The position numbers and the translations under genes were made by a program. DNA of 61,817 nt from Gemella bergeri ATCC 700627 (GTDB lineage: Bacteria > Bacillota > Bacilli > Staphylococcales > Gemellaceae). Positions 1-61,817 of this stretch are shown in pieces. Under the pieces are notes generated by a model that did no database searches, was not told the origin of the DNA, and was given only the letters and a program-made list of their open reading frames with translations. Numbering within the stretch: the stretch's first letter is position 1; every line of letters starts with the position of its first letter. Location of the stretch: contig NZ_KI271813.1 in assembly GCF_000469465.1 (NCBI RefSeq), positions 1 through 61,817 of the forward strand, read 5' to 3'.

Positions 1-41
1 CCCTATCAGTCCTATATTTTGTAGATCCTTTTATTTTTAAG

Positions 42-68
42 TAAAAACCCTCACCTTTTATGTGAGAG
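42..68 (-). terminator. Intrinsic terminator after codY
   Basis: On the minus strand CTCAC pairs with GTGAG (50-54 with 62-66) around a 7-nt loop, and GGTTTTTA follows. It lies about 20 nt past the codY stop and should end codY transcription. The stem is short, so strength is uncertain. Confidence 0.6.
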
Positions 69-87
69 TTTATAACAATTTTACATT

Positions 88-870
88 TTAATATTCATTA
101 GAAAAAATTAACTCTAGGAAGTAATCTTTCAACACTTTTATATATGTTCCTTTCATTCCTAATGATTTTGACTCGATAATACCTGCACTTTCTAATTTAC
201 GTAGTGCATTGACAATAACTGAGCGTGTAATCCCTACTCTATCTGCTATTTTACTGGCAATAAGCAATCCTTCCGTTCCATTTAATTCTTTAAAAATATG
301 TTCAATTGCTTCTTTTTCTGAATATGAAAGAGAATTTAACGCCATATTAACCATATCTTTATCACGTGCCAGATTTTTTTCTTTATCTTGTTTTTCGTGC
401 ATGATTTCTATCCCCACCACAGTTGAAGCATATTCAGCAAGGACTAAATCATCGTCTTTAAAATCACTATCCATTCTACCGATTACCAGTGTACCTAGGC
501 GTTCACCACCACCACGAATTGGTAAAATTACCGTATAGGTATTACCTTCAAATCTTTCCTCTTCTTCTTCAGGAAAAATAGAAAGTTCATTTTTAAATGG
601 AATATTTACTTTTGTTGCATAAACTTTCATTGTAGCGTCCAGATATGCTTTGGGAACCTTTCTATCTTGAATTATTCTTTCCATTCTTTCATTAGAGTAG
701 TCGATAATAGAATCATAACCTAATATATTCCCTTCAACATCTAATATGTAAACTACCGAGTCTAATATTGGGCTAAGTCGCATTGCCATTGCTTCGAAAT
801 CAACGTTGTCATGTCTTCCTTCTTGTAAAATTGTGCTTATTTTTCTTGTTTTTTGTAATAAACTTGCCAT
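88..870 (-). CDS. codY: Global transcriptional repressor CodY
   Basis: The 260-residue protein has the usual length of CodY, the GTP- and branched-chain-amino-acid-sensing repressor of nutrient adaptation in low-GC Gram-positives. The N-terminal half (about 1-155) is the GAF-type ligand domain, starting MASLLQKTRKISTILQ as in the family. The C-terminal part (about 200-245) carries the winged helix-turn-helix with IASKIADRVGITRSVIVNALRKLE. The ATG is preceded by AAGGAG at good spacing. It has its own promoter (903-931) and terminator (42-68), so it is probably monocistronic, separate from trmFO upstream. The family call is very secure; ligand response is inferred from the family. Confidence 0.97.
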   Translation of the reverse strand: MASLLQKTRKISTILQEGRHDNVDFEAMAMRLSPILDSVVYILDVEGNILGYDSIIDYSNERMERIIQDRKVPKAYLDATMKVYATKVNIPFKNELSIFPEEEEERFEGNTYTVILPIRGGGERLGTLVIGRMDSDFKDDDLVLAEYASTVVGIEIMHEKQDKEKNLARDKDMVNMALNSLSYSEKEAIEHIFKELNGTEGLLIASKIADRVGITRSVIVNALRKLESAGIIESKSLGMKGTYIKVLKDYFLELIFSNEY

Positions 871-902
871 TTTTTTCTCCTTACAAAAATACTTCCCTGC
901 TT

Positions 903-931
903 ATTATAACACCTATTTTACAAAATTGTAA
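903..931 (-). promoter_or_regulatory. codY promoter
   Basis: On the minus strand TTACAA (926-931) is followed after 17 nt by a perfect TATAAT (903-908), placing the start about 25 nt upstream of the codY ATG. The -35 lies in a small dyad, TTACAA-TT-TTGTAA. The -10 is convincing and the -35 is weak. Confidence 0.6.
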
Positions 932-950
932 GACTTTTTTTGAAATTTAA

Positions 951-2255
951 TTAATTAATTTTGAAATTTTCTAAAATTTCTAACGATCTTTTAGCATATC
1001 TTGTATATTTTTCTTTTTTATCTTTTATTTTCTCTTCCAGTGGTTTAATTATTCCAAAATTTGCATTCATAGGTTGAAAATTCTTATTTGTATTATCAAC
1101 AATATAATTCGCCATCGCTCCAATCATTGTTTCTGTTGGAAAAATTACTTCTTTATCCTCAGTATTATATATTGCATTTAAAGCTGCTACAATTCCTGAA
1201 GCCGCACTTTCTACATACCCCTCTACTCCTGTCATCTGCCCTGCGAAATAAATATTTTTTTCTTTTTTTAGACGATATGTTCTTTCCAGCAGTTGTGGTG
1301 AATTAAGATAAGTATTTCTGTGCATAACGCCGTAACGAACAATATTTGCATTTTCTAACCCCGGTATTAAATTAATAATACGTTTTTGTTCTCCCCATTT
1401 TAAATGAGTCTGAAACCCTACAATATTGTAAAGTGTCCCTTCTTTATTATCTTGACGCAACTGCACTACTGCATATGGTCTTTTTTCTGTTTTCGGATCT
1501 TCTAAACCTACAGGCTTCAATGGACCGAATAACAGTGTTTTTTCGCCACGTTTTGCCATTTCCTCAAATGGCATACATCCCTCAAAATAAATTTCTTTTT
1601 CAAATTCTTTTAGCGGTGCTACTTCGGCATTTATCAATTCATTATAAAAAGTATAAAATTCTTCTTTTGTCATAGGACAATTTAGATATGCAGCCTCTCC
1701 TTTATCATAACGTGATTTTAGATATACTTTTTCAAAATTTATTGAGTCTTTTTCAATAATTGGAGCTGCCGCATCATAAAAGTATAAACCGTCTTGGTTT
1801 GTATATTTTCTAATATCTTCACTTAATAAATCTGTAGTTAAAGGACCTGTAGCGACGATTACCGGTACATCACCTTTAGGTATTGCTGATATTTCTTTTT
1901 CTATAATATTGATATTCGGATGCTCTTTTATTTTTTCTGTTATCATCTTTGAAAAGCGATCTCTGTCTACCGCCAAAGCACCACCTGCCGGAACTTGAGT
2001 AGTATCGGCACATTCTATAATAATAGAATTCAGTCTTCTCATTTCTTCTTTCAACAATCCGACCGCATTTGTTATGTTATTCGCTCTTAATGAGTTTGAA
2101 CACACCAACTCTGCAAAATTTTTCGTTTTATGTGCCGGAGTCATTTTTTTAGGACGCATTTCATATAAATCTACCTTAACGCCACGTGTTGCTAATTGCC
2201 ATGCTGCTTCACTGCCGGCTAATCCTGCTCCAATTACGATTACTTTTTTTTCCAT
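951..2255 (-). CDS. trmFO: tRNA m5U54 methyltransferase, folate- and FAD-dependent (TrmFO)
   Basis: TrmFO makes 5-methyluridine at position 54 of the tRNA T-loop using methylenetetrahydrofolate and FAD. The N-terminal [18 protein letters not shown] is the FAD-binding dinucleotide fold. [13 protein letters not shown] and [18 protein letters not shown] are family signatures. At 434 residues the length is normal. I place the start at the ATG at 2255; a TTG one codon earlier is less likely. It is the last gene of a tRNA-modification cluster after the cysteine desulfurase and thiI, 15 nt from the thiI stop, so probably co-transcribed. The cofactor links it to folA and thyA further on in the window. 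Confidence 0.95.
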
Positions 2256-2270
2256 CAAATTCTCTCTTTC

Positions 2271-3512
2271 TTATAATAACTCTGAAAATTTATTTTGTAA
2301 ATTTTTTTCTATTTCCATATTTTTAGTTGTTACTTTTCCATTTTTATCAAATAAATAAGTTTCCACACTTGTTAAAGTTTTTTTAATTAGTTCTGAATAA
2401 TCATCACGCATTTCATACTCTACTATTTTCTCTAATTTCGGTTTTGTTTTCGGCGATTTTGGTGTAAAAATAGTACAACAATCCTCAAACGGTAAATTAG
2501 AAATTTTCAAAGTGCCTATATCAGTTGCAATTTTTATTATATCAACTTTATCCATTGTTAATAGCGGACGTAATATAGGAATATTGGTAACGGCGTTAAT
2601 GCAGTTCATTGATTCCAGTGTTTGACTAGCTACTTGACCTAGTGATTCGCCGGTTGCTATAGCAAGACAATTTTCTTTTTTCGCAACTTCTTCCGCTATA
2701 CGCAACATAAAACGGCGTGTTGAAGTCATAGTATAATTAGATGGTATTCTCTTTACTATTTCTGTTTGTAATTCTGTAAAATTTACCACATGTAATTTTA
2801 CTCTTCCTACTACTTCACTAAGTTTTGTTGTTAAATCAAAAATTTTATTCAAAGCATCTTGGGATGTGAATGGTGGAGATTGAAAGTGAATCATTTCTAC
2901 TTCAACACCTTTTACCTGCAAAGTATGAGCTGCCACCGGTGAATCAATACCACCAGAAAGCAATAATAATGCTTTTGATGATGTATTTACCGGAAAACCT
3001 CCAACACCTTTTATAAAATCTGTGAAAATAAAAATCCCTTCACTTCGTACTTCTACATTAATAATAAAATCCGGTTGTTTTACATTTACTTTTAAATTTG
3101 GGTAGTTTACCAATACGTAACTTCCAAAAATATTATTTAATTCATTAGTATTATAATCAAAATGTTTATTTGATCTTTTAGTTTGGATTTTAAATGTATA
3201 ATTTTTATCTAATTTTGTATTCAATAAACTATCTATTATTTTTTTTGCTTTATCTATATTCAAATCAGCACGTAATACCGGTGAAAAATTGTGAATTCCG
3301 GGTATATGTTTTAATTTTTCTATGATTTTATCTATATAATCGTTATTATCAAAATGAATATACATTCTATCTCGTTTGGTTTGAATATGAAATCCTTTTA
3401 ACCCTTGTAAGTTATATCGAATATTTTTTGTTAATTTTTTTAAAAATTCATTTCTGTTACCAGATTTTAGAGTAAGTTCTCCATATCTGATTATAATATG
3501 ACTATATTCCAC
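2271..3512 (-). CDS. thiI: tRNA 4-thiouridine synthase ThiI
   Basis: ThiI adenylates U8 of tRNA and transfers sulfur to make 4-thiouridine; it can also serve thiamine thiazole synthesis. The 413 residues show an N-terminal ferredoxin-like and THUMP region (to about 165) and a PP-loop ATPase domain with LLLSGGIDSPVAAH at about 185. There is no C-terminal rhodanese domain, the short form seen in Bacillus. The start is GTG at 3512, preceded by AGAGGT inside the upstream gene, and overlaps that gene by 11 nt, so translation is probably coupled. The cysteine desulfurase just upstream is the likely sulfur donor. Confidence 0.95.
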   Translation of the reverse strand: MEYSHIIIRYGELTLKSGNRNEFLKKLTKNIRYNLQGLKGFHIQTKRDRMYIHFDNNDYIDKIIEKLKHIPGIHNFSPVLRADLNIDKAKKIIDSLLNTKLDKNYTFKIQTKRSNKHFDYNTNELNNIFGSYVLVNYPNLKVNVKQPDFIINVEVRSEGIFIFTDFIKGVGGFPVNTSSKALLLLSGGIDSPVAAHTLQVKGVEVEMIHFQSPPFTSQDALNKIFDLTTKLSEVVGRVKLHVVNFTELQTEIVKRIPSNYTMTSTRRFMLRIAEEVAKKENCLAIATGESLGQVASQTLESMNCINAVTNIPILRPLLTMDKVDIIKIATDIGTLKISNLPFEDCCTIFTPKSPKTKPKLEKIVEYEMRDDYSELIKKTLTSVETYLFDKNGKVTTKNMEIEKNLQNKFSELL

Positions 3513-4650
3513 TCTCTATTACCTCTTTAAATTTTTTGTATTCTTCTTTAAATATACTAATAAATGTTTCAATCTCTTCTAAAGTTGTCATATAAGAAAA
3601 ACTGACTCTAATGCTTCCTTGAATATTTTCTTTTGATAATCCTCGTGCATATAAGGCTTCATTCAAATGGAATGTTTTCGATGAACAAGCACTTGTTGTT
3701 GATACCATTATATCATGCTCATTAAGAGCATTAACTATTGCCTCCCCTTTTATCTTCGGTAAACTTATATTTAATATTGAATTAACATAATTATCATTTA
3801 ATGGAGAATTTAAAACTACATATTCTAATTGTCCCAGTTCATCAATAATTTTCTTTTTAAAAACTTTATGTTGTTCTTTAACAATATCTATTTTCTCAAA
3901 CGATAATCTTAATGCTTTAGCTAGTGATACTGCACCGGCTACATTAACCGTCCCGCTTCGCAGCCCGGTTTCTTGTCCCCCTCCGAATGTAATATTATGT
4001 ACTGTACGACGTGATTTTAAATACAGTAGTCCAACACCTTTTAAACCATGAAACTTATGCGCAGAGATTGAATAGCTGTCAACCTTGGTCAAATTAATTT
4101 TTTCTTTTATAACCCCTTGTACACCATCAACATGAAAATGTACTTTCGGATAATCTTCTAATATCTTGATTATCTGTTCTATAGGTTGCACTGCACCAAA
4201 GATATTATTAACATGCATAACACTCACTAAAATTGTTTCTTTTGTTAATAAAGATTTAAAATGCTCAAGATTGATAAATCCATGTTTATCAACATCAACA
4301 TAATCAAGAACGAAACCTCGATGTTCTAATTCTCTAAACGTTTCTAATACAGATGGATGTTCAATTTTAGAAACAATAATACGATTACCAAAATCTTTTT
4401 TATGTTCTACGCTTCCCAATAAAGCAATATTATTACTCTCCGTTGCACATGATGTAAAATATAAAGTATCGCTATCAACACCCAACAAACTTGCTATTTG
4501 TTCACGTGCAGCCGTTAATAATTTATTAGCAGTTTTTCCATATTTATTAATACTGGCAGGATTGCCGAAATATGTGCTGTTAATTTCAACAAATGTTTTT
4601 AAAACCTCTTCATATGGTTTTGTTGTTGCACAATTATCTAAATATATCAT
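3502..4650 (-). CDS. nifZ: Cysteine desulfurase (NifS/IscS family), partner of ThiI
   Basis: This PLP enzyme removes sulfur from cysteine to form a persulfide. MIYLDNCATTKPYEEV is the typical N-terminus. SISAHKFHGLKGVGLLYL holds the PLP lysine, and TTSACSSKTFHLN holds the active cysteine. Length is 382 residues. The ATG at 4650 follows GAAAGGAAAT; the TTG five codons earlier overlaps the ribosome-binding site and is unlikely. Overlap with thiI matches the Bacillus nifZ-thiI pair, so I infer a dedicated role in tRNA thiolation rather than general iron-sulfur assembly. The symbol is by synteny; the enzyme family is certain. Confidence 0.9.
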   Translation of the reverse strand: MIYLDNCATTKPYEEVLKTFVEINSTYFGNPASINKYGKTANKLLTAAREQIASLLGVDSDTLYFTSCATESNNIALLGSVEHKKDFGNRIIVSKIEHPSVLETFRELEHRGFVLDYVDVDKHGFINLEHFKSLLTKETILVSVMHVNNIFGAVQPIEQIIKILEDYPKVHFHVDGVQGVIKEKINLTKVDSYSISAHKFHGLKGVGLLYLKSRRTVHNITFGGGQETGLRSGTVNVAGAVSLAKALRLSFEKIDIVKEQHKVFKKKIIDELGQLEYVVLNSPLNDNYVNSILNISLPKIKGEAIVNALNEHDIMVSTTSACSSKTFHLNEALYARGLSKENIQGSIRVSFSYMTTLEEIETFISIFKEEYKKFKEVIESGI

Positions 4651-4699
4651 ATTATTTCCTTTCAATATATTTCTTTACTAATTCATTAATTACTATAAA

Positions 4700-4728
4700 A
4701 GTATATAACAAATAATACGTTTTATCAA
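4700..4728 (-). promoter_or_regulatory. Promoter of the nifZ-thiI-trmFO operon
   Basis: On the minus strand TTGATA (4723-4728) is followed after 17 nt by TATACT (4700-4705). Transcription would start about 40 nt before the nifZ ATG. Both hexamers are close to the SigA consensus. Confidence 0.65.
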
Positions 4729-4811
4729 TAGTAGTCAATTAAAACAAATATAACTATATAAATATAGATTTTTTATAAAATTAAATTTTTATTATCAAAA
4801 AACATAAATCA

Positions 4812-4850
4812 TAAAATAAAATAGCACTAGGAACAATAATCTATGTGCTA
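4812..4850 (-). terminator. Intrinsic terminator after the thioesterase gene
   Basis: On the minus strand a stem built on TAGCAC/GTGCTA (4822-4827 with 4845-4850), extended by TAG/CTA around one bulged base, is followed by TTTTATTTTAT. It closes the cmk-plsC-thioesterase group and separates it from nifZ. Confidence 0.8.
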
Positions 4851-4861
4851 TCTTATCTAAG

Positions 4862-5287
4862 CTATTTTTCATTATTTACAACATCTTTTAAAATTTGATC
4901 CCATTTAGGAAGATTTCTATCTATTCTAATAGCTCTTTCACCATTAATTTTTAAAATACTATGTGAAGATGAAGCTAGAATAATAACTTCTTCATTGATT
5001 AGAAATTCATAGGAAAAAATCGTTTTAACACCGTTATGTTTATCAATCCATACTTTTATAAAGATATCTTGGTTTTCAAATTTAATATTTTTTCTTATTG
5101 AATATTTTACTTCAATATCGGCATAATATAAATCATACTCTATAAGACTATCAATATTAATCCCTAAACTACTAAAAAAATGTTTTTTAGCAAGATTAAG
5201 CCATTCATAAATATATTTATTATCTAAATATCCCGATTTATTAAAAAATTTCTTTTCCAATTTGAATTTTATAATTTTTTCATACAT
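4862..5287 (-). CDS. Hotdog-fold acyl-CoA thioesterase-like protein
   Basis: The 141 residues resemble the 4-hydroxybenzoyl-CoA thioesterase (YbgC/FcbC) group. There is an N-terminal segment with GYLDNKYIYEWLNLAKKHFF (about residues 19-38) where the family has its catalytic loop and long helix, followed by strands rich in I/V/F. The family motif DxxGxxNNxxY reads NKSGYLDNKY here, so the catalytic Asp appears to be Asn. This may lower activity or mark a distinct subgroup. It follows plsC after 1 nt, implying co-transcription and a role near lipid synthesis. Substrate unknown; the family call is moderate because overall similarity is judged by eye. Confidence 0.6.
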   Translation of the reverse strand: MYEKIIKFKLEKKFFNKSGYLDNKYIYEWLNLAKKHFFSSLGINIDSLIEYDLYYADIEVKYSIRKNIKFENQDIFIKVWIDKHNGVKTIFSYEFLINEEVIILASSSHSILKINGERAIRIDRNLPKWDQILKDVVNNEK

Positions 5288-5288
5288 A

Positions 5289-5876
5289 TTATCTCTCCTT
5301 AGCGATTAAATTAGAAATAGAGTTCATTAAAATCTCTGTTATTTCATCATGAGTTTTACCAGATTCTTTTAATGCCGTGGCATCTATTTCATCACCCACA
5401 ACTATCTTTATCCTAGAAAATAATCTAAAATTCTTATTAGGTATTATAGCAAACGGTAATATTTTTGTTTTTGCCCTTGTCGCTATAAATGATGCTCCGT
5501 TATGTGTTTCACCCAAACTAAGCTCTTTAGATTTAGAACGAGTTCCTTCCGGAAATATTCCGACTACTTCTCCTTCTTTTAATAATTTTATACTCTTATT
5601 TATTGCCGTTTTATCAAATGTTCCTCTTTTAATCGGTATAGCACCTGTTGACTCTAATGCCTGCTTTACAAAAAATATTTTAAACAATTCTTCTTTTGCA
5701 ATAAAACGAATATTTTTCGTGAAAAATGCCGGAAATAAAAGCGGATCGTGATTACTCAAATGATTCCCGGAAATAACTATTCCTTTAGCATTTTCAATTT
5801 TTGAACCATTTATTATTGTTACCTTGTAAAATATCCTATAATAAATCGACAGTAATATTTTTATAAATTTATACAT
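5289..5876 (-). CDS. plsC: 1-acyl-sn-glycerol-3-phosphate acyltransferase PlsC
   Basis: PlsC adds the second acyl chain to lysophosphatidic acid, making phosphatidic acid at the membrane. The acyltransferase block I is GNHLSNHDPLLFP (NHxxxxD, about residues 38-46), and the substrate-binding block is GIFPEGTRSKSKE (about 106-118). A hydrophobic N-terminal segment can associate with the membrane. Length is 195 residues, normal for the short Gram-positive form. It sits 13 nt after cmk, the same cmk-plsC pairing known in Listeria and Bacillus relatives, and 1 nt before the thioesterase gene. Confidence 0.93.
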   Translation of the reverse strand: MYKFIKILLSIYYRIFYKVTIINGSKIENAKGIVISGNHLSNHDPLLFPAFFTKNIRFIAKEELFKIFFVKQALESTGAIPIKRGTFDKTAINKSIKLLKEGEVVGIFPEGTRSKSKELSLGETHNGASFIATRAKTKILPFAIIPNKNFRLFSRIKIVVGDEIDATALKESGKTHDEITEILMNSISNLIAKER

Positions 5877-5889
5877 AAATACACTTCCT

Positions 5890-6564
5890 CTAATTTAAAA
5901 CATTTTTAATAAGTGAAACTATTTTCTCTACAACTTCATCTATAGATAAATCCGTTGTATCAATTAAAATTGCAGAATTAACTTTTACAAGAGGAGCGAT
6001 TTCTCTATTTTCATCTTGATAATCACGTGCTGCAATGTCTTTCATAACATTTTTAAAATCAACGTCTGTAATACCTTGTTTTTTAAAATCAAGAACTCTT
6101 CGTCTCGCTCGTTCTTCTACACTTGCCGTTAAAAATATTTTCACATCGGCATTAGGTAAGACAACAGATGCAATATCTCTACCATCCATTATTATATTAC
6201 CTACCTTTGATAAATTTCTTTGACTATCAATTAGAAAACTACGTACAGCGGGAGATTTTGAAAATAAAGATGTATATTTCGATACTTTTGCCGTTCTTAT
6301 TTTACCACTTACGTCTTCGTTATTTATAAAAACATGCTGAATTCCTTTTATAAATTTAACTTCAAAATTAACTCGTTTTAATAATTCAACTATTTTTTCC
6401 TCGCATAATTCAGTTAAATTATTTTCTAAAAAATTATATGTTAATGCTCTATACATAGCACCAGTATCAACATAATTAAATCCTAATTTGTCAGCAACCA
6501 ACTTAGTTATTGTACTTTTCCCCGATCCTGCCGGCCCATCAACAGCTACTGATATATATTTCAT
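5890..6564 (-). CDS. cmk: Cytidylate kinase
   Basis: Cmk phosphorylates CMP and dCMP to the diphosphates. The P-loop is GPAGSGKST near residue 10. DTGAMYRA and the later DGRDIASVV and FLTASVEERARRR are the CMP-binding and lid signatures. Length is 224 residues from the ATG at 6564, which follows GTGAGGTATAAA. A GTG four codons upstream overlaps that ribosome-binding site and is rejected. It is the first gene of the cmk-plsC-thioesterase group. Confidence 0.96.
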   Translation of the reverse strand: MKYISVAVDGPAGSGKSTITKLVADKLGFNYVDTGAMYRALTYNFLENNLTELCEEKIVELLKRVNFEVKFIKGIQHVFINNEDVSGKIRTAKVSKYTSLFSKSPAVRSFLIDSQRNLSKVGNIIMDGRDIASVVLPNADVKIFLTASVEERARRRVLDFKKQGITDVDFKNVMKDIAARDYQDENREIAPLVKVNSAILIDTTDLSIDEVVEKIVSLIKNVLN

Positions 6565-6688
6565 TTTATACCTCACGAAAATTTACTTTTATTTCTCCTA
6601 AAATTAATTAGAAATCTAAACAATTAATATTATAACATATACCACATTTAATCTCTAGTTTAATAATAATTTTATCTTAAATTAAATA

Positions 6689-6729
6689 TAGGAGACGGTT
6701 AAAAAAATACATTTTTTATTCCGCTCCTA
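6689..6729. terminator. Long hairpin between glyS and cmk
   Basis: TAGGAG-A-CGG (6689-6698) pairs with CCG-CTCCTA (6721-6729), leaving one bulged base, and the A-rich and T-rich inner parts can pair as well. It lies about 30 nt past the glyS stop and probably ends glyS transcription. The flank is only moderately U-rich, so it may instead be a processing structure. Confidence 0.5.
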
Positions 6730-6761
6730 CAAGATTTCTGATTAACCTTTATAATAAATCC

Positions 6762-8135
6762 TTAGAATTTTATTTTTTCAGAAATATATTCTTTAAGTTC
6801 ACTTATTGGAAGACGAGTTTGTTCCATGGTATCACGATCACGAATTGTAACCATTCCATCATTTTCTGATTCGAAATCATATGTTATACAAAATGGAGTT
6901 CCTACTTCATCTTGTCGTCTGTAACGTTTACCTATAGAACCCGTTTCATCAAAATCCACCATAAAATCAGCTGATAATTCTTTATATATTTCCTCAGCTT
7001 TATTACTTAATTTTTTAGAAAGTGGTAATACAGCCGCTTTAAACGGTGCTAACACCGGATGAAATTTAAGCACTGTACGAGTATCATTTTCTCCAACCTG
7101 TTCTTCATTATACGCATCACATAAAAATGCTAATAAAACCCTATCAACTCCGACAGATGGTTCAATACAATATGGAATATACTTTTCTTTTGTTGATAAA
7201 TCCTGATATGACAAGTCTTGACCTGAATATTCCATATGTTGTTTTAAATCATAATCTGTTCTATCGGCAACACCCCAAAGTTCTCCCCAACCAAATGGGA
7301 ATTTAAACTCTATATCGGTTGTTGCATTTGAGTAATGTGATAATTCTTCTTTTTCATGATCACGTAAACGAATATTCTCTTTTGTCATCCCTAGATCTAG
7401 TAACCATTTTTCACAATAATTACGCCAGAAAGAGTGCCACTCTAAATCTTCACCGGGCTGACAGAAAAATTCAAGTTCCATTTGTTCAAACTCACGAGTT
7501 CTGAAAATAAAATTACCGGGTGTAATTTCATTACGAAATGATTTACCGATTTGTCCGATACCAAACGGAAGTTTTTTACGCATACTACGTTGAACATTTT
7601 TGAAATTAACAAAGATTCCTTGTGCAGTTTCCGGACGCAAATAAATTTGACTTGTAGCATTTTCTACAACACCTTGATTTGTTTTAAACATAAGATTAAA
7701 TTGTCTTATATTTGTAAAATCATGTCCACCACACTCAGGACACTTAATTTGTTCACGTTTTATAATATTTTCCAATTCTTCAAATGGTAATCCATCTACA
7801 ATTACATCTTCATTTTTTTCATTAAAGTAGTATTCTTCAATTAATTTATCAGCTCGTAATCTTGATTTACAAATTTTACAATCCATCATCGGATCACTAA
7901 AATTACCAATATGCCCTGATGCTTCCCAAGTACGTGGATTCATGAAAATAGCAGCATCTAATCCCACATTATATGATGATTCTTGTATAAATTTTTTCCA
8001 CCATGCTTTTTTTATGTTATTTTTCAACTCAACACCTAGCGGACCATAGTCCCATGTATTGGCTAGACCACCATAAATTTCAGAACCCTGAAATACAAAA
8101 CCTCTATTTTTTGCTAAAGATAATATTTTTTCCAT
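6762..8135 (-). CDS. glyS: Glycyl-tRNA synthetase, single-chain class II type
   Basis: The enzyme charges tRNA-Gly. At 457 residues it is the dimeric eukaryote-like form, not the two-gene glyQ/glyS form. The N-terminus [28 protein letters not shown] is motif-1-like. A zinc-ribbon-like insert has CKICKS (about 80-86) and CPECGGHDF (about 135-143). [25 protein letters not shown] is motif 2, and [14 protein letters not shown] is motif 3. The ATG follows GGAGGAAATAAAA. Expression is controlled by the T-box upstream (8170-8365). It lies between an ABC-F gene and cmk. Confidence 0.97.
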
Positions 8136-8169
8136 TTTTATTTCCTCCTAAAATTAAAATATTAAATAT

Positions 8170-8365
8170 AAAAAACCCTAGATATGCTAGGCATATCTAG
8201 GGACGAAAATTCTCCGCGGTTCCACCCTGATTAGTAAAAACTCAACTCATTTTTAGTATTAAATTTTATTAATGCCATTTTTAAATTATTGATCTTTCAC
8301 CATCATCAACTCGCTTTAATATAGATATTTTACCATTTATTAACTAAAGTTTCAAGTAATTGCAG
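8170..8365 (-). promoter_or_regulatory. T-box riboswitch (glycine) with terminator, upstream of glyS
   Basis: On the minus strand the T-box sequence AGGGTGGAACCGCGG lies at 8214-8228. The distal Stem I loop GATGGTGAAAG is closed by TTGAT/ATCAA, and the AAAGCGA block sits just 5' of it. ATGGCATT supplies a GGC (glycine) specifier at 8274-8276. Downstream is a terminator with an 11-bp perfect stem, CCCTAGATATG/CATATCTAGGG (8176-8186 with 8192-8202), followed by TTTTTT. Uncharged tRNA-Gly should stabilise the antiterminator and allow glyS expression. The 5' end is estimated; no separate Stem II is evident, as in glycine T-boxes. Confidence 0.92.
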
Positions 8366-8424
8366 TAATTTTATAAACAAAATATTTATATTAATTATTT
8401 GTAGTTTTTATTTAATACAAATTT

Positions 8425-10023
8425 TTATTCTATTATACCTTTGAATCTTAAGTAGTTTTCGTAATCCATCTCTTTATTAATTACTCCATTCGGTGTTAAC
8501 TCTATTACTCTATTAGCAATCGTTTGAATAAACTCATAGTCATGTGATGTAAAAATTACAGAACCTTTGAACTGTATAATTCCCTCATTAACCGCTGTAA
8601 TTGATTCCAAATCAAGGTGATTGGTTGGTTCATCAAGTAAAATAACATTAGCTTTTGATAACATCATTTTAGATAACATACAACGCATTTTCTCTCCACC
8701 TGATAACACATGAGCTTTTTTCAATGCTTCTTCACCCGAAAACAACATTCTTCCTAAAAATGAACGTAAGTAAGCCTCTGATTCCTCTTCCGGTGAGGCA
8801 TATTGTCGTAACCACTCGACTAACGAAAGCTTTAACCCCTCAAAATATTCCGTATTATCCTTTGGCATATAACTACGTGATGTCGTAATACCCCATTTTA
8901 CAGTCCCGTTATCCGGTTCTAATTCACCGGCTAAAATTTTTAACAACGTAGTTTTCTCCATCTCATCACCTAATAAAATAACTTTATCATTCGGATTTAC
9001 TGTAAAACTAATATTGTTTAATACTTTTTTGCCGTCAATTATTTTACTAACACCATCAACAATTAATAGATCATTACCAATTTCTCTATCCGGTGTAAAG
9101 CGAACGAATGGATAACGTCGACTGCTTGGCTTAATATCCTCAAGTGTAATTTTTTCCAACATTTTTTTTCTGCTGGTTGCTTGTTTTGATTTTGAAGCAT
9201 TTGCAGAAAAGCGGGCGATAAAATCTTGAAGTTCTTTAATTTGCTCTTCTTTTTTCTTATTAGAATCTTCTGCCATACGACGTGCTAATTGACTTGAATG
9301 GTACCAAAAATCATAATTACCAACATATAGTTGAATTTTACCAAAATCTAAATCACAAATATGAGTACAGATATTATTTAGGAAATGTCTATCATGGCTG
9401 ACTACGATAACCGTATTTTCAAAATTAATTAAAAATTCTTCTAACCATTTTATAGCACTGATATCAAGACCGTTGGTCGGCTCATCAAGTAACAATACAT
9501 CCGGATTACCAAATAACGCCTGTGCCAATAATACTTTTACCTTAATCGCATTATCCAATTCCCCCATCAGCATATGATGATATTCAACACCAATTCCAAG
9601 ACCTTCTAATAATTGGGCGGCGTCACTTTCAGCATTCCAACCGTCCATCTCCGCAAATTCTCCTTCAAGTTCCGCCGCAATAATACCATCTTCTTCAGTA
9701 AATGGATCTTTCATATAAATTTCATTTTTTCGATTCAAAACACTCCATAATTTCTCATGACCCATCATTACAACATCAATAACTTGATTTTCCTCATAAG
9801 CAAAGTGATTTTGACGCAATACCGCAAGGCGTTCTCCTTTTCCTAGTGATACATACCCTTGTTGAGAATCAAGCACTCCCGAAAGTAATTTTAAAAATGT
9901 TGTCTTGCCCGCTCCGTTAGCCCCAATAAGACCATAACAATTACCATTTGTAAATTTAATATTAACATCTTCAAACAGTTTTCTATCTGCAAAACGTAAA
10001 CTTAAATTTGTTACTTGTAACAT
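8425..10023 (-). CDS. ABC-F family ATPase (YkpA/YbiT-like)
   Basis: A soluble protein with two ATPase domains and no membrane segments, so probably ribosome-associated rather than a transporter. Domain 1 has GANGAGKTT (about residue 35) and LLLDEPTNGLD (about 180). The linker (about 240-300) is Lys/Glu-rich. Domain 2 has VLSGGEKMRCMLSKMM (about 440) and ILLDEPTNHLD. The second Walker A is degenerate: LLGDEMEKTTLLKIL, without the usual GxGK glycines and apparently one residue short. Length is 532, typical for the group. ATG at 10023 follows AAAGGAGAG. It lies between rbfA and the glyS T-box. Exact function is unknown; antibiotic-resistance ABC-F proteins look different in the linker. Confidence 0.88.
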   Translation of the reverse strand: MLQVTNLSLRFADRKLFEDVNIKFTNGNCYGLIGANGAGKTTFLKLLSGVLDSQQGYVSLGKGERLAVLRQNHFAYEENQVIDVVMMGHEKLWSVLNRKNEIYMKDPFTEEDGIIAAELEGEFAEMDGWNAESDAAQLLEGLGIGVEYHHMLMGELDNAIKVKVLLAQALFGNPDVLLLDEPTNGLDISAIKWLEEFLINFENTVIVVSHDRHFLNNICTHICDLDFGKIQLYVGNYDFWYHSSQLARRMAEDSNKKKEEQIKELQDFIARFSANASKSKQATSRKKMLEKITLEDIKPSSRRYPFVRFTPDREIGNDLLIVDGVSKIIDGKKVLNNISFTVNPNDKVILLGDEMEKTTLLKILAGELEPDNGTVKWGITTSRSYMPKDNTEYFEGLKLSLVEWLRQYASPEEESEAYLRSFLGRMLFSGEEALKKAHVLSGGEKMRCMLSKMMLSKANVILLDEPTNHLDLESITAVNEGIIQFKGSVIFTSHDYEFIQTIANRVIELTPNGVINKEMDYENYLRFKGIIE

Positions 10024-10043
10024 TCTTCTCTCCTTTATTAATA

Positions 10044-10082
10044 ATTGACAAGCTCACCACAATTATTGATGAGCTTATCAAT
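10044..10082. terminator. Hairpin between rbfA and the ABC-F gene
   Basis: A 15-bp imperfect stem (ATTGACAAGCTCACC with GATGAGCTTATCAAT) sits in the 64-nt gap after rbfA. It probably ends the rimP-rbfA operon. The minus-strand tail TTATTAATAAAGG is not a classic U-run, so the call is moderate. Confidence 0.45.
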
Positions 10083-10087
10083 CTTTA

Positions 10088-10444
10088 TTATTTATTTTCT
10101 TCTTTTTTACTAACACTTGCAATTAAATTTTCAATGTGGAGTGCGTACTCACTTGTTGTATCGTATTCAAAAATAAGTTCTGGAAATTTTCTTATTTTTA
10201 TTTTTTTTGCTACTTCACTTTTTACAAAACCTTTAATTTTCGCAAGAGAATTTTTTGTTTTTTCTTTCTCTTTTTCCCCGCCTAATACGGTGTAGTAAAC
10301 TTTCGCTTGGGAGTAATCTCCTGTCAAAACAACTTCTGTTACAGTTACAAATCCTAAGTTATGATTTTTTACTTTTGTGGTTAATACATAAGTAATTTCT
10401 TTTTTGATTTGCTCGGCAAGTCTATTGACCCTTACTTCTGACAT
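10088..10444 (-). CDS. rbfA: Ribosome-binding factor A
   Basis: RbfA binds the 30S precursor during late maturation of the 16S 5' end. The 118 residues have a single KH-type fold, starting VNRLAEQIKKEITYVL and continuing through LGFVTVTEVVLTGDYSQAKVYYTVLG, which are family signatures. It is the last gene of the rimP-nusA-ylxR-ylxQ-infB-rbfA operon, 13 nt after infB, and is followed by a hairpin. Length is normal. Confidence 0.95.
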   Translation of the reverse strand: MSEVRVNRLAEQIKKEITYVLTTKVKNHNLGFVTVTEVVLTGDYSQAKVYYTVLGGEKEKEKTKNSLAKIKGFVKSEVAKKIKIRKFPELIFEYDTTSEYALHIENLIASVSKKEENK

Positions 10445-10457
10445 ATACTATTACCTC

Positions 10458-12569
10458 CTATTTTTTTACTTCTTCCATTATATATACTTCAAAGACATCC
10501 CCTTCTTTAATATCATTAAAGTTCTCTACGGTCATACCACATTCATAACTACTTTGAACCTCTTTGACATCATCTTTAAAACGTCTTAATGTATCAATTT
10601 CTCCTTCATAAATAACTACGCTATCACGAATAACACGTACTTTCCCATCACGTGATACCTTTCCTTCTGTCACATAAGCTCCCGCAATAGTACCAACTTT
10701 TGATACTTTGTATACTTGTCTTACTTCAGCAAGCCCAATTACTTTTTCTACAAACTCTGGATCTAAAAGACCGGTCATAGCAGACTCAATTTCTTCAATT
10801 ACTTTGTAAATAATACTGTGCAAACGAATATCAACTTGTTCAGTTTGTGCCATTTGTTTAGCATTATTATCAGGGCGTACATTAAAGCCAATTACTACAG
10901 CTTTAGAAGCTATTGCTAATGTAATATCAGATTCGTTAATAGCTCCAACTCCTGTGTGAATAATACGTACATTAACACCCTCTACATCAATTTTTGCAAG
11001 TGACATGGCTAAGGCTTCCACAGAGCCCTGCACATCCGCTTTAATAATAATATTAAGATCTTTCATTTCACCTTGTTTCATTTGTTCAAACAAGGTATCT
11101 AATGATACAGCAGAATTTGCTTGACGTGTTGTTTCAATGTATTGTTGTTGGCGAATTTCACCAATATGACGAGCAGTTTTTTCATCACCGAACACAACAA
11201 ATCTATCTCCGGCATTCGGGACATCTTGAAGCCCTGTAATTTCTACCGGTGTAGACGGTTTTGCTGTTTGAATATTTTTATTGCGATCATTAATCATAGC
11301 GCGAACACGACCAAAAGTATTACCGACAACCAACGGGTCACCAACGTTCAGACTTCCGTTTTGAACTAATAACGTAGCTACTGCACCACGTCCTTTATCC
11401 AATTTTGCCTCAATTACCGTACCTAGTGCAAGACGGTTCGGATTTGCTTTTAGTTCTTGCATTTCTGTTACTAATAAAATATTTTCTAACAATTCATCAA
11501 TACCGTCACCTTTTAATGCAGAAATAGGTACAAAGATAGTATCTCCACCCCAATCTTCCGGAATTAGACCATATTCAACTAATTCATTCATTACGCGATC
11601 CGGATTAGCCTGCGGTTTATCCATTTTATTAACAGCCACGATAATAGGCACATCAGCTGCTTTTGCATGGTTTATGGCTTCAATAGTTTGAGGCATAACA
11701 CCATCATCAGCGGCTACTACCAAAATAGTCACATCTGTAATTTTTGCTCCCCTTGCGCGCATAGTTGTAAAGGCTGCATGTCCCGGTGTATCTAAAAATG
11801 TAATTTTTTTATTTTTTGCTCGAACTTGGTATGCTCCAATATGTTGAGTAATACCACCGGCTTCTCCTGCTGTTACATGAGTATTTCTAATAGTATCCAG
11901 TAATGTGGTTTTACCATGATCGACATGCCCCATAATTGTAACAATTGGCGCACGCTCTTTTAAATCTTTTTCTTCATCTTCCGCCTCAAAGTATAAATCT
12001 AAATCTTCTTTATTAATTTCTACTTCTTCTTGAATTTCTTTACCATAGTCAATGGCAATTAATTCGATTTGTTCCAATGTTAATGACTGATTAATGTTTG
12101 CCATTATTTTAAGTTCCATAAATAACTTTTTAATTAATTCGGTTGAATTAATATTTAGTATTGTTGATAATTCTCCAACTGTCATCCCGTCTTTTACTAA
12201 AATTGTATCTTCAGAAATTGTTTCTTCTGTCGGTACTTCTATAATAGCCGGTTGTTGTTTTTGAGATTTTTTTATACGTTCTTTTTTGTTTTTATTTTTT
12301 TTCTTTTTACTTTTTTTACTTTCTTGTTCTACTTGTTGGTTAATATTTTTTTGTTTGTTATTTTTCTTTTGAGGCTTATTTTCTTTTTTAATCTGTTTTT
12401 TAGTATCTGTTTTCTTTTTAAAAATACTGTCTAATTTCTCTAACCCCTCTTGTGTTAACATTGACATATGATTAGATACTTCGATATTAGCCTCTTTTAG
12501 TATATTTATTAATTCTTTTGATTGTTTTCCGATTTCTTTGGCATATTCATATACTCTGACTTTTTTCAT
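10458..12569 (-). CDS. infB: Translation initiation factor IF-2
   Basis: IF-2 is the GTPase that brings initiator tRNA to the 30S subunit. Length is 703 residues. An N-terminal helical domain ([20 protein letters not shown]) and a Lys/Gln/Asn-rich linker (about 50-110) precede a second IF2-N domain, then the G domain: [12 protein letters not shown] (about 213), [15 protein letters not shown] (about 260), NKMDKP (about 313). Domains II-IV follow. It overlaps ylxQ by 1 nt (TAATG), indicating coupled translation. Confidence 0.98.
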
Positions 12570-12880
12570 TACTGTCGTCCTCCTTCTTTCAATAATTGTT
12601 TAAACTTTTTTATAAATCCGTCATCTGTTATTCCTACAGCTACTCTATTATCACGACCAATAGCAGCACTAATTTGTTCTACTGTGGAAAAAGTTACGTT
12701 TTCTATTTTATAAAAATTTGATTTATCTTCTAATTTCTTTTTAGTATTTGCCCCACAGTCTTTGGCAATAATTAATAATTTTATTTTTTTATTTTTAAGA
12801 TTTTTTACTATTAAATCTTCTCCGGTAACCAGTTTTCCTGCACGTTGCATTAAACCTAATAAATTAAATACTTTGTTCAT
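12569..12880 (-). CDS. ylxQ: L7Ae-family RNA-binding protein YlxQ
   Basis: A 103-residue protein of the L7Ae/L30e/YlxQ family, which typically recognises kink-turn [28 protein letters not shown] is the characteristic N-terminus, followed by [20 protein letters not shown]. It overlaps ylxR and infB by 1 nt each. Its RNA target is not known; the structured leader upstream of rimP in this operon is a speculative candidate. Confidence 0.9.
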
Positions 12881-13167
12881 TATTTTTGTGGTATTGACTT
12901 TCTATATATTAATCTAATAACTTCCTTATATATTGGTTCCATTTCTTCCGAGGTTGCACTGAAAAATTTTTCTAATTGTTTTTTTTCTTGTGCTTTTTGA
13001 ATTACTTCTAAATCTGATACAACATATGCGCCACGTCCGGCTTTTTTACCTGTTGGATCAACGGAAACTTCCCCTTCTTTATTTTTTACTATTCTCAATA
13101 GCTCTTTTTTGGGGAACATTTCATTTGTTAAAATACATCTTCTTGTTGGAATTTTTCTCTTTTTCAT
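12880..13167 (-). CDS. ylxR: YlxR family protein (DUF448)
   Basis: A 95-residue basic protein of the YlxR family. It starts KKRKIPTRRCILTNEMFPKKELLRIV and contains DPTGKKAGRGAYVVSDLEVIQKA, the conserved GRGAY signature. Family members are thought to bind nucleic acid and to affect transcription or RNase P; the precise role here is unknown. It lies 13 nt after nusA. Confidence 0.92.
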   Translation of the reverse strand: MKKRKIPTRRCILTNEMFPKKELLRIVKNKEGEVSVDPTGKKAGRGAYVVSDLEVIQKAQEKKQLEKFFSATSEEMEPIYKEVIRLIYRKSIPQK

Positions 13168-13180
13168 AGTACCACCTCAA

Positions 13181-14212
13181 TTATTCAACTGCTTTTATAT
13201 CAATTTTCCATCCTGTTAATTTTGCAGCTAAACGGACATTCTGCCCTTTTTTACCAATAGCTAACGATAATTGATCTTCATTTACTTTAACATTAGCAAC
13301 TTTTTCCTCTTCATCAATAATAATTTCCTCAACATTAGCCGGAGCTAAAGCATTAGTAATAAATTTAATAGGATCCGAATCCCAAGTTATAATATCTATT
13401 TTCTCACCATTTAATTCATCAACAATTATTTTTACACGTTCACCTTTATTTCCTACACATGATCCTACCGGATCTATGTTCTTATCTTCAGTATAAACAG
13501 CGATTTTTGTTCTATCTCCTGCCTCACGCGAAATACTTTTAATTTCTACAACGCCGCTGTAAATTTCCGGTACCTCTTGTTCAAATAGACGACGAATAAA
13601 TTCTGGATGCGAACGTGATGCAAGAACATGCGGTTTACTTCCACGTGTTGGATTATCTACCTTGGCGATATATACTTTAATTGGAGATTGAGGAACATAA
13701 ATTTCACCTTTTACCCTTTCATTCTCTCCTAAAATAGCTTCGATTTTCCCAAGCTTCACATAAACATAGCGTGTATCAATTCTATCGACTGTTCCCGATA
13801 ATATTTCTCCTTCATATTCACTATATTCTTTATATAAAATTTCTTTTTCAGCCTCTCGTAATCTTTGTAGTAATGCTTGTTTTGCTGCTTGTGCACCCAC
13901 TCTACCAAAATCATTAGGAAAATCTTCTTCTTCATAAATATCCCCTACTTCGTAAGCTGGATTTATTTTTAAAGCATCTTCTAATGCAAATTCAATTCTA
14001 TCATCATATACTTCTTCAACAACATCTTTTCTTATAATAAATTTATAGTCACCGGTTGTTCTGTTAAAATCTACTCTAACATTTTTTGCTGCATTAAAAT
14101 TTTTCTTATATGCTGATAATAACGCTAATTCAATAGCCTCTACTAATATATCTTCAGAAATTCCTTTTTCTTGTTCAATTAATTTTATAGCTTTAAGCAA
14201 ATCCTTGCTCAT
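13181..14212 (-). CDS. nusA: Transcription elongation and termination factor NusA
   Basis: NusA binds RNA polymerase and nascent RNA and modulates pausing and termination. Length is 343 residues, the short Gram-positive form without the C-terminal acidic repeats. An N-terminal polymerase-binding domain (1-125) is followed by an S1 domain (about 130-200) and two KH domains (about 225-343), with DPVGSCVGNKGERVKII and LAIGKKGQNVRLAAKLTGWKIDI as GxxG loops. Downstream of rimP by 21 nt in the same operon. Confidence 0.97.
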   Translation of the reverse strand: MSKDLLKAIKLIEQEKGISEDILVEAIELALLSAYKKNFNAAKNVRVDFNRTTGDYKFIIRKDVVEEVYDDRIEFALEDALKINPAYEVGDIYEEEDFPNDFGRVGAQAAKQALLQRLREAEKEILYKEYSEYEGEILSGTVDRIDTRYVYVKLGKIEAILGENERVKGEIYVPQSPIKVYIAKVDNPTRGSKPHVLASRSHPEFIRRLFEQEVPEIYSGVVEIKSISREAGDRTKIAVYTEDKNIDPVGSCVGNKGERVKIIVDELNGEKIDIITWDSDPIKFITNALAPANVEEIIIDEEEKVANVKVNEDQLSLAIGKKGQNVRLAAKLTGWKIDIKAVE

Positions 14213-14233
14213 TTTTTTATTCTCCTTTTTTTA

Positions 14234-14698
14234 TTAAAATTTTACAGCTAATCTAATTTTAGCAATTTTTTCATAATTAATCTTTGTTTTTTTTACACGA
14301 GCTTTATCCTTATACTCAATCGCTATTTCATTATCAACGACTTCCAATATGTCACCATAAAACTCTTTTTGATTATCAATTTTTTCGTAAGTTTTAATAT
14401 AAACATGTTTTCCTACAGAATTAGCCACTTCTATTAAACTACGTAAATCTCTTTCTATACCGGGAGAAGATACTTCTAAATAATATTTATCACTAATAAA
14501 ATCTTCCTTATCCAATTCAAGTGCAAGCCGTTCACTCAATACTACACAATCATCAAGTGTAAGTCCACCGTCTTTATCAAAATAAACACGTAAGAAATAC
14601 TCATTACCTTCCTTAACATATTCAACATCATAAAGAGAATATTCAGTATCCTTAGTTTGTTCGTCGGAAATTGCTTTTACCTTTTCGACAATACTCAT
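14234..14698 (-). CDS. rimP: Ribosome maturation factor RimP
   Basis: RimP acts in 30S assembly. From the ATG at 14698 the protein has 154 residues, with DKDGGLTLDDCVVLSERLALELD and YYLEVSSPGIERDLRS as signatures. I prefer this ATG because GAGAGGTG lies 6 nt before it; a GTG three codons earlier overlaps that site. It is the first gene of the nusA-infB operon. Its 5' untranslated region is long and structured (14708-14837) and may regulate the whole operon. Confidence 0.95.
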   Translation of the reverse strand: MSIVEKVKAISDEQTKDTEYSLYDVEYVKEGNEYFLRVYFDKDGGLTLDDCVVLSERLALELDKEDFISDKYYLEVSSPGIERDLRSLIEVANSVGKHVYIKTYEKIDNQKEFYGDILEVVDNEIAIEYKDKARVKKTKINYEKIAKIRLAVKF

Positions 14699-14751
14699 AA
14701 TAAACACCTCTCAATCTTCATTTAATAATTTTTCACTATATAATAATACTG

Positions 14752-14833
14752 TTGAAATAAATATAGTTTTTTATCCAATATAAAAGAGCGGAGAACTTTC
14801 AAAATTCACCACCCTTTCGGTAATTTATTTCAA
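14752..14833 (-). ncRNA. Candidate structured leader RNA of the rimP operon
   Basis: On the minus strand TTGAAATAAAT (14823-14833) pairs perfectly over 11 bp with ATTTATTTCAA (14752-14762), closing a 60-nt domain. Inside are a small CC-GAAA-GG hairpin and a second stem GTGG-T-GAA/TTC-T-CCGC. The helix begins about 4 nt after the predicted start. I do not recognise a named riboswitch or ribosomal-protein leader. No intrinsic terminator is obvious, so control, if any, might be through stability or translation. Confidence 0.45.
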
Positions 14834-14843
14834 TACAAATATA

Positions 14844-14872
14844 ATTGTAACATAATAATATACAAAAATCAA
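14844..14872 (-). promoter_or_regulatory. Promoter of the rimP-nusA-infB-rbfA operon
   Basis: On the minus strand TTGATT (14867-14872) is followed after 17 nt by TACAAT (14844-14849). The predicted start is near 14837, giving a leader of about 140 nt before the rimP ATG. Confidence 0.65.
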
Positions 14873-14883
14873 ATTTTTATATA

Positions 14884-15264
14884 TTATTCTGCACGTATGA
14901 CCTCAATTTTATACCCGTCCGGATCTTTTATAAAATAATAACTCGGCGGGAATCCCGGTAATCCTTTTAAATCAGTAACATCATACCCAGCTTCAACATG
15001 CTTTGTATGCAATTTTTCCAGATTGTCAACAGATATAGCAATATGTCCATATCCGTTACCTAAATCATATGAATCGTGATCATAATTATATGTCAATTCC
15101 AATTCATAGTTGGAATTAGGTAAAGTTAGATATACTAATGTAAACTTATATTCCGGAAAATCCCTTACTCTACTCTTTTTAAAATCAAATGCTTCTACAT
15201 AAAATTTTATTGATTTTTCCAAATCAGCGACTCTGTAACAAGTATGAATCATTGTTTGTACCAT
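14884..15264 (-). CDS. gloA: Lactoylglutathione lyase / glyoxalase I-like protein
   Basis: A 126-residue vicinal-oxygen-chelate protein resembling glyoxalase I. It starts MVQTMIHTCYRVADLEKSIKFY, and NSNYELELTYNYDHDSYDLGNGYGHIAISVDN and FIKDPDGYKIEVI carry the metal-binding His and Glu residues of the family. The fold and metal-ligand pattern fit methylglyoxal detoxification, but a thiol cofactor other than glutathione is possible in this lineage. The ATG follows AAAGGAG. It lies 16 nt after the degV gene, so probably shares its transcript. Confidence 0.85.
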   Translation of the reverse strand: MVQTMIHTCYRVADLEKSIKFYVEAFDFKKSRVRDFPEYKFTLVYLTLPNSNYELELTYNYDHDSYDLGNGYGHIAISVDNLEKLHTKHVEAGYDVTDLKGLPGFPPSYYFIKDPDGYKIEVIRAE

Positions 15265-15280
15265 GATAATACTCCTTTTA

Positions 15281-16138
15281 TTATAATATTGTCCATCCTA
15301 AAGCAATCGAACCAATTCCTAAATGTGTAGAAATAACAGGACTAATTTCAGCTATTTCCATTTCTACACCAACATAATTATCTTTAATATAATCCCTTAT
15401 TTCTATTGCGTTATTTGGAGAATCAATATGGAGAATACATACTCGAATATTCTCTCCCTTATTCTCCCTATAAAATTCATCAAAAAGTTCTAATATTCTA
15501 GAAACTCCCTTTTTATAAGTACGAATTTTTTGGAATGGAACTATCACCTTATTTTCAAAATGTAAAATCGGTTTTACTTGTAACAAGTTCCCCACCAAAG
15601 CTTGCGCTCCATTCAAGCGACCACCACGCTGAAGATGTGATAAATCATCAACCATAAAATATGCCTTAGAAACTTTTTTCATATCATTTAATGCACTAAT
15701 TATTTCTTTAGGTTTTTTACCTTCTTTTATTAGTTTAGCTGCTTTTATGGCGTAATATCCCTCAGGTAAACACGATATCTCTGAATCAAATGGATAAACA
15801 TTAATGCCATCAACCATTAATCCTGCCACTGAGTAAGAAGAAAATGTTCCACTAATACCGCTTGACAAGGCTATCGAAATGACATCTGTATATCCCTCTT
15901 TTTTTAATTTCTCCAAACAAGCTACTACTTCTCCTATCGCAGGTTGTGAAGTAGTAGGAAATGCGTTATTAGGATTTTTCAAATACTCATTATATTTTTC
16001 CACAGGCATATCCACAATTTCTTTATAAGAAGTTCCATCTATAATTATATTAAGAAAAATTGTACGGATATCCAATTCTTTTTTTATTTCTTCCGGAAGA
16101 TATGCCGTAGAGTCCATCATAATTGCTATTTTTTCCAC
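15281..16138 (-). CDS. DegV family fatty acid-binding protein (first copy)
   Basis: A 285-residue DegV/FakB-like protein; such proteins bind fatty acids for the FakA kinase in Gram-positives. IMMDSTAYLPEEIKKEL, PTTSQPAIGEVVACLEKL, SIALSSGISGTFSS and LSHLQRGGRLNGAQALVGNLLQVKPIL are the family blocks. The start is a GTG at 16138 with a poor ribosome-binding site; an ATG six codons in is an alternative. It is 37 nt after nusG. A second, different copy lies at 30426-31265. Confidence 0.88.
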   Translation of the reverse strand: MEKIAIMMDSTAYLPEEIKKELDIRTIFLNIIIDGTSYKEIVDMPVEKYNEYLKNPNNAFPTTSQPAIGEVVACLEKLKKEGYTDVISIALSSGISGTFSSYSVAGLMVDGINVYPFDSEISCLPEGYYAIKAAKLIKEGKKPKEIISALNDMKKVSKAYFMVDDLSHLQRGGRLNGAQALVGNLLQVKPILHFENKVIVPFQKIRTYKKGVSRILELFDEFYRENKGENIRVCILHIDSPNNAIEIRDYIKDNYVGVEMEIAEISPVISTHLGIGSIALGWTIL

Positions 16139-16175
16139 TCTATTTAGCGACTATCAAAAGATAGCTTTTCCTTTC

Positions 16176-16721
16176 CTAGAATTTTTCCACATTATAAAGT
16201 TCTAATTCAACTTTAGTTTCTCTTCCCATAAGTTCAATCATAACATCAACCTTGTAGTTAGATAAATCCAAATGAACTACTTTTCCTTCCATATCTACAA
16301 ATGGCCCGGAAATAACACGAACATGATCTCCAATTTCTATATCTACATCTACTACGCTAGATAATCCCATTTGTTGTAAAATAAAGTTAATTTCTTCCGG
16401 CAATAATGGGCTTGGTTTAGTCCCTCCACCATGTGAACCGACAAAACCTGTTACTCCCGGAGTATTCCTTACAACAAACCAAGAATCATCTGTCATTACA
16501 AGTTCTACAAGGACATATCCCGGAAAAGTTTTTCTATTAACTTCTTTTCTCTTTCCAGTCGGTGTAACAATAATTTCTTTTTCTTCCGGAACAACTATTC
16601 TAAAAATTTTGTCTTCCATATTTAAAGATTCTACACGTTTTTCTATATTGTCTTTTACTTTATTTTCATATCCTGAATATGTATGAATAACATACCATTC
16701 TTTTGTTACTGTATCGCTCAT
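16176..16721 (-). CDS. nusG: Transcription factor NusG
   Basis: NusG binds RNA polymerase and links it to termination factors or ribosomes. Length is 181 residues. The NGN domain begins KEWYVIHTYSGYENKVKDNIEKR and includes RKTFPGYVLVEL; the KOW domain has GDHVRVISGPFVDMEGKV. It follows secE by 11 nt, the standard secE-nusG arrangement. Confidence 0.97.
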   Translation of the reverse strand: MSDTVTKEWYVIHTYSGYENKVKDNIEKRVESLNMEDKIFRIVVPEEKEIIVTPTGKRKEVNRKTFPGYVLVELVMTDDSWFVVRNTPGVTGFVGSHGGGTKPSPLLPEEINFILQQMGLSSVVDVDIEIGDHVRVISGPFVDMEGKVVHLDLSNYKVDVMIELMGRETKVELELYNVEKF

Positions 16722-16732
16722 AACAACCTCTC

Positions 16733-16906
16733 TTATCTGCTAAAATGTCTAATTCCAGCCGTTATTCCTAAATCAACTATGTAGCTGAACATCATCAATA
16801 TCCCAACTACAACTATAACTATCAATGTTTTTCTAACAAGTTCATTTAACGTCGGCCAACTAACTTTTTTCATTTCAGAAACTACATTTTTTAGAAATCT
16901 TACCAT
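16733..16906 (-). CDS. secE: Preprotein translocase subunit SecE
   Basis: A small subunit of the SecYEG channel, 57 residues from the ATG at 16906. KNVVSEMKKVSWPTLNELVRKT is the conserved amphipathic helix with KKVSWP, and the single membrane span is about residues 25-48. AGGAGG lies upstream; a GTG three codons earlier is next to that site and less likely. The promoter is at 16948-16976. Confidence 0.93.
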   Translation of the reverse strand: MVRFLKNVVSEMKKVSWPTLNELVRKTLIVIVVVGILMMFSYIVDLGITAGIRHFSR

Positions 16907-16947
16907 TAATTGCACTCCTCCTTTTAGAAATTTTCCATATCTAATAA

Positions 16948-16976
16948 ATTATAACACAGTATAATCTATAAGTCTA
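16948..16976 (-). promoter_or_regulatory. secE-nusG promoter
   Basis: On the minus strand TAGACT (16971-16976) is followed after 17 nt by a perfect TATAAT (16948-16953). A second TATAAT lies further upstream without a good -35. Confidence 0.6.
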
Positions 16977-17140
16977 TATATTCCAATCATATTAAATCAT
17001 CTACGCTGTGTAACATTATATCAAATTTTATAACTATTCGCAACACGTTACTATAATTAGTAAGTATAAAAATTTATTTACTAAATATTAACACCACTTT
17101 CCAACACCATATTTCATCCATAATTATAAAATACTAAATT

Positions 17141-17176
17141 ATGGGTTGTCTTTTATCAAATTTTTTACCAACCCAT
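17141..17176 (-). terminator. Terminator after the ABC exporter genes
   Basis: An 8-bp perfect stem, ATGGGTTG/CAACCCAT (17141-17148 with 17169-17176), has a 20-nt loop. On the minus strand it is followed by an AT-rich tail. It separates the exporter pair from secE-nusG. Confidence 0.6.
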
Positions 17177-17201
17177 TCCTTATTCATTATAAACTTTCTT
17201 T

Positions 17202-18938
17202 TTATTTCATCATACCTGCTTGTAGCTGATACATTTTATAATATGTTCCTTGTTTTTCCAACAGTTGTTTATGAGTACCAGATTCAATAATTGTACCTTT
17301 ATCAAGCACATAGATACAATTTGCATCTTGAATAGTTGATAATCTATGTGCTATTGCTATAGTAGTACGACCTTTTCTCATTTTTGCAAGTGATCGTTGA
17401 ATTGTTTCTTCTGTTCCCGAATCAATATTAGCTGTTGCTTCATCTAATATTAAAATTTTAGGTTTAAGAGCAACTGTTCTTGCAAAAGCAAGTAATTGAC
17501 GCTCCCCGCTTGAAAAAGTTGAACCACGTTCCGCTACTTTGTTTTGATACTTATCAGGGAGTTTTTCTATAAATTCGTCGGCATCTACAAATTTAGCCGC
17601 TTCTTGTACATCAGAAATTGTTAAATTATCTTGATACATCTTTATATTACTTTCTATTGTTCCATGATATAAAAAAGGCTCTTGCAACACTAAACCAATG
17701 TTTTTTCGCAATTCACTCATTGAATATTCTTTTATATTTTGTCCATCAATGAGTATTTCTCCATGTTTAAATTCATAAAAACGTAAAAATAAATTTATTA
17801 TTGATGACTTCCCTGAACCTGTTGAACCGACAAAGGCAATTGTTTCTCCTTTATTAACTTTAAATGAAATATTTTTAAGAACATCTTTTTTACCGTCATA
17901 AGAAAAACTTACGTTTCTAAATTCAATATTCCCACATTTTATTTTATAATCTTTATCTTGTTGTTTGGGTTCATAATCTTCATTATCAATTAATTCAAAT
18001 ACACGTTTAGCCGCAATAATTGACGCTTGAAGAACAGAAAAGTTTTGCATAAGTTCTATTAAAGGATTAAACAACTGATTAGTATATTGTATAAAAGCGT
18101 AAATTAACCCTGCACTAAAAATTGAATTTTGCCATGTGAAACCGAAATAAGATAAAATTACCGCATAAGCCAACACTTTAAAAAGCGCCATTGCCGGACG
18201 TAGAAACAAAGTGTCTACCACTAACCATTTATCTGTATAATATAAATGTTCTCTGTTAATTTCTTCAAATTCTGATAATAATCTATTTTCTTGATTAAAA
18301 ACCTGAATTATTCTCATTCCTTCTATGCTTTCAGACAATCTGCTATTCAAAGAACTTAACTTTTCCCTTGTAATGGCCACTAATTTACCGGATATTCTTT
18401 GATAAAAATATATTGATCCTAACATTATCGGAATAAATATAATCATCAAAACGGTAAGTTGAACACTTAATGTCAACATAGTGGTAATTGTTACAGTAAA
18501 CATTAATATCGAATTCAAAAAATTAGAAAAAATGGTTCCAAACATATCAGCTACAGCTTGAGTATCATTCGTTACTCTTGATACCACAGCCCCAACGGGT
18601 GTTTTATCAAAATAAGCCATCCCAAGTTTTTGAAGATGTTCAAAACTTTCATTTCTTAAATCTCTTACAACACTTTGAGCCACCTTTGCAAAGAAATATT
18701 CACCAATAAAAGATAAAATAACACGAAGTAAAAACAATCCATAATAAACTATTAGAAGATAAATCCCTGATCCGGCTAAAGTTTTTGTTATATAGTTATC
18801 TATGTAATATCTAGCAATCAACGGAATTGCGGTTGTTATCAATGTCGTAGATAATATAAAAAATAATGCTACTAATGTTAAAACTTTATATCTTAACATA
18901 TAACCAAGCAATCTGAAAAATACTGATTTTGTTTTCAT
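17202..18938 (-). CDS. ABC exporter, membrane-ATPase fusion (YheH-like subunit)
   Basis: A type IV (export) ABC half-transporter of 578 residues. Six membrane segments span about 12-300 and the ATPase domain about 330-578: GSTGSGKSSIINLFLRFY, SSGERQLLAFARTVALKPKILILDEATANID and IAHRLSTIQDA. The signature reads FSSGERQ instead of LSGGQ, the sort of departure common in the degenerate site of heterodimers. It starts within the stop of the upstream partner gene. Together they resemble Bacillus YheI/YheH (BmrC/BmrD) multidrug exporters. Substrate unknown. Confidence 0.88.
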   Translation of the reverse strand: MKTKSVFFRLLGYMLRYKVLTLVALFFILSTTLITTAIPLIARYYIDNYITKTLAGSGIYLLIVYYGLFLLRVILSFIGEYFFAKVAQSVVRDLRNESFEHLQKLGMAYFDKTPVGAVVSRVTNDTQAVADMFGTIFSNFLNSILMFTVTITTMLTLSVQLTVLMIIFIPIMLGSIYFYQRISGKLVAITREKLSSLNSRLSESIEGMRIIQVFNQENRLLSEFEEINREHLYYTDKWLVVDTLFLRPAMALFKVLAYAVILSYFGFTWQNSIFSAGLIYAFIQYTNQLFNPLIELMQNFSVLQASIIAAKRVFELIDNEDYEPKQQDKDYKIKCGNIEFRNVSFSYDGKKDVLKNISFKVNKGETIAFVGSTGSGKSSIINLFLRFYEFKHGEILIDGQNIKEYSMSELRKNIGLVLQEPFLYHGTIESNIKMYQDNLTISDVQEAAKFVDADEFIEKLPDKYQNKVAERGSTFSSGERQLLAFARTVALKPKILILDEATANIDSGTEETIQRSLAKMRKGRTTIAIAHRLSTIQDANCIYVLDKGTIIESGTHKQLLEKQGTYYKMYQLQAGMMK

Positions 18939-20683
18939 TATAGATACTCTCCTTTCAGTTTTTCCTCTAGTTGCTGGTTGTTGTACGTTTCTTTATACCA
19001 ACCATCTTTACTTAATAGTTCTTCATGTGTACCACGCTCAATAATTTCACCTTCACTCATAACCAGTATTAAATCAGCATGAACTACCGCTGATAAACGA
19101 TGAGCTGTAATTATCGTCGTTTTACCTTTTCGTTCTTCTTTTAAATTATTTAAAATTATATTTTCCGTTTTAGCATCAACCGCTGATAACGAATCATCTA
19201 ATATCAAAATCTCAGGACTCATTATTAAAGCTCTACTCATTGCCAAGCGTTGCTTTTGTCCACCGGAAAGTGAAATTCCTTTTTCTCCAATAATTGTATC
19301 GAAACCATCAGTCATATTTATTATATCTTCATATACTCCACACAACTTTGCAACATTTTCTACTTGTTTATCTGTAAAATTATTATCCGCAAAACGAATA
19401 TTTTCTTTAATACTCATGGCAAAAAGCATCTGCTCTTGAGGAACATAACCCATTAGGCTTCGTAAATCACTCAGTTTATATTTTTTTATATTAATATCAT
19501 CTATCTTAATCTCACCTTTTTTTACATCATATTCCCTTAGAAGTAATTTTAGTAAAGTCGTCTTACCTGAACCCGTCACACCAACAATACCAAGCGTTTG
19601 CCCTTTACTTAAAGTAAAATTAATATTAGATAGCACCTGTTTATCTGAATAAGAAAAACTCTCTATATTATATTCTATTCTCATACCTTGCGGTTTATAA
19701 CGTACATTCTCTGTTTCTACAACCTCACTTCGTTCAGCAAGTAAATTTTCTATACGAGAATAAGAAACTTCTCCTCGTTCCGCTATATAAAATAAATAAC
19801 CGATTGCTTGAAGCGGCCAAATAAGCATATCTAAATATGTTATAAATGTTATCAATTCTCCAACGGTTAAATTACCACGATGAATAAAAATTCCTCCGAA
19901 TACCAAAGTTAGCATATAAGAAAAACCGATAAATATCAAAACCATTGGACTAAACAAAGCACTATATCTGGCTGCTGTAATATTTTTATCAAATACTACA
20001 GCATTTATTTTATTAAAAGATATGCTCTCACTTTTTTGATAACCGAAAGATTTTGTCACCCTAACACCGGATACACTCTCTTGTACTTTATTATTTAAGT
20101 CTGAAAATGCTTCCTGTGAATCCCTAAAACTCCTATGACTTTTTTTTGCCAATTTCCCTGTGAAATACGCTAAAAACGGGAGTGGAATAATCGCTATTAG
20201 TGTTAATTTAGCGTTTAACATAAAAAACATTGAAAACAATGTAACAAGTGCTGTTATGCTCGCATCAACGGCAGACATAACACCTACACCGCTCGCCATA
20301 GATACAGCATTTACATCATTTGTTGCATGAGCCATCAAATCCCCAGTACGATATTTTTGGTAAAATGATGGTGACATTTTTGTAAAATGCTGAAATAATC
20401 TGAAACGTAAAATTCTTGCAAGATTATTAGCGGCACCAAAAATACATATTCTCCATACATATCTTAATCCGTACATAATAAAAGCGGAAGCGATTAGATA
20501 AATTAAATTTACAATTAATTCATTAGACGTTAATGTTTTTTCCCCTATTGAATCTACTACATTTCCAATCACTTTAGGAGGAATTAAATTAAAAATACTA
20601 ACAAATCCCAGAGATAATATTCCGATTATATATCTTTTCTTTTCTAATTTAAAAAACCAGCTTAAACGTTTTGCAAAATTCAT
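18938..20683 (-). CDS. ABC exporter, membrane-ATPase fusion (YheI-like subunit)
   Basis: The partner half-transporter, 581 residues. The membrane domain covers about 15-300. The ATPase domain has GVTGSGKTTLLKLLLREY, SLSGGQKQRLAMSRALIMSPEILILDDSLSAVDA and TAHRLSAVVHADLILVM. The residue after the Walker B Asp pair is Asp (LDDSLSAVD) instead of the catalytic Glu, which marks the degenerate site of a heterodimer. It overlaps the next gene by 1 nt, suggesting an obligate pair. A small dyad, AATGAT-ATCATT (20699-20716), lies just before its ribosome-binding site. No dedicated regulator is adjacent. Confidence 0.88.
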   Translation of the reverse strand: MNFAKRLSWFFKLEKKRYIIGILSLGFVSIFNLIPPKVIGNVVDSIGEKTLTSNELIVNLIYLIASAFIMYGLRYVWRICIFGAANNLARILRFRLFQHFTKMSPSFYQKYRTGDLMAHATNDVNAVSMASGVGVMSAVDASITALVTLFSMFFMLNAKLTLIAIIPLPFLAYFTGKLAKKSHRSFRDSQEAFSDLNNKVQESVSGVRVTKSFGYQKSESISFNKINAVVFDKNITAARYSALFSPMVLIFIGFSYMLTLVFGGIFIHRGNLTVGELITFITYLDMLIWPLQAIGYLFYIAERGEVSYSRIENLLAERSEVVETENVRYKPQGMRIEYNIESFSYSDKQVLSNINFTLSKGQTLGIVGVTGSGKTTLLKLLLREYDVKKGEIKIDDINIKKYKLSDLRSLMGYVPQEQMLFAMSIKENIRFADNNFTDKQVENVAKLCGVYEDIINMTDGFDTIIGEKGISLSGGQKQRLAMSRALIMSPEILILDDSLSAVDAKTENIILNNLKEERKGKTTIITAHRLSAVVHADLILVMSEGEIIERGTHEELLSKDGWYKETYNNQQLEEKLKGEYL

Positions 20684-20716
20684 ATAATTCCTTTCAATAA
20701 TGATACTTTCATCATT

Positions 20717-21086
20717 TCTTTCGTATTTTAGTTATGAAAAAGATCATTTTAAACTAAGTTATTTGAAAATTGAACTTTCTAATAATAACTTATAAAATAT
20801 TTAATATTTTCTAAACTACGTAATTTTTAATAATAATGTATCCATAATTATAGCATATATCTATTTTGGTTTCATTAGTCTTTTTTGAAAAAATTTTCAA
20901 TGGAAAATAAACAATTAATTTGGAAATTTTCTACTAATTTTATATATTCTACACATAATTAATAAACTATTCATTATTCTATAATTTTTAATATTTGTAC
21001 CAAAAAATACTTTATATCCTTATAATATTATTATAAATTTTTCCTTTATTAAAAATTAATCTTTATCAAATGCTATATATTTTTTA
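20717..21086. other. Gene-free AT-rich region between the ABC exporter and the deoxyribosyltransferase
   Basis: This divergent intergenic stretch shows no open reading frame with a ribosome-binding site and no stable GC-containing hairpin. It contains short T/A palindromes that are expected by chance at this composition. The minus-strand promoter of the exporter must lie near its left end; I could not fix it. Confidence 0.5.
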
Positions 21087-21115
21087 TTGTAAGATTTTTA
21101 GTATCGTATTATAAT
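21087..21115 (+). promoter_or_regulatory. Promoter of the deoxyribosyltransferase gene
   Basis: TTGTAA (21087-21092) is followed after 17 nt by a perfect TATAAT (21110-21115), and GGAGG at 21133-21137 precedes the ATG at 21147. Confidence 0.7.
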
Positions 21116-21146
21116 TATAAATAATAATTATTGGAGGTAAACTATA

Positions 21147-21599
21147 ATGAAACTATACTTGGCAGGTGCATTATTCAATGAAGCGGAAGTCGCTCAACGT
21201 CTTAAAGAAGGACGTTTACTAAAAGAACATTTTAAAAATAAACTAACAATTTACAACCCTATTGAACAGCCCTTTAACGAAAATAAACAATCACTACCAA
21301 CGCCACAAGATATTTTTACAGGGGATACTATAGCAGTAAAAGAATGTGATATTTTTCTTGCCGACGTTACAAATGAGGATAGTGGTGTAATGGTTGAACT
21401 CGGTTTAGCAATCGCCCTAGAGAAAAAAATTATTGCAATCAATTCGGATATAAGACTAAAATCTTCAAATAAATACAGTATCCCCAGCTACGCTATGAAT
21501 CACTATGTTCTCGGCGGGATATTAAAACATGGTAAATTAGTATATAATTTCCAAGAAGCAATAGAGGAATTAGATAACTTATTTTGTTTAAAAGCATAA
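21147..21599 (+). CDS. Nucleoside 2-deoxyribosyltransferase
   Basis: The enzyme exchanges bases on deoxyribonucleosides, part of nucleoside salvage. The 150 residues begin KLYLAGALFNEAEVAQ, the nucleotide-binding loop. CDIFLADVTNEDSGVMVELGLAIAL contains the DxGxxxE motif, whose Glu is the nucleophile. YAMNHYVLGGI near residue 120 is also typical. It is a single plus-strand gene with its own promoter and faces priA tail to tail across a long inverted repeat (21638-21723). Family assignment is good; base specificity is unknown. Confidence 0.88.
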   Translation: MKLYLAGALFNEAEVAQRLKEGRLLKEHFKNKLTIYNPIEQPFNENKQSLPTPQDIFTGDTIAVKECDIFLADVTNEDSGVMVELGLAIALEKKIIAINSDIRLKSSNKYSIPSYAMNHYVLGGILKHGKLVYNFQEAIEELDNLFCLKA

Positions 21600-21637
21600 A
21601 GCTAATAAATTTAATCTAAAAATTAAAAATTTTAATA

Positions 21638-21723
21638 GAATTTGTTATGCGTAGCGGTTTATCGATTTGGGAATTTACTTTAAAGAACTTTTCCTAAATC
21701 TAATAAACTGTGCGAAGCAATTC
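21638..21723. repeat. 86-bp imperfect inverted repeat between converging genes
   Basis: The left arm (21638-21673) and right arm (21691-21723) are imperfectly complementary over about 33-36 nt and are separated by a 17-nt loop. The best block pairs GGTTTAT-GATTTGGGAA with TTCCTAAATC-ATAAACT. It may terminate both the deoxyribosyltransferase transcript and priA, or be a small dispersed element. It lacks a U-run typical of an intrinsic terminator. Confidence 0.6.
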
Positions 21724-21771
21724 TAAAAAACTGATTTCTAATAAAATTACGATTTTTTAATCGCTATATAT

Positions 21772-24123
21772 TTACATATAATCTAACGCTGAATTATCTA
21801 TCGTTATTGTTATTTTTTGTGTAGCATAGCTTTCTTCAAAATAATTATTAATATATTTCAAAAGTGGATAAAGTTTTTTATAATCAACTTCTTGAAATCT
21901 AATAGCTATGTTAAATTTATACTCGTTATTTATTTTATAAAATATACTTTTATTTGGTCCAAGAATATTTTTATCACCGTATTTTTCTTTTAAAAAATTA
22001 TAAATTGATTTCGCAACAAAACTCACCTTTTCTTCGTCGTATCCTTTTATGGTAATAAACGAAATATTACAAAACGGTGGATAATTTATTAATTTTCTCC
22101 TTTTTAATTCGTAATTATAAAAATCTTTATAACTATGTTTTATAGCAAAGTCAATAATACTACTGGAAACATTAGTTTGAAAAATTACTTCCCCCGTTTT
22201 TTCACTTCTCCCCGCTCTTCCTGCCGTTTGCACAAGAAGTTGGAATAGTTTTTCATTTGCTTTAAAACTGGGAATAGCGATAAGAGAATCTATTGATAAA
22301 ACTCCTACTAAAGTTATATTTGGAAAATCCAATCCTTTTGAAATCATTTGTGTACCTAAAAGTATGTCCGATTTATGCTCTCTAAAATCCGTAAGGAGTT
22401 TTTCGTAAGCACCTTTTTTCCCCGTAGTATCTGAATCCATTCTTGTAATTCTAACATCTTCTATATTTTCCCTTAAATATTCTTCAACACGTTGAATACC
22501 ATAATTCCCGGATACAAGTTCCGGATTGTCGCAACATTTTTTTATATTTGCTATTTTTTTATGAAAACCGCAAAAATGACATCTCAATGAATTATCATGT
22601 TTATGATAGTTTAAACTTATATCACAATTTTCACAAGTATACATATGACCGCAAGAAAAACAACGAATATAGTTTGTATATCCACGCTTATTCATAAGAA
22701 GTAAAATTTGTTCATTCTTTGAAATTTTTTCTTTTATTTTGTTCAATAATTTTTTAGAAATTACCTCTTCTTTATCATGAACATGAAGTACCTCTACTTT
22801 AGGCAATACATTATTAAATCTTTGTGTTAATGTTAATAAATTGTTGGGGTTATTTTTTTCAAAACGATAATATAAATCAATAGATGGTGTAGCACTGGCA
22901 TACACTACACTGCACTTATTATAAATCGCACGTTTCTTTGCAATATCTTTTGCTTCATAACGTGGATTATCTGACTGTTTATAACTATTCTCATGTTCCT
23001 CATCAATAATAATAAGTCCTAATTTTTCAAACGGTGCAAAAATCGCCGAACGGGTTCCAAGACAAATTTTTGCCTTACCGTCTTTAATTTTCTTCCATTC
23101 TAAAAATTTTTCTCGTGCTGTCAATCTTGAATGAATTACCACAACATTATTTCCGAAAATTTTTTTAAATTTTTTCTCAATCTGTGGTGTTAAAATAATT
23201 TCAGGAACAAGGATTATAGCCTCTTTCCCAAGATTTAAAACTTCTTCAACCAATTTCAAATAAATTTCTGTTTTTCCTGAACCGGTGATACCATGGAGTA
23301 AATATTCATTAAATTTATTTTTATCTAAATTACACTGAATTTTATCAAAAATTTCTTTTTGATAAATACTTAATTTATTTAGATTTGTATAGTTGCCATC
23401 CATTTTTTCTTCTTTTTCAATTTCAACTATTTTTATAATATTATTATCTAAAAGTTTCTTAACTACCGAAACTCCAATATCCAAGATTTCCTTTACTTTA
23501 TTTTTTTTAATCTTTTTATTTTGTTTTAAATATGCTACTAAAATTTTCTGTTTTTGAGTAAGTTTCTTATCATGATAATCTGCTAACTCCAAAAATAATT
23601 CAATTTCTTTATTGTTATTTTCTTTTATTTTACTAATTAATTTTATAGCTTTTACCGACAGTAAATATCCTATCTCCTGCTTGGAAAATAATTTTTCAAA
23701 TTTTTTCTTTTCTATCAAATTATCTTTAAAATGTTTTTCGTAATCTATTAAAAGGGTTTTATTAGCATCTAATAACTCATAATATTCTATATATTTATTT
23801 TTTAAAATAGTTGGCACTATAGTTTCAATAACTTGTATTCTGGTACAAAAAAGTTCATTAGCCATCACTTTTGAAAGAAGTAACATTTCTTTAGTTAAAA
23901 TAGGAAAATTATCTTTCAAGCGTTTTATATATTTAAACTCTGAAATTTCCCCGTTATACCGTTCAAAAATATTTATTACATATCCCTGAACTATTCTCGT
24001 ACCAAAAGGGACTTCTACTCTGTAACCTATAATGTCTTCTCCACGTAATTCTTTCGGAATTAAATAATAAAAAGTTTTATCTACATTATAAGCATTAATA
24101 TCTACTATTACTTCTGCAAACAT
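21772..24123 (-). CDS. priA: Primosomal replication restart helicase PriA
   Basis: PriA recognises stalled forks and loads the replicative helicase. Length is 783 residues. The N-terminal DNA-binding domain is about 1-105, then the helicase core: GITGSGKTEIYLKLV (Walker A), IIIDEEHENSYK (DEEH box), VYASATPSID, and LVQTAGRAGRSEKTGEVIFQT (motif VI). A zinc-binding insert at about 500-545 has CFSCGHMYTCENCDISLNYH, CHFCG and CC. Length and motif order are complete. It lies downstream of coaBC. Confidence 0.96.
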   Translation of the reverse strand: MFAEVIVDINAYNVDKTFYYLIPKELRGEDIIGYRVEVPFGTRIVQGYVINIFERYNGEISEFKYIKRLKDNFPILTKEMLLLSKVMANELFCTRIQVIETIVPTILKNKYIEYYELLDANKTLLIDYEKHFKDNLIEKKKFEKLFSKQEIGYLLSVKAIKLISKIKENNNKEIELFLELADYHDKKLTQKQKILVAYLKQNKKIKKNKVKEILDIGVSVVKKLLDNNIIKIVEIEKEEKMDGNYTNLNKLSIYQKEIFDKIQCNLDKNKFNEYLLHGITGSGKTEIYLKLVEEVLNLGKEAIILVPEIILTPQIEKKFKKIFGNNVVVIHSRLTAREKFLEWKKIKDGKAKICLGTRSAIFAPFEKLGLIIIDEEHENSYKQSDNPRYEAKDIAKKRAIYNKCSVVYASATPSIDLYYRFEKNNPNNLLTLTQRFNNVLPKVEVLHVHDKEEVISKKLLNKIKEKISKNEQILLLMNKRGYTNYIRCFSCGHMYTCENCDISLNYHKHDNSLRCHFCGFHKKIANIKKCCDNPELVSGNYGIQRVEEYLRENIEDVRITRMDSDTTGKKGAYEKLLTDFREHKSDILLGTQMISKGLDFPNITLVGVLSIDSLIAIPSFKANEKLFQLLVQTAGRAGRSEKTGEVIFQTNVSSSIIDFAIKHSYKDFYNYELKRRKLINYPPFCNISFITIKGYDEEKVSFVAKSIYNFLKEKYGDKNILGPNKSIFYKINNEYKFNIAIRFQEVDYKKLYPLLKYINNYFEESYATQKITITIDNSALDYM

Positions 24124-24144
24124 ATATACCTCCTTTCTTGATTA

Positions 24145-24182
24145 TTAAACACCGAGCAAAAAATAAATTACCCAGTGTTTTA
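24145..24182. terminator. Hairpin between coaBC and priA
   Basis: On the minus strand AAACACTGGG pairs with CTCGGTGTTT, about 10 bp with G-U pairs, around a T-rich loop. No U-run follows, so it may attenuate rather than end transcription into priA. Confidence 0.35.
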
Positions 24183-24187
24183 ATTTA

Positions 24188-25354
24188 CTACTCAAGTATA
24201 TTAACAAGTTCTTGTGCTATATTTTCTTTTGAAGTCATATCTATTTTTTTTATATTTTCAAATTTATCAATTATATATACTTCATTATTATCTGAAGCAA
24301 AACCAATACCTTCTTTTGAAATATCATTAGCAACAATATAGTCAAGATGTTTTTTTATTATTTTTTCTTTAGCATACTCCAATATATTATGGGTTTCGGC
24401 AGCAAAACCAACAACAACCTGTTTATCTTTTTTATTTTCTCCGACATACTTTAATATATCTTCCGTTCTTTTAAACTCCATAGTTAAATTTCCGTTTTGT
24501 TTTTTTACTTTTTTATCATAAGTTACCACAGGTGTATAATCGGATACTGCCGCTGCTTTTATAACTATATCATATTCTGAAAAGTTATTTTTGACGGCTT
24601 CAAACATATCATGAGTATTAACTATTTTTATTATTTTTATATTTTTATTTATAGGAACATAATTCACTCCGGTAATTAGTAAAACCTCTGCACCGCGCTT
24701 AGCAAACGCTTCTGCAATGGCTATACCCATTTTACCGCTTGAAGGATTGGTAATACAACGAAACGGATCAATAAACTCTTTAGTAGGTCCGGCAGTCACC
24801 AAAATCTTTTTATTTATTTTTTTTTCTTCTGAAAAAACACATTGGAGTATTTTCTGGATATCCGGAAACTTTCCACGACCGATATCTCCACACGCAAGAA
24901 GTCCAAAATCAGGTTCAATAAAATTAAAACCAAGATTACTTAATTTTTTTATATTTTCCTGAATAATAAGATTTGTATACATATTTGTATTCATCGCAGG
25001 TACTATATATACCTTACTAGAATCTTTTACCGCAAGAATTAAAGACGTTGCCAGATCGTCCGCAATGCCATTAGCCATTTTAGAAATAATATTCGCCGTT
25101 GCAGGAGCAATAATAATTTTATCAGCCCATTTCCCTAAATCTATATGTTGAATTTCTTTCTCATTAACTTCGTCAAAAGTATCACTATAAACTCTATTTT
25201 TTGTCAAAGTTTGAAAAGGTAACTCCGTGACAAATTTCTTGGCATTATTCGTTAGAATAACTTTTACGTTATTTTCTTTTTTTATTAAACTACTTGATAA
25301 ATCAATTGCTTTATAAGCAGCAATTCCACCCGAAACTATCAATAATATATTCAT
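24188..25354 (-). CDS. coaBC: Bifunctional phosphopantothenoylcysteine decarboxylase / phosphopantothenate-cysteine ligase
   Basis: CoaBC catalyses two consecutive steps of coenzyme A synthesis. The N-terminal flavoprotein domain (1-180) has ILLIVSGGIAAYKAIDLSS and the motif VPAMNTNMY. The C-terminal ligase domain (about 187-388) has VTAGPTKEFIDPFRCITNPSSGKMG and KAAAVSDYTP. Length is 388 residues. In Bacillus the gene is preceded by rpoZ and gmk; here gpsB precedes it instead, 23 nt away. Confidence 0.95.
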   Translation of the reverse strand: MNILLIVSGGIAAYKAIDLSSSLIKKENNVKVILTNNAKKFVTELPFQTLTKNRVYSDTFDEVNEKEIQHIDLGKWADKIIIAPATANIISKMANGIADDLATSLILAVKDSSKVYIVPAMNTNMYTNLIIQENIKKLSNLGFNFIEPDFGLLACGDIGRGKFPDIQKILQCVFSEEKKINKKILVTAGPTKEFIDPFRCITNPSSGKMGIAIAEAFAKRGAEVLLITGVNYVPINKNIKIIKIVNTHDMFEAVKNNFSEYDIVIKAAAVSDYTPVVTYDKKVKKQNGNLTMEFKRTEDILKYVGENKKDKQVVVGFAAETHNILEYAKEKIIKKHLDYIVANDISKEGIGFASDNNEVYIIDKFENIKKIDMTSKENIAQELVNILE

Positions 25355-25377
25355 CTTGCTCTCCTATAAAAATATCT

Positions 25378-25704
25378 TTAATATAAATCTTGTTCTTTAC
25401 TATGCCCAGGGCCAAATACTGCCAATTCCAATTTTGATAATCGTTTTAATATATCAAGATTTGTTACTTGTTGCGGTCGCTCCTCTTTATTGGTGTTTTT
25501 AATGGCTTCTATTTTAATTTTCAAATTTTGATTTTCTATTTCCAACTCTTTTATCTTCGTCAATAACTTATCCAATTTCATATAATCTTCAATGATTAAA
25601 TCTAAATAATCATTAACATCGTCTTCACTATATCCTTTAGAACGACTTTTTTTGAACTCTTTTTCGTAAATATTTTTCGCTGTCAAATTAAGTTCTACAC
25701 TCAT
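25378..25704 (-). CDS. gpsB: Cell division protein GpsB
   Basis: GpsB is a DivIVA-like adaptor that shuttles penicillin-binding proteins between division site and side wall. The 108 residues start LNLTAKNIYEKEFKKSRSKGYSEDDVNDYLDLIIEDY, the lipid/PBP-binding N-domain, followed by a coiled coil (about 45-70) and a C-terminal helix VTNLDILKRLSKLELAVFG. Length and the C-terminal LKRLxxLE motif distinguish it from DivIVA. It lies 12 nt after rsmE, probably in one operon. Confidence 0.93.
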   Translation of the reverse strand: MSVELNLTAKNIYEKEFKKSRSKGYSEDDVNDYLDLIIEDYMKLDKLLTKIKELEIENQNLKIKIEAIKNTNKEERPQQVTNLDILKRLSKLELAVFGPGHSKEQDLY

Positions 25705-25716
25705 CTTTTATCTCCT

Positions 25717-26469
25717 TTAATTATAAAATTCATTAAAATATGAAACACAACTAACCAAGTATAATGGAGCTGTTTCAGCACGTAAAATTCTTTTCCCTAA
25801 TCCTATAGTTTTATAATCAGCATTTCTAAAATTACTTATTTCATTTTCAGAAAGACCACCTTCGCTACCAAAAACGGCAAGAATAGATTTTTTATTTAGG
25901 TCGCTACATAATAAATTTTTTAAATTAATATTGTCAATATTAGTCGACTCCTTCTCATATGCTACTACCTTATAATCCATATTTTTACCATAGCTAATTA
26001 ATTCTTGCAAACTATCAACATAGATAATATTTGGTATTAAATTTCTTTTTGATTGTTCTGCTGCTTCTTTTATAATTTTCTCCCAGCGTTGTATCTTATT
26101 TTCAATTTTATCTTTTTTTATTTTGGCAATATTTCTTTCGGAGTTAAACAATACAATATTAGTAACTCCCAACTCCGTTAATTTTTGGATTAAGTATTCT
26201 ATTTTATCACTTTTTAATGGTGGTATGGCAACTGTAATTTCTACCGTTAATTCATTACTTGTATATATTCTTTCAAAAGGTTCTACCACCACACCATCAA
26301 TTTTACTATCTATAATATTACATATATACTTTATTTTTTCTTTAAATACAATATAAACCTTATCATTTTCTTTTTTTCTCATAATTCTTACAATATGATT
26401 ACTATCATCTTTAGATAAAGTATATCTCCCATATTCATCAAATAATTCATCTACAAAATATTGTTGCAT
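25717..26469 (-). CDS. rsmE: 16S rRNA m3U1498 methyltransferase RsmE
   Basis: RsmE methylates U1498 of 16S rRNA using SAM. The 250 residues show an N-terminal PUA-like domain (MQQYFVDELF to about 70) and a SPOUT knot domain with EAAEQSKRNLIPNI, LAVFGSEGGLSENEI and TIGLGKRILRAETAPLYLVS. It is the first gene of rsmE-gpsB-coaBC and is divergent from the tetR gene. A TATAAT lies about 35 nt upstream of the start without a clear -35. Confidence 0.94.
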   Translation of the reverse strand: MQQYFVDELFDEYGRYTLSKDDSNHIVRIMRKKENDKVYIVFKEKIKYICNIIDSKIDGVVVEPFERIYTSNELTVEITVAIPPLKSDKIEYLIQKLTELGVTNIVLFNSERNIAKIKKDKIENKIQRWEKIIKEAAEQSKRNLIPNIIYVDSLQELISYGKNMDYKVVAYEKESTNIDNINLKNLLCSDLNKKSILAVFGSEGGLSENEISNFRNADYKTIGLGKRILRAETAPLYLVSCVSYFNEFYN

Positions 26470-26551
26470 AACTTCTCCTGATAATTTTCTCTATATGTAC
26501 AATTTTACTCCATTATAACATTTAAAGCAATATAATAATTTTATCCTTAAC

Positions 26552-26580
26552 TTGACGGCTAATTTAAATTAGCTTATAAT
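26552..26580 (+). promoter_or_regulatory. tetR promoter with palindromic operator in the spacer
   Basis: TTGACG (26552-26557) and TATAAT (26575-26580) are 17 nt apart. The spacer holds a perfect 16-bp palindrome, GCTAATTTAAATTAGC (26558-26573), placed to block polymerase. A TTAG-rich half-site follows at about 26595-26604. It is the likely binding site of the TetR protein encoded immediately downstream. Confidence 0.8.
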
Positions 26581-26618
26581 ATAATTAGTTAATTCTGATT
26601 AGCCAAAAGGAGAAGGAC

Positions 26619-27230
26619 ATGAATACAAAAGAAAAAATACTTTCCGAAGCCTTGAAACTTTTTGCCCAAAAAGGTTATTCTGACGTTTATGTCAAAGATA
26701 TTGCGATGATGGTCAATATTAAGGCACCAAGTTTATATAAACATTTTAAAAATAAGCAGGAAATTTTCGATAATTGCATTAAAACCTTTTATGAAAAGAT
26801 GAATAAAAAGAGAAATACACTTCTTTTACCGAAAAACTCTGTCGATAATGAAATATATTTACATAAAAGTCGGACGGATATCATTCATATCGCACAAGAA
26901 TTATTTGAATTTTATCTATTAGATGAGATTGCCTCAAACTTTAGAAAAATGCTTCTTATTGACCGCTACAAAGATCACAACATCAATCGTCTATATGAAC
27001 AAATTTTTATTGATGACCCTATCTCCTATCAGATAGAAGTGTTTTCTCTACTACTATCGTCAAATAAAGTAAAGTTTGGAAACGCAACGGATATGGCAAA
27101 CGCATTTTACTCACAAATCTATTTTTTACTTCAAAAATATGACGAAAAAAAAGAAAAATTAGAAGATGCTAAGAAGGAAATTGAGATATTTATAAATGTA
27201 TTCTGTAATATTTGGGGGATAAAAGAATGA
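26619..27230 (+). CDS. TetR family transcriptional regulator
   Basis: A 203-residue repressor with the TetR DNA-binding domain at the N-terminus: KEKILSEALKLFAQKGYSDVYVKDIAMMVNIKAPSLYKHFKNKQEIFDNCI. The C-terminal domain is helical and not assignable. It overlaps the downstream hydrolase gene by 4 nt (ATGA), so the two are translationally coupled. A perfect palindrome in its own promoter suggests autorepression. Ligand unknown. The pair forms a plus-strand island in a minus-strand region, suggesting an accessory insertion. Confidence 0.9.
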   Translation: MNTKEKILSEALKLFAQKGYSDVYVKDIAMMVNIKAPSLYKHFKNKQEIFDNCIKTFYEKMNKKRNTLLLPKNSVDNEIYLHKSRTDIIHIAQELFEFYLLDEIASNFRKMLLIDRYKDHNINRLYEQIFIDDPISYQIEVFSLLLSSNKVKFGNATDMANAFYSQIYFLLQKYDEKKEKLEDAKKEIEIFINVFCNIWGIKE

Positions 27231-28138
27231 AATGGTTAAAAATCACACTGCTATTTATTGTAATTTTAGGAATTTTATATGTACTTAGTACATCATTACG
27301 CTTAAAAAGTGACCTAAAGGAAGCTAAGAAAAAGCTAGATAACTACCGTCCTAACCAAATGAACTTATCTTATGGAAATATTGAATATCTTGATATTGGA
27401 GCCGGAGAAACCCTGCTTGTTTGTCATGGAATATTTGGAGGTTTTGATCAAGGCTATGAAAGTGTAAAAAATTTCTCTAATAATTACAGAATTATTTCCC
27501 CCTCACGATTTGGATACCTTAATAGTGACATATTAGGAAACGGTACCCCAAAAGAGCAATGTAAAGCATATGTAGAACTTTTAGATAAATTAAATATTGA
27601 AAAGGTATTTATCGTAGGGGAATCTGCCGGAGGAACTGTAGCTATTCGATTTGCCCTAGATTATCCTAATAGATGTAAGGGACTCATTCTATATAGCTCT
27701 GCAATGCCTGAAACTAAAAAACCGGAAAAAATAAACTTACATCAAGCTCCGCCTGATTTTTTGTGTAATAATTTAGCCATGTATTTAGTCAGCCCATTTT
27801 TTAAAAGTACAATGGGTATGGACAGCAGTGTAGTTAAAACGATGTTACCAATTAATAAAAGAAGCACAGGAGTTAAAATAGATGGTAAGATCACAAACCC
27901 TGATATGGCGATCAACTATGATGATTATACCGTTGAAACAATAAAAGTTCCCATATTGGTTCTCCAAGCTAAAGATGACAAGCTAACAAAATATGATAAG
28001 TTTATTGATTCTGTTAAGAGATTCGATAATATCACATTAAAAGTATTTAATAGCGGCGGTCATCTTTTAGTCGGGCATGACGAGGAAATAAGGAAAACTG
28101 TATCTCATTTCATCTATCAAGCAAATCATAATAACTAA
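27227..28138 (+). CDS. Membrane-anchored alpha/beta hydrolase
   Basis: A 303-residue hydrolase with an N-terminal membrane anchor (about residues 4-24), so probably facing outward. The oxyanion region is CHGIFGGFDQGYES, the nucleophile elbow GESAGG (about residue 137), the acid in LQAKDDKLTKYD, and the His in SGGHLLVGHDEE. I take the ATG at 27227, after a G-rich ribosome-binding site; a TTG five codons earlier is less likely. Coupled to the TetR gene, which probably controls it. Substrate unknown; lipid esters or small lactones are possible. Confidence 0.85.
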   Translation: MKWLKITLLFIVILGILYVLSTSLRLKSDLKEAKKKLDNYRPNQMNLSYGNIEYLDIGAGETLLVCHGIFGGFDQGYESVKNFSNNYRIISPSRFGYLNSDILGNGTPKEQCKAYVELLDKLNIEKVFIVGESAGGTVAIRFALDYPNRCKGLILYSSAMPETKKPEKINLHQAPPDFLCNNLAMYLVSPFFKSTMGMDSSVVKTMLPINKRSTGVKIDGKITNPDMAINYDDYTVETIKVPILVLQAKDDKLTKYDKFIDSVKRFDNITLKVFNSGGHLLVGHDEEIRKTVSHFIYQANHNN

Positions 28139-28223
28139 TTGATTTATGATAATCAACGCAAAAGAAGATTGTACAAAAGTATAATTTTCTCGATCCTATA
28201 CACCACTATTATAATATACAGCC

Positions 28224-28253
28224 AAAAAAGCTACATCGAAGAGATGCAGCTTT
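28224..28253. terminator. Bidirectional intrinsic terminator between the hydrolase and mltG
   Basis: An 11-bp stem, AAAGCTACATC/GATGCAGCTTT (28227-28237 with 28243-28253), has a 5-nt loop. On the minus strand it is followed by a T-run, ending the mltG operon; it can also serve the plus-strand hydrolase. Confidence 0.85.
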
Positions 28254-28261
28254 CATACTTA

Positions 28262-29401
28262 TTATCTACTAGTTGGAATATAACCATCTATATGTTCTTT
28301 TGCTAATTGTTCATGTTCTTCATAAGTTTTTGAGAAATAGGCTTTTCCATCTTTTGAGGCATGAAGGAAATATATATACTCTGTATCCTCAGCATTGTTT
28401 AACGCCTTAAACGATACCGAACCAACAGAGGCGATAGGTCCCGGTGGTAACCCTTTAGTAACATAAGTGTTATATGGTGATTGAAGCGTTAATTCTTTTT
28501 GCGTAGGTGCTCCTGTTAATTTATCTGCTGCATAATTGGCTGACGGATCTGTTTGAAGCAACATACCTTTTGCTAACCTATTAAGAAATACACTTGCTAT
28601 TTTAGTATTCTCTCCATCTTTGGTAGATTCTTTTTCCAAAATACTCGCCATTGTAATATATTCATGAATAGATATTTGTTTATCTTTACCTGCAATATTC
28701 CAAACACGTTTATTTTCTTTATATAATGGAACTATTTTCTCGTTAGCTACACTTACCATTTTGGTAATTAGAGTTTCTGCGGTTTCATTATCATCCAAAG
28801 TATAAACAGCAGGATATAAATAACCTTCTAAAGCATATTTTATATTTTTTCCATAAATATCGTTCGTTATCAGTTCAGGAAATTTCTCTTTAAGTTTACC
28901 GATAAATTTTGCATCGTTTACTTTTTCTAAAAATTCTTCTGCATTTATTTTCTTAGTTTTTTCCAAATTCTGAGCGATTTTTAAAATACTATCACCTTCT
29001 ATTACAGCAAAAGTATTTCCTGCACGTGCTTTATCTTTAGTTCCTAATTCTTCCATTATTTGCGATACACTCATACTTGGTTTTAAGTTAAACGTACCTA
29101 CATAAAACGATAAACTCGGTTTCATCTTTGCATATAACTTAAATATGGCAGCATCTCTTATTAATCCCTTATTTTTTAATTCTTCAGCAATTTTTTGACT
29201 TCCATAACTCTCTTTTACTTCTATTTGAATATCGTTATTATTGCTTTTATCTACAGGTGTTAATCCGTAATAAAAATATGAAAGAAAAGCAACCGCAGCG
29301 ACTAATAATAATGTGAAAAATACAGAAAGTATTCCCCCTTTTTTATTTTTCTTATTTTTTTTTCTTAATTCATTCCTGCGTCTTATTTTATCTTCTCTCA
29401 T
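28262..29401 (-). CDS. mltG: Endolytic murein transglycosylase MltG
   Basis: MltG cuts nascent peptidoglycan strands next to the membrane. The 379 residues have a Lys/Arg-rich cytoplasmic start (1-22), a membrane span (about 24-46) and an extracellular YceG-like domain with MASILEKES holding the catalytic Glu, SVFLNRLAKGMLLQTDPSANYA and SPYNTYVTKGLPPGPIASVG. Length is normal. It is the last gene after ireB, ruvX and yrzB. Confidence 0.95.
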   Translation of the reverse strand: MREDKIRRRNELRKKNKKNKKGGILSVFFTLLLVAAVAFLSYFYYGLTPVDKSNNNDIQIEVKESYGSQKIAEELKNKGLIRDAAIFKLYAKMKPSLSFYVGTFNLKPSMSVSQIMEELGTKDKARAGNTFAVIEGDSILKIAQNLEKTKKINAEEFLEKVNDAKFIGKLKEKFPELITNDIYGKNIKYALEGYLYPAVYTLDDNETAETLITKMVSVANEKIVPLYKENKRVWNIAGKDKQISIHEYITMASILEKESTKDGENTKIASVFLNRLAKGMLLQTDPSANYAADKLTGAPTQKELTLQSPYNTYVTKGLPPGPIASVGSVSFKALNNAEDTEYIYFLHASKDGKAYFSKTYEEHEQLAKEHIDGYIPTSR

Positions 29402-29404
29402 TTT

Positions 29405-29707
29405 TTACTCACTTTCGTCATAGTAGAAAGTATCGAATACTTCAGAAATCATATCATATTCTTCATCAGTTTCAACAGGTTCAAATCTTACATTATCATC
29501 ATCTTCCACACAAATCATAGGAAAAATGCTAATTTCTTCCTCATCAATAGTTTCTTCTTCTGCAAAAATATAATAAAGATTTCCATTAGTTGGATTAGTA
29601 AATTCTAAAATTTTACGATATTCTTTTTCTTCACCTTCTAATGTACTTAATGTATAAATTTCTTCCGTATTGTCTATATTAATTTTTTTAAAATCTTTTT
29701 CCTGCAT
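29405..29707 (-). CDS. yrzB: YrzB family protein (DUF1292, UPF0473)
   Basis: A 100-residue very acidic protein of the DUF1292 family. Conserved elements are IYTLSTLEGEEKEYRKILEF and YYIFAEEETIDEEEISIFPM. No function is established. Its place after ireB and ruvX is conserved in low-GC Gram-positives. It ends 3 nt before mltG. Confidence 0.88.
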   Translation of the reverse strand: MQEKDFKKINIDNTEEIYTLSTLEGEEKEYRKILEFTNPTNGNLYYIFAEEETIDEEEISIFPMICVEDDDNVRFEPVETDEEYDMISEVFDTFYYDESE

Positions 29708-29728
29708 AATAATTACCTCGTTATTTTA

Positions 29729-30157
29729 TTAATTTAATTTATCCAAATAGGTTTGCAATATCAATACTGCTGCCATTTTATCGATAACATTTTTTCTTTT
29801 TTTTCTGGAAACATTCGCCTCTAACAGTACTCTATTAGCTCCCATAGTAGTAAGTCTCTCATCTTGAAGTATAATTTCAACATTTTTTATTTTCTTTTTT
29901 AACACCTCTACAAAATATAAAGTTGCTTCTCCTCGAAATCCAACAGAGTTATCCATATTTTTAGGTAAACCAACTACAATTTTTCCAACATTATACTCAG
30001 CTACCAGTTCTTTTATTCTTTTAATTTTAAAATCTTTTATTTGTTCGTTAATATTTATAGTTTCAACACCTTGGGCGGTAAAGCCTAATAAATCACTTAC
30101 CGCAACACCAATAGTTTTAGAACCGTAATCAAGTCCCATTATTCTCTTATCTAGCAT
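29729..30157 (-). CDS. ruvX: Pre-16S rRNA nuclease / Holliday junction resolvase-like YqgF (RuvX)
   Basis: A 142-residue RNase H-like nuclease acting on pre-16S rRNA 5' ends. [24 protein letters not shown] has the first catalytic Asp, [17 protein letters not shown] and [18 protein letters not shown] carry the others. It is adjacent to ireB with no gap, matching the ireB-ruvX-yrzB order. Confidence 0.94.
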
Positions 30158-30412
30158 CTATGACTCCTGAATAAAAAAGTGTAATAAATATTCTAATAGA
30201 TCATCCATCTCTATCAATCTAATTTGCTCACGTGCATGATTATCCCTTGGAATATATATCGGATCTCCCGTTTTAATATATCCCATTAATTGATTTATAG
30301 GATCATAACCTTTCGATTTTATTGTAAGAACAACATTTTTCAAAATAGAATGGATATCTTTTTTATCATACAGACTGTTGTCAAATAGTCTTGTTTCATC
30401 AAAATTCGTCAT
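30158..30412 (-). CDS. ireB: IreB family regulatory phosphoprotein (UPF0297)
   Basis: An 84-residue protein of the IreB/YrzL family, a substrate of the PASTA-domain kinase pathway in Enterococcus. TRLFDNSLYDKKDIHSILKNVVLTIKSKGYDPINQLMGYIKTGDPIYIPRDNHAREQIR is highly conserved. It comes 13 nt after the DegV gene and directly before ruvX. Confidence 0.93.
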   Translation of the reverse strand: MTNFDETRLFDNSLYDKKDIHSILKNVVLTIKSKGYDPINQLMGYIKTGDPIYIPRDNHAREQIRLIEMDDLLEYLLHFFIQES

Positions 30413-30425
30413 AATCTACCTCCGA

Positions 30426-31265
30426 TTATACTAACTCTACAATAATCCCTACTGCTTTTTCTCCTGTATGAGTTGAAATAGCAGGCGTTGTAGTCATTAT
30501 ATCTTCATCTTTTACAACATAATCTAACTCATCTTTAACTTCTTTTTTTATTAATTCAACATATTCATCCGCCAAAGCATTAGGTAGGCTTATTCTCTTA
30601 ATAGATCGTTCACCTTTTTCATCTATTATTTTTTTTATTAAAGCGTGTACTAATTTTTTTTTACCACGAACTTTGTCAACCGCAATCAGTTCCGTTTCCT
30701 TCAACTGTGTCAATACTTTTATATTTAATAAACCTCCAATAAGGGCTGCTGATTTGCTAAGCCTTCCTCCTTTTACAAGATTATCTAAATTATCTATAGT
30801 AACAAAGGTTAATATATTTTTCGCTTTTTCTCTAAGTTTTGCAGCCACTTTTTCCAGAGGAATATTTTCTGAAAGTTCTTTTATGGCTTCTTCTAATAGA
30901 TAAACCATACCCCTTGTCGTTGTTTTTGTATCAACCACATAAATATCTTTAAATTCTGCTCCTGCTGATAATGCCGTATTGTATGTTCCGCTAAGTGCCG
31001 AAGATATGGTAAGAACTAATAATTTATATCCTTCTTTTGTCCATTTTTCAAATACTTTCAAAAAACTTCCAAGTGCCGGTTGGCTGGTAGAAAATTCATT
31101 TGCCGTTCTCATTTTTACTATATATTCATCATTGGCAATTGTTTTATAATTGTAGTCAACGCCATCAATAGTCATTGTCAAAGGCACAACTTCAACATCA
31201 TATTTATCAATCTCGTCAAAGGTTAAATCACTTGTTGAGTCAATAACTATTTTTACCTTTTCCAT
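30426..31265 (-). CDS. DegV family fatty acid-binding protein (second copy)
   Basis: A 279-residue DegV/FakB-like protein. VIDSTSDLTFDEIDKYDVEVVPL, FSTSQPALGSFLKVFEKW, TISSALSGTYNTA and NLDNLVKGGRLSKSAALIGGLLNIKVL are the family blocks. It differs from the copy at 15281-16138, so the two may bind different fatty acids. It abuts folA with no gap and is probably in the folA-thyA transcript. Confidence 0.88.
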   Translation of the reverse strand: MEKVKIVIDSTSDLTFDEIDKYDVEVVPLTMTIDGVDYNYKTIANDEYIVKMRTANEFSTSQPALGSFLKVFEKWTKEGYKLLVLTISSALSGTYNTALSAGAEFKDIYVVDTKTTTRGMVYLLEEAIKELSENIPLEKVAAKLREKAKNILTFVTIDNLDNLVKGGRLSKSAALIGGLLNIKVLTQLKETELIAVDKVRGKKKLVHALIKKIIDEKGERSIKRISLPNALADEYVELIKKEVKDELDYVVKDEDIMTTTPAISTHTGEKAVGIIVELV

Positions 31266-31760
31266 CTATTTTCCCTCTTTTCTTTTGTAGTGTAAAAATG
31301 AATAGTCAAATTCATTATCATCATCTTTTTTGAAATCTTTTTTTTCAATAAGTTCCCACTCTTCTAAAGAAAAATCCGGAAACTTCGTATCAGTATTTGC
31401 TACTGTTTCTACTTCCGTCACAAACATCTCGTCACAAATATCAAAATATTTATTATATATTGCTCCGCCGCCAAAGATAAATACGTTTTTTGTTTTTATA
31501 TTCTCAAGAATTTTTTTATCATCGCTAAAAACTTCTATATTTTTATAATCACCAAGTACCTCCGGATTTCTTGTTAAAACCCTGTTAACTCTATTAGGTA
31601 AGGCTCGTCCTATGCTTTCCAGTGTCTTTCTTCCCATAATAATAGTCTGACCTGTTGTCAACTCTTTAACTCTCAGCATATCATTTTTAATTCGCCAAGG
31701 AATAGTATTTTCATTACCAATACCTTTTTCTTTATCATATGCCACTACTAATGATATCAT
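31266..31760 (-). CDS. folA: Dihydrofolate reductase
   Basis: Reduces dihydrofolate with NADPH; the target of trimethoprim. The 164 residues start ISLVVAYDKEKGIGNENTIPWRIKNDM, and GRKTLESIGRALPNRVNRVLTRN and VFIFGGGAIYNKYF are NADPH-binding parts. It follows thyA by 14 nt, and both enzymes recycle folate in dTMP synthesis. Confidence 0.95.
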   Translation of the reverse strand: MISLVVAYDKEKGIGNENTIPWRIKNDMLRVKELTTGQTIIMGRKTLESIGRALPNRVNRVLTRNPEVLGDYKNIEVFSDDKKILENIKTKNVFIFGGGAIYNKYFDICDEMFVTEVETVANTDTKFPDFSLEEWELIEKKDFKKDDDNEFDYSFLHYKRKEGK

Positions 31761-31774
31761 GATAACTCCCCTTT

Positions 31775-32707
31775 CTATACAGCAATAGGTGCTTTTATAA
31801 ATGGATGACTTTCATAATCAACAACTTTAACATCTTCTATTTTTAAATCAAAAATACTTTCAAAATCAGCAATTTCTAAACTTGGTAAAGGAAAGGGTGT
31901 TCTTGACATCTGTTCTTTTACTTGATCAAAATGATTATTATAAATATGAGCATCTCCCAACGTATGAACAAATTCTCCAACTTCCAATCCACATTCTTTC
32001 GCAATTAAAATAGTTAGTAACGAATATGAAGCAATATTAAAAGGTACTCCTAAAAAAACATCACCACTTCTTTGATAAAGTTGACAACTCAACTTTCTAT
32101 CATTCACATAAAATTGAAATAAAGAGTGACACGGCGGTAATGCCATGGTATCTACTTCTGCAGGATTCCAAGATGAAACAATTAACCGGCGAGAGTTAGG
32201 ATTTGTTTTAATTTGTTCCACAACATTTTTCAACTGATCTACTCCATTAAAATTTCTCCATTGTTTTCCATATACATTCCCAAGATTTCCATATTTATCA
32301 GAAAATTCTTCATCATTAAGTATTCTTTCTTTAAATAAAGACATTTGCTCCTTGTATTGCTTATTAAAATCCGTATCAATTAGTGATTTATGCCCAAAAT
32401 CCGTCATATTCGGGCCGTTATATTCATCACTTTCCACCCATTTTTTAAATGCCCATTCATTCCAAATATTATTTTTATTCTCTAATAAAAATTTAATATT
32501 AGTATCACCTTTTATAAACCAAAGAAGTTCCGACCATACTAAATTAAAATTTACTTTTTTAGTTGTGAGTAACGGAAATCCTTTTGTCAAATCAAACTTC
32601 ATTTGATAACCAAATATACTTTTTGTCCCTACACCGGTTCTATCCGATTTTTGCGTTCCTTTTTCTAAAATTTCTTTACATAAATCTAAATATTGTCTAT
32701 CTGCCAC
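31775..32707 (-). CDS. thyA: Thymidylate synthase ThyA
   Basis: Makes dTMP from dUMP with methylenetetrahydrofolate. The 310 residues include [34 protein letters not shown]-type active site ([11 protein letters not shown] here, with the nucleophilic Cys), [17 protein letters not shown] and [10 protein letters not shown]. It precedes folA in an operon-like group and lies 12 nt downstream of mntR. Confidence 0.97.
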
Positions 32708-32719
32708 GCTTATTCTCCA

Positions 32720-33109
32720 TTATGCTTTATAATTATTTTCTTTTAAGTACGTCGCCAACTCTTTTATTTTCTCCAAAGAATCACGCCCTAAATGGTGTTC
32801 AATTCCCTCTACTTCTTCATACACTTTTTCTTCATGAACACCGATTATTCGAAGAAAATCTTCCAAAAGTTCGTGTCGTGTAAGAGCATACTCTCCCATA
32901 TCATGTCCTTTTTTAGTAAGAGCTATTCCACGATATTTTTCATAAACTATATATCCTTCAACGTCTAATTTCTTCAACATTTTTGTCACTGTAGACGGAT
33001 AAACATTCAAATGTTCTGCAATATCTGCAGATCGTGCATATCCTTTATTTTGTACAAGCGAATATATTATCTCAATATAATCTTCCATTGTTGGAGTTGC
33101 TTTTGCCAT
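32720..33109 (-). CDS. mntR: Manganese-dependent transcriptional regulator MntR
   Basis: A DtxR-family repressor of manganese uptake. The 129 residues have a winged helix (MEDYIEIIYSLVQNKGYARSADIAEHLNVYPSTVTKMLKKLD) and the metal/dimerisation domain RHELLEDFLRIIGVHEEKVYEEVEGIEHHLGRDSLEKI. The metal ligands known in Bacillus MntR (Asp and Glu near the start, His in RHELLE, and Glu/Glu/His in EGIEHH) are all in place. The C-terminus is about a dozen residues shorter than in Bacillus. It sits between the Nif3-like gene and thyA. Confidence 0.92.
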   Translation of the reverse strand: MAKATPTMEDYIEIIYSLVQNKGYARSADIAEHLNVYPSTVTKMLKKLDVEGYIVYEKYRGIALTKKGHDMGEYALTRHELLEDFLRIIGVHEEKVYEEVEGIEHHLGRDSLEKIKELATYLKENNYKA

Positions 33110-33126
33110 ATATATATATTTACCTC

Positions 33127-33903
33127 CTATAAAATTTTAAATGGTGATTTTTCAACTTCTGATTTTAAAGCTTCAACCTCTAACTTCAATAAATAAGTTT
33201 GCAATAACTCTTTTACCAAATGCTCTGAAAAATGACCAATATCTATTATATTTTTTTTCATTTCAATAGCATCAAGTGCTACATGATAACCGACATCACC
33301 TGTTAAGTACACATCTACTTCCGGTAAGTCATAAATAAAATCACCACCGCTGCCGCCTAATAATGCTACTGTTTTTATATTTTTTTTATTACCTATTACA
33401 GCACTAACACTAGATAATTCAAATTTTTCTTTTAAATAAAAAATAAATCTTTCAAAAGAAATTTCTTTTTTTAAATCACCATATCTTCCTAGTCCGGCAT
33501 CGGTATCTAATTTGTGTTCAAAAAGAACTTTAATATTATTTAACTCCAATTTTTTAGCTAAATAATCATTAAGTCCTAAACTTGCTGAATCCAAATTTGT
33601 ATGAAATGAAATTACTGAAATATCGTTCTGAATTAATAGTTTTATTATATTTGATTTAAAATCATCCGAAAAGTTTAATGATTTTATCGGTTTAAAAATA
33701 AGCGGATGATGAGAAACAATTAAATCTATTTTTTTTTCAATCGCTTCTTTTACCACTTGTGTCGTCACATCAAGACAAACTAATACTTTAGTAACTTCAT
33801 TATTATAATCTCCCAACATTAAACCAACATTATCCCATTTTTCAGCCAGTTTAACATTTGCAAATTTATTTAAATGATTATAAACATCTGCTACGGTCGG
33901 CAT
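33127..33903 (-). CDS. Nif3-like dinuclear metal center hexameric protein
   Basis: A 258-residue Nif3/YqfO family protein. VADVYNHLNKFANVKLAEKWDNVGLMLGD, DLIVSHHPLIFKP and ISFHTNLDSASLGLNDYLA carry metal-binding His and Asp residues, and the C-terminal LTGDVGYHVALDAIEMKKNIIDIGHFSEH supplies the rest. It lacks the middle PII-like insert found in the roughly 370-residue Bacillus form. Related proteins have been described as GTP cyclohydrolase I type 2 homologues, but activity is unclear. First gene of a likely Nif3-mntR-thyA-folA-degV group. Confidence 0.9.
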   Translation of the reverse strand: MPTVADVYNHLNKFANVKLAEKWDNVGLMLGDYNNEVTKVLVCLDVTTQVVKEAIEKKIDLIVSHHPLIFKPIKSLNFSDDFKSNIIKLLIQNDISVISFHTNLDSASLGLNDYLAKKLELNNIKVLFEHKLDTDAGLGRYGDLKKEISFERFIFYLKEKFELSSVSAVIGNKKNIKTVALLGGSGGDFIYDLPEVDVYLTGDVGYHVALDAIEMKKNIIDIGHFSEHLVKELLQTYLLKLEVEALKSEVEKSPFKIL

Positions 33904-34069
33904 ATTTATCCTCCTATTTCATCATTCATACTATTATAACATTTTATAAAAAAATTTGCTAGAAGACAACTTAATTGTAACAAAAATAAAATATTTATAT
34001 TATTTTATGAAAACTAATCCTAATTCTTCTTTATTACCATTAAAAATATTTTTGTGAATAAATACATAT

Positions 34070-34121
34070 TAACAATTAACTCCCCTAAAACTAATTTATG
34101 TTTTAGGGGAGCAATTGTTAT
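34070..34121. terminator. Strong hairpin terminator after alr
   Basis: A perfect 12-bp stem, CTCCCCTAAAAC/GTTTTAGGGGAG (34080-34091 with 34100-34111), has an 8-nt loop and is extended by AACAATT/AATTGTT outside. It lies 4 nt past the alr stop. It is one of the most stable hairpins in the window. Confidence 0.85.
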
Positions 34122-34124
34122 ATA

Positions 34125-35249
34125 CTATATTTCTTTACCGTTTGACAAATATACACGTGGAACTCTTGTATGGATAGCACATAATATTTCATAACTTATA
34201 GTATTTTGATAGTCTGCAAAATCATCAATAGATAATTTTTTATTATTGCATTCTCCAAAGAATAATACATCATCTCCTACCTTTATATTTTCCGAACATC
34301 TAACCATTAATTGATCCATACATACTCGTCCAACAATTTCGCAAAGCTCATCGCCCACTATTATCTTATACCCTTGAGCACAACGAAGCAAACCATCAGC
34401 ATAACCTATTGGAATAGTTGCTATATATTCATCTTCTTTAGCTTCATAAGTAGAACCGTACCCTACTTTACTTCCTTTTTTAATTTTTTTAACATGAGTT
34501 ACTTTACTAACAAGACTTGCAACTGTTTCTAATTTTATACCATATAATTTCTCTATATTACTACTTGGATATTCACCATAAAGAGATATACCGACCCTTA
34601 CTAGTTGATAGTCAGCGTGACAATTATGATATTTTATTGTACCTGCTGAGTTATCTAAATGGATATAAGTAGGTTTTTTTGTAAAAGTAGATAGTAAATC
34701 ATTAAACTTATCTATTTGTTGGTTATCATAGATATTATTTTCTCCATCTGCTTGTGCAAAGTGAGAAAATACTCCTTCAAATATTATTTTCTCAGATTTT
34801 AAAAGATTGTCAACGTGTCTCAGTTCTTCTTTATCAAAAATTCCGATTCTATTCATTCCTGTTTCCAGTTTTACATGTACTTTTAATTTTGAATTATTTT
34901 TTACAGCAGATATAGCTTGTGTTAACCAATCTTCTGAAGGACAACATAATGACACATTATTTTCAATAGCATAATTTACATTTAAAGGATTAGTTACACC
35001 TAATACTAAAATAAGTCCATCTTTTATTTTTTTTCTTAATTCTATTGCTTCTTCTAATGTGGCAACAGCAAAATATCTTGCTCCATTATCGTATAAAAGT
35101 TCTGATATTTTATCAGCTCCTAAACTGTATGAATTTGCTTTTACTACAGCAATAACTTTTTTATCACCTGCTAATTCAACAAATTTTTTATAATTATTTA
35201 AAACAGCGTCTAAATTAACGATTAATTTTGTGGGTCTATCATTTATCAT
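34125..35249 (-). CDS. alr: Alanine racemase
   Basis: Interconverts L- and D-alanine for peptidoglycan. The 374 residues have the PLP lysine in VVKANSYSLGADKIS (about residue 34; the usual form is VKANAYGHG) and the catalytic Tyr in SKVGYGSTYEA with RVGISLYGEYP and VCMDQL. A TATAAT (35273-35278) upstream may give a separate promoter. It follows an amino-acid permease gene by 40 nt. Confidence 0.95.
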   Translation of the reverse strand: MINDRPTKLIVNLDAVLNNYKKFVELAGDKKVIAVVKANSYSLGADKISELLYDNGARYFAVATLEEAIELRKKIKDGLILVLGVTNPLNVNYAIENNVSLCCPSEDWLTQAISAVKNNSKLKVHVKLETGMNRIGIFDKEELRHVDNLLKSEKIIFEGVFSHFAQADGENNIYDNQQIDKFNDLLSTFTKKPTYIHLDNSAGTIKYHNCHADYQLVRVGISLYGEYPSSNIEKLYGIKLETVASLVSKVTHVKKIKKGSKVGYGSTYEAKEDEYIATIPIGYADGLLRCAQGYKIIVGDELCEIVGRVCMDQLMVRCSENIKVGDDVLFFGECNNKKLSIDDFADYQNTISYEILCAIHTRVPRVYLSNGKEI

Positions 35250-35289
35250 TTTCTACTCCTATCTTTTATTAAATTATAACACAATTAAA

Positions 35290-36604
35290 CTATTTTTTAA
35301 ATTTTTTATGTAATTCTTTATAGAATAATAAACCTATAACTGTAAGTCCTATTCCTCCCAATGCTAATGTAGTTTGAGAAATAAGGGTACTTATTAAAGT
35401 ATAACCACCACCTAAAATAGCAATTATAGGAATAATCGGATATAACGGTACTTTATATGGACGTTCCAAATCGGGATCTTTTTTTCGTAAAATTATTACC
35501 GCAAGAAATGTTGCAGTGTAAAAAAACCACATTACAAAGACTAAAAGATCTGTTAGCATATCAAAACTTCCGGTTAACATCATAAGCCCCGCTAAAATTA
35601 AAAGTAATATTCCTGAATTTACCGGTATAGCTTCTTTATTCAGCTTTGTCCAAATATTTTTAAAAGGAATTTGATCACTTTTTGCCATAGCATATGGAAC
35701 ACGAATCCCAGCCATCGTAAAACCGTTAATCGCTCCGTAAACACTAATTAATATTCCTATTGTTAAAATCTTACCACCCAAACCGCCAAATAATTTGGCT
35801 GCCACTTCGCTTGCTACTGTTTGATTTCCTGAAATATGATCTAACGGAAGACTTAATAAATATGCAACATTAATAAGTACGTATATAGCCATTACAACAG
35901 CTAATCCTAAAAAAATTGCTTTTGGTAAATCTTTTTTAGGATTTTTCATTTCTCCTGCCATGCTACCTACATTCGTCCATCCTTCATAAGCGAACATAGC
36001 TGCAAGTAAAGCACCACCTAATCCTCCGGCAAAGGAAATATCTTTTCCTGCTTCTACCGGAAATAATTGTAGTGGTTGTGAATCCTTTTGTAAAAGTCCA
36101 AAAAGTATAATTGCAATTAATGGTATCAATTTACAAATAGTTGCTACCGTTTGAATAATACCACCTGTTTTCCCACCTAAAAAATTCAAAAACATCAAAG
36201 AAGCAGCTACCAAAAATGCGATAGGAATATGCCACACTTTATCTAAATTTAATAAGTTTAAAACTTGTGTTGAAAAAATAACAGAAAGGGCAGCTATCAT
36301 TGCAGGAAAATAAATAACCGACTGTGCCCACCCTAGTAAAAAGGCGGCTGTTTTTCCATATGCTCTTTCTATCCAAACAACCATTCCACCAACTTCGGGT
36401 ATAGATGCGGCAAGTTCAGCTACAGTCAATCCCGCACAGATAGTAATTACCCCTGCTAAAATCCATGCGAGTAACCCTAAACTCATTGTTCCGGTGGTTT
36501 TATATATAATAGCAGCTTTAAAAAATACCCCTGCTCCTATTACCGACCCTATTACCGGCATAAATGCCGGTAAAAATCCTATTGTTTTTTTTTAATTCAT
36601 TCAT
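35290..36604 (-). pseudogene. APC-family amino-acid permease, start out of frame across an A9 tract
   Basis: A 12-segment amino-acid/polyamine transporter, most like SteT-type exchangers. The intact frame encodes 423 residues from an internal ATG at 36561 (MPVIGSVIGAGVFFK). The natural ATG at 36604 follows GGAGG with 7-nt spacing but is one base out of frame. Removing one A from the nine-A run (36585-36593) gives MNELKKTIGFLPAFMPVIG, the normal family N-terminus and a 437-residue protein. The internal ATG has no ribosome-binding site and would cut the first membrane segment. Frameshift error, phase variation or slippage are all possible. It lies upstream of alr. Confidence 0.85.
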
Positions 36605-36633
36605 AATATAAACCTCCTTTAATTTTTTATGAA

Positions 36634-36651
36634 ATCGCTTTACGCGATTAT
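36634..36651. repeat. Small dyad upstream of the permease gene
   Basis: AATCGC-TTTAC-GCGATT is a 6-bp perfect inverted repeat about 30-45 nt upstream of the permease start, in otherwise AT-only DNA. It may be a regulator site or a leader hairpin. Confidence 0.45.
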
Positions 36652-36744
36652 ATTATATATTATTTTTCATAAAAAATAAAGTGAAATAGTTAAAAAAAAT
36701 TATATATAACAGTTTTACAAATAAAAAATATAATATCCCCTAAT

Positions 36745-36924
36745 TTGTCAGATATAGACTATTCACTATAATATAAAATAATAATACAATTTATTAAATA
36801 ACATATAACATATATAAAATATTATGTAAATTATAAAACATTATTAATTCATATCTTATTAAAAATTTTGAAACAAAATGTAACACATCCATTACTAAAA
36901 TTATATATTACATTTTATTTTTTA
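36745..36924 (+). ncRNA. Candidate small RNA or long leader upstream of the VanZ-like gene
   Basis: TTGTCA (36745-36750) and TATAAT (36767-36772), 16 nt apart, would start transcription near 36779. A hairpin AAAATGTAA/TTACATTTT (36876-36884 with 36909-36917) followed by ATTTTTTAT could end it after about 145 nt, well before the gene at 37016. All parts are AT-rich, so chance is a real alternative. The rest of 36605-37015 holds no reading frame. Confidence 0.25.
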
Positions 36925-37015
36925 TAACACTTTTTATTTAAGTTGAAAAATTATTTTAACTTACTTTAAAATATTTATGATATATTATTTTCAAACTTAT
37001 ACAAGGAGATAATAC

Positions 37016-37564
37016 ATGAAAAAATTTTTAAACAGTAAATTAATAACATGGATATTGTTGGGTATCTATTTGATAATATTAACATGGGTTATTTTAGCTA
37101 AAATGAATTGGAGTTTTCTAGAAAAAATTAATTTATCATGGATTTCTTCTCCACGTACTTTACTGCATCCGGGTGTGACATGGACTGATATTAATCTTGT
37201 ACCGTTTGCCGGTACAGCAATGGTTAACGGTCATATTGATTATATTGAACCAATACTAAATGTAATATTTTTTATCCCCTTAGGTATGTTTATCAAAACT
37301 CTATATCCTCATAGCGGTATTATTTTAGGCACATTTTATGCTATATTATTAAGTTCAATATATGAGATTTTTCAATATATTTTTGCAATTGGCTATGCCG
37401 ATATTACAGATATTATTACAAATACAACAGGCGGTCTTATTGGAATATGCCTTACTTCATTAATATCCGGTCTTTTAAAACAACAGTATTCTCGTATTTT
37501 ATTTAACTGCACTGCACTTATTTGTGAAAGCTACATTATTTATTATATTTATTACATATTATAA
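37016..37564 (+). CDS. VanZ family membrane protein
   Basis: A 182-residue membrane protein with about four or five spans: 10-27, 80-100, 105-125, 135-155 and 160-180. Features of the VanZ domain are NLVPFAGTAMVNGHIDYIEPILNVIFFIPLGMFI and SSIYEIFQYIFAIGYADITDIITNTTGGLIGI, with the D-I-x-D-x-x-T-N-x-x-G motif. VanZ homologues are linked to teicoplanin tolerance in some bacteria, but most members have no known role. ATG follows CAAGGAG. A single plus-strand gene ending at a shared terminator. Confidence 0.88.
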   Translation: MKKFLNSKLITWILLGIYLIILTWVILAKMNWSFLEKINLSWISSPRTLLHPGVTWTDINLVPFAGTAMVNGHIDYIEPILNVIFFIPLGMFIKTLYPHSGIILGTFYAILLSSIYEIFQYIFAIGYADITDIITNTTGGLIGICLTSLISGLLKQQYSRILFNCTALICESYIIYYIYYIL

Positions 37565-37599
37565 AAACAGCTAATGAATATCATTTCCATTAACTGTTT
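37565..37599. terminator. Bidirectional terminator between the VanZ-like and SDR genes
   Basis: AACAG-C-TAATG pairs with CATTA-A-CTGTT around an 11-nt loop. The minus strand continues with GTTTTTATAA and the plus strand with TACTAAATTTTT, so it can end both converging transcripts. Confidence 0.75.
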
Positions 37600-37614
37600 A
37601 CTAAATTTTTCCCT

Positions 37615-38358
37615 TTACACACGCTGTTTTGTCGGACGAATAATCACCTCATTCCATGCACTGTCTTCAGGTAAATCAATTGCTTGTTTTATTGACAATG
37701 CAACACGTTCTACCGGGATAGCATAAGTATTATAAAAATCTTCAAAACCTGCCTTCATTTCTTTATCCGTTACACTATTTAACAAATTTGTGTGTATTGC
37801 TCCGGGAGAAATAACTGTTACCCTAATATTTAATCCGCTTTGTGCCATTTCATCACGTAAACTTTCACTAATTGCTCTAACAGCCCATTTAGAAGCAGAA
37901 TACACAGCACCACCCGCATGAGCAACATGTCCTGCTACCGATGAAATATTAATAAATTGTCCTGAATTTTTCTTTATCATATATGGCAATGCCGCTCCAA
38001 TACCATATAATACACCTTTAATATTAATATCAATTGTTTTATCCCAATCCTTGATTAATTTTTTTTGCAACAATGACTGAGGCATAATTCCGGCATTATT
38101 TAACCAAACATCAATTTTTCCAAAAGTATCAATTGCTAATTTAGCTAAATTTTCTACTTCATCTACTTTTGTAACATCTGTTACCTGATAAACTGCTTTC
38201 CCGCCTAAACTTTCTATCTCACTAACTAACTTTTCCAACAATTCTTTACGACGTGCGGCTAAGACAATTTTATGTCCATCTTTAGCCAAAAATTGTGCCG
38301 TCGCTTTTCCTATTCCACTGCTTGCTCCTGTTATTACAATTACTTTACTATTTGACAT
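37615..38358 (-). CDS. Short-chain dehydrogenase/reductase
   Basis: A 247-residue NAD(P)-dependent oxidoreductase. The cofactor motif is TGASSGIGKATAQFLA (about 11-26), then NNAGIMPQ, the catalytic ISSVAG with Ser, and YSASKWAVRAISES (YxxxK). ARRKEL after the second strand suggests NADPH preference. It is the last gene of the MerR-controlled operon, 3 nt after the CMD-like gene. Substrate unknown; aldehyde or quinone reduction would fit the context. Confidence 0.93.
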   Translation of the reverse strand: MSNSKVIVITGASSGIGKATAQFLAKDGHKIVLAARRKELLEKLVSEIESLGGKAVYQVTDVTKVDEVENLAKLAIDTFGKIDVWLNNAGIMPQSLLQKKLIKDWDKTIDINIKGVLYGIGAALPYMIKKNSGQFINISSVAGHVAHAGGAVYSASKWAVRAISESLRDEMAQSGLNIRVTVISPGAIHTNLLNSVTDKEMKAGFEDFYNTYAIPVERVALSIKQAIDLPEDSAWNEVIIRPTKQRV

Positions 38359-38361
38359 ATT

Positions 38362-39102
38362 TTAATTCTCCTTTTTGAAATTTGTTACCTCATTTAAGAT
38401 ATTGAGAGCATTTAAACTACGAGGATACCCAATATATGGAATACCGTTAGAAATTACAGAAACTAAAAATTCACGTGTATTCCCTAGTCTTAAGTTTGCT
38501 TGAATATGTGCTTTTAATTGATTTTCACAATTACCTTGTGCATACAAAAAGCAAAAGGTTATCAATTCACGTTCTTTATAATTTAAGCCTTTTCTTGTAT
38601 AATAATCTCCAAAACAATTATCAACAAGCCAATGATTAATATGTTTAACATCATCACTACCTTTATTGGCAAAATTTTTCATCTGCTCTCCAAATATTCC
38701 TATTTGTGCTTCCTCTCCTAGTTTACGACGTGTATATTTAGTTGAAATTGTTCTTATTTTTATGCTTATTTTTACACTATTTTCTTCAAAAAATTTATTT
38801 GTGATATTAAAAAATCTTAATGTTTTTGCTAACCCTAAATATGCAGTTGCCTGATATAAAATTTCTTTTATTTCTTCGGGTTGTAATATATTTAAAGCTA
38901 TAGATAACGTGTTTTTATATAAATCTTTTGCTCCACAACCTAAACAAATAGCTATTATTGATAAAAATCTACTTTTTTCATCCAAATCAATATTAGCTTC
39001 ATGAATAACTTCATTAAAGGCGAAATTGGAAAATAATTCCACAAACTCTTTATCAGTAGTTTCTAAATTAGATAGCATTTGTTCTCTGTAATTATTATTC
39101 AT
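38362..39102 (-). CDS. Carboxymuconolactone decarboxylase-like protein (two CMD repeats)
   Basis: A 246-residue helical protein of the AhpD/CMD superfamily with two tandem repeats. The first is about 20-110 (FAFNEVIHEANIDLDEKSRFLSIIAICLGCGAKDLY) and the second about 135-235 (YYTRKGLNYKERELITFCFLYAQGNCENQLKAHIQANLRLGNTREFL). CxxxxLKAH in the second resembles the Cys-His pair of the family. I use the ATG at 39102 with TTAGGAG upstream rather than a start within the cupin gene. Often found with cupin and SDR genes in MerR operons. Confidence 0.85.
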   Translation of the reverse strand: MNNNYREQMLSNLETTDKEFVELFSNFAFNEVIHEANIDLDEKSRFLSIIAICLGCGAKDLYKNTLSIALNILQPEEIKEILYQATAYLGLAKTLRFFNITNKFFEENSVKISIKIRTISTKYTRRKLGEEAQIGIFGEQMKNFANKGSDDVKHINHWLVDNCFGDYYTRKGLNYKERELITFCFLYAQGNCENQLKAHIQANLRLGNTREFLVSVISNGIPYIGYPRSLNALNILNEVTNFKKEN

Positions 39103-39118
39103 AGTAACTTCTCCTAAA

Positions 39119-39511
39119 TTATAATTTATTATATTCACTATCTATCACTTTTTCTAGCCATTCAGCTGTACCTGTTGTTATAGCAACATGGCTGAACCAA
39201 CTATCTTTTGTTGCACCGTGCCAATGTTTTACGCCGTCTTTTATAACGATAACATCTCCTTTTGTTAATTTTTGTGCAGATTTATTTTCTTCTTGATACC
39301 AACCCTCGCCGTCTGTTATCATCAAAATCTGATACCCATCATGATGAATATGCCAATCATTTATACATGCCGGCTCAAACGTAACATTCGCTATTTTAAC
39401 ATCTATATCTTTATCCGATACAAGCATATTTATATAACTTTCTCCTATGAAGAATTCTTTATAATTAATATTTTGAGTACCTAAATTAAACAATGGTTCA
39501 AATTTTCCCAT
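39119..39511 (-). CDS. Cupin domain protein
   Basis: A 130-residue single-cupin protein. The metal-binding motifs are INDWHIHHDGYQILMITDGEGWYQ (H-x-H and Glu/Gln positions) and DVIVIKDGVKHWHGATKDSWFSHVAI (His). I take the ATG at 39511, which follows GAGGTGAG; a GTG three codons earlier overlaps it. Third-from-last gene of the MerR operon. Possibly an oxidative-stress or aldehyde-related enzyme; reaction unknown. Confidence 0.88.
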   Translation of the reverse strand: MGKFEPLFNLGTQNINYKEFFIGESYINMLVSDKDIDVKIANVTFEPACINDWHIHHDGYQILMITDGEGWYQEENKSAQKLTKGDVIVIKDGVKHWHGATKDSWFSHVAITTGTAEWLEKVIDSEYNKL

Positions 39512-39522
39512 TACACTCACCT

Positions 39523-39912
39523 CTATTCTTTGTTATATTTTTTTAATTTTTTCTCCACTGGAACAACATGAGTTTTATAATTTTTTATTTTATATTCCAA
39601 GTGATCTAAATTGTGTTGAATTTCTTCTCTTTTCTCAAGTAATCTATTATATTCTTCTTCCAATAACTCTATTCGTGCAGGTATTGTATAATCACCCTGT
39701 CCGAAAAGATTAATATACTCTGCTAATTTTTCAATACTCATTCCCGCATTACGAAAGTGTTTAACAAAATCAATCCAACGAATTTCTTCATCACCAAACT
39801 CACGAATACCTTTATCATTACGAGGTATTGGCGGTAAAATACCAATTCTCTCATAATAACGTATTGTATCAGTGCTGACACCACATAATTCACTTGCTTT
39901 TTTAATATTCAT
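39523..39912 (-). CDS. MerR family transcriptional regulator (AdhR-like)
   Basis: A 129-residue MerR-type activator. The DNA-binding part is MNIKKASELCGVSTDTIRYYERIGILPPIPRNDKGIREFGDEEIRWIDFVKHFRNAGMSIEKLAEY, then a long dimerisation helix (80-115). There is one Cys (residue 10) and no C-terminal metal-ligand cluster, so aldehyde or electrophile sensing as in the AdhR group is more likely than metal sensing. The operator in its promoter (40074-40104) matches that group. ATG follows AAGGGGAAA. First gene of merR-cupin-CMD-SDR. Confidence 0.9.
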   Translation of the reverse strand: MNIKKASELCGVSTDTIRYYERIGILPPIPRNDKGIREFGDEEIRWIDFVKHFRNAGMSIEKLAEYINLFGQGDYTIPARIELLEEEYNRLLEKREEIQHNLDHLEYKIKNYKTHVVPVEKKLKKYNKE

Positions 39913-40044
39913 TATTATTTCCCCTTAATAAATTATAACTCCGCTATATCAAACATATTTTCCTATTGATATTTTTATTATTGCTACATACATCCCCTCG
40001 CATCTGTTAATACTACCGTATTCCGTTTATATTTGTATTTTATT

Positions 40045-40064
40045 GTTAAGTTTACCAACTTAAC
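40045..40064. repeat. Perfect dyad just downstream of the merR promoter
   Basis: On the minus strand GTTAAGTTGGTAAACTTAAC has 8-bp perfect arms and a 4-nt centre. It begins about 3 nt after the predicted start of the merR operon, a position where a second regulator would block transcription or where the RNA would form a 5' hairpin. Confidence 0.6.
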
Positions 40065-40073
40065 TGTATTTTT

Positions 40074-40104
40074 ATTATATACCTTAGAGTTCACTCCAAG
40101 TCAA
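40074..40104 (-). promoter_or_regulatory. MerR-type promoter of the merR-cupin-CMD-SDR operon
   Basis: On the minus strand TTGACT (40099-40104) and TATAAT (40074-40079) are separated by 19 nt, the long spacer typical of MerR-activated promoters. The spacer contains the dyad CTTGGAGTGAACTCTAAG (40083-40100), close to operators of AdhR-type MerR proteins. The leader to merR is about 155 nt and holds the dyad at 40045-40064. Confidence 0.9.
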
Positions 40105-40159
40105 CAGCATTTTAAGTTTTTTTAATACTGTTAATTATTACAATACAAAATACTAAATT

Positions 40160-40199
40160 AAAAGGATTGAGTTCCGCTAATTACAGAATTCAATCCTTT
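40160..40199 (-). terminator. Terminator after the M42 peptidase gene
   Basis: AAAGGATTGAGTTC and GAATTCAATCCTTT pair over about 14 bp with one or two G-U pairs and an 11-nt loop. The minus strand continues TTAATTTAGTATTTTG. It lies 20 nt past the stop. Confidence 0.75.
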
Positions 40200-40219
40200 A
40201 TTTCTATCTTAAATTAGAA

Positions 40220-41257
40220 TTATTTTACCAAACTACTTCTCAAGTATTCATCCACCATATCATATGTTGCCTTTATTGAATCAATATGAGTACGTTCATA
40301 TGAGTGACTGGATTCTATCCCTGCTCCTAACAGAGCATGTTTTACTTCCGCACCTGCTCTCATCGCTGATGAAGCATCACTTCCATAAAATGGATAAATA
40401 TCCAACTTAAATGGAATATTTTTCTCTTTTGCCAGAGCCACTAAATGCTGACGAAATTCATAATGATATGGTCCGCTTGCATCTTTCACACAGATAGATA
40501 CGGTGTATTCATCAGTTTGTTGGTCATCACCGATTGCTCCCATATCAACAGCTAAATACTCAACCGCTTCTTTTGGAATGCTGGAGTTAGCACCATGTCC
40601 AACTTCTTCAAAACAACTAAACATAAAATGCGTAGTATATGGAAGTTCTATTTTTTCTTCTTTATATTTTCTTAATAAGTCAAGAAGTATTGCAGCACTA
40701 ACTTTATCATCTAAAAATCTACTTTTCACAAAACCTGTTTCAGTAACTATTGTTCGTGGGTCAAAACTGATAAAATCACCTACTTCTATTCCTAACGCAC
40801 GTGTTTGTTCAGCATTTTTTACTTTTTCGTCAAGTCTGACTTCCATATTATCTTGAGTTCTCTCTACTGTACCTGCCTCACGATACACATGACAACTTGT
40901 TTGATGAACTAAAATTGTTCCACTGACGGTTTTATTATTGCTCGCTATATGAACCAGACAATTTTCACCCTCTATCATATTCCAAGGATAACCGCCTATT
41001 TTATCAAGTTTTAAACGACCATCGTATTTTATAGCTCTTACAATGGCCCCTAATGTATCAACATGTGCCGTTATTACACGATGTTTACTGTCATCTTTTC
41101 CGCGGACTGTAACATTAACCCCACCTTTATTTGCTTTAGTAACACTATAACCTAGCTGCTCTATCTCATCAGCTAAATAATTCATTACATTTTTTGTGTA
41201 ACCGGTCGGTGATGGAATACCGGTTAATTCTGTAATATAGTTAATAGTTTTTTTCAT
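40220..41257 (-). CDS. M42 family metallopeptidase (glutamyl/deblocking aminopeptidase-like)
   Basis: A cytosolic aminopeptidase of 345 residues. Metal ligands and the catalytic pair are seen in TAHVDTLGA, RFLDDKVSAAILL, CFEEVGHGANS, AVDMGAIG and SHSYERTHIDSI. Related enzymes form dodecamers and trim peptides from the N-terminus. A TATAAT preceded by TGG about 45 nt upstream is its likely promoter. Single gene between topB and the merR operon. Confidence 0.9.
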   Translation of the reverse strand: MKKTINYITELTGIPSPTGYTKNVMNYLADEIEQLGYSVTKANKGGVNVTVRGKDDSKHRVITAHVDTLGAIVRAIKYDGRLKLDKIGGYPWNMIEGENCLVHIASNNKTVSGTILVHQTSCHVYREAGTVERTQDNMEVRLDEKVKNAEQTRALGIEVGDFISFDPRTIVTETGFVKSRFLDDKVSAAILLDLLRKYKEEKIELPYTTHFMFSCFEEVGHGANSSIPKEAVEYLAVDMGAIGDDQQTDEYTVSICVKDASGPYHYEFRQHLVALAKEKNIPFKLDIYPFYGSDASSAMRAGAEVKHALLGAGIESSHSYERTHIDSIKATYDMVDEYLRSSLVK

Positions 41258-41457
41258 GAGTTAATCCCCCTTTAATGTACTCTATAAATGATTATACCAT
41301 ACTCTCATATTTTACTAAATATTTAATTTCAATAATTTATCATTATACTTAAGATACAAAATATTAATCTCAATACTTCTCCAAATAACATATTTACAAT
41401 ATTTTTCTTTACTTAAAAAATAATATTTTTTTATTATCAACTATAAATTAAACAGTT

Positions 41458-43569
41458 CTATTCTAATTTTAATCCTGCTAATTTTTCTTTTAGTGAGTTG
41501 TTTTCTAATTTTTCCTGTTTCATATATTTTTTCATATCTACCCTACTTGCCCTATCTTTTTTATTGGATTTAATTCTCTTATCTACTTCCTTTTGTTTTA
41601 AAGAATTTCCACATATGCAGCGATAAGTGGCATTTTCTCCATTCCCATATAATGTCATCTTTTTATGACAAATATCACAACGTAAGTTTGTTAAACGACT
41701 AATAACCTTACGATTTCGACAATTTCGATTAGAACACTTCAACATATTAGTTCCCTTTTTATTGACTTCAAGCATAAAGTTTCCACATTCTTCACATTTT
41801 TTCCCGCTAATATTATCATGTTTAAATTTATCTTCACTTTCCTTTATTTCGGTAATACATTCTTTAGTATATTCTTTAATATTATGTAAAAACTTATCTT
41901 TTGATAATTTATTTTTTGCAATATTATCAAGTTCTTTTTCCCATATTGCCGTTAAAGACGGGCTTTTTAATTTTTTAGGAACCAAATTTAGTAATTGTTT
42001 TGCCTTATTTGTAGTTTTTATTCTACCATTATCAAGTATTAAATAATCATTGGAGAATAATTTTTCCAATATATCCGCTCTTGTTGCTACAGTACCAATA
42101 CCATTAGTTTCTTTTAAAATCTTTCTCTCATTCTCATCATCAACAAATTCAAAAGGATTTTCCATTGCATAAATCAAACTGCCTTCAGTATAATAATTAG
42201 GCGGTGTTGTTTCTTTTTTTACAAACACTAAATTTTCCAATTTTACGTTTTTTTCATTAATAGTTATTTTTTTATCTAATATTTCATCGCTTGCTAACAC
42301 TTTATACCCTAAGTTGATAGTTTTTATACCCTTCGTTTGAAATTTTTTCCCCGCTAATCTAAAACTATATGCTATTTCTTCATAGTGATAATCCGGTAGT
42401 AGATTTTCTAAAAACCTTCGCACTACCAAGTTATAAATTTTTAATTCCATATCCGTTAATACTATATAGTTTGGCCTTTCTTCTGTTGGTATTATAGCAT
42501 GGTGATCACTTACTTTTGAATTATTTATTATTTTTTTTGTATTAAAATTTTTTTCTTTTAATATTTTAGAAATTATTTCTTTATAATCTCCACCTATTGC
42601 TTTTAATCTATCTGCAATAGTAGATTTCATATCTGTTGTTAGGTATCTGCTATCTGTTCTAGGATAAGTTAAAATTTTATGACGTTCATAAAGATTTTGC
42701 ATTATATTTAGCGTTTGTTTTGGCGATAAACCAAATAAATTACTGGCTGTTTGTTGAATATCTGTAAGGTTATATAAAGGTTTTGCCGAAGATTTTCTTT
42801 CTTTTATTTCCACTTTATCAAAATAAATTGCTTTATTACGGTTTTCTTTCACAAACTGTTCTGCTTTTTCTAAATTAAACTCACTTTCATTACAAGTAAA
42901 TTTTATACCTTCTACACTACATTCGAAAGTATAGAACTCTCTTGCTTTAAAATTTTTTATTTTTTCTTCTCTTGTTAAAACCATTTGAAGAGTAGGAGTT
43001 TGAACACGTCCACAGTTTAATGAAGCGTTATATTTTAAAGTTAATGCCCTTGAAGCGTTGATTCCGACCAACCAATCAGCATTAGCACGTGCCAGCCCTG
43101 AATAATATAATCCGAGATAGTCATTACCATTTTTCAAATTCTTAAAACCGTCTTTTATTGCTTTATCAGTAACCGAAGAAATCCAAAGACGTTTTATATT
43201 TTTTTTAAAATTAGCTTTTTCTAATATATACCTTGCAACCAATTCTCCTTCACGTCCAGCATCAGTTGCAATAATTACTTCACTTACATCTTTTCTATTT
43301 AGTGCATTTTCTATTGTTTTATATTGTTTAAAAGTTTTTTTTATAATTTCTGTTTTCATATGTTTTGGAATCATAGGAAGCTTTTCTAACCCGATATTAT
43401 TAAATTCTTTATATTTATCCGGTGTTTGAAGTGTTACCAAATGCCCTAAAGCCCAAGTAACAACATATTTATCTCCCTCCAAGCAACCATTTTTGTTATT
43501 TTTAGCACCGAGATTTCTGGCAATATCTCGTGCCACTGATGGCTTTTCACACAATACTACACTTTTCAT
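41458..43569 (-). CDS. topB: DNA topoisomerase III
   Basis: A type IA topoisomerase of 703 residues that unlinks single-stranded crossings. The toprim domain starts KSVVLCEKPSVARDIARNLG and holds IIATDAGREGELVARYI (about 95). The catalytic Tyr lies in ILTYPRTDSRYLTTDM (about 300). The C-terminal part (about 590-670) has CEECGNFMLEVNKKGTNMLKCSNRNCRN and CDICHKKMTLY, which are zinc-ribbon-like. Length and motifs are complete. It lies where Bacillus has the heptaprenyl diphosphate synthase genes after mtrB. Confidence 0.95.
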   Translation of the reverse strand: MKSVVLCEKPSVARDIARNLGAKNNKNGCLEGDKYVVTWALGHLVTLQTPDKYKEFNNIGLEKLPMIPKHMKTEIIKKTFKQYKTIENALNRKDVSEVIIATDAGREGELVARYILEKANFKKNIKRLWISSVTDKAIKDGFKNLKNGNDYLGLYYSGLARANADWLVGINASRALTLKYNASLNCGRVQTPTLQMVLTREEKIKNFKAREFYTFECSVEGIKFTCNESEFNLEKAEQFVKENRNKAIYFDKVEIKERKSSAKPLYNLTDIQQTASNLFGLSPKQTLNIMQNLYERHKILTYPRTDSRYLTTDMKSTIADRLKAIGGDYKEIISKILKEKNFNTKKIINNSKVSDHHAIIPTEERPNYIVLTDMELKIYNLVVRRFLENLLPDYHYEEIAYSFRLAGKKFQTKGIKTINLGYKVLASDEILDKKITINEKNVKLENLVFVKKETTPPNYYTEGSLIYAMENPFEFVDDENERKILKETNGIGTVATRADILEKLFSNDYLILDNGRIKTTNKAKQLLNLVPKKLKSPSLTAIWEKELDNIAKNKLSKDKFLHNIKEYTKECITEIKESEDKFKHDNISGKKCEECGNFMLEVNKKGTNMLKCSNRNCRNRKVISRLTNLRCDICHKKMTLYGNGENATYRCICGNSLKQKEVDKRIKSNKKDRASRVDMKKYMKQEKLENNSLKEKLAGLKLE

Positions 43570-43680
43570 CTATTATCCTCTTTTATAAAATTTATTTTTA
43601 TTAATTATTACAAACTATATTTAGATACAATAACAATCCCATTTTGTTTTCTATTCTAATTTTTTATAAAACTATTACTA

Positions 43681-43712
43681 TAAAAAGACTATCTTAAAAT
43701 AATAAGAATAGT
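43681..43712 (-). terminator. Terminator downstream of mtrB
   Basis: On the minus strand ACTATTCTTA pairs with TAAGATAGT (one bulged T) around TTATTT and is followed by CTTTTTAT. A second AT-rich stem, AATATTTTTCAT/ATGAAAATATT, lies closer to the gene (about 43747-43774). The rest of 43570-43838 holds no gene. Confidence 0.65.
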
Positions 43713-43838
43713 GAATTATATTAAATTTAAACATAATCATTCACCAAAAATATTTTCATCATAATGAAAAATATTAAATCCTAATTTTTAAGTTAGTCTC
43801 ATTTTATCATTGTAATTTCTACACTATAAAAATTTTAA

Positions 43839-44042
43839 CTACTCTGAAATTACTTGATCAAGGGTTGATACTATTCTTGCTCGACCTTTTATTTTGAAAT
43901 TTTTAATATTATCAAAAATATTCAAAATAATTACCTCGCCTTTATTTAAAATCTCCAAAGATTCTTCGTTGTTTATTTTCTTGGTAATAACTTTAACATT
44001 ATCCACTTCGGCTCTTATTATTATATAATCAGCTTGTTTCAT
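43839..44042 (-). CDS. mtrB: TRAP-family RNA-binding protein (MtrB-like), divergent
   Basis: A 67-residue homologue of the tryptophan-activated RNA attenuation protein, an 11-subunit ring in Bacillus that binds (G/U)AG repeats in trp mRNA. DYIIIRAEVDNVKVI and LNKGEVIILNIFDNIKNFKIKGRARI align well with the family. Of the RNA-contacting Lys-Lys-Arg triad (37, 56 and 58 in Bacillus) the positions here read Ile31, Lys50 and Lys52. The loop between strands that covers tryptophan is about three residues shorter. It follows folE by 12 nt, as in the Bacillus mtrAB operon. Whether it still binds tryptophan or RNA is open. Confidence 0.82.
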   Translation of the reverse strand: MKQADYIIIRAEVDNVKVITKKINNEESLEILNKGEVIILNIFDNIKNFKIKGRARIVSTLDQVISE

Positions 44043-44054
44043 ATTTTCACCTTA

Positions 44055-44615
44055 TTACAGTTTAATTTTATATTGAATATCTTTTACTAAATTGTTATCT
44101 TTTAAAAATACCCCTGTTTTTTTACTGGTTACCGTCTTAGAACCTATTTTTTTTATTCCTCTCATAGCCATACACATATGCTCCGCTTCTATAACAACGT
44201 AGACGCCTTTAGGTTGTAGTTGTTCTTCCATTGCATTTACTATCATAAGGGTCATATCCTCTTGAATTTGCAAGCGGCGACTCGCACTTTCAACAAGACG
44301 TGCTAATTTGCTAAGTCCTGTTATTTTTTTATTTTTAGGAACATATGCTATATGACATACTCCATAAAACGGAAGCATGTGATGTTCACATAGTGAATAA
44401 AATTGAATATCTTTCACTAATATCGGTTCATCGTTATCTGATTCAAAAAATGTATTAATTTCTTCTTTGGGATCTACATTCGTCTTTGACAACAATTCTT
44501 CGTACATTTTTACACAACGTTTCGGTGTATCAATAAGTCCTTTTCTTGTAGGATCTTCTCCAAAATTTTCTAACAAAGTTTTTATAAGTTCCATTGACTG
44601 TTCTTTATTCTTCAA
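44055..44615 (-). CDS. folE: GTP cyclohydrolase I
   Basis: FolE (MtrA) makes dihydroneopterin triphosphate, the first step of folate synthesis. ENFGEDPTRKGLIDTPKRCVKMYEEL, FYSLCEHHMLPFYGVCHIAYVP (zinc Cys and His) and EAEHMCMAMRGIKK (second Cys) are diagnostic. I prefer a TTG start at 44615, 6 nt after GGAGG (44622-44626), giving about 186 residues; an ATG seven codons later is an alternative. It heads a folE-mtrB operon and lies downstream of hup. Confidence 0.95.
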   Translation of the reverse strand: MKNKEQSMELIKTLLENFGEDPTRKGLIDTPKRCVKMYEELLSKTNVDPKEEINTFFESDNDEPILVKDIQFYSLCEHHMLPFYGVCHIAYVPKNKKITGLSKLARLVESASRRLQIQEDMTLMIVNAMEEQLQPKGVYVVIEAEHMCMAMRGIKKIGSKTVTSKKTGVFLKDNNLVKDIQYKIKL

Positions 44616-44724
44616 AACCAACCTCCAAATTTTTTATGATAACATTATTTTACCACAAAAACGGCTAATTCTATAGAAAAATATTTTCTGTTCATAAACC
44701 GTAAGGTTGCTAATTTGACAAAAT

Positions 44725-44760
44725 AAAAAGCCTAAAATACAAACTATCTTAGACCTTTTT
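44725..44760 (-). terminator. Terminator after hup
   Basis: On the minus strand AAAAAG-G-TCTAA pairs with TTAGGCTTTTT with one bulged G, and ATTTTG follows. It separates hup from folE-mtrB. Confidence 0.75.
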
Positions 44761-44772
44761 ATTTATTTCCTA

Positions 44773-45045
44773 TTATTTTACTGCATCTTTAAGTGCTTTA
44801 CCAGCTTTGAATGCAGGTACTTTACTAGCTGCAATTTCAATTACTTCATTAGTTTGTGGGTTACGACCTTTACGAGCAGCTCTTTCTCTTACTTCAAAGT
44901 TACCAAATCCAATAATTTGAATTTTTTCACCTTTAGCTAGAGTTTCTTCAACTGTTTCTACGAATGCTTCGATAGCTGCAGTTGCTTGTTTTTTTTGTAG
45001 TCCTGATTTCTCAGCTACTTTTGAAATTAATTCTGATTTATTCAT
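44773..45045 (-). CDS. hup: DNA-binding protein HU
   Basis: The 90-residue histone-like protein that bends and compacts [93 protein letters not shown] matches HU along its full length, with the DNA-arm [14 protein letters not shown]. Preceded by AAAGGAGGT-like spacing and a strong extended -10 promoter. Position before folE-mtrB equals Bacillus hbs-mtrAB. Confidence 0.98.
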
Positions 45046-45070
45046 TAATCCTTTACCTCCGTTTTTGAGT

Positions 45071-45084
45071 AGCGGTTTCCCGCT
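45071..45084 (-). other. GNRA-tetraloop hairpin in the hup leader
   Basis: On the minus strand AGCGG-GAAA-CCGCT forms a 5-bp GC-rich hairpin with a GAAA loop, just upstream of the hup ribosome-binding site. It is a candidate mRNA stabiliser or translation control element. Confidence 0.6.
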
Positions 45085-45095
45085 TCACTTATTAA

Positions 45096-45124
45096 ATATT
45101 ACCATATTACCAAGTAATAATCAA
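45096..45124 (-). promoter_or_regulatory. hup promoter
   Basis: On the minus strand TTGATT (45119-45124) is followed after 17 nt by TAATAT (45096-45101), with a TG before the -10. The spacer carries GGTAAT repeats. Confidence 0.7.
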
Positions 45125-45245
45125 GTTTTTATTAAAGAAAAATGGCGAAAAATATGTTTTTGCATGATTTTATTCAATTCGACATCATTTTTTATTTTAT
45201 TTGTTAATAAATTTTCATTAAATCCCACTTCTTATACCTAAAAAA

Positions 45246-46256
45246 TTATTCAAATCTATTTAATTCTTCACTAGCTACATTTTTCATTAAATTTTTAGCA
45301 CAATCATTTATTGATAAATCTTCATACAATACTTTATAAATATTCTCCGTTATAGGCATATAAACATTATATTTTTTTGCGAGTTGATAGCAAACTTTTG
45401 TAGTTCTAACTCCTTCTGCCACCATATCTAATTTAGCAATTGCTTCTTCTAATGTATATCCCTTGCCAATTAAATACCCACAATTATAATTTCTTGAATG
45501 TTTTGAAGTACACGTTACAACTAAATCTCCGATACCTCCAAGTCCTAAGAAAGTCATCTGTTTTGCACCTAGTTTTGTCCCAAGACGTGTTATTTCTATT
45601 AAACCACGTGTAAGTAAAGCAGCCTTAGCATTATCTCCTAATTTCATTCCGTCTATTATTCCACAACCAACTGCAATAATATTTTTTAAAGCTCCGCCCA
45701 CTTCTACACCGATAATATCTTTATTGACATAAATTCTAAAATATTTGTTATGAAAAATTTCTTGAGCTAATTTATTTAATTCATCATTTTTAGAAGCTAT
45801 AGCCACAACGGTAGGATTTCTTAAAACTAATTCTTCCGCATGTGACGGTCCGCTTAAAACTCCGACACCTTTTAACAAATTACTGTCTATTTCATCTTCT
45901 ATTACTTCCGACATACGTTTATTAGTATCCATCTCCAAACCTTTTGAAACATGAATAATATACTTTGGAATATTTAAATAAACATTTATTTTTTTCATTG
46001 TTTCTCTCATTGCTTTTGTTGGGACTGCTATTACTAATACTTCACCAAACTTTACCGCTTCTTCAAGATTACTAGTGGCAATAACATTTTCAGGTAACTT
46101 TATATTTTTTAGATATCGTTTATTAGTGTGTTCAGTATTTATTTCATCCTTTGTTTTCTCATTTCTTGAATACAGTCGAAGTTCATGTCCGTTATCAACT
46201 ATCGCTTGTGATAATGCTGTCCCCCAGCTTCCAGAACCTATTACTGATATTTTCAT
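45246..46256 (-). CDS. gpsA: Glycerol-3-phosphate dehydrogenase [NAD(P)+]
   Basis: GpsA makes glycerol-3-phosphate for phospholipids. From the ATG at 46256 it has 336 residues. ISVIGSGSWGTALSQAIVDNG is the nucleotide-binding loop; HVSKGLEMDTNKRMSEV, GVLSGPSHAEEL, VGGALKNIIAVGCGIIDGMKLGDNAKAAL (catalytic Lys) and GLGGIGDLVVTCTSKHSRNY are diagnostic. I choose the ATG over a TTG nine codons upstream because GTGAGGA lies just before it. Synteny der-gpsA-hup is kept, but about 3.6 kb separate gpsA from der here. Confidence 0.95.
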   Translation of the reverse strand: MKISVIGSGSWGTALSQAIVDNGHELRLYSRNEKTKDEINTEHTNKRYLKNIKLPENVIATSNLEEAVKFGEVLVIAVPTKAMRETMKKINVYLNIPKYIIHVSKGLEMDTNKRMSEVIEDEIDSNLLKGVGVLSGPSHAEELVLRNPTVVAIASKNDELNKLAQEIFHNKYFRIYVNKDIIGVEVGGALKNIIAVGCGIIDGMKLGDNAKAALLTRGLIEITRLGTKLGAKQMTFLGLGGIGDLVVTCTSKHSRNYNCGYLIGKGYTLEEAIAKLDMVAEGVRTTKVCYQLAKKYNVYMPITENIYKVLYEDLSINDCAKNLMKNVASEELNRFE

Positions 46257-46358
46257 ATTATTTTCCTCACTAATTTTATTCAATAACTTTTATATTAAAT
46301 TTATTATATCAGAAAAAATGAAATTAATCACTAACTAAATATGATTATATAATAGGGA

Positions 46359-46377
46359 AAAAGTTTTTCACTTTTTA
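46359..46377 (-). terminator. Terminator after the zinc ATPase gene
   Basis: On the minus strand AAAAAGT pairs with ACTTTTT around GAAAA and is followed by CCCTATTAT. The stem is 7 bp and AT-rich. Confidence 0.55.
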
Positions 46378-46379
46378 GT

Positions 46380-48236
46380 TTATTTTCTTATTAATAATCT
46401 AAATGAATTTAATAACGCTATTACCGTCATTCCTATATCAGAAATTATTGCTTCCCACATCGTTGCAATACCAAATGCACCAAGCGTTAAAAATATAACT
46501 TTTACTAATATAATTGCTATAATATTTTGGTAAGCTATATGACGTGTTTTTTTCGCTATATTAATCGCTGTAATAATTTTTGACGGTTTATCTTCCATTA
46601 ACACTATATCTGAAGTTTCAACGGCAGCATCGCTCCCTAAACTACCCATTGAGACACCTATATCAGCTCGTGCTAAAGTTGGTGTATCATTGATACCATC
46701 TCCAATAAACATAACTTTTTTTCCATTATTAATTTTTATTTTTTCAAATATTTCCAACTTATCCTGTGGCAATAATTCAGCATAAACTTCATCTATATTC
46801 AACTTTTCTGACACGTTTTCAGCTAATATTTTATTATCTCCGGTTAACATTATTGTTTTTATTTTTTTAGCCTTCAAAGAATCTATGAATTTTTTGGTGT
46901 CTGCTTTTATTTTGTCAGCTATAACTATACTACCGATAAATTCATTGTTTTTAGCAATATATACTATTGTGCCTAATGAATTATTTTTTTCAAAGACAAT
47001 TTTATTTTTAATCATCAACTTATCATTACCAACTAGTATGTTATCACTATTATACGATAACGATACGCCATAACCACTTAACTCTGTATAATCTTTTATT
47101 AAATCTTCATTAATTTTTAATGCAGCATAGTTTTTTATTGATACTGCTATTGGGTGATTAGAATAATATTCTCCTGCTACTGCCAATTTTAACAACTCTT
47201 CTTTTGTTGTATTTTTTACAGTAATTGCAACTACATTAAAAACTCCTTCGGTTATTGTTCCCGTTTTATCCATTACAACTGTTTCTATTTTTGTCAATAA
47301 ATCTAAATAATTACTTCCTTTTACTAAAATTCCCTCTTTTGAAGATAACCCTAATCCGCTGAAATAAGTTGTTGGGATAGATACTACCAAAGCACAAGGG
47401 CAGGAAATAACCAAAAACATACATGCTCTATACAACCAAGTATCAATATTAAAATCCTCTAAAATTAACAAAGGTATCACAATTAATAACAATGCCCCAA
47501 TAACAACAAGCGGTGTATAAATTTTTGAAAATTTTGTAATAAATTTTTCCGCCGGAGCTTTTTTGTTCGCTGCCTCCTCTACCAATTTTAATATTTTCAT
47601 AATAGAAGAATTTTGAAAAGTATTTATTACTTTTACTTCAATAACACCGTGGTAGTTAACATATCCTGCTAAAACTTTATCATTTTCTTTAACATTGCAC
47701 GGCATTGATTCTCCTGTTAAAAAAGAAGTATCAACATTTGAACTGCCGGAAACAACAATACCGTCTAATGCAATTTTTTCTCCAGCTTTTATTACTATAA
47801 CATCTCCTATTTTTATATCTTCCGGTTTTACCGAAACTACTCCATTTTCTGTTTTTAAATTAGTAATATCCGGTCTTAATTTTAATAAACTCTTAATTGA
47901 ATTTCGAGATTGCTCACTTGCATAATCGGCGAATATTTCACCTAATTGATAGAACAACATAACCGCTACCGCTTCTGAATATACTCCTATATAAATTCCA
48001 CTAATTGTTGCTATCGCCATTAGAAAATTCTCATCAAAAAAATTACCTTTAATAATATTTTTTATTGATTTGTATAAAACATCATATCCTAAAATAAAAT
48101 ATGATAAAAGTAGTAATAATAAATTGTAATTATTATTAATAAATAACTCCGCTGTTATAAATATTAATATCCCCACAACGAATCTCAATACATTATAGGA
48201 CATTAAAAATTTTATAATATTCCTTTCCTTTTTCAT
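46380..48236 (-). CDS. Heavy-metal-exporting P1B-type ATPase (zinc/cadmium type)
   Basis: A metal efflux pump of 618 residues from the ATG at 48236. Membrane segments 1-4 lie at about 15-100 and 240-310; the CPC motif is ISCPCALVVSIP (about 285), the type that moves Zn and Cd. VMDKTGTITEGVF is the phosphorylation site, MLTGDNKILAENV and MFIGDGINDTPTLARADIGVSMG complete the ATPase domain. There is no N-terminal HMA or His-rich metal-binding domain. It is preceded by a zinc-type ArsR repressor gene and an operator-rich promoter, so it is likely induced by excess Zn or Cd. Confidence 0.9.
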   Translation of the reverse strand: MKKERNIIKFLMSYNVLRFVVGILIFITAELFINNNYNLLLLLLSYFILGYDVLYKSIKNIIKGNFFDENFLMAIATISGIYIGVYSEAVAVMLFYQLGEIFADYASEQSRNSIKSLLKLRPDITNLKTENGVVSVKPEDIKIGDVIVIKAGEKIALDGIVVSGSSNVDTSFLTGESMPCNVKENDKVLAGYVNYHGVIEVKVINTFQNSSIMKILKLVEEAANKKAPAEKFITKFSKIYTPLVVIGALLLIVIPLLILEDFNIDTWLYRACMFLVISCPCALVVSIPTTYFSGLGLSSKEGILVKGSNYLDLLTKIETVVMDKTGTITEGVFNVVAITVKNTTKEELLKLAVAGEYYSNHPIAVSIKNYAALKINEDLIKDYTELSGYGVSLSYNSDNILVGNDKLMIKNKIVFEKNNSLGTIVYIAKNNEFIGSIVIADKIKADTKKFIDSLKAKKIKTIMLTGDNKILAENVSEKLNIDEVYAELLPQDKLEIFEKIKINNGKKVMFIGDGINDTPTLARADIGVSMGSLGSDAAVETSDIVLMEDKPSKIITAINIAKKTRHIAYQNIIAIILVKVIFLTLGAFGIATMWEAIISDIGMTVIALLNSFRLLIRK

Positions 48237-48261
48237 TACAGCCACCTCACTTATTAATTTT

Positions 48262-48546
48262 TTATTTATGACTAATATGTTCTAAAACATTTTCTAATAT
48301 TTCATAAACATGTTTATCACTGAGTGAATAAAATACTTCTTTTCCTTCTTTTTCAACTTTTACAATATTCCCCTTTTTTAACTGCTGAAGATGATACGAA
48401 GTGTTAGCCACCGTTTCATTTATAATTTCAGCTATATCTTGAACACAAAGCCTCTTTTTCATTATTAAATAAATAATATCAATTCTCCTTTTATCAGCTA
48501 TTAGATTTAAAAAATTGTATACTTTGTCTCTTTCTTCTAAATTCAA
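48262..48546 (-). CDS. ArsR/SmtB family zinc-responsive repressor (CzrA-like)
   Basis: A 94-residue winged-helix repressor. The recognition region is RLCVQDIAEIINETVANTSYHLQQLKKGNIVKVEKEGKEVFYSL. The C-terminal helix DKHVYEILENVLEHISHK has Asp, His, His and His at positions 0, 2, 13 and 16, the spacing of the alpha-5 zinc site of Staphylococcus CzrA. The CadC Cys cluster is absent (LCVQ instead of LCVCD), so zinc sensing is more likely than cadmium/lead sensing. It comes 25 nt before the ATPase gene in one operon. Confidence 0.92.
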   Translation of the reverse strand: MNLEERDKVYNFLNLIADKRRIDIIYLIMKKRLCVQDIAEIINETVANTSYHLQQLKKGNIVKVEKEGKEVFYSLSDKHVYEILENVLEHISHK

Positions 48547-48562
48547 AATAATACACCTCTAC

Positions 48563-48613
48563 ATTCAAAATTCTATTTGAATATATTCTACCATATTTTT
48601 TTTGAACATTCAA
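48563..48613 (-). promoter_or_regulatory. arsR-ATPase promoter flanked by inverted repeats
   Basis: On the minus strand TTGAAT (48608-48613) is followed after 17 nt by TAGAAT (48585-48590). The -35 lies in a dyad TTGAA-TG-TTCAA (48602-48613), and a perfect 7-bp inverted repeat, ATTCAAA/TTTGAAT with a 6-nt centre, covers 48563-48582 just after the -10. They are the likely ArsR binding sites. AGAGGTG precedes the ATG. Confidence 0.8.
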
Positions 48614-48689
48614 GTTTATTTTTGAATATAGAAATCATTACTATTTAGCATAAATTATTTTATTAATATATCTTTTTTATGAAATATGC

Positions 48690-48695
48690 TATAAT
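48690..48695 (+). promoter_or_regulatory. Extended -10 promoter of the small-protein cassette
   Basis: TGCTATAAT (48687-48695) is an extended -10 box 28 nt upstream of the first ATG, with AGGAGG in between. No good -35 is present, as is common for extended -10 promoters. Confidence 0.55.
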
Positions 48696-48723
48696 GAAAG
48701 AAAATATTTTAGGAGGTTAGATT

Positions 48724-48927
48724 ATGAAATGGTTTGAGATAATTTTAATAGACGGAAATTGCGGATTGATAAATTTAAACAATGTAATTGATATTTGGAA
48801 AGATTATGATGCCGAATACGCAACATTATCACAGGTTAATGGAGATGATATAGAAATCCCCGCTTCTGAATATGATAGAATAAAACGTGCTTTAGACTTA
48901 AAAGGATATGTTTTAGGAGGATTATAA
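48724..48927 (+). CDS. Uncharacterised small soluble protein
   Basis: 67 residues, acidic, no membrane segment. I do not recognise a family. KWFEIILIDGNCGLINLNNVIDIWKDYDAEYATLSQVNGDDIEIP has an alternating beta-strand pattern with NG turns, loosely like small FlbD-type proteins, then a helix EYDRIKRALDLKG. It has a strong ribosome-binding site (AGGAGG) and the next gene starts 5 nt later, so these form an operon. Probably real because of the ribosome-binding site and operon. Confidence 0.6.
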   Translation: MKWFEIILIDGNCGLINLNNVIDIWKDYDAEYATLSQVNGDDIEIPASEYDRIKRALDLKGYVLGGL

Positions 48928-48932
48928 TAATT

Positions 48933-49139
48933 ATGACTCGATTTTTAAAAATTTTTATGACTCTAACCATTATCACTGCTATAGGTTTAGGGATTTTCTA
49001 CTACATAAATAACAGCTCAAAAGATAATAATTCTGTTGATGATAAAACTAATATTGAAACAACGGTAAAAAACGAAACAAATTCACAAGAAGATGTTGAG
49101 GGTACTGTTGTTGCTAAACGTAGTACAGAAAATAATTAA
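48933..49139 (+). CDS. Small single-pass membrane protein, unknown
   Basis: 68 residues. A membrane span (about 4-26, FLKIFMTLTIITAIGLGIFYYI) is followed by a Ser/Asn/Thr/Glu-rich tail (30-68). It might be an N-anchored extracellular tail, though a signal peptide cut near residue 27 cannot be ruled out. AGGAGG overlaps the end of the previous gene, so expression is coupled. No family recognised. Confidence 0.6.
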   Translation: MTRFLKIFMTLTIITAIGLGIFYYINNSSKDNNSVDDKTNIETTVKNETNSQEDVEGTVVAKRSTENN

Positions 49140-49154
49140 AAGGAGTTTTACAAT

Positions 49155-49757
49155 ATGAAAATTGACTTTAAAAAAATATGTGGAGTATTATTAACCGGTG
49201 TTCTTATCTTTTCTTCAGTTAACACTTTTACAACTAACATTATTGAAGCAAAAGGCAGCACCGTTAAATCATCTTCTATTAAATCCAGTAGTAAACCACG
49301 TACTTCCAGCGATTCTAAAAATAGTAAGCCAAAAGCTAATACTTCAAGTAAACCTACCACTTCCACAAAAAGAAATTTTTCTAAAAGCTCTAAAGGAAGT
49401 TACAACCATAATTACAACAGTTATAATAATCAAAATTATAAAAAACAATATACAGATTATCTAAACAATAACTATCGTTCTAGCGGATTTTTCTCCGGCA
49501 ATAGTATAACAAATATGCTACTTTGGTACACTTTATTCCACCATTCAACAATTCCACACACCAAAGTTCATGCCAGCGATCAACAAAAAGAACTTGTTGA
49601 TAATGTAAAAGATAGCAAAGTTCCTGTTTATATGTTAGAAATAAAAACAAAAGAAGGAGAAACAAAATACATCTCAGTTACAAAAGAACAATATGATAAA
49701 GTAAAAGAAGGAGATAATATTTCTCTTAAATCAGGACATTTAGAAATTAAAAATTAA
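49155..49757 (+). CDS. Secreted Ser/Lys/Asn-rich protein, unknown
   Basis: 200 residues. The N-terminus KIDFKKICGVLLTGVLIFSSVNTFTTNIIEAKG is a signal peptide with a possible cut after IEA. Residues about 36-70 are a Ser/Lys/Thr-rich spacer, 75-105 is Asn/Tyr-rich (NHNYNSYNNQNYKK), and 112-140 is a hydrophobic-aromatic stretch with NSITNMLLWYTLFHH. The C-terminal part (150-200) is charged: VYMLEIKTKEGETKYISVTKEQYDKVKEGD. There is no LPXTG anchor. Low-complexity surface protein of unknown role; the end is marked by a very strong terminator. Confidence 0.7.
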   Translation: MKIDFKKICGVLLTGVLIFSSVNTFTTNIIEAKGSTVKSSSIKSSSKPRTSSDSKNSKPKANTSSKPTTSTKRNFSKSSKGSYNHNYNSYNNQNYKKQYTDYLNNNYRSSGFFSGNSITNMLLWYTLFHHSTIPHTKVHASDQQKELVDNVKDSKVPVYMLEIKTKEGETKYISVTKEQYDKVKEGDNISLKSGHLEIKN

Positions 49758-49772
49758 TTAAATATATACAGT

Positions 49773-49822
49773 AAAGCTATATTGTTAATTGTCTTCATTC
49801 AAGTAATTAACAATATAGCTTT
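49773..49822. terminator. Strong terminator between the secreted protein gene and der
   Basis: An 18-bp perfect stem, AAAGCTATATTGTTAATT with its exact complement (49773-49790 with 49805-49822), has a 14-nt loop and is followed on the plus strand by ATAAATTTTTTC. It can also end minus-strand der transcripts. Confidence 0.9.
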
Positions 49823-49895
49823 ATAAATTTTTTCTGTCTAATTTTAATATTGACATTTAGTATTCAATTTTTATGAAAATTCTTTCTAAATTCAA

Positions 49896-51203
49896 TTAAT
49901 TTCGTTTTCTTGTTAATAATTTAATTGGTGTCCCTTCGAAGTTGAATGAATCTCTTATTCTATTTTCTAAAAATCTCTCATAAGAAAAGTGCATTAATTC
50001 CGGATAATTAACAAAAAATACAAATGTCGGTGGGTTAATAGCAACTTGAGAAGCATAAAAAATATTTAGACGTTTTCCTTTATCCATTGGAGTTGGATTC
50101 ATAGATACTGCATCTACAACAACTTCATTAAGTGTTGAAGACTGAATGCGGCGTTGTCTATTTTTATAAGACTCTTTTATTAATGGAAAAATATTAAACA
50201 CTCGTTGTTTAGTTTTTGCTGAAACATAAATGATTTTAGCATAATCTAAATATGCAAAGCTATCACGGATTTTTTCATTAAATTCGTTCATAGTTTTATC
50301 ATCTTTAATTATTGCATCCCATTTATTAACAACAATAATAACACCTTTACCTGATTCATGAGCATATCCTGCTACTCTTTTATCTTGTTCAATTATTCCC
50401 TCTTCTGCATTTAAAACTACCAAGACAACATCAGAACGCTCAATAGCTTTTAAAGAACGTAATACTGAATATTTTTCACAATTTTCATATACTTTACCAC
50501 GTTTTCTTATTCCTGCTGTATCAATTACTACATATTCATCACCATCATGAACAAAATCGGTATCAATTGCGTCACGTGTAGTTCCTGCTATTTCAGAAGC
50601 TATAACACGTTCTTTCCCTAAAATAGCATTAATCAAACTTGATTTTCCCACATTTGGTCTTCCTATTAATGAAAATCTGATTTTTTTGTCCTCTATTTCT
50701 TCATCAACTACTTTGAAATTTTTACAAACTTCATCAAGTAAATCTCCTATACCCAAACCGTGTGAACCTGAAATCGGGAAAGGTTCTCCAAATCCTAATG
50801 AATAAAAATCATAAATCATGTGATTCATGTCATAATTATCAATTTTATTAACAGCAAGTATTACGGGTTTGTCGGTTTTATATAATAACTTGGCTACTTC
50901 TTCGTCGTCGGCAGTAACGCCATCACGTCCATTAGTTAAGAAAATAATAACATCCGCCTCATCTATCGCTAGTTCCGCCTGTGCTCTAATTTGTTTTTGA
51001 AAAGGTGTGTTTTCCAATTCAATACCACCTGTATCAATCATAAAAAACGAATAATTTAACCATTCTGCTTTTGAGTATATTCTATCACGAGTTACACCCG
51101 CAACGTCCTCTACTATCGAAAGACGATCACCTATTATTTTATTAAAAATAGTAGACTTTCCTACATTCGGTCTTCCAATAATGGCTACTGTTGGTTTTGC
51201 CAT
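49896..51203 (-). CDS. der: GTPase Der (EngA), ribosome assembly
   Basis: A double-GTPase needed for 50S assembly, 435 residues from the ATG at 51203, which follows AAGGAGGAATTGTGTA. G domain 1: [23 protein letters not shown] domain 2: [30 protein letters not shown]-terminal KH-like domain ends with [16 protein letters not shown] longer reading frame extends 33 codons upstream, but it is hydrophobic, unlike the family, and overlaps the ribosome-binding site. It lies 110 nt after the S1-domain gene. Confidence 0.97.
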
Positions 51204-51313
51204 TACACAATTCCTCCTTAACTTTTTATTACAAAATATCTTCCATTCAAAAAATAATAGCAATAGACAAATTTTTAATCTACTGCCATTATTTTTAATC
51301 ATACTTGTTAAAA

Positions 51314-52522
51314 TTAAAGTTCAATTTCTTTAAATTTATCTGCAACGCTGAATGAAGTATCCTCATCTTTTAAATATGAAGTGTCGAATTCCGACTCTTT
51401 TTCTTCTTTAGGTGCAACCGGTTTTTCTATTAAATCTTTAATTGTTAAAGATAATCTCTCATTTTCAAAGTCTACATCTAATACTTTAACACTTACTTTA
51501 TCACCGGCTTTCAATACATCTGTCACATTATTTACTCTTTCATGCGAAATTTGTGAAATATGTACTAAACCTTCCACATCTTCCATCACTTCAACAAATG
51601 CACCAAAATCAGTTGTATTACGAACAATACCTTCCAGTACATCACCTACTTTTATTGTACCACGCGCAACTTCCCATTGTGTCGGTAATAATGCTTTTGC
51701 TGATAGAGAAACTTTACCTTTTTCTTTATCAAGTGAAATAATCGCTACTTTTATAACATCACCAACGCTTACTACCTCTGATAATTCATTAAAACGTTTG
51801 TGCGATACTTCTGAAATATGTAGTAACCCGTCAATTTCTCCAATATTAACAAATGCACCGAAACTTGCAAGTCTTCTCACTGTTCCTTCTACCACATCGC
51901 CCACTTTTAAGTTTTCAAATGCTTCTGCTAATTTTTTAGCTGCTTCCTCTTCTAAAATAGCTTTTCTGTTTAAGATAATTTTATTTTTAGATTTATCCAC
52001 TTCTTCAATTTTAAAAGTAAATTCTTTTCCAACAAAATCTGATAAATCTCTTTTAAATCTAATATCAATATAAGAACCCGGAATAAACGCACGTAGTCCA
52101 TCTACTTCAGCCAATAAACCACCTTTAGTTTGTGCAGAAACAGTTGCAGTAACATATTCCCCGTTTTCGAATTTTTCTAATATTTGTTTCCATGATAACT
52201 CTATAAGTTTTCTATACTCAGCATTTTCTAAAATTCGATGAGATAAATAAATTACTCCCGGTACATCTTCTTTTCTTTTTTCACGATCGACACGAATACC
52301 TGTTACCTGTGCTTCTATTTCATCGCCAACTGATAATACTTCTTCAATATTTTCAAACGGTTTTCTAGTGATCTGATTTCGTAAAATAACGCAGTCATAC
52401 TGTGCTCCTGCAACATCTACATACACTTTATCTTCATCAATTTTAGATACTGTACCAGTTACTTTATCTCCTTTTTTTAACATTTCTGAACTGTTTAATA
52501 ATTCCTCAAATGAAGTTGTCAT
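51314..52522 (-). CDS. rpsA: S1-domain RNA-binding protein (ribosomal protein S1 homologue, four repeats)
   Basis: A 402-residue protein with four S1 RNA-binding domains at about 17-90, 105-180, 197-270 and 285-355, the last two with [22 protein letters not shown] and [23 protein letters not shown]. The short form with four repeats matches Bacillus YpfD rather than the six-repeat E. coli S1. It has its own promoter (52564-52592). In the Bacillus map it also precedes der. Role in translation is inferred. Confidence 0.92.
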
Positions 52523-52563
52523 TACTTCTAATCCTCCTGTGCTTACAATACATACTATCCTAT

Positions 52564-52592
52564 ATTATACATCAAAACTAAACTATTGTCAT
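52564..52592 (-). promoter_or_regulatory. Promoter of the rpsA-der operon
   Basis: On the minus strand ATGACA (52587-52592) is followed after 17 nt by TATAAT (52564-52569). It lies between trmD and rpsA, so these are separate units. Confidence 0.65.
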
Positions 52593-52602
52593 TCTTTTTA
52601 CG

Positions 52603-53334
52603 TTAATTTTTTAATTCTTTTTTTATTTGTTCAAGAAGTATTTCTTCTTCAGCATCTAATTCATAGGTTTCTAACAAATCCGGCCTTCTTAAATAAGTTC
52701 GTTTTAGACTTTCTTTTTTACGATATATTTCTATATTTTTATGATGTCCTGATGTCAATATGTCCGGCACTGACATACCTTTATAATCTTTTGGTCTGGT
52801 ATATTGCGGATATTCTAATAAACCTGTTGAAAATGAGTCATCTTTATGCGACTCCTCCTTACCTAATACATTCGGTACTAATCTAACTATACTGTCAATC
52901 ATAGCCATAGCTGCAAATTCTCCACCTGTCAAAATAAAATCGCCAATAGATAGTTCGTCAGTTACTAAATATTCCCTAATTCTTTCATCATATCCTTCGT
53001 AATGTCCGCAAATAAATATTAAGTGATCTTCTTTTGATAATTCTTCAGCTTTTTTTTCATTAAATCTTTCTCCTTGTGGACAAAGTAATATTATCCTAGT
53101 TTTAGAATGTTTTTTTAAACTTTCTACAGCATTAAATATCGGTTCCGGTTTTAATACCATTCCTTGCCCTCCGCCAAATGGATAATCATCTACCTGATTA
53201 TGCTTATTACCGGAAAATTTTCGATAATCAACTGTATTTATATTTACTAAATTTTTTTCTCTTGCTTTTCCTAAAATTGAATGATTTAATGAATCAAACA
53301 TATCCGGAAATAAAGTTAATATATCTATTTTCAT
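52603..53334 (-). CDS. trmD: tRNA (guanine-N1)-methyltransferase TrmD
   Basis: Methylates G37 of tRNAs, preventing frameshifts. The 243 residues carry [73 protein letters not shown] (knot, SAM) and [31 protein letters not shown]. Overlaps rimM at its start. rplS, which usually follows, is not here. Confidence 0.97.
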
Positions 53335-53843
53335 TAATCAATTAATCCTTCCATTAATTCGATTTCAATTTTTTTATTTATTACATCAATATTTTTTACT
53401 ACGTCTTCAATATAAGGTATAAGAAATTCTTTTCCGTTTTCTGCTTTTACTATCCAAACATCATTAGCTCCCGGAGTTAAAATCTCGGATATTTCTCCTA
53501 GTTTTTCTCCTTGTTCATCATATACCTCACAACCTATTATTTCATAAAAATAAAATTCATTTTCTTTTAACTCATCAATATTTTCAGAATCAATTTTTAT
53601 TTGCATATTTTTTAATTTTTCCGCTTCTTCTATTGTGTCAATTCCCTCAAATTTGACTAAAAGTGAATTTTTATGATTTCGATAGTTTTCTACTAAAACC
53701 TCCCTAATCACCCGATTACCTTGGGTGATGAGAAGCTCACTTCCTTTTGAAAAACGTCTTTTTTCAAAATCAGTAGAAGAAATAACCTTAACTTCTCCTT
53801 TAAGTGAATGAGTATTTACTATTTTTCCTACTTTTAAACGCAT
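53334..53843 (-). CDS. rimM: 16S rRNA processing protein RimM
   Basis: Assembly factor for the 30S head. 169 residues: [34 protein letters not shown] is the RimM N-domain, and the PRC-barrel follows with [54 protein letters not shown]. It overlaps trmD by 1 nt. A TATAAT lies about 25 nt upstream of the start, without a clear -35. It is 85 nt after the transporter permease gene. Confidence 0.96.
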
Positions 53844-53928
53844 TAAAATCTCCTTTAATATTTATTATATCAATGTTAAATAATATTTTTACAATAGCTA
53901 CCTATGACATAGCTGCCACAACATAATA

Positions 53929-55491
53929 CTATTTTTTTATTTTCTCTCTTATAATAGATGATATATTTTCTACTATAATTATCGCTGTACAAAGTCCAAT
54001 TAATAATGTTGATATTCTGTTCCAATTCCTATATTCTATATTATTAACCAATAACTGGCCTATTCCGCCTGCTCCAACCATACCAAGTATTGTTGAATTT
54101 TTTATATTCATTTCAAATCTATATAAACTAATTGTTACAAATTCCGGTAAATAACCGCTAAAAATTATCTTTATATAACCGGTAAAATTACCCAATCCTA
54201 TACTTTTTGTTGCTAATAATATATTACTATTTATTCCCTCTAATATTTCACTATACATTTTTGTTACTACCCCTACAGTGTAAATATACAAAGCAAAAAA
54301 TGAACTAACCGTTCCGGGACCAAAGCCCCTAAAAAATATTAACGCTATAATAATAGGCGGAAATGTCCTTAAAATATTAATAACAACTTTAAAAATTATC
54401 GCTTTATATTTTCCAAATAAATTAGTTGATGCCAAATATGAAGTAAATATTGCCGTTAAACTTGCAAGCAAAGTCGCAACAAATGCTATTTCTATACTTG
54501 TCAATAATGCAGAGAACATTTTTGAAAAATAAGAAATATCCGGATTAAATAATTCCTTAAATAATACTTTTAATTGACCTATACCTAATATAAATCTCTC
54601 TTTCGTTATTGTTAAGAAATTTATTACATAAATTAATGAACCAATTATTACTACCGGTATTAATATTTTTTCTATTTTTTTTCGTAAGAAATACTCTTTT
54701 TTTGATAAATTATTTTTATCTTCCATAGTCCTGAAGTAATAACTAATTAAATCTATAATAAAAATCAAAAGTACCAAAATTATAATTATCAACGATACCC
54801 TGTCATAACGCAAATGATTTAGTTCAGTCCATAGTCTTTGACCAATTCCGCCTGCCCCGACTAAACCTAAAACACTCGCCCCACGAATACCGGATTCCAA
54901 TATTAGAAAATAAATTGAAAATATCGCCGGTTTTATATTAGATAACAAAGCTGTTTTATAAATAGCAAATCTTGAAACTCCAAGGCTTTTCATAGCCTCT
55001 ATATGTTTTATATCCACTTCCTCCGCATATTCTTTTAAGAGCTTAGCTGCGGTCAAAAAACTGATAATATAGATACTTAAAAATCCACTAAAATTCCCGG
55101 TGCTAAAAAGACTTACTAATATAGCTGCTACTATCAAAAATGGTATTGTTCTAAAAATTGAGAACACTGCACTTAATATTTTAGGTAATATTTTTATATT
55201 AAACAAAATGTTTGTTAACAACGGGAGAATAAGCAAAGCTGTAAACAGTGCTAAAATTGATGAAAATATCGCAATATTCAAAGTTTCTAAAATCGGTTCA
55301 TAAAGACTACTAAGTATACTTAAATCTAATGGATACATTCTTGACAATAAATTTCCAACTCTGGAAAATCCTAAAGAGAAGCTTTTAGCATCATAATTTA
55401 GTATAGAAATAACTATACCGGTCAATAATATTGAGTACAAAATAATACTTTTTATTTTTCTTTTAATGATATAATTCTTTAAGTTCATCAT
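53929..55491 (-). CDS. phnE: Phosphonate-type ABC transporter permease, two domains fused
   Basis: A 520-residue permease formed of two PhnE-like modules in tandem, about 1-250 and 270-520. Each has the BPD signature: SLGVSRFAIYKTALL-EVGIRGASVLGLVGAGGIGQRL in the first (residues 165-215 or so) and SIGLGNFTGYIKIIF with NSTILGMVGAGGIGQLLVNNI in the second. Single-module PhnE pairs are more usual, so this is a fusion. It overlaps phnC by 29 nt. Substrate could be phosphonate, phosphite or a related compound; inferred only. Confidence 0.85.
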   Translation of the reverse strand: MMNLKNYIIKRKIKSIILYSILLTGIVISILNYDAKSFSLGFSRVGNLLSRMYPLDLSILSSLYEPILETLNIAIFSSILALFTALLILPLLTNILFNIKILPKILSAVFSIFRTIPFLIVAAILVSLFSTGNFSGFLSIYIISFLTAAKLLKEYAEEVDIKHIEAMKSLGVSRFAIYKTALLSNIKPAIFSIYFLILESGIRGASVLGLVGAGGIGQRLWTELNHLRYDRVSLIIIILVLLIFIIDLISYYFRTMEDKNNLSKKEYFLRKKIEKILIPVVIIGSLIYVINFLTITKERFILGIGQLKVLFKELFNPDISYFSKMFSALLTSIEIAFVATLLASLTAIFTSYLASTNLFGKYKAIIFKVVINILRTFPPIIIALIFFRGFGPGTVSSFFALYIYTVGVVTKMYSEILEGINSNILLATKSIGLGNFTGYIKIIFSGYLPEFVTISLYRFEMNIKNSTILGMVGAGGIGQLLVNNIEYRNWNRISTLLIGLCTAIIIVENISSIIREKIKK

Positions 55492-56197
55492 TCGTTACAC
55501 TTTCTGTATAATTGTAAAATAAAATCTTACCATCTTTTAATCCTAAAATTTTATTGCTATATTTTTTAGCAAGGGTTATATCATGTAGATTTATCAATAC
55601 TGTTATGTTTTTTTCTTTATTTAATTTTTGAAAATTATCCATTATTACACTAGTATTTTTTTCATCAAGACTGCTCACCGGTTCATCAGCCAATAAAATA
55701 TTCGGTTCTTGCGCTAAAGCCTTTGCTATGGCTACACGTTGTTTTTGTCCACCGGATAAATATTTTGATTTTTTAAATATTTCTTCATTTAGACCAACCT
55801 GCGTTAAATATGTTATTCCTTGTTCATATTCCTTCTTAGTATAGCCGGATACTAATTGAATAAAAGATTTTTTAGCAAGATATGGTGTTAAAACGTTATC
55901 TATTGTGTATAAATTATCTAATGTATTATAATCTTGAAATATAAAAGCAATCTTTTGTCTAAATTTTTTTAATTCATTTTTATTAAATTTTGTAATATCA
56001 TTATTATTTATTATTATTTTTCCACTAGGTACATTTAAGAGATTCAAACACCTAAGGAGTGTTGATTTACCTGCACCGCTTTTGCCAACTATTGCAACAA
56101 AATCTCCTTTGTTTATAGAAAAATTCAAATTATCCAAAACTTTCTTTTCTCCATAGCTAAATGATAAATTCTCTATTTTTATTTCTTCGTTAACCAA
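55463..56197 (-). CDS. phnC: Phosphonate-type ABC transporter ATP-binding protein
   Basis: A 244-residue ATPase. GKSGAGKSTLLRCLNLLNVPSGKIIINNNDITKFNKNELKKFRQKIAFIFQDYN (Walker A and Q-loop), LSGGQKQRVAIAKALAQEPNILLADEPVSSLDEKNTSVIM (signature and Walker B) and INLHDITLAKKYSNKILGLKDGKILF (H-loop). VNxxDLHxxxxA-like INLHDITLA is typical of PhnC. Start is TTG at 56197, after GAGGTG. There is no phnD (binding protein) gene in the neighbourhood: the 216 nt upstream are non-coding. Confidence 0.87.
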   Translation of the reverse strand: MVNEEIKIENLSFSYGEKKVLDNLNFSINKGDFVAIVGKSGAGKSTLLRCLNLLNVPSGKIIINNNDITKFNKNELKKFRQKIAFIFQDYNTLDNLYTIDNVLTPYLAKKSFIQLVSGYTKKEYEQGITYLTQVGLNEEIFKKSKYLSGGQKQRVAIAKALAQEPNILLADEPVSSLDEKNTSVIMDNFQKLNKEKNITVLINLHDITLAKKYSNKILGLKDGKILFYNYTESVTNDELKELYH

Positions 56198-56392
56198 TAA
56201 ATCACCTCATTTACTTCTCACCATACTAAAATTTAAGATAAAATTTCTTGTTACAATTATAACACTTTCTTAAATAATTTTCAGCATCTATTTGTTATAG
56301 TAACATCGCTATTATTACCACTAACAAAAAATATAATACTTTTCATGAATTTTCAACATCAGTTATTAATAATATATTTATCTAATATAAAA

Positions 56393-56415
56393 AGGAATAA
56401 CTCTTCGTTACTCCT
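56393..56415 (-). terminator. Terminator after ylmH
   Basis: On the minus strand AGGAGTAAC pairs with GTTATTCCT over 9 bp around GAAGA, followed by TTTTTATA. It overlaps the ylmH stop codon and ends the sepF-yggT-ylmH unit. The remaining gap to phnC (56198-56392) holds only a TATAAT-like phnC promoter near 56248. Confidence 0.85.
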
Positions 56416-57184
56416 AAATTACTCTACCTATTGTAATTCTATACTTTAAAGATTTTTTATTTTGAGTTTTTTCCTTTATAATAAACCTTCCATATTTTCT
56501 AATGGAAATTATATCGCCTATATTACAAGATTTTTCTCCATTTTTTGTTACAACATGATTTAATTTTATAAAATCTTGCATCAAAAATTCTTTTACTTTA
56601 CTGCGTGATTTATTGGTTATTTTTGCTACAATACTATCAAGCCTGAATGAAGAACTGACTATTTCAAAATTTTCAAATTTTTTCTCAAACTTAACATCTA
56701 GCACACTCACTTTCTTTAATGTTATATTAATCTTTCCGATTTTTGTTAAATTCATTATAACAAAATCTGAAATATTACTATCCACAAAAATATAAAGTGT
56801 ATTCTCTTCTACAACAATATCTCCAAATCTATTAAAATTTATCCCAAGATTGTGGATAGCACCTAAAACATCTTTATGCCTAATTGTGTTAAATTTATTA
56901 TTATATGTTGCTTTTAAGCAAGTTATCTCAAAATCAACATTATAATATTCGTTTGCTACCAACTTGGCTTTTTTTCTTTCTAAATTAGTAACTCCACCAA
57001 AAAATTCTACTTTTAATTCCGGATAATTATAAATTATTATTTTTTCTAAAATAATTTGCTCAAATTGAGTTAGAAAAAAGGTAACCCTATTTCTATTGTT
57101 GGAGAAATCAATTGTTTGTAATAGATTTTCCGCCGTTTCTATTTCTTCTTTTGATGCTGAATATAAAAAATTCAAATTTTTCAT
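56414..57184 (-). CDS. ylmH: S4-domain RNA-binding protein YlmH
   Basis: A 256-residue protein: an N-terminal part (1-170, KNLNFLYSASKEEIETAENLL) and a C-terminal S4 domain (SFRLDSIVAKITNKSRSKVKEFLMQDFIKLNHVVTKNGEKSCNIGDIISIRKYGRFII). YlmH belongs to the division gene neighbourhood and has been tied to ribosome rescue/RNA binding. Start at the ATG 57184, after AGGAGAAT; a TTG upstream of the ribosome-binding site is rejected. Follows yggT. Confidence 0.9.
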   Translation of the reverse strand: MKNLNFLYSASKEEIETAENLLQTIDFSNNRNRVTFFLTQFEQIILEKIIIYNYPELKVEFFGGVTNLERKKAKLVANEYYNVDFEITCLKATYNNKFNTIRHKDVLGAIHNLGINFNRFGDIVVEENTLYIFVDSNISDFVIMNLTKIGKINITLKKVSVLDVKFEKKFENFEIVSSSFRLDSIVAKITNKSRSKVKEFLMQDFIKLNHVVTKNGEKSCNIGDIISIRKYGRFIIKEKTQNKKSLKYRITIGRVI

Positions 57185-57191
57185 AATTCTC

Positions 57192-57467
57192 CTAAGCAAA
57201 TATAAATCCTAAAAGTAATCGTCTTAATACATCCAATGCAATAAAAGCTATAATTGGAGAAATATCTAATATTCCAAATGGAGGAATAAGTTTTCTAAAA
57301 ATTTTCAAGAATGGTTCACAAAATTTTTCCAAAAATTCCACTATAACATTATTTCTAAATTGTGGAAACCACGATGATAATATATATGCCAGTATACAGT
57401 ATTCATAAAAATTAAATAAATAATTAACGAATCTATATACCCAAAAATATTCTGTTAAACTTATCAA
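57192..57467 (-). CDS. ylmG: YggT family membrane protein (YlmG)
   Basis: A 91-residue protein with two membrane spans (about 13-33 and 65-88) and the conserved motif ILSSWFPQFRNN followed by FCEPFLKIFRKLIPPFGILDISPIIAFIALDVLR. The family pairs with sepF and ylmH in division clusters. Start is TTG at 57467, 8 nt after AAGGAG which lies at the end of sepF. Confidence 0.9.
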   Translation of the reverse strand: MISLTEYFWVYRFVNYLFNFYEYCILAYILSSWFPQFRNNVIVEFLEKFCEPFLKIFRKLIPPFGILDISPIIAFIALDVLRRLLLGFIFA

Positions 57468-57469
57468 TA

Positions 57470-57884
57470 TTAATACTCTCCTTCGTAAAAATCTCCCGAT
57501 ACATCAATACCGTTAGGTACACATAAATAAATATCTTCACCTATGGTTTTTAATTTTGCATTTAGCGCATAAATACCACCTGATACAAAATCCAATAATC
57601 TATCAGCTGTTTCTACATCTAGTTTGCTTAAATTAATAATTACAACTTTATTTTTTTTTATATCATCAATAATATCTTTGCTGTCCGCAAATACTAACGG
57701 TTCTGTTAATATTACATTATTCATTTTACCGGTTATTGGATTAGATGTCGCTTTATTCACTGAATTCTCCTTTGAAATTCTTTGTTTTGGTTGTTCTTTT
57801 TGAATTATTTGTTCTTCCTTTTACATCATCTTCGAAATCTTCTTCGCTTACAAACAGATTATTAAATTTTTTTATCATACTCAT
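57470..57884 (-). pseudogene. sepF: Cell division protein SepF, split by an apparent one-base frameshift
   Basis: SepF anchors FtsZ to the membrane. The N-terminal part (ATG 57884 after GAGGT; MSMIKKFNNLFVSEEDFEDD) and the core domain (57470-57760, VILTEPLVFADSKDIIDDIKKNKVVIINLS and the rest) lie in different frames. Removing one A from the four-A run at 57817-57820 joins them without a stop: after FEDDV comes KEEQIIQKEQPKQRISKE, then NSVNKATSNP. The restored protein has about 137 residues, close to normal. As it stands, the core frame could start at GTG 57760, six nt after AAGGAG. Sequencing error, true mutation or reinitiation are all possible. Confidence 0.85.
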
Positions 57885-57921
57885 AATATCAAACCTCAAT
57901 TTAGTTATATTTAACTGTATA

Positions 57922-57950
57922 ATTATATCATAATTTTCATTATTTTTAAA
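57922..57950 (-). promoter_or_regulatory. Possible sepF promoter
   Basis: On the minus strand TTTAAA (57945-57950) is followed after 17 nt by a perfect TATAAT (57922-57927), about 40 nt before the sepF ATG. The -35 is poor. Confidence 0.45.
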
Positions 57951-57974
57951 CCGATATATTCGTTTATAATACAC

Positions 57975-58012
57975 AAAGAACCTTAAAGCTGATTAAAACT
58001 ATAAGATTCTTT
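57975..58012. terminator. Hairpin between the AI-2E-family gene and sepF
   Basis: AAAGAACCTTA pairs with TAAGATTCTTT (one G-U) over 11 bp with a 16-nt loop. It sits 8 nt past the AI-2E-family gene stop; the U-run is weak on the minus strand. Confidence 0.5.
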
Positions 58013-58019
58013 ATTTTAT

Positions 58020-59174
58020 TTACTCATAATATTTATTATATCTACTTCGAAGAGTATTTATTAATCTAGTTATTAATACTTTTAAAATTGAATAAATCGG
58101 TATTCCTAAAATTGCACCAACTACTCCGAGTATATTAACACCTATTAAAATAACGAAAATAACTGTAAGTGGGTGCATGTCCATACTTTTCCCCATAATA
58201 TTTGGTGATAAAATATTTCCTTCAACAAATTGCACTATTCCCCAAATAACCAACATTTTTAAAACCATTATACCACTGGTTGAAGCTGCAACCAACATTG
58301 CAGGAATTATCGCCATAATAGGCCCTAGATAAGGAACAATACTTAAAAATGCGGCTATCGTTGCCAATGAAAAAGCGTAGTGCAAACCGATAATATTATA
58401 CCCTATATAAAGCATAACTCCCAAACATAACGAAACTGTCATTTGCCCTTGGATATAAGAACCAACCTTATCATCAATTTCATCTATTGTTTCTGAAATT
58501 GATTTTTTCAATCTATTAGGCATAGAATTTATCAAATAAATTTTAAATTTTGAAGCATCTTTTAATAGAAAGAATAACACAAAAGGAAAGGTCATAAGCA
58601 CCGAAGCAGTTGATGATAATGAAGAAGCAATACTTTGAGCAACATTTGTCACTATTGTTACAGCTTGTGCACTAATTTTCGCAGTATTTAAGTTAGAACT
58701 AATATATTCATTTACCGCTTTTACATAAGTATTTTCTGAATTAGTCGCAAGATATCCCCGAACTATTTCTATATATTTCGGTAATGAGTTTACTAAAGCC
58801 TGAGTTTGTTCAACGATTATAGGAACTACTCCAATAATTACCACTAAAATTACCAAAACTCCTACAAATATAGCAAGCAAACTGGCGATAAAGCGTGGCA
58901 TTTTTTTAGAAAAAGCATTTACCAACGGGTTTAATATATAATAAAACGCATAAGCTAAAATAATTGGAGTTGTAATACTTGATACTATGGCTTTTATAGG
59001 TGAAAAGATATATGATATTTCAGTATACAAGTATATTGCTATCCCTAACAATATAATTACTATTAAAATGTATAAAATAAATTTTCCACCTAAAAATGCC
59101 AATAACCTATCTTCTCTGGAGTTTTCTACTATTTCTTTATTTTTTTTTATTTCTTCTTTAATCTTTTCTTTCAT
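58020..59174 (-). CDS. AI-2E family transporter (YtvI/PerM-like)
   Basis: A 384-residue membrane protein with about seven spans: 30-50, 60-90, 95-125, 190-215, 250-285, 295-330 and 335-365. IVPYLGPIMAIIPAMLVAASTS and GKSMDMHPLTVIFVILIGVNILGVVGAILGIPIYSILKVL are the family signatures. Members export diverse compounds; the autoinducer name is historical. Preceded by the DUF1146 gene, with 14 nt between. Confidence 0.9.
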   Translation of the reverse strand: MKEKIKEEIKKNKEIVENSREDRLLAFLGGKFILYILIVIILLGIAIYLYTEISYIFSPIKAIVSSITTPIILAYAFYYILNPLVNAFSKKMPRFIASLLAIFVGVLVILVVIIGVVPIIVEQTQALVNSLPKYIEIVRGYLATNSENTYVKAVNEYISSNLNTAKISAQAVTIVTNVAQSIASSLSSTASVLMTFPFVLFFLLKDASKFKIYLINSMPNRLKKSISETIDEIDDKVGSYIQGQMTVSLCLGVMLYIGYNIIGLHYAFSLATIAAFLSIVPYLGPIMAIIPAMLVAASTSGIMVLKMLVIWGIVQFVEGNILSPNIMGKSMDMHPLTVIFVILIGVNILGVVGAILGIPIYSILKVLITRLINTLRSRYNKYYE

Positions 59175-59188
59175 AAAATCCTCCTTCG

Positions 59189-59395
59189 TTATTTTATTAA
59201 ATGTAATGACAGTTCATATATTGTCATTATTGCATTATAACCTAAATATCCTATAGCAAACGACATTAGACTAATTAAAATTTTTATTTCCTTTGTACTA
59301 TTTTTTTTAAATAATTTACCAAAATCTAATTTCAGTAAGCTAAAGTTGCTAACTAAAATCATTATAAATAACAATGTTAATTTTATAAAATTCAT
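59189..59395 (-). CDS. DUF1146 family small membrane protein (YwzB-like)
   Basis: A 68-residue protein with two membrane spans (about 3-22 and 40-60) and a positive loop LDFGKLFKKNSTKEIKILI, matching DUF1146. Function unknown. It precedes the AI-2E-family gene and follows corA, all on one strand. Confidence 0.75.
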   Translation of the reverse strand: MNFIKLTLLFIMILVSNFSLLKLDFGKLFKKNSTKEIKILISLMSFAIGYLGYNAIMTIYELSLHLIK

Positions 59396-59418
59396 ATTTT
59401 ATCCTTTATATCTAATGT

Positions 59419-60372
59419 CTATTTGAACATATCAAGCCAACCTTTTTTCTTAAATATCCATAACATTCCAATAGCAATTACCAACATAACACCGCAGATA
59501 AAAAAGTAGCCATACTTCCATTCCAACTCCGGCATATTTCTAAAGTTCATTCCATAAAGACCAACTATAAATGTCAACGGTAAAAATATTGTTGAAATAA
59601 CGGTCAACATCATCATAATATTATTAGATCTAAATGAGTTATAAGTCATGTAATTTTCTCTAATATCACTGGCAAGTTCTCGTGTTGCTTCAATAATTTC
59701 CGTTTGTTGAACAAGGTCATCATAAATATCGTGAAAATATTTTCTGTCGTTATCGGTCATTTCAACACGGCGTGATACTAAAAATCTATGGAGTAACTCA
59801 CGCATAGGCAATAAACCACGTCGCAATTTTAACAAGTCACTACGAAGGTCAAAAACCTCGTCCATTATTTTACTACCGGCATTATATGAGTCATATTCTT
59901 CAATTTCATCAAGACGATTTTCTATTTTTGCAATAATCGGAATGTATCCTTCTACTATTTCTGATACCAACATATGCATTACATGCAGTGGCGAATATTG
60001 TTCACCGCGCTGTAAGATTTTTGGAATAATTTTATTAATATATCGTATATGTGAGAGGTGAAAAGTTACAATATAATTTTTTCCGACAAACATATTTATT
60101 GTTTCATAATCATCATCAATATTTTTCAAAACATGAGATACTAAAAAAATTTGTTGTCGTGTTATTTCTATTTTTGGTCGTTGAAGCAATGTCATACAGT
60201 CTTCAATCAACAATTCGTGAAACTTAAAAAATGTAGACAATAGGGTTATCTCACTTCGTGTCGGTGTATCAAAATCAACCCAATACCAAGCAATATCTTG
60301 ATCATTAAGTCTTGACAGTTTGACATCTGTTAAGATATTTCCTTTTTTATCTACTGCTAGTGTTTTTAACAT
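59419..60372 (-). CDS. corA: CorA family magnesium transporter
   Basis: A 317-residue divalent cation channel. The long cytosolic domain covers about 1-255 with LEIEDCMTLLQRPKIEI-type repeats. Two membrane spans at about 260-280 and 293-312 are joined by the diagnostic YGMNFRNMPELEWKYGYFF loop. The basic C-terminal KKKGWLDMF tail is present. Mg, and possibly Co or Ni. Confidence 0.94.
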   Translation of the reverse strand: MLKTLAVDKKGNILTDVKLSRLNDQDIAWYWVDFDTPTRSEITLLSTFFKFHELLIEDCMTLLQRPKIEITRQQIFLVSHVLKNIDDDYETINMFVGKNYIVTFHLSHIRYINKIIPKILQRGEQYSPLHVMHMLVSEIVEGYIPIIAKIENRLDEIEEYDSYNAGSKIMDEVFDLRSDLLKLRRGLLPMRELLHRFLVSRRVEMTDNDRKYFHDIYDDLVQQTEIIEATRELASDIRENYMTYNSFRSNNIMMMLTVISTIFLPLTFIVGLYGMNFRNMPELEWKYGYFFICGVMLVIAIGMLWIFKKKGWLDMFK

Positions 60373-60441
60373 TAGATCTCACCTCTCTTAGATTATTTTC
60401 ACAACTACAATAATATCATAATTAATGAAATTAGTAAATTT

Positions 60442-61191
60442 TTATTTAATATTATTTGCAATATGATTCATAATTATTCCGGCAGAAACTGCCACATTTA
60501 AACTTTCGGCTTCCCCGGTCATTTTTATTTTTAAAAGATTATTTACCTTTTCCAAGATATTGTTACTAACCCCTGCTCCTTCATTACCAAAAATAACAGC
60601 AATTTTCTCTCCTACATCATTAACCTCTTCCAAATATTTATTACCTTTTAAAGAAGTAGCATATAAATCAAATTCTTTCATTTCATCAATAAGATTTTCC
60701 AAAACTATATTTTCAAAACAATCAATGTGAAACTGACTTCCTTGTGTACTACGAAGGACTTTTTGCCCGTATAAACTTGTCGTTTCGTCACCCAAAACTA
60801 CACAATCAAAACTAAAAGCATCTGCTGTTCTTATAATAGTCCCCAAATTCCCAGGATCTTGTACTCTATCCAAAATAAGAACCCTATTATAGCAATTAAT
60901 ATCCAATTCTTTTTTTTCTATACTACATACAGCAATTACCCCTTGAGAAGTCACCGTTTCTCCCAGTAATTTTATAACGTTATCCGCAACTACCACAAAT
61001 TCTTTTAAATAATTCAATTCTTTTTTATTAAAATTTTCTGAAATTATTATTTCTTCTACAACATTAGCCTTTAATGCTTCTTTTACCAGATGAATTCCTT
61101 CTACCAAATACTTATTATATTTTTTTATATTTCTATTTTTTTTTAATTTTTGAAGTTCTTTTATTTTTTTATTATTTCCTGATGTTATCAT
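60442..61191 (-). CDS. SpoU/TrmH family RNA 2'-O-methyltransferase
   Basis: A 249-residue methyltransferase with an N-terminal L30e-like RNA-binding domain (KIKELQKLKKNRNIKKYNKYLVEGIHLVKEAL) and a SPOUT knot: LDRVQDPGNLGTIIRTADAFSFD, VLRSTQGSQFHIDCF, VIFGNEGAGVSNNIL and LKIKMTGEAESLNVAVSAGIIM. Probably rRNA (YsgA/RlmB type). I prefer the ATG at 61191, which has GGAG 7 nt upstream; the earlier ATG at 61203 has no ribosome-binding site. Confidence 0.9.
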   Translation of the reverse strand: MITSGNNKKIKELQKLKKNRNIKKYNKYLVEGIHLVKEALKANVVEEIIISENFNKKELNYLKEFVVVADNVIKLLGETVTSQGVIAVCSIEKKELDINCYNRVLILDRVQDPGNLGTIIRTADAFSFDCVVLGDETTSLYGQKVLRSTQGSQFHIDCFENIVLENLIDEMKEFDLYATSLKGNKYLEEVNDVGEKIAVIFGNEGAGVSNNILEKVNNLLKIKMTGEAESLNVAVSAGIIMNHIANNIK

Positions 61192-61235
61192 TATTTTCTC
61201 CATAATATTATCAAATTAGATGTCTAGCTTTTACC

Positions 61236-61277
61236 ATTATAATCAATATTGAATAAAATTACAAACTATGATATAAT
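61236..61277. promoter_or_regulatory. Two divergent, overlapping promoters
   Basis: Plus strand: TTGAAT (61249-61254), 17 nt, TATAAT (61272-61277), for the rhodanese gene. Minus strand: TTGTAA (61259-61264), 17 nt, TATAAT (61236-61241), for the methyltransferase gene. The two share spacer DNA, so binding of polymerase may be mutually exclusive. Confidence 0.75.
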
Positions 61278-61310
61278 TTTTTTATTAATAATACGTAAAA
61301 GGAGTTTATT

Positions 61311-61694
61311 ATGTCACTTTGGATATCAACACTAATAGTACTGTTTGTCATCGGCTTAATTGCATTATTTAATTATCTAAGATTGAACAGAGCTGTTACC
61401 AAGCTACCTTATGTTGAATTTAGACAAAATCTTAGAAAAGTTCAATTAGTTGATGTAAGAGAAAAAGAAGATTTTAAATATGCTCATATTAACGGAGCAA
61501 GAAATATGCCACTTTCTCAATTCAATTTTTTATATACTTCTCTTAGAAAAGACCAACCTATTTATCTTTGTGATAAAAACGGGACTATGGCACCACGTGC
61601 TGCCCTTACACTAAAGAAAAATGGTTATACTAATGTCTTTATGCTAAAAAATGGTCTACAAGATTGGAAAGAAAATCTTAAAACAAAAAGATAA
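61311..61694 (+). CDS. Membrane-anchored rhodanese-like protein
   Basis: A 127-residue protein with an N-terminal span (about 5-25) then a rhodanese domain: VQLVDVREKEDFKYAHINGARNMPLSQF (CH2A-like), QPIYLCDKNGTMAPRAALTLKKNGYTNVFMLKNGLQDWKENL. Cys in the loop after LYLC-type strand suggests sulfurtransferase potential, but the loop is not the standard CxxGxRS. Faces the outer side or cytosol; the topology is not certain. AAAGGAG precedes the ATG. Confidence 0.85.
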   Translation: MSLWISTLIVLFVIGLIALFNYLRLNRAVTKLPYVEFRQNLRKVQLVDVREKEDFKYAHINGARNMPLSQFNFLYTSLRKDQPIYLCDKNGTMAPRAALTLKKNGYTNVFMLKNGLQDWKENLKTKR

Positions 61695-61696
61695 CC

Positions 61697-61730
61697 ATAA
61701 AACCGGTATTAAACGATACTGGTTTTTTTG
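61697..61730 (+). terminator. Terminator after the rhodanese gene
   Basis: AAACCGGTAT pairs with ATACTGGTTT over 10 bp (61700-61709 with 61716-61725, one G-U), followed by TTTTG. The remaining 87 nt of the window hold no gene. Confidence 0.9.
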
Positions 61731-61817
61731 TCGTTACAGCAATATACATTCACTGTTTTATATGTTATAATTTTATGTAAAATTAACTATATATTTATAT
61801 ACAAAATATTTTTTGTT

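Follow-up and report, generated by a model that had tools for sequence, protein, structure and literature searches.

TRAP, the product of mtrB, is a textbook case of ligand-gated RNA binding. Its ring has also served as a model for studies of oligomer geometry (PMC3184956, PMC3435397), in which S72 without K15 goes with rings of 11 subunits (PMC3184956). In contact with RNA, E36 holds G3 and D39 holds G1, K37 stacks on G1 and F32 on G3, and E42 pairs with R58 (PMC4854314). Our literature search found no paper naming Gemella together with TRAP and mtrB.

We analyzed a 61.8-kb stretch of DNA from Gemella bergeri (61,817 nt, hereafter the window) that carries an mtrB-like gene behind hup and folE. 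The following features were recognized:

43839..44042, minus strand: mtrB-like gene, a 67-aa ORF encoding a diverged TRAP of the TrpBP family
44046..44052, minus strand: likely ribosome-binding site of the mtrB-like gene, read from the sequence as AAGGTGA on the minus strand
44055..44621, minus strand: folE, GTP cyclohydrolase I, 188 aa, TTG start (Pfam GTP_cyclohydroI, 232 bits; NCBIfam FolE)
44725..44759, minus strand: terminator-like hairpin between hup and folE, from folding of the region
44773..45045, minus strand: hup, HU DNA-binding protein (Pfam Bac_DNA_binding, 124 bits), marking the ancestral hup-folE-mtrB order

The initial annotation had placed the gene correctly at 43839-44042; the ORF is on the minus strand, and the plus strand is closed there. 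The 12-nt gap between folE and the mtrB-like gene contains the likely ribosome-binding site. The order hup-folE-mtrB was found in all Gemellaceae loci examined, with gpsA ahead wherever the locus extends far enough, and also in many ordinary TRAP loci, so that the conserved folE-mtrB position pointed out earlier is both real and ancestral. In two Gemellaceae loci (L014 and L018), folE runs into the mtrB-like gene with an ATGA overlap, which suggests translational coupling. Of the 11 Gemellaceae loci compared, 10 (L002, L005, L010, L012 and L014-L019) have a hup-folE gap of 53-75 nt, which includes a terminator-like hairpin immediately ahead of the ribosome-binding site of folE; the stem of this hairpin is often AGTTAC/GTAACT. 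The window species is the sole exception, its gap of 157 nt (44622-44772 region) containing a different hairpin. The AGTTAC hairpin was considered as a target and set aside, as a similar stem forms the terminator after folP in one genome; only 2 of 36 strict terminator-like stems carry AGTTAC, and we draw no conclusion on the hairpin in this role.

Membership of the TRAP family, proposed from the sequence at the outset, is borne out by sequence and profile comparisons. The mtrB-like protein matches Pfam TrpBP (PF02081) with 32.1 bits (cut-off 21.3, E 1e-7) and solved TRAP chains such as 1wap (E 8e-4). Furthermore, alignment of the Gemellaceae and ordinary TRAP profiles with hhalign gave 97.1% probability (E 6e-11), the triad positions and the DE loop being in ungapped register. 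Only the curated MtrB equivalog model NF009724 (NCBIfam) was matched by each of the 11 distinct Gemellaceae proteins; the window protein scores 30.1 bits with it, below its cut-off of 117. The nearest named relatives of the window protein, with 85-88% identity, are those of Gemella cuniculi, G. haemolysans and G. sanguinis. Because the hup-folE-mtrB order is shared, the Gemellaceae gene descends from the same TRAP gene as the ordinary ones and has long stood behind folE. Judged by sequence and gene order, it is a vertically inherited TRAP orthologue that has kept its ancestral position after hup and folE. Its product should nevertheless not be named TRAP in function.

A single TrpBP gene is present in each of the 15 Gemellaceae genomes, including all nine of the genus Gemella, and we found none in the other genomes among the 157 Staphylococcales searched. 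Across the sampled Bacilli, 273 of 399 genomes carry one. Among the matches listed, E-values outside Gemellaceae were at most 4e-24, versus about 1e-5 to 1e-8 within the family. A Gemellaceae profile run against 398 Bacillota genomes retrieved elsewhere only ordinary TRAPs among the 29 loci read, and no relative of the Gemellaceae protein was found in the viral contigs, phages or plasmids searched. In the tree, the Gemellaceae proteins are monophyletic on a long stem, with a mean distance of 0.45 within the group and 2.08 to other TRAPs. Mean identity between Gemellaceae and ordinary TRAP genomes is 31% for the TRAP-like protein, 49% for FolE and 65% for HU. The mtrB-like gene has thus diverged more than its neighbors folE and hup in a lineage that is somewhat fast overall; FolE and HU, too, have diverged further in Gemellaceae than in other Bacilli, and part of the divergence of the TRAP-like protein is therefore lineage-wide.

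The known TRAP targets are gone from these genomes, as shown below, and the gene could accordingly be imagined as a relic in decay that happened to survive behind folE once the trp operon was lost. This explanation is hardly credible. Pairwise dN/dS within Gemella, where computable, was 0.04-0.12 at near-saturated synonymous sites, much like that of folE; such purifying selection refutes decay, barring constraint from an unseen overlapping element. The reading frame is moreover intact in all 15 genomes, which span two genera, and its product has acquired new invariant residues. Purifying selection together with the new invariant set supports a new constrained function.

To locate these changes, we compared the 11 distinct Gemellaceae proteins with 58 distinct TRAPs from elsewhere in Bacillota, using B. 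subtilis residue numbering. In the 58 ordinary TRAPs, T25, R26, G27, T30, H34, E36, K37, D39, E42, Q47, T49, K56, R58 and G59 are invariant. In contrast, T25, R26, G27, T30, K37, Q47, T49 and R58 are absent from all Gemellaceae proteins and D39 occurs once, while K56 and G59 are kept in all 11, E36 in 10 and E42 in nine. T25, G27, T30, Q47, T49 and S53, which from TRAP structures we take to be tryptophan contacts, correspond in Gemellaceae to K, N or S, E, N, a variable residue and mostly V or I, respectively. The differences reported at Gln47, Thr49 and Ser53 hold, the window protein having Asn, Phe and Lys. Likewise, the BC loop, described as a tryptophan-covering loop about three residues shorter than usual, is three residues shorter in the alignment. 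The RNA triad K37/K56/R58, which reads K, K, R in 58 of 58 ordinary TRAPs, became I, K and K, Q, I, V or S. Replacement of the first Lys by Ile was thus read correctly, and K56 is kept; the replacement of Arg by Lys applies to the window species and a few others but not to the family, in which position 58 takes any of five residues. No alignment with TRAPs brought the same ligands back at shifted positions.

Within Gemellaceae, 27 of 67 columns are invariant. The invariants specific to the family are R13, E15, K20, K25, N28, E30, I37, N47, I52, N54, S65, L67 and S72, of which the loop residues K25 to E30 depend on where the three-residue gap is placed, which may be off by a few positions. For this reason, the counterparts of F32 and H34 were left unassigned.

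A monomer model from AlphaFold, built on an alignment of four Gemella sequences, reached a pLDDT of 58 and was not used; a PDB fold search with this model listed no TRAP. The ring is therefore taken from homology. The Gemellaceae proteins carry S72 and E15, a weak pointer to an 11-mer.

The trp genes themselves are missing. None was found among the ORFs of the window, as the initial annotation had remarked, and at the genome level none of the 15 Gemellaceae genomes encodes TrpE/PabB or TrpC, both of which were found in 14 of 14 control genomes. TrpP is also absent from all 15. We then searched for TRAP-binding arrays with a pattern of six (G/U)AG triplets at 2-nt spacing and up to two mismatches, which arrays with many 3-nt spacers could escape. 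In eight ordinary TRAP genomes used as a positive control, the best matches, with up to 11 repeats, precede trpP, trpG/pabA and trpE (names given from our own reading of the encoded proteins), and the same pattern also yields background matches at two mismatches. In Gemellaceae there were 0-4 matches per genome, close to the reversed control, apart from one genome; the matches are short chains that lie mostly within long open frames. The excess in the exceptional Gemella genome is due to a minisatellite of 20-nt units (GAGTTGAGAAGAACACAGAA; G002:C14, about 100340-100590), open on the reverse strand. These searches thus returned neither a trp operon nor convincing arrays in these genomes. Furthermore, a hup-folE gap of 53-75 nt that already holds a hairpin and a ribosome-binding site leaves hardly any space for an 11-site array.

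T-box leaders were inspected in two genomes, where they precede aminoacyl-tRNA synthetase, methionine synthesis and transport genes; none was recognized as a tryptophan T-box, specifiers not being rigorously assigned. Two tandem T-box leaders lie 40 nt apart before a MetE-like gene (L081 and L086; G000:C51, 923-1133 and 1175-1395), and the window has a weak T-box before glyS (8196-8349, minus strand, 47.6 bits, below the gathering score).

Without tryptophan synthesis, Gemellaceae must import tryptophan. The protein might then still sense it via compensating residues and act on degenerate NAG sites of an unrecognized tryptophan uptake gene, a reading with which the retention of E36, K56 and E42 would agree, as these residues form part of the site that recognizes G. 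We consider this very improbable, as none of the 11 proteins keeps any of the five tryptophan-contact residues that are otherwise invariant, TrpP and convincing (G/U)AG arrays are absent, and NAG chains are longer in shuffled sequences than in the window itself. That tryptophan control has been lost, as the initial annotation surmised, is well supported by the missing contact residues, TrpE, TrpC, TrpP and convincing arrays across the 15 genomes. Its further suggestion of another ligand or RNA is compatible with our results.

The shorter BC loop, with its nearly invariant new residues, could alternatively close the subunit interface without any ligand, giving a ring locked in the active state that would bind RNA of another sequence constitutively. 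Retention of E36 and K56 would fit such a ring; however, a scan of the 61.8-kb window for triplet arrays other than KAG gave nothing convincing. We regard a locked ring as unlikely.

A role linked to folE had been raised as well. The adjacency is real but carries little weight, as it is common to ordinary TRAPs; being ancestral, the linkage is by itself no evidence for a role in folate. All 15 Gemellaceae genomes encode FolP, and none of them has a match to PF04715, so that PabB seems to be missing as well as TrpE. Since PabB seems absent where FolP is present, p-aminobenzoate is probably imported, and FolE would most simply serve folate made from it. The main rival to a ring with another ligand is built on these observations: the protein would have a protein partner rather than bind RNA, most simply tuning FolE for folate, like GFRP in effect and not by descent. 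In its favor, folE is adjacent in all Gemellaceae loci examined, with the ATGA overlap in two, FolE plausibly serves folate in all 15 FolP-bearing genomes, and on the RNA rim position 58 varies freely and position 39 varies. However, adjacency is not specific, the folE-mtrB order being ancestral also in genomes whose TRAP has an ordinary RNA function, and the 11-fold TRAP ring mismatches the decameric symmetry of FolE. This rival is also improbable, if slightly less so than the locked ring.

We favor, at a probability of roughly 0.6, a TRAP orthologue that has ceased to sense tryptophan and to recognize (G/U)AG and was re-specialized as a ring with another ligand and another RNA or protein partner. 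This reading is preferred because new invariants occur at the old pocket and the E36/K56/E42 group remains. Gemellaceae no longer have tryptophan synthesis or the known TRAP regulon, and the protein would still form a TRAP-like ring that neither senses tryptophan nor reads (G/U)AG. A ligand other than tryptophan could occupy the subunit interface, covered by the K25-x-N-N-E-E loop and the N47/N51/I52/N54 stretch; the ring could contact a different RNA or a protein, perhaps via the kept E36/K56/E42 group. Given these three residues, some RNA recognition may survive. The more specific proposal, that after loss of the trp operon Gemellaceae made of TRAP a regulator whose ligand and whose RNA or protein partner are both new, appears evenly poised.

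If true, this would be a natural change of specificity in a ligand-gated RNA-binding ring. The other TRAPs examined are nearly uniform at the tryptophan and RNA sites; a lineage that has naturally rebuilt and then conserved both sites would reveal what else the TRAP ring can recognize and how a regulator outlives the loss of its whole regulon. One small protein is enough to put the question to the test directly.

Compared with described systems, the Gemella protein resembles GFRP, the feedback regulator of eukaryotic GTP cyclohydrolase I, only in a possible mode of working, a small ring on FolE; to our knowledge, the two are not homologous. The best-scoring solved relatives by sequence are double-length MtrB chains of 168 residues (PDB 9be8 and 9bds), which differ in having two TRAP repeats per chain with ordinary motifs, whereas the Gemella protein has one repeat, in which the motifs are altered. 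With ordinary TRAP/MtrB, it shares the Pfam TrpBP family, the place behind hup and folE, a similar length, and the residues E36, G41, E42, K56, G59 and A61, retained throughout or nearly so. Unlike ordinary TRAP, the Gemellaceae proteins lack K37, R58 and T25/G27/T30/Q47/T49, have a BC loop shorter by three residues, and occur in genomes devoid of TrpE, TrpC, TrpP and convincing (G/U)AG arrays.
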